Part shown: positions 1-18,546 of the stretch, piece after piece
Numbering within the stretch: position 1 is the first letter of the stretch
How the letters are laid out: every line of letters begins with the position of its first letter
Assembly (NCBI GenBank): GCA_039804165.1
Contig: JBDRZZ010000029.1
Span: forward strand, 1 to 18,546
DNA: 18,546 nucleotides
DNA from: a candidate division WOR-3 bacterium
Lineage (GTDB): Bacteria; Hydrothermota; UBA3072
Direction of reading: 5' to 3'
Made by a program: the position numbers and the translations under genes
Notes under the pieces: model-generated
The model's database searches: none
What the model was told of the DNA's origin: nothing
The model's input: the letters and a program-made list of their open reading frames with translations, nothing else

Positions 1-60
1 CCTCAAACCCTCAAGAACTATCGCTAATTTCTCATCAACTGACCAATTCCTTCTTTTCAT
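1..60 (-). CDS. IS3-like transposase OrfA, N-terminal 20 codons (partial)
   Basis: The reverse strand reads from an ATG at 60-58 to the left edge without a stop. The first 20 residues are MKRRNWSVDEKLAIVLEGLR. This is the typical beginning of OrfA of IS3-family elements (basic start, a tryptophan, then (D/E)EKLxIVLEGL leading into a helix-turn-helix that binds the element ends). A purine-rich ribosome site (GAAGGGGG) lies about 7 nt before the ATG. The rest of OrfA, and any OrfB with the DDE catalytic core, would lie left of the window, so activity cannot be judged. The call rests on a short stretch, but the sequence is characteristic; another HTH transposase N-terminus is the main alternative. 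Confidence 0.72.
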   Translation of the reverse strand, partial: MKRRNWSVDEKLAIVLEGLR

Positions 61-103
61 TCTCTGCCCCCTTCTTTATAATTTTTATTATATCTCTACA
101 CAC

Positions 104-139
104 TTCCAGTGTCCACTCCTATAGGGAGCAGGACAGGAA
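104..139. repeat. Imperfect nested palindrome at the presumed IS end
   Basis: Three nested arms pair: TTCC 104-107 with GGAA 136-139, GTCC 111-114 with GGAC 131-134, and CTCC 116-119 with GGAG 125-128, around a TATAG centre. It sits between the transposase start and the promoter of the next gene. It could be the terminal repeat region of the insertion sequence, a protein-binding site or an RNA hairpin insulating the element from outside transcription. Confidence 0.5.
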
Positions 140-162
140 AGTTAGAATATCCGTAGAATTAC

Positions 163-190
163 TTGACATTAAATTAAATTTCCTTATTAT
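163..190 (+). promoter_or_regulatory. Sigma70-type promoter of the flavoprotein gene, predicted leaderless
   Basis: TTGACA at 163-168, a 16-nt spacer, and TATTAT at 185-190. A start about 7 nt after the -10 box falls at 197-199, which is the A of the ATG at 199, and no Shine-Dalgarno site is present. The mRNA is therefore predicted to be leaderless. Confidence 0.7.
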
Positions 191-198
191 TAAACGAA

Positions 199-1221
199 AT
201 GTCTATTAAGGATGTTGTGATTTGTGGTGCGGGACCCGCAGGGTCTTCACTTGCTTATTTTTTAGCAAGAGAAGGATTTGATATTCTTCTTCTTGATAAG
301 GCAAAATTTCCTCGTTTCAAACCTTGTGCTGGTGCTTTTCAGGTTTCTCTAAAAAATTTCTTTCCTTTTTCTTTAGAGAAAGTTGTGAAAGAGAAAGTCT
401 TTGGGCTTTTTTTTAAAAAGGATACGTCTTTTCTTGAAATTGAAATGGAAGAGCCGATCTCCTATATAGTGGAAAGAAAAGAGTTTGATAATCTTTTGGT
501 AAATAAAGCTATTGAAAACGGAGTTGAATTTATAGATGAATGCAAGGTCATTAAAATTGAAGATGGAAATGTGTTTTCTAAGGGTGATAAATTCAAGGGT
601 AAAATAATAGTGGGTGCAGATGGGGTGGGTAGTGTGGTTAGAAAATTTTGCAATTATGGAAGGATAAAGAAAATGATAAAGACAATAAGTTCGGATATCC
701 CTTTTGCCTTTGAAAAAAAGCTCCTCTTTGATTTTTCTTATACAAAAAAGGGATATTCATGGATTTTCCCAAAAGGGGATAAAATAAATATAGGCCTTGG
801 AACAACTATAGAGTTTTCCAAAGAAAACGAGAGAAATTTTTATAAACTTTTGGAAGATTATGGTTTTCCACAACCTAAAAATATTTATAAATGGACTTAT
901 CCTATATTTTCTAATCCAGAGTCATTAGTTTGGAAAAATACTATCTTAATTGGAGATGCTGCTTCTCTCGCAAACCCACTTACAGGTGGAGGGATATATA
1001 ATGCGGTTCAATCTGCTTTTTTGGCTTCAAAGGCAATTAGTCTTAATCTTAAAAATGGAGTTCCCTTAAGAATTTATCAGAAGATGATAAGAAGAAATAT
1101 GTATCTTATGTTTTATGCTTCTAAAATCTTTAATCAAATTCTTGAGAAAAATCCATTTCAAATTCAGTTTTTAAAAATAATAAAACCCATCCTTATTTTA
1201 TTAACAAAAAAATTATCTTAA
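199..1221 (+). CDS. Geranylgeranyl reductase family FAD-dependent oxidoreductase
   Basis: A 340-residue flavoprotein of the geranylgeranyl-reductase/group A monooxygenase-like superfamily. The N-terminus has the Rossmann FAD-binding motif GAGPAG (10-15), followed by the family's FPRxKPC segment (37-43, Cys43), although the usual glycine-rich follow-up reads AGAF. The second FAD motif, GDAASLANPLTGGG, begins at about residue 252. Relatives reduce isoprenoid chains of chlorophyll, archaeal-type lipids or quinones; the substrate here cannot be told from sequence. At 340 residues it is somewhat shorter than many members (about 380-400), mostly at the C-terminus. The ATG at 199 is chosen because the promoter ends right before it. 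It lies beside an insertion-sequence end and is followed by a gene with its own promoter, so it is probably monocistronic. Confidence 0.8.
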   Translation: MSIKDVVICGAGPAGSSLAYFLAREGFDILLLDKAKFPRFKPCAGAFQVSLKNFFPFSLEKVVKEKVFGLFFKKDTSFLEIEMEEPISYIVERKEFDNLLVNKAIENGVEFIDECKVIKIEDGNVFSKGDKFKGKIIVGADGVGSVVRKFCNYGRIKKMIKTISSDIPFAFEKKLLFDFSYTKKGYSWIFPKGDKINIGLGTTIEFSKENERNFYKLLEDYGFPQPKNIYKWTYPIFSNPESLVWKNTILIGDAASLANPLTGGGIYNAVQSAFLASKAISLNLKNGVPLRIYQKMIRRNMYLMFYASKIFNQILEKNPFQIQFLKIIKPILILLTKKLS

Positions 1222-1227
1222 AAGGTA

Positions 1228-1255
1228 TTGACTGAAATAGTATTTTTTATATATT
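1228..1255 (+). promoter_or_regulatory. Sigma70-type promoter of the M48 protease gene, predicted leaderless
   Basis: TTGACT at 1228-1233, a 16-nt spacer, TATATT at 1250-1255. Predicted transcription start is about 1262-1264, at the ATG at 1264. The in-frame TTG at 1228, which would extend the reading frame by 12 codons, is part of this -35 box and is not a start codon. Confidence 0.65.
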
Positions 1256-1263
1256 TATTAACA

Positions 1264-2043
1264 ATGAAGAAATTATTAATTTTTATCTTTATATTTTTTA
1301 TTTCGTGTGTAACCACAGGCCCGGGTGGAAAAACAGATCTTATCTTAATTTCTTCTGAGGAGGAAGTTAGAATTGGAGAACAAGTCGCAAAGGATGTGGA
1401 AAGCAAAGAAAAACTTGTGAGTAATTCGGCTATTCAAAGTTACGTGAATGAAGTTGGGCAGAAAATTGTGAGAGTGTGTGATAGAAAAGATATTGAGTAT
1501 AAGTTTAAGGTGATTGAGAAAGAAGATATAAATGCCTTTGCTTGTCCTGGGGGCTTTATTTACATTTATACAGGTCTCCTTAAGACTCTTGATAGTGAAG
1601 CTGAACTTGCTGCAGTTCTTGCTCATGAAGTTAGTCATGTTGTGGCAAGACACTCTGTGAAAAAATTACAAAGTATCTATGGTTATTCAATAATTGCGCA
1701 ACTCGCTCTTGGAGAAAAAGCAGAAGGTGTATTAGGAAAAATTGTGGATGTAGCTGCAATGCTTATTCTTCAGGGTTATAGTAGAGAGAATGAATTTGAA
1801 GCAGATAGTTATGGATTACTCTACGCTAAAAACGCAGGATATAATCCAAAAGGAATGGTTGAAGTTTTTAAGAAGTTTAAGAAAATGGAGGGAAATCCTC
1901 CTCCTGCAATATTAGGGTTACTTTCTTCTCATCCCCCTTCTCAAGATAGAATTAAAAAAGCAGAAGAAGAAATTAACAAAATTGGTGGCGTAGAGTTACC
2001 TTATTATACTGAGAGGTTTCAAAAAATAAAATCTCAGTTATAA
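1264..2043 (+). CDS. M48 family zinc metalloprotease, lipoprotein
   Basis: A 259-residue protease. The N-terminus MKKLLIFIFIFFISC is a lipoprotein signal with the probable modified Cys at 15, so the mature protein should be anchored to a membrane outside the cytoplasm. The zinc motif HEVSH lies at 121-125 in LAHEVSHVVARHS; the third ligand is Glu179 in EFEADSYG. The C-terminal SSHPPSQDRI segment is also typical of this family (BepA/LoiP/YcaL-like), which degrades or refolds misfolded envelope and outer-membrane proteins. No TPR domain follows, unlike BepA. The start is ATG 1264 rather than TTG 1228 because the latter lies in the promoter and the signal peptide begins at 1264. Substrates are unknown; the protease call is firm. 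Confidence 0.9.
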   Translation: MKKLLIFIFIFFISCVTTGPGGKTDLILISSEEEVRIGEQVAKDVESKEKLVSNSAIQSYVNEVGQKIVRVCDRKDIEYKFKVIEKEDINAFACPGGFIYIYTGLLKTLDSEAELAAVLAHEVSHVVARHSVKKLQSIYGYSIIAQLALGEKAEGVLGKIVDVAAMLILQGYSRENEFEADSYGLLYAKNAGYNPKGMVEVFKKFKKMEGNPPPAILGLLSSHPPSQDRIKKAEEEINKIGGVELPYYTERFQKIKSQL

Positions 2044-2226
2044 AAGCTTTTTATGGCTTAAATTTTCTTATTCTAAATTTTTTTTGTAAAGCTCTACGGA
2101 ATATGAATTAAAATTCTTTGTCTAAAAATTCGTCTTTTAAAGAGAAACTCCTTACTTAAAGATAAAAAGATTCTTCTTCAAAGATACTTGATAAATATTA
2201 AACATTTGATAAATTTATTAGTGTGT

Positions 2227-3330
2227 ATGGATAGCACTATGAATGATAAAATCCCTAAGATATTATATTTATCTCGAGGCAGAGGCTTTAGTCATGCAAT
2301 GAATGATTTACTTATACTCCAAGAACTTAAGAAATTAAACGATAGTTTATCTATCCTTTTGGCCTCTTACGACAAAGGATATTTTTATCTTTGTAATTTG
2401 GGGATTAATGTTTTTAATCTTGGTCTATCTCAAGAAGAAGAATTAACAATGAAAGCAGGTATTAAGATCTGGTCATTAATAAGAAGATTCAAACCTGATT
2501 TGGTTATAAGTGACGAAGTTTTCATTGTTCTACATATAACAAAAGCCTTGAAGATTCCTTCTATTTTGATAACACATTGGTTCTTTGAGTATTATAACAA
2601 AAATCATCCTGTAATTCCTGCTGTAAGAAAAGCAGACTTTGTTATCTTTGTTGATACTCCTTTATTTCACACAATTCCATTTGGTTTTAATGTTCCTCTT
2701 ACCTTCGTGGGTCCTATAATTAGAGAGTTTAAGTATTCTTTGAAAGATAAAAGAAAAGTAAGGGAGGAGTTGGGAATAGATAATGAAGCTAAGGTTATCT
2801 TTGTCACTCCAGGAGGAAGAGCCAGAGATAGAAAAAAAATGTTAAATGTAAGTATAGAAGCTTTTAAAGATATAAAAGAAAAAAACAAAAAGTTGATTCT
2901 TTTAACCGGAGAACTTTATCAGGAATATCTGAAAGGGATTGGGAAGGATCCAGAAATAATTGTTAAGGATTATGATTGGGAAATTGATAGATTAATGGTC
3001 GCAAGTGATCTTGCAATTTGTAGTGGAAGTTTTTCAACAACTTGGGAATTAGCATATCTTGGGATTCCTTCTATCTCAATTCCTGATATAAAAAATCCTA
3101 TAGATCAAATCCATGTAAATAGAATGAGTAAATATGGATTAACTATAAGAATTGATCCAAGAGATTTAAATAAAAACGCTTTTCTTAAAGCTATGAAAGA
3201 GGCCTTGGGTTCCTTAGAAGAAAGAAGAAAAATTATAAAAAAAGAGGTTCCCAAGTTGTTTATAGATGGTTTTGGTCAGAAAGGAGCAGCAGAAGAAATA
3301 AATTATTTTATAAGAAGGTTTGTAAAATGA
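2227..3330 (+). CDS. GT-B fold glycosyltransferase (MurG/GT28-like)
   Basis: A protein of about 368 residues resembling UDP-sugar glycosyltransferases of the MurG/MGT type. The N-terminus KILYLSRGRGFSHAMNDL holds a glycine-rich turn with His23, as in GT-B acceptor domains. The C-terminal half has CSGSFSTTWELAYLGIPSI starting at Cys265, the nucleotide-sugar binding signature of this group. No membrane segment is evident. ATG 2227 is preferred; ATG 2239 is also possible, and an upstream TTG (2188) lies in AT-rich DNA that looks untranslated. No clear Shine-Dalgarno site or promoter was found. It overlaps the next gene by ATGA, so the two are translationally coupled and probably build one glycoconjugate. 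Donor and acceptor are unknown. Confidence 0.75.
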   Translation: MDSTMNDKIPKILYLSRGRGFSHAMNDLLILQELKKLNDSLSILLASYDKGYFYLCNLGINVFNLGLSQEEELTMKAGIKIWSLIRRFKPDLVISDEVFIVLHITKALKIPSILITHWFFEYYNKNHPVIPAVRKADFVIFVDTPLFHTIPFGFNVPLTFVGPIIREFKYSLKDKRKVREELGIDNEAKVIFVTPGGRARDRKKMLNVSIEAFKDIKEKNKKLILLTGELYQEYLKGIGKDPEIIVKDYDWEIDRLMVASDLAICSGSFSTTWELAYLGIPSISIPDIKNPIDQIHVNRMSKYGLTIRIDPRDLNKNAFLKAMKEALGSLEERRKIIKKEVPKLFIDGFGQKGAAEEINYFIRRFVK

Positions 3331-4076
3331 GCGAAAAGATAAAATTTGATATTATTTTCCTTTCTTACGATGAGCCATTCGCTGAGGAGCATTGGAAGCG
3401 TCTTAAAAAATTTTATCCATATGCACAGAGGGTTCATGGAATAAAAGGTATTCTTGAAGCACACAAAGAATGTGCAAGAATCGCAAGAACTGATTATTTT
3501 TTTGTCGTGGATGGAGATTCATATATTTTGGAAGATTTTGATTTTACTTCTCCTACAACAGAAAAGTTAGAAGAGGATTATTTTTATATGTGGTTAAGCC
3601 GTAACGCTGTAAATGATTTAGAGTATGCTAATGGAGCTGTGAAACTGTTTCCTAAAAGAATTTTCGATAAAGTTGAAAAGTATGGAATAGATGTTTTTGT
3701 GCATTTGCCTCACAAACAGATATATAAAGTAGCTTCTATAAATAGGTTTAATTCTTCACCTTTTTGTTCATGGAGAGCCGGTTTTAGAGAATGCGCCCAA
3801 TTGGCAAGTAAACATTCGGAAAAGATAAAAGATCCAATGAGGATTTATCTTCTTAATGTTTGGTGTAATATAGGGATTGATCGGCCTTTTGGTAAGTGGT
3901 GTATTAAAGGGGCACGAGCTGGTAGAAGATATGGTATGGAAAATATAGAAAATAAGGAAGCGGTGGAGAAAATTAACGATTTTAATTGGCTAAAGGAACG
4001 TTTCAAATACGAATTAAAGGAAGGACTTTTAAAAGGGATGAATTATTCTTTTAAACAGAAAGGAGGTATTTTATGA
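3327..4076 (+). CDS. GT-A-like putative glycosyltransferase resembling phage proteins
   Basis: A 249-residue soluble protein. The N-terminus has a beta-strand (FDIIFLSYDEP, 7-17), then a conserved-looking HGIKGI (37-42), and FFVVDGDSYI with the D62-G-D64 motif typical of the metal/nucleotide-sugar site of GT-A enzymes. The C-terminal half has CSWRAGFREC and a DRPFGKWCIKGARAGRRYG segment. From memory this set of motifs matches proteins common in T4-like phages of marine bacteria that are usually left as hypothetical or glycosyltransferase-like; I cannot verify this here. The ATG overlaps the stop of the upstream GT-B gene, and its own stop overlaps the PEBP gene start, making a tight three-gene operon. 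The sugar-transfer role is inferred from the DxD motif and neighbour. Confidence 0.55.
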   Translation: MSEKIKFDIIFLSYDEPFAEEHWKRLKKFYPYAQRVHGIKGILEAHKECARIARTDYFFVVDGDSYILEDFDFTSPTTEKLEEDYFYMWLSRNAVNDLEYANGAVKLFPKRIFDKVEKYGIDVFVHLPHKQIYKVASINRFNSSPFCSWRAGFRECAQLASKHSEKIKDPMRIYLLNVWCNIGIDRPFGKWCIKGARAGRRYGMENIENKEAVEKINDFNWLKERFKYELKEGLLKGMNYSFKQKGGIL

Positions 4077-4639
4077 AGTTTATTTTAGCAGTTTTAACTT
4101 CTTCAATTTTCTTCTTTTACTGCGCTTGTGGAAGATCTAAAGGATTAGAAAAAAAAGAAACTAAGGAGGTAGAAATGTTAGAGATAGAAGTTTACTCTTC
4201 CTCTTTTAAAAATGGAGGTGTAATTCCAAAGAAATATACCTGTGAAGGAGAAGATATCTCTCCACACATTGGATGGGGAGAACTTCCAAAAGGGGTTAAG
4301 TCTCTCGCTTTAATATGTGACGATCCAGACGCTCCTGGGGGAGATTTTGTTCATTGGGTGATATATAATATTCCACCTGAGATAGATAGTTTGCCTGAGG
4401 GACTTCCAATAAAAGATACTCTTGACTTTGGAGCTTTGCAAGGTATGACAGATTTTGGAAGAGTTGGTTATGGAGGTCCTTGCCCTCCAAGAGGTCCGGC
4501 CCATCATTATCATTTTAAACTATATGCTCTTGATACAGTTTTAGATGCTGAGAAAGAAATAACAAAAGAGAAACTCTTAAAGAAAATGGAAGGGCATATT
4601 TTAGCAAAAGGAGAAATTGTAGGACTATTTAATAGGTAG
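4073..4639 (+). CDS. PEBP family (YbhB/YbcL, Raf kinase inhibitor-like) protein, putative lipoprotein
   Basis: A 188-residue phosphatidylethanolamine-binding-like protein. Both family signatures are present: DPDAP (84-88) followed by HW (94-95), and GPCPPRGPAHHYH from residue 135. The first 19 residues form a hydrophobic export signal ending ...FFYCACG; Cys19 could be lipid-modified, though the lipobox (Y-C-A-C) is atypical. The start has a strong ribosome site (AGGAGG, 4061-4066). A second perfect site, AAGGAGGT at 4163-4170, precedes an in-frame ATG at 4175, which would give a 154-residue cytoplasmic form, about the normal length of bacterial members. Biochemical function of bacterial PEBPs is poorly known. 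It is the last gene of the operon with the two glycosyltransferase-like genes. Confidence 0.9.
   Translation: MKFILAVLTSSIFFFYCACGRSKGLEKKETKEVEMLEIEVYSSSFKNGGVIPKKYTCEGEDISPHIGWGELPKGVKSLALICDDPDAPGGDFVHWVIYNIPPEIDSLPEGLPIKDTLDFGALQGMTDFGRVGYGGPCPPRGPAHHYHFKLYALDTVLDAEKEITKEKLLKKMEGHILAKGEIVGLFNR
4163..4177 (+). promoter_or_regulatory. Internal Shine-Dalgarno and second start in the PEBP gene
   Basis: AAGGAGGT (4163-4170), a full match to the 16S 3' end, sits 4 nt before ATG 4175, in frame with the PEBP gene at codon 35. It marks the boundary between the export-signal/linker part and the PEBP domain, so it could start a signal-less cytoplasmic form. Confidence 0.5.
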
Positions 4640-4696
4640 TAACTCTCTTCCATTCCTTCTAATACTAACAGAGGCTTCAAGAAGAGTTTTGCATAC

Positions 4697-4731
4697 CGCA
4701 AAGATTTTTTCTTATTTTGCGAGTCTTTTTT
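4697..4731 (+). terminator. Possible intrinsic terminator after the PEBP operon
   Basis: CGCAAA (4697-4702) pairs with TTTGCG (4716-4721) around a 13-nt loop, followed after a few bases by a run of T at 4726-4731. The stem is short, so strength is uncertain. The remainder of 4640-4874 is AT-rich with nothing else recognised. Confidence 0.35.
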
Positions 4732-4874
4732 GTTTAATGCATTGATGCCCAAAACTTTAATTTTTGGAACAAATTTTGTATTCGTTTTTAATGGCTTTTT
4801 GAGAAATTAAAATGTCTTTGGTCAATCAAATTTTTAATTGGAGTTTTATAAAATTAAGAGAGGAGGAGTTTAAA

Positions 4875-5150
4875 ATGGATAGAAAGAAAAAAGATGAAAA
4901 TATTGTTGAATTAAGAGGCAAGATAGGTTCTTCCTTTAACATGTTGATGGGAGGAATATCCTTTAGAGGGGAACTTGTTTATGATTGTGAATATAATATT
5001 CATTTATTATTTTTTATCTCTGGAGAAGATCAATCTCTTTGTAAAGCATTAGGTGAAAACGATAAAAATCAAATAGATTTAGAATCTAAATCTTGCTTTT
5101 TTGTTCCATTTTACATAAATCATCAAAACGAATCTGTTTTTTCTTTATAA
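4875..5150 (+). CDS. Small protein of unknown function, 91 residues
   Basis: I do not recognise this protein. The start ATG 4875 is chosen because AGAGGAGGAG (about 4858-4867) forms a strong ribosome site 8 nt upstream; the frame is open back to an ATG at 4812, which has no such site. The protein begins with a charged stretch (MDRKKKDENIVELRGKIG), then a glycine-containing and hydrophobic middle (LVYDCEYNIHLLFFISGED), with no clear membrane span, and ends FSL. Two cysteines are present (in YDCEY and KSCFF). Its last 28 bases overlap the end of the macrodomain gene on the other strand. Lack of known relatives leaves open that it is a decayed or spurious frame. Confidence 0.45.
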   Translation: MDRKKKDENIVELRGKIGSSFNMLMGGISFRGELVYDCEYNIHLLFFISGEDQSLCKALGENDKNQIDLESKSCFFVPFYINHQNESVFSL

Positions 5151-5680
5151 TTTTTTAATTCTTTTAGTTTCTCTTCAAAAATTTTGTAAGTTTCCTCGTC
5201 ATATAATACAAATTGAATCAATTTGACTGAAGAAAGACTATCTACCATTTGAAATACACTTTTAAGGGCTATTTCAGATGCTTCTTTTATAGGATAACCG
5301 AAAGCTCCAGTGGAAATTGCTGGGAAAGAAATAGATTTAATTTTATATTTCTCTGCTAAAATGAGCGAATTTACATAAGAAGCTTTAAGCATTTCTGGAT
5401 CTTCTTTTCTATTTCTCCAAATAGGACCCACAGTGTGAATCACCCATTTGGCTGGTAATTTATATCCTTTTGTTATTACAGCTTCTCCAGTTTCACACCC
5501 TCCTATCTTTTTACATTCTTCCCAAAGTTTGTAGCCTGCAGCTCTATGTATAGCTCCAGCAACTCCTCCTCCAGGTGCAAGCCTTTTATTTGCAGCATTT
5601 ACAATAGCATCTGTTTTTTGCTCTGCAATATTACCTTTTATTAATTTTATTTTTATATTTTTGTATTTAACCTCATACAT
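5123..5680 (-). CDS. Macrodomain protein (MacroD/YmdB-like ADP-ribose-binding)
   Basis: A 185-residue single-domain macro protein. It shows DAIVNAANKRL (24-34), the glycine-rich ADP-ribose loop GGGVAGAI (37-44), HTVGP, and the second phosphate loop ISTGAFGYP. Relatives bind ADP-ribose and remove O-acetyl or ADP-ribosyl groups from metabolites, proteins or nucleic acids. One feature is odd: the usual GDI motif, whose Asp contacts the adenine in AF1521-type domains, reads GNI here (Asn17). The ATG at 5680 lacks a Shine-Dalgarno site; a TTGACA promoter ends about 20 nt upstream. The gene is convergent with the small gene to its left and divergent from gdh. The stop codons lie such that the 3' ends overlap by 28 bases. 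Confidence 0.9.
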   Translation of the reverse strand: MYEVKYKNIKIKLIKGNIAEQKTDAIVNAANKRLAPGGGVAGAIHRAAGYKLWEECKKIGGCETGEAVITKGYKLPAKWVIHTVGPIWRNRKEDPEMLKASYVNSLILAEKYKIKSISFPAISTGAFGYPIKEASEIALKSVFQMVDSLSSVKLIQFVLYDEETYKIFEEKLKELKNYKEKTDSF

Positions 5681-5699
5681 AAAATATTTTTTGTTTAAT

Positions 5700-5728
5700 T
5701 AAATAAATAAAAAAAATCTAAATGTCAA
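5700..5728 (-). promoter_or_regulatory. Sigma70-type promoter of the macrodomain gene
   Basis: On the reverse strand TTGACA (5728-5723), a 17-nt spacer, then TATTTA (5705-5700). The predicted start near 5693 gives a leader of about 12 nt without a Shine-Dalgarno site. The -35 box is preceded by CC (CCTTGACA), as in the putP and rnfB promoters. Confidence 0.6.
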
Positions 5729-5828
5729 GGTTTTCTTATTTAAAAAGCCTAAATTTATTTTTAATAAGATTTCATAAAAAATGAGTTTTTTTCTCTTAAC
5801 ATTTTCTTAAATATTTTTATATCACAAC

Positions 5829-5857
5829 TTGATTTTCAATGGAGATTTTGAGATAAG
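5829..5857 (+). promoter_or_regulatory. Possible promoter of the gdh pseudogene
   Basis: TTGATT (5829-5834), 17 nt, GATAAG (5852-5857). The match is weaker than the other promoters in the window. An alternative is TTAACA (5796-5801) with TATATC (5818-5823). Either would give a leader that includes the AAGGAGGTT site just before ATG 5886. Confidence 0.35.
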
Positions 5858-5885
5858 TAGAGCTAAACCTTAAGGAGGTTAAGTT

Positions 5886-7073
5886 ATGGAAGAGTTAAAT
5901 CCTTTCAAAATTGCACAGGTGCAGTTAGATGAGGCGGCAGAAGTCCTTGGGTTAGATTCTGGAACCCATGAAATGCTGAGATGGTCTACGCGTGGGTTAC
6001 ATTTAACTATACCAGTTAAGATGGATGATGGAACTGTTGAAATTTTTCAGTGATTTAGAGTTCAGTATAATGATGCTCGAGGTCCTACTAAAGGTGGAAT
6101 TAGATGGCATCCTGAAGAAACTATAGATACAGTCAGAGCTCTTGCAGCTTGGATGACTTGGAAAAACCTCCGTAGTGGATATCCCTTATGGTGGTGCTAA
6201 AGGAGGAATTGTTTGTGATCCAAAGAGTATGTCAGAAGCTGAAAAGGAACGTCTTGCAAGAGGTTATATTAGAGCCATTGGCAAATTTATAGGCCCCAAA
6301 ATAGACATTCTTGCACCTGATGTTTATATTAATCCACAAATTATGGCATGGATGATGGATGAATATTCAGTCATAACAGGTTATAATACTCCCGGGGTAA
6401 TAACAGGAAAACCGTTAGAAGTTGGAGGTTCATTAGGTAGGGGAGACGCTACTGCAAAAGGAGGTATGTTTGTTCTAAGAGAAGCAGCAAAAGTTAAAAA
6501 ATTAGATCTTTCAAAAGCTAGGGTTGCTATTCAAGGATATGGAAACGCAGGTCAATTCGCCCATTCTCTTATAGAAGAAATGTTTGGTTCGAAAGTGATA
6601 GCGATATCTGACTCTAAAGGTGGGATATTAAATAAAAAGGGCCTAAAGGCTAAGGAATCTGAAGAATTACTTGAATCGGAAGTAAATGATGTTCTTATCG
6701 CAGCAGCTCTTGAGAACGTAATAACAGAGAAAAATGCTGGAAAGATTAAGGCAAAAATCAGTGTAGAACTTGCTAATGGTCCCACAACCCCTGAAGCTGA
6801 TAAGATCCTTCATGAAAATGGTTGTTATGTAATTCCTGATTTTCTTGCGAATGCTGGAGGAGTCGCAGTCTCTTATTTTGAATGGGTTCAAAACGAAAAT
6901 GGATATTATTGGAGTCTTGATAGAGTTTATAAAGAACTAGATGATCATATGACGAAAGCTTTTTGGGCGGTTCATGAAACGGTAAAACAAAAAAGGTTCA
7001 TAATCGTCTTGCTGCTTACCTTGTGGCAGTTAAAAGAGTTGTAGATGCAATGAAGATAAAAGGCTGGGTATAA
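5886..7073 (+). pseudogene. gdhA: Glutamate dehydrogenase, interrupted by a stop codon and two frameshifts
   Basis: The conceptual product is a full-length Glu/Leu/Phe/Val dehydrogenase that interconverts glutamate and 2-oxoglutarate plus ammonia. It starts MEELNPFKIAQVQLDEAAE after AAGGAGGTT and ends ...DAMKIKGWV at TAA 7071-7073. Reading it needs three repairs. Codon 56 is TGA (6051-6053), in [13 protein letters not shown], where relatives have Gly (GGA to TGA is one change). An A-run at 6162-6166 has one base too many, breaking [12 protein letters not shown]. An A-run at 6989-6994 has one too few, breaking [18 protein letters not shown]. The substrate-binding region (PYGGAKGG), the NAD(P) motif GYGNAG and PDVYINPQ are intact, so decay is recent or the lesions are sequencing errors. 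The largest open piece runs 6175-7044. Homology identification is firm. Confidence 0.88.
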
Positions 7074-7100
7074 AGGAAGAAAAACTTATACCTTTCTTCT
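7073..7100. terminator. Possible bidirectional terminator between gdh and the symporter gene
   Basis: AAGAAA (7077-7082) pairs with TTTCTT (7093-7098), extendable outward with a bulge. It lies between the two convergent stop codons and partly in the last codons of the symporter gene. It has few GC pairs, so it is weak. Confidence 0.25.
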
Positions 7101-8492
7101 TGTTGTTAATAGGCTTCCTAAGATTACTCCAATTGTACCAAGAGCAAAGGTAGCGATTCTTTCATTTATTAATTCGTTTAATAAAGGCACAAGTTTCCAA
7201 AGGATAGTACTTAGGAAGCCTGTTAACATTCCCAACATAACTCCATTTTTATTAGTTTTCTTCCATTTAAGAGTCAAAAGCAAAGCGGGACCAAAAGAAG
7301 CCCCAAGACCACACCAGGCAAAAGCAACTGTGGCAAAGATAAGGTGTTTTGACAAAAGTGCAAGTATAAAAGCCGCAACACCAACAAGCATAGTTATTAT
7401 TCTGGAGGCAAATAACTGAGCTTTTTCAGAGATCTTTCGCCTAAAAAGGTCGTGGTATATATCCTCAGAGAACGAAGAGGAAATAACGAGAAGTTGAGAA
7501 TCTGCCGTAGACATCATAGCAGCTATTGCTCCTGAGATTAAGATTCCGGCAAGCCATAAAGGAAATAAAGAAGTTGCAAGATATGGCATAAGCTGTTCAG
7601 GATCCTTTAATGTGTTTTGTGAGATTAAACCTCTTCCAACCACTCCAATTAAGAACGCTCCTAAAAAAGCAGGAAAACTCCACCAGATAGCTATGGCTCT
7701 ACTTGTTTTAATCTTCCTTGGATCCTTAATAGCCATAAATCTAACAATTGTATGAGGTTGACCAAGATAGCCAAACGCCCAACTTAATCCTCCCAATACA
7801 CCCATTAGAGCGTCAATTCCTCTTTTATTTCCGACTAACGTTTTAAAGCTCAAATCAAGAGAATTTCCGCTTTTAAGGAAGGCAAAGAGCCCAACTATTG
7901 GTAGGATTACGAGAGTTATTATCATAATTATTGCTTGAAAAAAATCTGTCCAAGCTACAGCAAAAAAGCCTCCAAGGAGGGTGTATATTACTATCACTGA
8001 AGCTCCTATTACCATACCTGTAAAATGAGGTATTCCAAAAGAAACATTCAAGGTTTTTCCTGCGCCATTGAATTGGGCTGATATGTAGAAAGAGTAGAAG
8101 AAAATAACGATAAAAGTAGCTAAAAGTTCTATTTTCCTATCTTCTAATCCAAAATTCCGTGAAAAGAATTCAGGGATAGTTAAAGCTCCATTTTCTTCTG
8201 ATTTTATTCTTAAGTCACTTGCAATTAAATACCAAGCAAGGATTATTCCAATTATACAACCAAGAGCGACCCAAATTTCAATAAGTCCAATAGCAAAAAC
8301 CGCTCCAGGTAGTCCTAAAAGTAACCATGCTGATTCTCCAGAAGCTCTTTCAGAAAATGCAGTCACAATAGGGTTAAGCTTTCTTCCAGCTATAATGAAA
8401 TCCTCTTGGGTTTTAGTAAGGCGATAGGTCCAAATGCCTATTCCAAGAACAATAAGAAGATAAATAAAGAAACCGAACAATATTGTATTCAT
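7086..8492 (-). CDS. Sodium/solute symporter (SSS family), PutP-like
   Basis: A 468-residue, highly hydrophobic membrane transporter of the SSS family with about 12-13 membrane spans. The first helix region is followed by SERASGESAWLLLGLPGAV (47-65), which aligns with the sodium-site segment of E. coli PutP, and a later helix carries ADSQLLVISSSFSEDIY, also typical. Proline is the likeliest substrate, but related carriers take other solutes, so no gene symbol is given. At the position of PutP Asp55 the protein has Gly, with Glu one residue later; Ser57 is kept. ATG 8492 has a perfect AAGGAGGT site 5 nt upstream and its own TTGACA promoter. It is convergent with gdh, and a shared amino-acid catabolic role (proline or glutamate) is a reasonable inference. 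Confidence 0.85.
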   Translation of the reverse strand: MNTILFGFFIYLLIVLGIGIWTYRLTKTQEDFIIAGRKLNPIVTAFSERASGESAWLLLGLPGAVFAIGLIEIWVALGCIIGIILAWYLIASDLRIKSEENGALTIPEFFSRNFGLEDRKIELLATFIVIFFYSFYISAQFNGAGKTLNVSFGIPHFTGMVIGASVIVIYTLLGGFFAVAWTDFFQAIIMIITLVILPIVGLFAFLKSGNSLDLSFKTLVGNKRGIDALMGVLGGLSWAFGYLGQPHTIVRFMAIKDPRKIKTSRAIAIWWSFPAFLGAFLIGVVGRGLISQNTLKDPEQLMPYLATSLFPLWLAGILISGAIAAMMSTADSQLLVISSSFSEDIYHDLFRRKISEKAQLFASRIITMLVGVAAFILALLSKHLIFATVAFAWCGLGASFGPALLLTLKWKKTNKNGVMLGMLTGFLSTILWKLVPLLNELINERIATFALGTIGVILGSLLTTRRKV

Positions 8493-8514
8493 TTAATACC
8501 TCCTTATTTTTTTA

Positions 8515-8542
8515 ATGATAGCTAACATAAAAGCGATGTCAA
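8515..8542 (-). promoter_or_regulatory. Sigma70-type promoter of the symporter gene
   Basis: Reverse strand TTGACA (8542-8537), a 16-nt spacer, TATCAT (8520-8515). The predicted start near 8508 gives a leader of about 16 nt that carries the AAGGAGGT ribosome site. It is divergent from the tldD promoter. Confidence 0.65.
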
Positions 8543-8580
8543 GGGGGGAGTGGTGTATTCATTAGAAAAAACCCTCTCTG

Positions 8581-8609
8581 TTGACAATTTTTATTCTCTT
8601 TATTATTTT
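8581..8609 (+). promoter_or_regulatory. Sigma70-type promoter of the tldD operon, predicted leaderless
   Basis: TTGACA (8581-8586), a 17-nt spacer, TATTTT (8604-8609). The predicted start at about 8616-8619 coincides with the ATG at 8619, and there is no Shine-Dalgarno site. The -10 box matches only 4 of 6 consensus bases, but the -35 is perfect. Confidence 0.55.
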
Positions 8610-8618
8610 ATAACTTAA

Positions 8619-9983
8619 ATGATAGAAGAGTTAAAAAATCTAATCTCAAAAATTGATGCAGACTATTCAGATATTCGTTACGAAATCAAAAAAGAGGTTA
8701 AAATTATCTTTAGTGGTAAAGAGCTTGTAGAAGTAAGTTCTAATTCTACTGATGGTTATGTTCTTAGAATTCTCAAAAGAGGAGGTTTTGCAACAGTGAC
8801 ATTTACGAAAAAAGAAGATTCGGGAAAGGCTATAAGAGATGGTATTGAGAATGCGATCTTGATCACTAAAAATAAAGAAAGTTATGTAAATTTGGCTAAA
8901 GTTGAACCTATAAAAGATGTATTTATTCCAAAACTTACGGAAGATCCTAGAAATGTTTCTATGGAAGAAAAAATTGAACTACTAAGAAAATATAACAGTA
9001 TCCCTTTCAATAGTAATAAGGTTATTACAACTAATATAAATTATAATGAAGTAATTAGAGAAAAATATTTTGTTAGTTCAGAAGGGAGTGAAATTAGAGA
9101 AGATTTAATAACACTTGGTATTAGAGGAACTATTACTGTTAAGGAGGGTAACTTACTTCAAAATATAAGAGTTGGTTTTGAGGGAAGTGATGGTTTTAGA
9201 ATAATGAGAGATAAAGAAAATGAATTTGAAGATAGAACAAAAATAGCCATTGCTCTTTTAAAAGCTTCTCCTGTTAAAGGCGGGATTTATAACGTAGTTC
9301 TTAATCCAGAACTTGCAAGCGTTTTTACTCATGAAGCCTTTGGCCATTTTTCAGAAGCAGACCTTATTGAAGATAATCCTTCTCTAAGAGCAAAATTAAA
9401 AATAGGAGAGAAATTGGGGAGCGAGAAGGTAAACATTATTGACGATGCAACGATTCCGGGACAACTTGGTTTTTATAAGTATGATGATGAAGGTGTTAAG
9501 GTTCGTCCAACTTTTCTTATGAAAGAAGGAATTCTTGTTGGAAGACTTCATTCAAGGAGAACAGCCGCAGCTTTTGGTGAGCCTATTACAGGTCACTGTG
9601 TTGCAGAAGACTATAGATACCCGCCGATCATTAGGATGGGGAATATTTTTATTCAACCTGGAGAGAGCTCTTTTGAAGAACTTCTCGATGATTTAGGAGA
9701 TGGATTGTATCTTCTTGATGCAAAAGGTGGAGAAACAAGCGGAGAAAACTTTACTTTTGGAGCTCAATATGGATATGAAGTTAAAAACGGAAAAATTGGA
9801 AAGATGATTAGAGAAATTAATATCTCCGGAAATCTTTATAAAACTCTCGAGAATATTAAAAAAGTAGGAAATGATTTATCTTTTTCAAAAGTGGGAGGGT
9901 GCGGGAAAGGTCAAATCAACATAAAGTCTTCAAGTGGAGCTCCACATATTCTTGTAGAAAGAGTCGTTGTGGGAGGCAGATAG
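8619..9983 (+). CDS. tldD: TldD family metalloprotease, catalytic subunit
   Basis: A 454-residue TldD. The zinc motif HEAFGH (HExxxH) is at 238-243, with the third ligand expected at Cys428 in GGCGKGQ, as in E. coli TldD (His, His, Cys). TldD works with TldE as a heterodimeric protease acting on unfolded peptides; in E. coli it processes microcin B17 and the CcdA antitoxin. The start is ATG 8619, which the promoter abuts. The next gene starts on the last base of its stop codon, so the two subunits should be translated in step. No peptide substrate gene was recognised nearby. Confidence 0.92.
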   Translation: MIEELKNLISKIDADYSDIRYEIKKEVKIIFSGKELVEVSSNSTDGYVLRILKRGGFATVTFTKKEDSGKAIRDGIENAILITKNKESYVNLAKVEPIKDVFIPKLTEDPRNVSMEEKIELLRKYNSIPFNSNKVITTNINYNEVIREKYFVSSEGSEIREDLITLGIRGTITVKEGNLLQNIRVGFEGSDGFRIMRDKENEFEDRTKIAIALLKASPVKGGIYNVVLNPELASVFTHEAFGHFSEADLIEDNPSLRAKLKIGEKLGSEKVNIIDDATIPGQLGFYKYDDEGVKVRPTFLMKEGILVGRLHSRRTAAAFGEPITGHCVAEDYRYPPIIRMGNIFIQPGESSFEELLDDLGDGLYLLDAKGGETSGENFTFGAQYGYEVKNGKIGKMIREINISGNLYKTLENIKKVGNDLSFSKVGGCGKGQINIKSSSGAPHILVERVVVGGR

Positions 9984-11287
9984 TGGAAAAAATTTTAGAT
10001 TTTATAAAAAAGAAGATGAATAAATTTGAACTATTTTATCTTAAGGAAAACTTTACTACAGTGATTTTTGAGAATTCTAAGCTTAAAGATATAAAAGAAA
10101 GCATTCAATCCGGTGTTAGTTTAAGAATATTAAAAGATGGCAAAATGGGTTTTGCATATACTAAAAATCTTAAAAATATAGAAGAATTCTTTCAAAATGC
10201 TGTTTATTCTCTTTCCTATGGAGTAGAAGCTCCTTTTGATTTTCCAATTAATAAAAGATCTTTCCCTCTTAATTCTTATGATTCTTCTATTGAAGAAGTT
10301 TCTACTTCCAAAGTAATTGACGAATGTAGAAGAGTTATTGGGGAGCTTTCTATGAGAGTAAGTGGACAAATAAACATATATGCAGGATTCGGAGTAGAAT
10401 CTATTGAAATTGAAAATAATTATGGGACAAGTCTAACTTCGAATTTCTCCGAATATTATCTTACAGCAGAAATTCTCTATCCTGCTTCTCACTCTGCAAT
10501 AATGCGGAGTATTATTGGTAAAAGTTTTAAGGAAATAGATAAGGAATTTATTAACTTTGTTTCCGATATATACGAAAGATCCAAAAGAGAAGTTAAAATA
10601 AAAAGGGGGAAAATGAAAGTCTTGTTTCTACCAGAAACGATGTATGTTCTTATATGGAGACTACTAAGTGCCACGAGTGGAAAGAGTGTTTATAAGAAAG
10701 AATCTCCTGTTTATAATAAGTTGGGGGAGAAATTGTTTAGTTCAAAACTTACAATTTATGATGATCCTTTAAATGATGAAATGCCCTTCGCTCGTAGTTT
10801 TGATGATGAAGGAGTTCAGACTAAGTATCTTCCGATAATTGAAGAAGGGGTTCTTGAGAACTTCTATTATGATCTTTATTATGGAGGGAAAATGGGAGTG
10901 AACTCAACAGGTCATGGATATAAAGTTGGTTTCTGGGGAGAGGATAAAATCTCTTTAAAGCCTAGTCCTTTACTTAGACATTTATATATAAAATGTGGGG
11001 AGAATAATTTTAAAGAGCTCTTATCAATGATTGATAAAGGACTTATAATTGGCGGAGCCCTTGGAGCTCATAGCGGAAACATTCCTAATGGAGATTTTTC
11101 TATTGGGGGGTCTCCTGGAATATACGTAGAAAAAGGAGAAATAGTGGGTTATGTTAAGGATGTAATGATAGCTGGAAACATTTATGATGTAATGAAAAAT
11201 ATAGAAGCAATTGAAAATAAGCAACATTCTGCATATATGGGAAACTTTCCAGCTATCCTATTTAGCGACGTTTCTATAACAGTTTAA
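9983..11287 (+). CDS. tldE: TldE/PmbA family protein, non-catalytic partner of TldD
   Basis: About 434 residues, homologous to TldD over its length but without HExxxH (the equivalent region reads LPETMYVLIWRLL), as expected for TldE/PmbA. The characteristic later segments are kept: RSFDDEGV, STGHGYKVGFW, and GALGAHSGNIPNGDFSIG. The start GTG 9983 shares its first base with the tldD stop codon (TAGTG) and has GGGAGG (9970-9975) 7 nt upstream; an earlier ATG in frame (9899) lies inside tldD and would give an unrelated N-terminus. Later in-frame ATG codons also exist (10016), so the true start could be there. Confidence 0.9.
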   Translation: MEKILDFIKKKMNKFELFYLKENFTTVIFENSKLKDIKESIQSGVSLRILKDGKMGFAYTKNLKNIEEFFQNAVYSLSYGVEAPFDFPINKRSFPLNSYDSSIEEVSTSKVIDECRRVIGELSMRVSGQINIYAGFGVESIEIENNYGTSLTSNFSEYYLTAEILYPASHSAIMRSIIGKSFKEIDKEFINFVSDIYERSKREVKIKRGKMKVLFLPETMYVLIWRLLSATSGKSVYKKESPVYNKLGEKLFSSKLTIYDDPLNDEMPFARSFDDEGVQTKYLPIIEEGVLENFYYDLYYGGKMGVNSTGHGYKVGFWGEDKISLKPSPLLRHLYIKCGENNFKELLSMIDKGLIIGGALGAHSGNIPNGDFSIGGSPGIYVEKGEIVGYVKDVMIAGNIYDVMKNIEAIENKQHSAYMGNFPAILFSDVSITV

Positions 11288-11302
11288 ACCAAAGGAGGTG
11301 AG

Positions 11303-12625
11303 ATGGATTTCTTTAGATTAAAAAAACATAATACTTCAATTAAAACTGAAGCTATCGCTGGAATAACTACCTTTATGACAATGGCTTATATAATTTTTGT
11401 TCAACCTGTTGTCCTTTCTGCTGCGGGAATGGATTTTGGAGCTGTTATGATGGCAACAATCTTTTCTTCTGTGATTACGACGCTTATTATGGGTTTTTAT
11501 GCAAATTATCCTATTGCTCTTGCTCCTGGAATGGGGGAGAATTTCTTTTTTGCTTTTACGATTGTCCTTGGAATGGGTGTAAGCTGGCAAAAGGCTCTTG
11601 GAATTGTTTTTGTTTCTGGGGTTTTATTCATAATATTAACCCTGTTTAAAATTAGAGAATCTATTATTGAAACGGTCCCTGATAGTTTAAAAAGAGCTAT
11701 TGCTGGAGGAATAGGCTTTTTTATCACCTTTATTGGTCTTCAATGGGGTGGAATAATTAAAGATAGTCCAGGAACCCTTGTAACCTTAGGAAATTTAAGT
11801 AAGAATTATACTATACTGTTTCTTATAGGATTGGTTATAATATTTTTCTTATATGTAAGAAGAGTAAAAGGGGCTATTCTATGGGGGATTCTTTTAACTT
11901 ATATTGTTGGAATTCCAATGGGTATAGTTAAATTTGAAGGAATTGTCTCAAAACCTCCTTCTTTGACTCCCACTTTATTTAAACTTGATATTTTTGGGAG
12001 TCTTCGGGTTGAATACATTGTTCCTATTCTGGTCCTTTTCCTTTTAGATTTTTTTGATACAGTAGGGACCTTAATAGGGGTAAGTTCTCATGCTAATTTG
12101 CTCGATGAAAAGGGAAAACTACCTAAAGCTGGAAAGGCTCTCTTGTCTGATGCAATAGGGACTGTTGTAGGAAGTTTATTAGGAACTTCTACTGTTACAA
12201 GTTATATTGAAAGTGCTGCTGGTGTTAGTGAAGGTGGTCGGACAGGTTTGACTAATGTTTTCACTTCTATTTGTTTTCTATTAGCGATATTTTTTTATCC
12301 TCTTATAAAATCAATTGGGGGAGGATATCACGTTGGTGAGAATACATTTTACCCTATTACTGCTCCAGCTTTAGTTCTTGTAGGAGCTCTTATGATTAAA
12401 AGTGTAGCAAATATAAAATGGGACGATGTAACTGAAGTAATTCCCTCTTTTCTTGTTCTTGTGGGAATTCCTCTCACTTATAATATATCTCATGGAATGG
12501 CTTTTGGATTTGTATCGTATCCCCTTATTAAACTTTTTGGAGGAAGAGCAAAAGAAGTTCATCCTCTTATGTGGGTTTTATTCTTTGTTTTTGCAGGTAG
12601 TTTATTCTTATCTACGAGATATTAA
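11303..12625 (+). CDS. NCS2 family purine permease, AzgA-like
   Basis: A 440-residue transporter with many membrane spans. Signatures of the AzgA/PbuG/PbuO (adenine, guanine, hypoxanthine) branch are present: TEAIAGITTFMTMAYII near the start, APGMGENFFF (74-83), LLDFFDTVGT (about 247-256) and GTSTVTSYIESAAGVSEGG. The APGMGLN motif of many relatives reads APGMGEN here. The ATG has AAAGGAGGTGAG directly upstream and lies 15 nt after tldE in the same direction, so it is probably the third gene of the tldDE transcript. Proton-coupled nucleobase uptake is the expected role; the exact base is not clear. Confidence 0.88.
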   Translation: MDFFRLKKHNTSIKTEAIAGITTFMTMAYIIFVQPVVLSAAGMDFGAVMMATIFSSVITTLIMGFYANYPIALAPGMGENFFFAFTIVLGMGVSWQKALGIVFVSGVLFIILTLFKIRESIIETVPDSLKRAIAGGIGFFITFIGLQWGGIIKDSPGTLVTLGNLSKNYTILFLIGLVIIFFLYVRRVKGAILWGILLTYIVGIPMGIVKFEGIVSKPPSLTPTLFKLDIFGSLRVEYIVPILVLFLLDFFDTVGTLIGVSSHANLLDEKGKLPKAGKALLSDAIGTVVGSLLGTSTVTSYIESAAGVSEGGRTGLTNVFTSICFLLAIFFYPLIKSIGGGYHVGENTFYPITAPALVLVGALMIKSVANIKWDDVTEVIPSFLVLVGIPLTYNISHGMAFGFVSYPLIKLFGGRAKEVHPLMWVLFFVFAGSLFLSTRY

Positions 12626-12630
12626 AAATG

Positions 12631-12647
12631 AAAATAAAAGTTATTTT
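12631..12647. terminator. A/T-only hairpin between convergent genes
   Basis: AAAATAA (12631-12637) pairs perfectly with TTATTTT (12641-12647) around an AAG loop. It lies between the convergent permease and DUF3857-like genes and overlaps the latter's stop codon. It may serve as a weak terminator in both directions; the absence of GC pairs limits confidence. Confidence 0.25.
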
Positions 12648-14665
12648 GCTTTCTCAAGAATAATCCACTCTTCTGAAAGTTCTGCAATTTTTGTCATAAT
12701 TTCTTTATATTCTGGATAAACTTCTTTTTGAAAGAATTCCTCCTTTTGAGAAAAATAATCTTTATATATAATTGATTCTTCTAAGTAAGTGAAAGAATTT
12801 TTGAACTCTATAAAAGGAAGAGAAAAATAAATTTCTTTTGGAAGACATCGGACCTTAAATCCTTTTGGAATCTTTATAATTATTTCATTTTCTTCTTTCT
12901 TAAGCTTACCCCAATAAATTGGATTTTTCCTTTCTGTTGTCCCCACAGAATAAGCAGAATATTTTATTCCTGGTAAGTGTAGAAGTAAGAAATCTTCTTG
13001 TTTTATTGCCAATTCTGGAATTTCATATTTTACATTTACTTTAACTTCCGGATTTAAATCTTCTATATGGGTAAAATAAACATTTTCTAAAATAGCTCCT
13101 GGAATATTTTCGTTTAAATAACCTTCAATTATATTTTCTTTTTCTTCTTTACGTAAATAACGGAAGTTTTTCAAAAGCATTGCGCTTTCACCTAAATTCT
13201 TAATTTCTTCTTCTATTACTGCGTCTCCATTTTCTCTAAGCTCTACAATTCTTCTTATAGAAGTTTTTTCTTTTTCTTCTTCAAATAAAGGTATTTTAAC
13301 AAATTCATTTTTATCAATAGATAAACCCACTGTATTTTGATATTCTGAACTTACATATCCATATGGAATAAGTTCTGAGGAAGGCTCAAGGAATGTATCC
13401 TCCAATTTTACAAGGGCCCCATCAAATTGATATAGAGAAGGAACATCTTTGGCTATTTCTCCCTTTGTTTTTGAACCCACTAAAATTAACTCTACAGGAT
13501 ACCCCTTTGTTTTAAGAGCAGAATAAAGAAGAAAAGATTTATCAAGCAAATTGGCAAATTTATTTTCTAATATTTCTTCCATAGCTTTTGGGTATAAATT
13601 TGAGAGATAAGAAGGCACGTCCACAGACTTTACTAAACCAACTATTTCCTTATATATCTCTTGAGGTTCTTTGGTTTTGGGAAAAAATTCTCCTTTACAA
13701 TGATTTTTAAAATCTTTTATTATCTCCGTCCAGTCATTTTTAAGTCCAACGATTACTCTTGGAACAATGTAGGGAAGAGGAGGCATATTTTCTTCTTTTG
13801 TTATTTCTTCGATAGGTCCTATCTCCCATTCTAAAATTTTATTTCTTCCTGAAAATTTTAACTCTGGTTCGCTTAATTTCCAAGTTTGCCAAACCAAATT
13901 AAAATTTCTTGGAACTTTAACCCTTATAATACTTTTAATAATAGGTTCAAAGCCTCCTATTATACTCTCCAAAACAAAAGGATTTTCTTTAGATATTTTA
14001 CCTTTAATTGTTACCTTGAAATCCAAAAAATTTCCTGGTTTTACTTCTCTTAAAGCAATTTTCCTTTCTCTAAGGTTTTCATAAGGAGGGACGGCGTAAA
14101 AAACAGAAGCGTCTTCTATAGCGTTTTCTCTTATAGGAAGAACCTCTCCTTCCTTTGTTATTGTCCTTGCAAAATTTATTTCTATTTTTTCTTCCTTTGA
14201 ACGGTATTTAAAGCTTATATTACCTCCATCCCTCCCCTTTTCAGAAGAAATACCTCTAATACATCTTATTGAATAAGAATAAGTAGAATCTTTCTTTATT
14301 TCTAATTCCTTGTGAAGATAAACATCTACAAATTTTTTATCTTTGAACTTTGAAAGGTCTATTTTGATGCTTTTAAGTAATATTGGATCTGTTATATCTT
14401 TTACTGTTTTCCATAGAAAACCTTCTCTTTTCTTTGCAAAATCTATTTCACTAATTTCCTTTTTAGGTAAAACAACATTCCCTTCAAAGGTTTCAATATA
14501 AACTGAATCAGAAGTTATTTTGTTTATTTTGCATTTGTATTCTTCTCCTTTCTCTGTATATATAATATCTTCTATCCAGTTTTTATCTTTTTTTAGAAAT
14601 CTTTGATTACATGAAATTAAAAATATAAAAAACAAAATAATAGATAAAATTTTATTTTTTTTCAT
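12641..14665 (-). CDS. DUF3857 lipoprotein with degenerate transglutaminase-like domain
   Basis: A 674-residue protein with a lipoprotein signal (LISCNQR, Cys at about 19), a small N-terminal beta region (SDSVYIETFEGNVVLPKKEI), a DUF3857 domain (including RENAIEDASVFYAVPPYENLRERKI) and a transglutaminase-like region. It aligns along most of its length with the upstream gene, showing a tandem duplication. The catalytic triad positions are changed: Cys to Leu373 (LENKFANLLDKSF), His to Gly416 (FDGALVKL) and Asp to Glu427 (FLEPSSE). It should therefore be non-enzymatic, perhaps a structural or partner subunit. ATG 14665 overlaps the upstream stop (ATGA) and has AAAGGAG nearby. Envelope location is inferred from the signal; function is unknown. 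Confidence 0.8.
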   Translation of the reverse strand: MKKNKILSIILFFIFLISCNQRFLKKDKNWIEDIIYTEKGEEYKCKINKITSDSVYIETFEGNVVLPKKEISEIDFAKKREGFLWKTVKDITDPILLKSIKIDLSKFKDKKFVDVYLHKELEIKKDSTYSYSIRCIRGISSEKGRDGGNISFKYRSKEEKIEINFARTITKEGEVLPIRENAIEDASVFYAVPPYENLRERKIALREVKPGNFLDFKVTIKGKISKENPFVLESIIGGFEPIIKSIIRVKVPRNFNLVWQTWKLSEPELKFSGRNKILEWEIGPIEEITKEENMPPLPYIVPRVIVGLKNDWTEIIKDFKNHCKGEFFPKTKEPQEIYKEIVGLVKSVDVPSYLSNLYPKAMEEILENKFANLLDKSFLLYSALKTKGYPVELILVGSKTKGEIAKDVPSLYQFDGALVKLEDTFLEPSSELIPYGYVSSEYQNTVGLSIDKNEFVKIPLFEEEKEKTSIRRIVELRENGDAVIEEEIKNLGESAMLLKNFRYLRKEEKENIIEGYLNENIPGAILENVYFTHIEDLNPEVKVNVKYEIPELAIKQEDFLLLHLPGIKYSAYSVGTTERKNPIYWGKLKKEENEIIIKIPKGFKVRCLPKEIYFSLPFIEFKNSFTYLEESIIYKDYFSQKEEFFQKEVYPEYKEIMTKIAELSEEWIILEKAK

Positions 14666-16725
14666 TCGGTGTCTCCTTTTACTTTCATAATTATGGGCCT
14701 TTCTACATATTTTAATAATTTGTTACACAGATTTTTGTATTCTTTATACTCTGAGACCTTTATTTTTTTATCTCTTCTCTTCCAAACATCTTTGAATATT
14801 AAAGTGTCTTCTTTTACTAAATAAAAAGCGCTGTATTCAACTTTCGAATTAGATAAAGAAATTTTCTCTGGAAGAGATAAAATTTCTACCTGAGAGGGAA
14901 GATAAATTTTAAAAGAGTGAGTAATTTCTTCAGAAGTTTCATAAATTAAGTCATAGTTACGAGTTGAAAGAGAAAGTTCGTCTTTTGTATATCTTTCTTT
15001 TAGCTCGGGAAGTTTGAGAAAATAAAGTTCTCCTTGCTTTTTTAGAAAATTAGGTATTTGATATCTTATTGTCATCTCTAAAGGTTTAGAAATATCGTTT
15101 AAATTTAAAAGTTCATATTCTAAAAGTTGAGCATAAGGAGAAATCCTTTTTATCATTTTTTCAAACTGATTCTTCTTTTGAGTCGAATCAAGACTCTCCC
15201 AATAAGCCCTGACACCAGCTTCGTAGCTTCCATTATATTTCGAGTGAAACTTTACAATGGAAAAGCTATCTAATTTTATTTCAATATCATAACTATATTC
15301 CCTTAAATTCCTTTCTGGTTCTGGGATTTCAATAAAGTCAATTCTCGATTTTTGAGCGCATATTGCATCTACTCCATGATCCATTGAAGGAAATGAAGGA
15401 TATCTACTATATTCAGAAACCGGATCAAGAAAATAGGGGTCTCCATTTTCTGGAAATATTTCCACAATAGCATGATCTCCCCAAAATGAAGGGACCTCTT
15501 TAGCTAATTCTGGCGAGGGATGTGTATGAAGATAAACTGGATAAGCTTCAATTCCTATTGCTTTTAACAGAGTGGAAAAAAGAATTGCTTTATCTGTGCA
15601 ATCTCCATACCCATTCTCAAGGGTTTGTTCTGCAGTGTGTCCTGAAACACCGCTTGCTATAGCTCCTTTTATAGAGATGTATCTAATATTTCTCTGAATC
15701 CAGTGATATAGAGAAGCGATTTTCTCCTCGTTAGTTTTTAGATCCTTCGTTAAAGAGTCTGCTAATTTTTGGACTTTCTCGGTTACAACCATTCTTTTTT
15801 TCTGAAAATCTGAATACCAGTTAAATATATAATTCCAATCCTTTTGATTTGAAAGTTGTAAAAAGGGAATAATTTCTTCTATAGAAGGCATTAAAGGTTC
15901 CTCAACTGGAGGTAAAGTATTTCTTTTCTCAAAATAATATTCTTTTGTAGAATCTCTATATAAAGAGTCTATAAAGATGCTATCATCATTTTTTATCTTG
16001 AAAACTATGAAAGTTTTTATAGGAACAATTATTCTAATAGAAGATTCAATTACTGGGTCTTCTCCTCCAAAGAACCATCCCATTGTGAATATTTTTTTGT
16101 CCCAAGGATTAAAAATCTCTTCTGTGTATTTATATTCTATAATATCACCCACCTCCACATTTGGAAATTGAAAGGAAATTATTCTCCTTTTCGTAAAGTA
16201 GATTTCTTCCGCTTTTGGTTTTGTAATCTTTATTTTATTCATATCTAAAGAAATCACCCTTCCATCAGGCTTTATAACTCTTGCTAAATCAATCTTTACT
16301 TTTTCTCTTTGGGGATCAAAGCTATGTTGAAAAGAAGCCCATGACCTTTTAGAATCTTTTAAAATTAATCCCCGGAAGTGATATTCATATTTCCGAGTTC
16401 CAAGAGGTAGCAAAGTATTTACACCTTTATCTAACATTACCACCCCATCAAAATCATAGTATTTAGTGATTATCTTTTCTCTCTCTTTTAGAATATTCTG
16501 AATATCAATAGAAATTGTTTCTTCTCCTTCCTCAAATCCGCCTTCTCCAAATATTATAGATTTTACTTCACTTCTTAGGAAAACTTCATCTTTTGTATAA
16601 ATAGAATCATTTCGCATAAGTATTGAATCCACCTCAATAATCTTCCCATTATTAAATTCAATTTTGTGGGAATAAAATTTAAAAGGGTAAAAAAGAAGAA
16701 ATAAAAAGAATAACAGCTTTTTCAC
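14662..16725 (-). CDS. DUF3857 and transglutaminase-like domain protein, exported
   Basis: A 687-residue protein. A hydrophobic signal peptide (MKKLLFFLFLLFYPFKFYS) is followed by a small beta region (NDSIYTKDEVFLRSEVKSI), DUF3857 (about 100-320) and a transglutaminase core with an intact triad: Cys376 in GYGDCTDK, His418 in WGDHAIVEI and Asp434 in FLDPVSE. The C-terminal 180 residues resemble DUF3858. Proteins of this architecture are common in Bacteroidetes and related lineages; the substrate is not known, though thiol protease or transamidase chemistry is expected from the triad. The start is GTG 16725, overlapping the lgt stop by GTGA. It is immediately followed by its triad-less paralogue. 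Confidence 0.85.
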   Translation of the reverse strand: MKKLLFFLFLLFYPFKFYSHKIEFNNGKIIEVDSILMRNDSIYTKDEVFLRSEVKSIIFGEGGFEEGEETISIDIQNILKEREKIITKYYDFDGVVMLDKGVNTLLPLGTRKYEYHFRGLILKDSKRSWASFQHSFDPQREKVKIDLARVIKPDGRVISLDMNKIKITKPKAEEIYFTKRRIISFQFPNVEVGDIIEYKYTEEIFNPWDKKIFTMGWFFGGEDPVIESSIRIIVPIKTFIVFKIKNDDSIFIDSLYRDSTKEYYFEKRNTLPPVEEPLMPSIEEIIPFLQLSNQKDWNYIFNWYSDFQKKRMVVTEKVQKLADSLTKDLKTNEEKIASLYHWIQRNIRYISIKGAIASGVSGHTAEQTLENGYGDCTDKAILFSTLLKAIGIEAYPVYLHTHPSPELAKEVPSFWGDHAIVEIFPENGDPYFLDPVSEYSRYPSFPSMDHGVDAICAQKSRIDFIEIPEPERNLREYSYDIEIKLDSFSIVKFHSKYNGSYEAGVRAYWESLDSTQKKNQFEKMIKRISPYAQLLEYELLNLNDISKPLEMTIRYQIPNFLKKQGELYFLKLPELKERYTKDELSLSTRNYDLIYETSEEITHSFKIYLPSQVEILSLPEKISLSNSKVEYSAFYLVKEDTLIFKDVWKRRDKKIKVSEYKEYKNLCNKLLKYVERPIIMKVKGDTE

Positions 16726-17534
16726 TTTTTTCTCTTATTAACCCCGTTTACAGTTATAACTACAATAGAAATTAATATCATAATAATACTCAATAGCTGA
16801 GAAAGTGTAATAAATTTTAAGACTAAAGCTTTCCCTGAATAAGATCGAAAGAAGTCTATTACAAATCTATGAAGGCCGTATAACCCTATAAATAAAGAAA
16901 AAAGAAAGCCGTTAAATATTTTTTTCTTTCTAATTTTCCAAAGTATTAAGAAGATTATAAAAAGATTTAAAGTAGAAATGAGTTGGGTTGGAATAACAGG
17001 AAGGCTACACTCAGCAGTAGAAGGAATTAAACCCTTTTGAACTTGATCCCAATATGCCGGAGGTAACCACCGAGAAGGGAAAGAGACTCCAATCCAACTA
17101 TTTGTTATCCTTCCATAGCAACATCCATTAAGGAAACATCCAATTCTTCCTATAGAAATTGCTATTGCGACTCCTGGAGCCATTACATCCATAGTTTCAG
17201 GAAGATTTAACTTTGAGATCTTTACGAATAATAATCCTCCAATAAATCCTCCAATAAAACCACCATAAAATACCATTCCTCCTTCCCATAACTTAAAAAT
17301 AGAGATAAAATCCGAACTAAAATCACACCAGTTTTCCCAAACATACCAAATTCTCGCTCCAATTAACATTCCAACAATTATCCATATTGAAAGAGATTGT
17401 AATACACTAGGTTCTATCTTCCTTTCTTTTCCTTCTTTCGTTATAAAGAACATCCCAACAAGATATCCAATAACAGCCATAAACCCATAAGCAGGGATTT
17501 TGAATTCTTTAATTACAAATAAATAACGATACAT
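16722..17534 (-). CDS. lgt: Prolipoprotein diacylglyceryl transferase
   Basis: A 270-residue membrane enzyme with about seven spans that transfers diacylglycerol from phosphatidylglycerol to the lipobox cysteine of prolipoproteins. The signature GRIGCFLNGCCYG at about 128-140 is the cysteine-rich variant of the Lgt motif GRxGNFxNxE. Also typical are WEGGMVFYGGFIGG, the GLYGLHRFVIDFFR segment near the C-terminus, and the N-terminal IPAYGFM. The ATG lies directly after the rnfB stop codon, with GGAGAA inside the end of rnfB as ribosome site. The next gene overlaps its stop. Lipoproteins encoded in the window (M48 protease, DUF3857 lipoprotein) would be its substrates. Confidence 0.93.
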   Translation of the reverse strand: MYRYLFVIKEFKIPAYGFMAVIGYLVGMFFITKEGKERKIEPSVLQSLSIWIIVGMLIGARIWYVWENWCDFSSDFISIFKLWEGGMVFYGGFIGGFIGGLLFVKISKLNLPETMDVMAPGVAIAISIGRIGCFLNGCCYGRITNSWIGVSFPSRWLPPAYWDQVQKGLIPSTAECSLPVIPTQLISTLNLFIIFLILWKIRKKKIFNGFLFSLFIGLYGLHRFVIDFFRSYSGKALVLKFITLSQLLSIIMILISIVVITVNGVNKRKK

Positions 17535-18365
17535 TTATTTTTCTCCATTTTTAATTTTTCTTAACTCGGAGCGTCTTATAAAAGTTTTACAGGGACATTT
17601 TTCTAAAGCGGGTTCTAAAGATATACTGTCTTTTACCTTTTTCCATTCTACTTTTGCAAGATTACCATCCATTTTTATTATATTGTCTGTAACTCTTACA
17701 CAAAGTCCACAACCAATACAACCTCTCCTACATACTTCTTTAACAGTCTTAGCATCATCATAAGAACGACAAGCGAGATAAATGTCCATTTCTTTTGGGA
17801 TAATTTCAAAAAGATTTCTTGGACAGGTCTTAACACAAATTCCGCAGGCTGTGCATTTTTCTTCTATTATATAAGGTAATCCATTTTTTCCCATTTTAAT
17901 AGCTCCAAATGGGCAAGCTCTAAAACAATCTCCAAGTCCAAGACATCCATATTGACACCCTTTATCTCCACCCATCAAATTGAGTGCTTCACAAGTAGGT
18001 ATCCCTTCATAAATTACAATCCTTTTTGCAGTTTCTACATCTCCAAGGCAACAAAGAACAGCCACCTCTCCTTTTTTACTAGCTTTTTTCTCTTCTTTTC
18101 CCAATATCTCTGCGATTTTATTTGCCACTTCTTCTCCACCTACTTTACAATCGTATAAATTATATTCTCCTTTTGCCACTCCTTCAGCAAAAAGAGCACA
18201 TCCAGCAGCTCCACAAGCTCCACAATCAGCACCTGGTAATATGCTTAGAATTGCTTCTACTTTCTCATCCTTTTTGACTTTAAACTTTTCTGCACTGTAA
18301 ATAAGAAAGCTTCCAAAGCCAAGAGCTAATAACCCAAGAGTTAAAACGGGTATCAATATTTCCAT
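17535..18365 (-). CDS. rnfB: RnfB-like iron-sulfur electron-transfer protein
   Basis: A 276-residue protein built like RnfB of the Rnf (ferredoxin:NAD oxidoreductase) complex. It has one N-terminal membrane helix (about 2-23), then a four-cysteine cluster domain with Cys48, 51, 56 and 73 (DCGACGAAGC ... YDC), and ferredoxin-type domains with CLGLGDCFRACPFGAI, CTACGICVKTCPRN and, near the C-terminus, CRRGCIGCGLC with CPCKTF. Several [4Fe-4S] clusters are expected. It follows its own promoter directly and leads an operon with lgt; no other rnf genes are in the window, unlike the usual rnfCDGEAB order. It has GGAGAAGG as ribosome site. A stand-alone RnfB paralogue is possible. Confidence 0.9.
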   Translation of the reverse strand: MEILIPVLTLGLLALGFGSFLIYSAEKFKVKKDEKVEAILSILPGADCGACGAAGCALFAEGVAKGEYNLYDCKVGGEEVANKIAEILGKEEKKASKKGEVAVLCCLGDVETAKRIVIYEGIPTCEALNLMGGDKGCQYGCLGLGDCFRACPFGAIKMGKNGLPYIIEEKCTACGICVKTCPRNLFEIIPKEMDIYLACRSYDDAKTVKEVCRRGCIGCGLCVRVTDNIIKMDGNLAKVEWKKVKDSISLEPALEKCPCKTFIRRSELRKIKNGEK

Positions 18366-18386
18366 TTAAAACCTTCTCCTTTTTGA

Positions 18387-18414
18387 AAAATAAATAGAAA
18401 GACTATATTGTCAA
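18387..18414 (-). promoter_or_regulatory. Sigma70-type promoter of the rnfB-lgt-DUF3857 operon
   Basis: Reverse strand TTGACA (18414-18409), a 16-nt spacer, TATTTT (18392-18387). The predicted start near 18380 leaves a short leader of about 15 nt with the GGAGAAGG site, before ATG 18365. The -35 box has the same CC prefix as at 5728 and 8542. Confidence 0.5.
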
Positions 18415-18514
18415 GGGCAAAATTATGACTGACAACCCCCCAAAATTTTTGTGTCAAAAGTCGGAAATTTAGTATTTGTAAGGGTTTAGATTGTATTTTT
18501 TCAAAGAAAAGGTA

Positions 18515-18541
18515 TTGAAAAAAACCTCCTTTCTGTATATT
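18515..18541 (+). promoter_or_regulatory. Possible plus-strand promoter at the right edge
   Basis: TTGAAA (18515-18520), a 15-nt spacer, TATATT (18536-18541), reading out of the window. The rest of 18421-18514 is non-coding in both directions, with several TTGACA-like words but no better promoter. It implies a gene divergent from rnfB starting just beyond the edge. Confidence 0.4.
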
Positions 18542-18546
18542 GAGAA

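Follow-up and report, generated by a model that had tools for sequence, protein, structure and literature searches.

An exported DUF3857 transglutaminase-like enzyme and its catalytically inactive paralogue as a likely functional unit of the bacterial cell envelope

The DUF3857 gene pair

The window analysed here, a stretch of 18,546 nucleotides from a candidate division WOR-3 bacterium (GenBank assembly GCA_039804165.1, contig JBDRZZ010000029.1), carries on its minus strand two consecutive genes, denoted here as A and B; no further DUF3857 gene was found in the source genome. Gene A (positions 14662..16725, GTG start) encodes an exported DUF3857/transglutaminase-like enzyme of 687 residues, as judged from its reading frame, its Pfam matches and its placement in the clade designated A1 below, and gene B (12641..14665), assigned on the same grounds to the clade B1, encodes a paralogue of 674 residues. 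The stop codon of A and the start codon of B overlap by four nucleotides in an ATGA (14662..14665, minus strand). Both products contain the DUF3857 domain (PF12969), with scores of 87.7 bits for A and 67.3 bits for B, above the curated cut-off of 24.6 bits. Transglut_core (PF01841, cut-off 23 bits) was matched by A with 49.2 bits and gave no Pfam match in B, so that, by sequence, A is the sole member of that family.

A preliminary description of this DNA had presented the two genes as tandem paralogues joined by an overlapping ATGA, one with a full catalytic triad and the other with all three residues replaced. Both reading frames were recovered in this arrangement and at the coordinates given there, and our alignment reproduced the replacements exactly: the triad of A is formed by Cys376 (codon at 15598..15600), His418 (15472..15474) and Asp434 (15424..15426), and the corresponding residues in B are Leu373 (13547..13549), Gly416 (13418..13420) and Glu427 (13385..13387), all of them on the minus strand. 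Equal expression of A and B, which the same description had read from the overlap, is conceivable.

Predicted folds of A and B

Single-chain AlphaFold2 models of A and B, built from alignments of the window and relative sequences, were confident (mean pLDDT of 89.6 and 91.2, respectively). In these models, the helix spanning residues 376-389 of A begins with Cys376, and the matching helix of B (373-386) begins with Leu373; likewise, matching strands begin with His418 in A and Gly416 in B, and the positions of Asp434 and Glu427 also correspond. The best PDB match of both models was the entry 3kd4, with a Z score of 29.3 over 491 residues for A and 28.9 over 477 residues for B. The middle domain of A matched transglutaminases, PNGase and LapG with Z scores of about 9-11, and that of B matched LapG (4fgo) with a Z score of 9.4 over 112 residues of the region 327-457; the absence of a family from these lists of structural matches was not counted as its exclusion. 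Given the correspondence of helices and strands and the Z scores to 3kd4 and LapG, B is predicted to keep a papain-like fold from which the catalytic residues are gone. The earlier claim that the scaffold of B is preserved is thus borne out by the intact model, and no decay of this scaffold was seen across relatives.

Active and inactive copies in WOR-3 genomes

A first genome scan with a single protein as query gave no matches. The survey finally covered 147 WOR-3 genomes, 63 of which contain DUF3857, and 88 loci were retrieved, holding 153 proteins of the family. Their tree resolved four large, highly supported clades, two of active proteins (A1, 38 rows; A2, 31) and two of inactive ones (B1, 33; B2, 34), while nine further rows, mostly solitary enzymes, fell outside them. 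The complete Cys-His-Asp triad is present in all 69 A proteins (38/38 in A1 and 31/31 in A2) of the 63 genomes, and not one of the 67 B proteins has Cys and His together. The clades form two parallel couples, A1/B1, to which the pair in the window belongs, and A2/B2, denoted here as type-1 and type-2.

Within each genome, A1 accompanies B1 and A2 accompanies B2, and most of the incomplete couples lie at the end of a contig or have an interrupted reading frame. At the locus L142 (genome G137), the active type-2 gene extends across two overlapping frames (4653-6597, minus strand), owing to a frameshift or an assembly error, and the downstream inactive gene is intact. Pairing is near-obligate, and the question raised by the preliminary description, of whether relatives always keep an active and an inactive copy side by side, is answered by pairing as the rule. 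The tandem arrangement is also very uniform: in all 54 tandem pairs the active gene comes first, 53 of them are spaced within 60 nt, and 31 overlap, 20 of these by four bases as in the window. The two kinds of gene need not occur in equal numbers: at L129 (G085:C48), one inactive copy follows a row of four active ones, a ratio that also bears on the supposed equal expression. Both couples coexist in 11 genomes, and across these the distances correlated at 0.96-0.97 within a couple and at 0.62-0.74 between couples, a pattern that joint inheritance of the operon alone could explain.

Couples in other phyla and natural fusions

A scan of further genomes, with the A1 profile as query, retrieved relatives from Lentisphaerota, Kiritimatiellota, Planctomycetota and Myxococcota, and outside WOR-3 the active gene is usually accompanied by an inactive copy, either unlinked or in tandem. 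Unlinked copies occur in Lentisphaerota, Kiritimatiellota and Planctomycetota. An inactive copy elsewhere in the genome was found for the lone active genes at L197, L198, L202, L204, L206, L207, L208, L211 and L253, and those inactive copies that were placed in the tree group with B1. Tandem couples were found in Bacteroidota and Myxococcota, with Persicobacter providing a second Bacteroidota pair, and further tandem pairs are at L196, L201, L203, L205, L214 and L254. The active-first order is not absolute in these lineages, since it is reversed in L214 and L249. Enzymes of the wider family without an inactive partner also exist, namely the solitary WOR-3 clade and genes of Agrobacterium and Paraburkholderia, and in two draft genomes (G152 and G154) A1 was seen with no B1.

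A further observation came from the Verrucomicrobiota lineage, taken here as the phylum of G155, a Lentisphaerae genome; Lentisphaerae are grouped with Verrucomicrobiota in GTDB, and the phylum name of the genomes with fusions rests on that. DUF3857 was detected in 30 of the 59 genomes of this lineage, many of which have both matches in one reading frame. We recovered 23 such two-module proteins, of about 1200-1350 residues, and in every one (23/23) the first half has the Cys-His-Asp triad and the second half lacks Cys and His. Pfam found two DUF3857 stretches in each of the three fusions tested, and in the tree the first halves group with the A2 clade with 100% support. Because of their long branches, the fusion C-halves and 3kd4 take no firm position relative to B1 and B2, so that the inactive state may have arisen once or repeatedly. 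The fusions reproduce the gene order of the operons, active then inactive, and the fusion of partners that are elsewhere encoded separately is classical evidence of joint action; A and B probably act together.

These data bear on the alternative that survives best, although we regard it as unlikely: that B is an independent binding or scaffold protein of the envelope, which works in the same pathway as A and shares ancestry and operon with it without any contact. Such a protein would fit the unlinked position of the two genes in several phyla, as well as the distribution of the invariant residues of B, which are spread over the outer domains and do not concentrate at the old active site. However, the 23 active-inactive fusions and the tight, overlapping gene pairs favour physical association. 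The envelope heterodimer suggested in the preliminary description consequently gains indirect support from the overlapping genes, from the co-occurrence of unlinked copies and from the fusions, and direct contact between A and B appears probable on these grounds.

Lipid anchors, location and neighbouring genes

Pattern and hydropathy analysis identified a lipobox in B (LISC, with Cys19; 14609..14620, minus strand) and none in A, which has an ordinary signal-like N-terminus instead. By the same procedure, 15 of 31 B1 proteins but 0 of 35 A1 proteins gave a lipobox, so that the inactive partner is predicted to be lipid-anchored in roughly half of the type-1 couples. Type-2 couples differ, in that the lipobox belongs to the active protein: it was identified in nine WOR-3 A2 proteins and, on visual inspection, at L199, L201, L203 and L205, and none was found among B2 proteins. 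The source genome encodes Omp85 proteins, which makes a periplasm plausible.

The anchoring of one partner is relevant to a second alternative, that B does not activate A and instead inhibits it, as a safety catch, until it is needed. A dead paralogue could indeed occupy or cap the active site, and anchoring one of the two partners in lipid could confine A spatially. Nevertheless, a permanent one-chain fusion fits a standing subunit better than a releasable inhibitor, and the additional A genes of G085 come without additional B. We consider this role rather improbable, although the other observations would fit inhibition and activation alike.

Immediately upstream of A lies lgt (16722..17534, minus strand; Pfam LGT, 198.5 bits), that is, two genes upstream of B, as had been described. 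The neighbour survey showed that lgt and rnfB adjoin the A-B pair only in the family of the window (lgt in 5 genomes), and the other type-1 pairs checked adjoin recA, a kinase-helicase ORF or tsaD. As the adjacency is limited to one family, lgt was discarded as a functional clue and is probably an incidental neighbour, not part of the A-B system. The earlier proposal of a lipid-anchored B agrees with the predicted lipobox of B; its link to the neighbouring lgt is weak, and the anchor of type-2 couples sits on A. In Xanthomonas campestris, the lipoprotein carrier gene lolA is preceded, at a distance of 106 bp, by a DUF3857 gene (PMC6341742); together with the lgt adjacency, this may reflect a lipoprotein theme, or chance.

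Two other neighbours deserve mention. A DUF6263-like protein (PF19777) is encoded next to type-2 couples, upstream or downstream, in 10 genomes that represent 6 families of WOR-3 (L083:6394-7227, L098:7817-8680 and L113:2905-3729, as well as L072, L088, L095, L116, L118, L142 and L143); it exceeds the PF19777 cut-off in L098 and L113 and is a candidate third component of these couples. Separately, the window also contains adjacent TldD/PmbA metallopeptidase paralogues (8619-9983 and 9899-11287, plus strand).

Residue conservation and selection on the inactive copy

At the catalytic positions of the inactive clades, most proteins retain the Asp (19/33 in B1 and 26/34 in B2) and have lost Cys and His, so that the loss of all three residues, as in the B protein of the window, is the minority state among its relatives. 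No B1 protein (0/33) has Cys or His at the respective position. Four of five type-2 inactive copies at L137-L141 (G129-G134) still have the Cys and are without the His (C-W-D or C-G-D), which may represent an intermediate stage of triad loss.

A third alternative, that B catalyses a different reaction through residues other than Cys, finds some footing in the Ser that 8/33 B1 and 8/34 B2 proteins have in place of the Cys. Against it, the alignment columns of the catalytic Cys and His are more variable than the average column (entropy rank 0.62-0.82), and within its clade the B protein of the window shows neither a conserved Cys nor a conserved His. An alternative triad in B, which the preliminary description had named as the outcome that would speak against a pseudoenzyme, was rejected on this basis. 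Selection points in the same direction. When close pairs of species were pooled, the papain-fold domain proved the most constrained part of A (dN/dS of 0.084 versus 0.14-0.15 elsewhere), while in B its value (0.149) was like that of the remainder (0.135-0.138). The papain-fold domain of B has thus lost its extra constraint, which is the pattern expected of a retained scaffold with lost catalysis, and a different chemistry in B seems very improbable.

Between close species, dN/dS was 0.05-0.27 for B, little above the 0.04-0.22 of A, which indicates purifying selection on the inactive copy and, together with pairing as the rule, upholds the reading of the locus as an enzyme/pseudoenzyme pair. 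The notion of B as a decaying duplicate, suggested by the lost triad and the free variation at its positions, was rejected as practically untenable given this dN/dS range, the conservation of B, the long open frames of complete copies and the age of the B clades, which span several phyla.

The structure 3kd4 and comparable systems

The sole solved relative found by sequence was 3kd4, the product BDI_1141 of Parabacteroides distasonis, a DUF3857/DUF3858 protein titled "putative protease". Its three-domain fold is like that of A and B, and like B it lacks the catalytic Cys, having a Pro at that position; in contrast to the proteins of the window, with which it shares about 15% identity, it is devoid of the small N-terminal domain and no lipobox was seen. 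The profile of the inactive proteins matched it far better (1.3e-20) than that of the active proteins (5.7e-10), and its gene (L215:7862-9445, P. distasonis) lies 13 nt downstream of an active DUF3857 enzyme gene, the encoded product aligning with 3kd4 with no differences except the first residues of the construct. The title of the entry recognises neither the pseudoenzyme nor its status as half of a pair, and it looks wrong: 3kd4 appears to be an inactive partner.

Paired paralogues of which one is catalytic and the other dead, acting as a single unit, are known from TldD/TldE, a heterodimer with one metal-free subunit, from M16B pairs and from the mitochondrial processing peptidase. These are metallopeptidases with folds unrelated to those of A and B, and their complexes have been shown experimentally. 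Among transglutaminase-like and papain-like enzymes (transglutaminases, PNGase, LapG and the Cytophaga protein 3isr), the central domain of A finds matches at Z 9-11 with the Cys-His-Asp residues aligned; unlike in these, it is flanked by DUF3857 on one side and a C-terminal beta domain on the other, and A is coupled to an inactive paralogue. Inactive members of the transglutaminase-like superfamily with structural or scaffold roles, EPB42 (protein 4.2) and FBXO21, are mentioned in the available portion of a papain-like classification (PMC10318531). They resemble B in keeping the fold without catalysis; however, they are eukaryotic and are neither encoded with nor fused to an active relative, and that portion of the classification contains no active/inactive pair of this kind. 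In the openly licensed literature searched, DUF3857 is mentioned incidentally in a single paper, DUF3858 and BDI_1141 are not mentioned, 3kd4 appears only as a profile match in a vasohibin paper, and the coupling of active and inactive DUF3857 proteins is not described, which is weak evidence of absence; the A-B coupling has apparently not been reported before.

A model for the A-B couple and its implications

These observations can be integrated by assuming that A and B function in the cell envelope as a single unit, an enzyme and its dedicated pseudoenzyme partner, a reading to which we assign a probability of about three in four. In this model, A would be an exported enzyme of papain fold that works through its Cys-His-Asp triad (as a protease, an amidase or a transglutaminase), and B a paralogue of ancient origin, deprived of the nucleophile and the His and kept as its dedicated partner. 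Most likely, the beta-rich domains common to both would join them in a pseudo-heterodimer, where B would stabilise or activate A or position its substrate. In many lineages one partner, B in type-1 and A in type-2 couples, would carry the lipid anchor that tethers both. Physical contact, its stoichiometry and the effect of B on A are what we infer from the gene arrangements, the fusions and the models. On a broader scale, it is likely that this represents an obligate and ancient envelope complex of a DUF3857 enzyme and a dead paralogue, common to several phyla, encoded by tandem, unlinked or fused genes and anchored through either partner, of which 3kd4 would be the dead subunit, mis-titled as a protease.

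Such a model would account for a reference structure without an active site and questions the "protease" label of the PDB entry. It predicts that the active protein alone may be inactive or unstable, and the Verrucomicrobiota fusions would offer natural single-chain versions suited to structural work. An uncharacterised domain family would become a testable two-component enzyme system.
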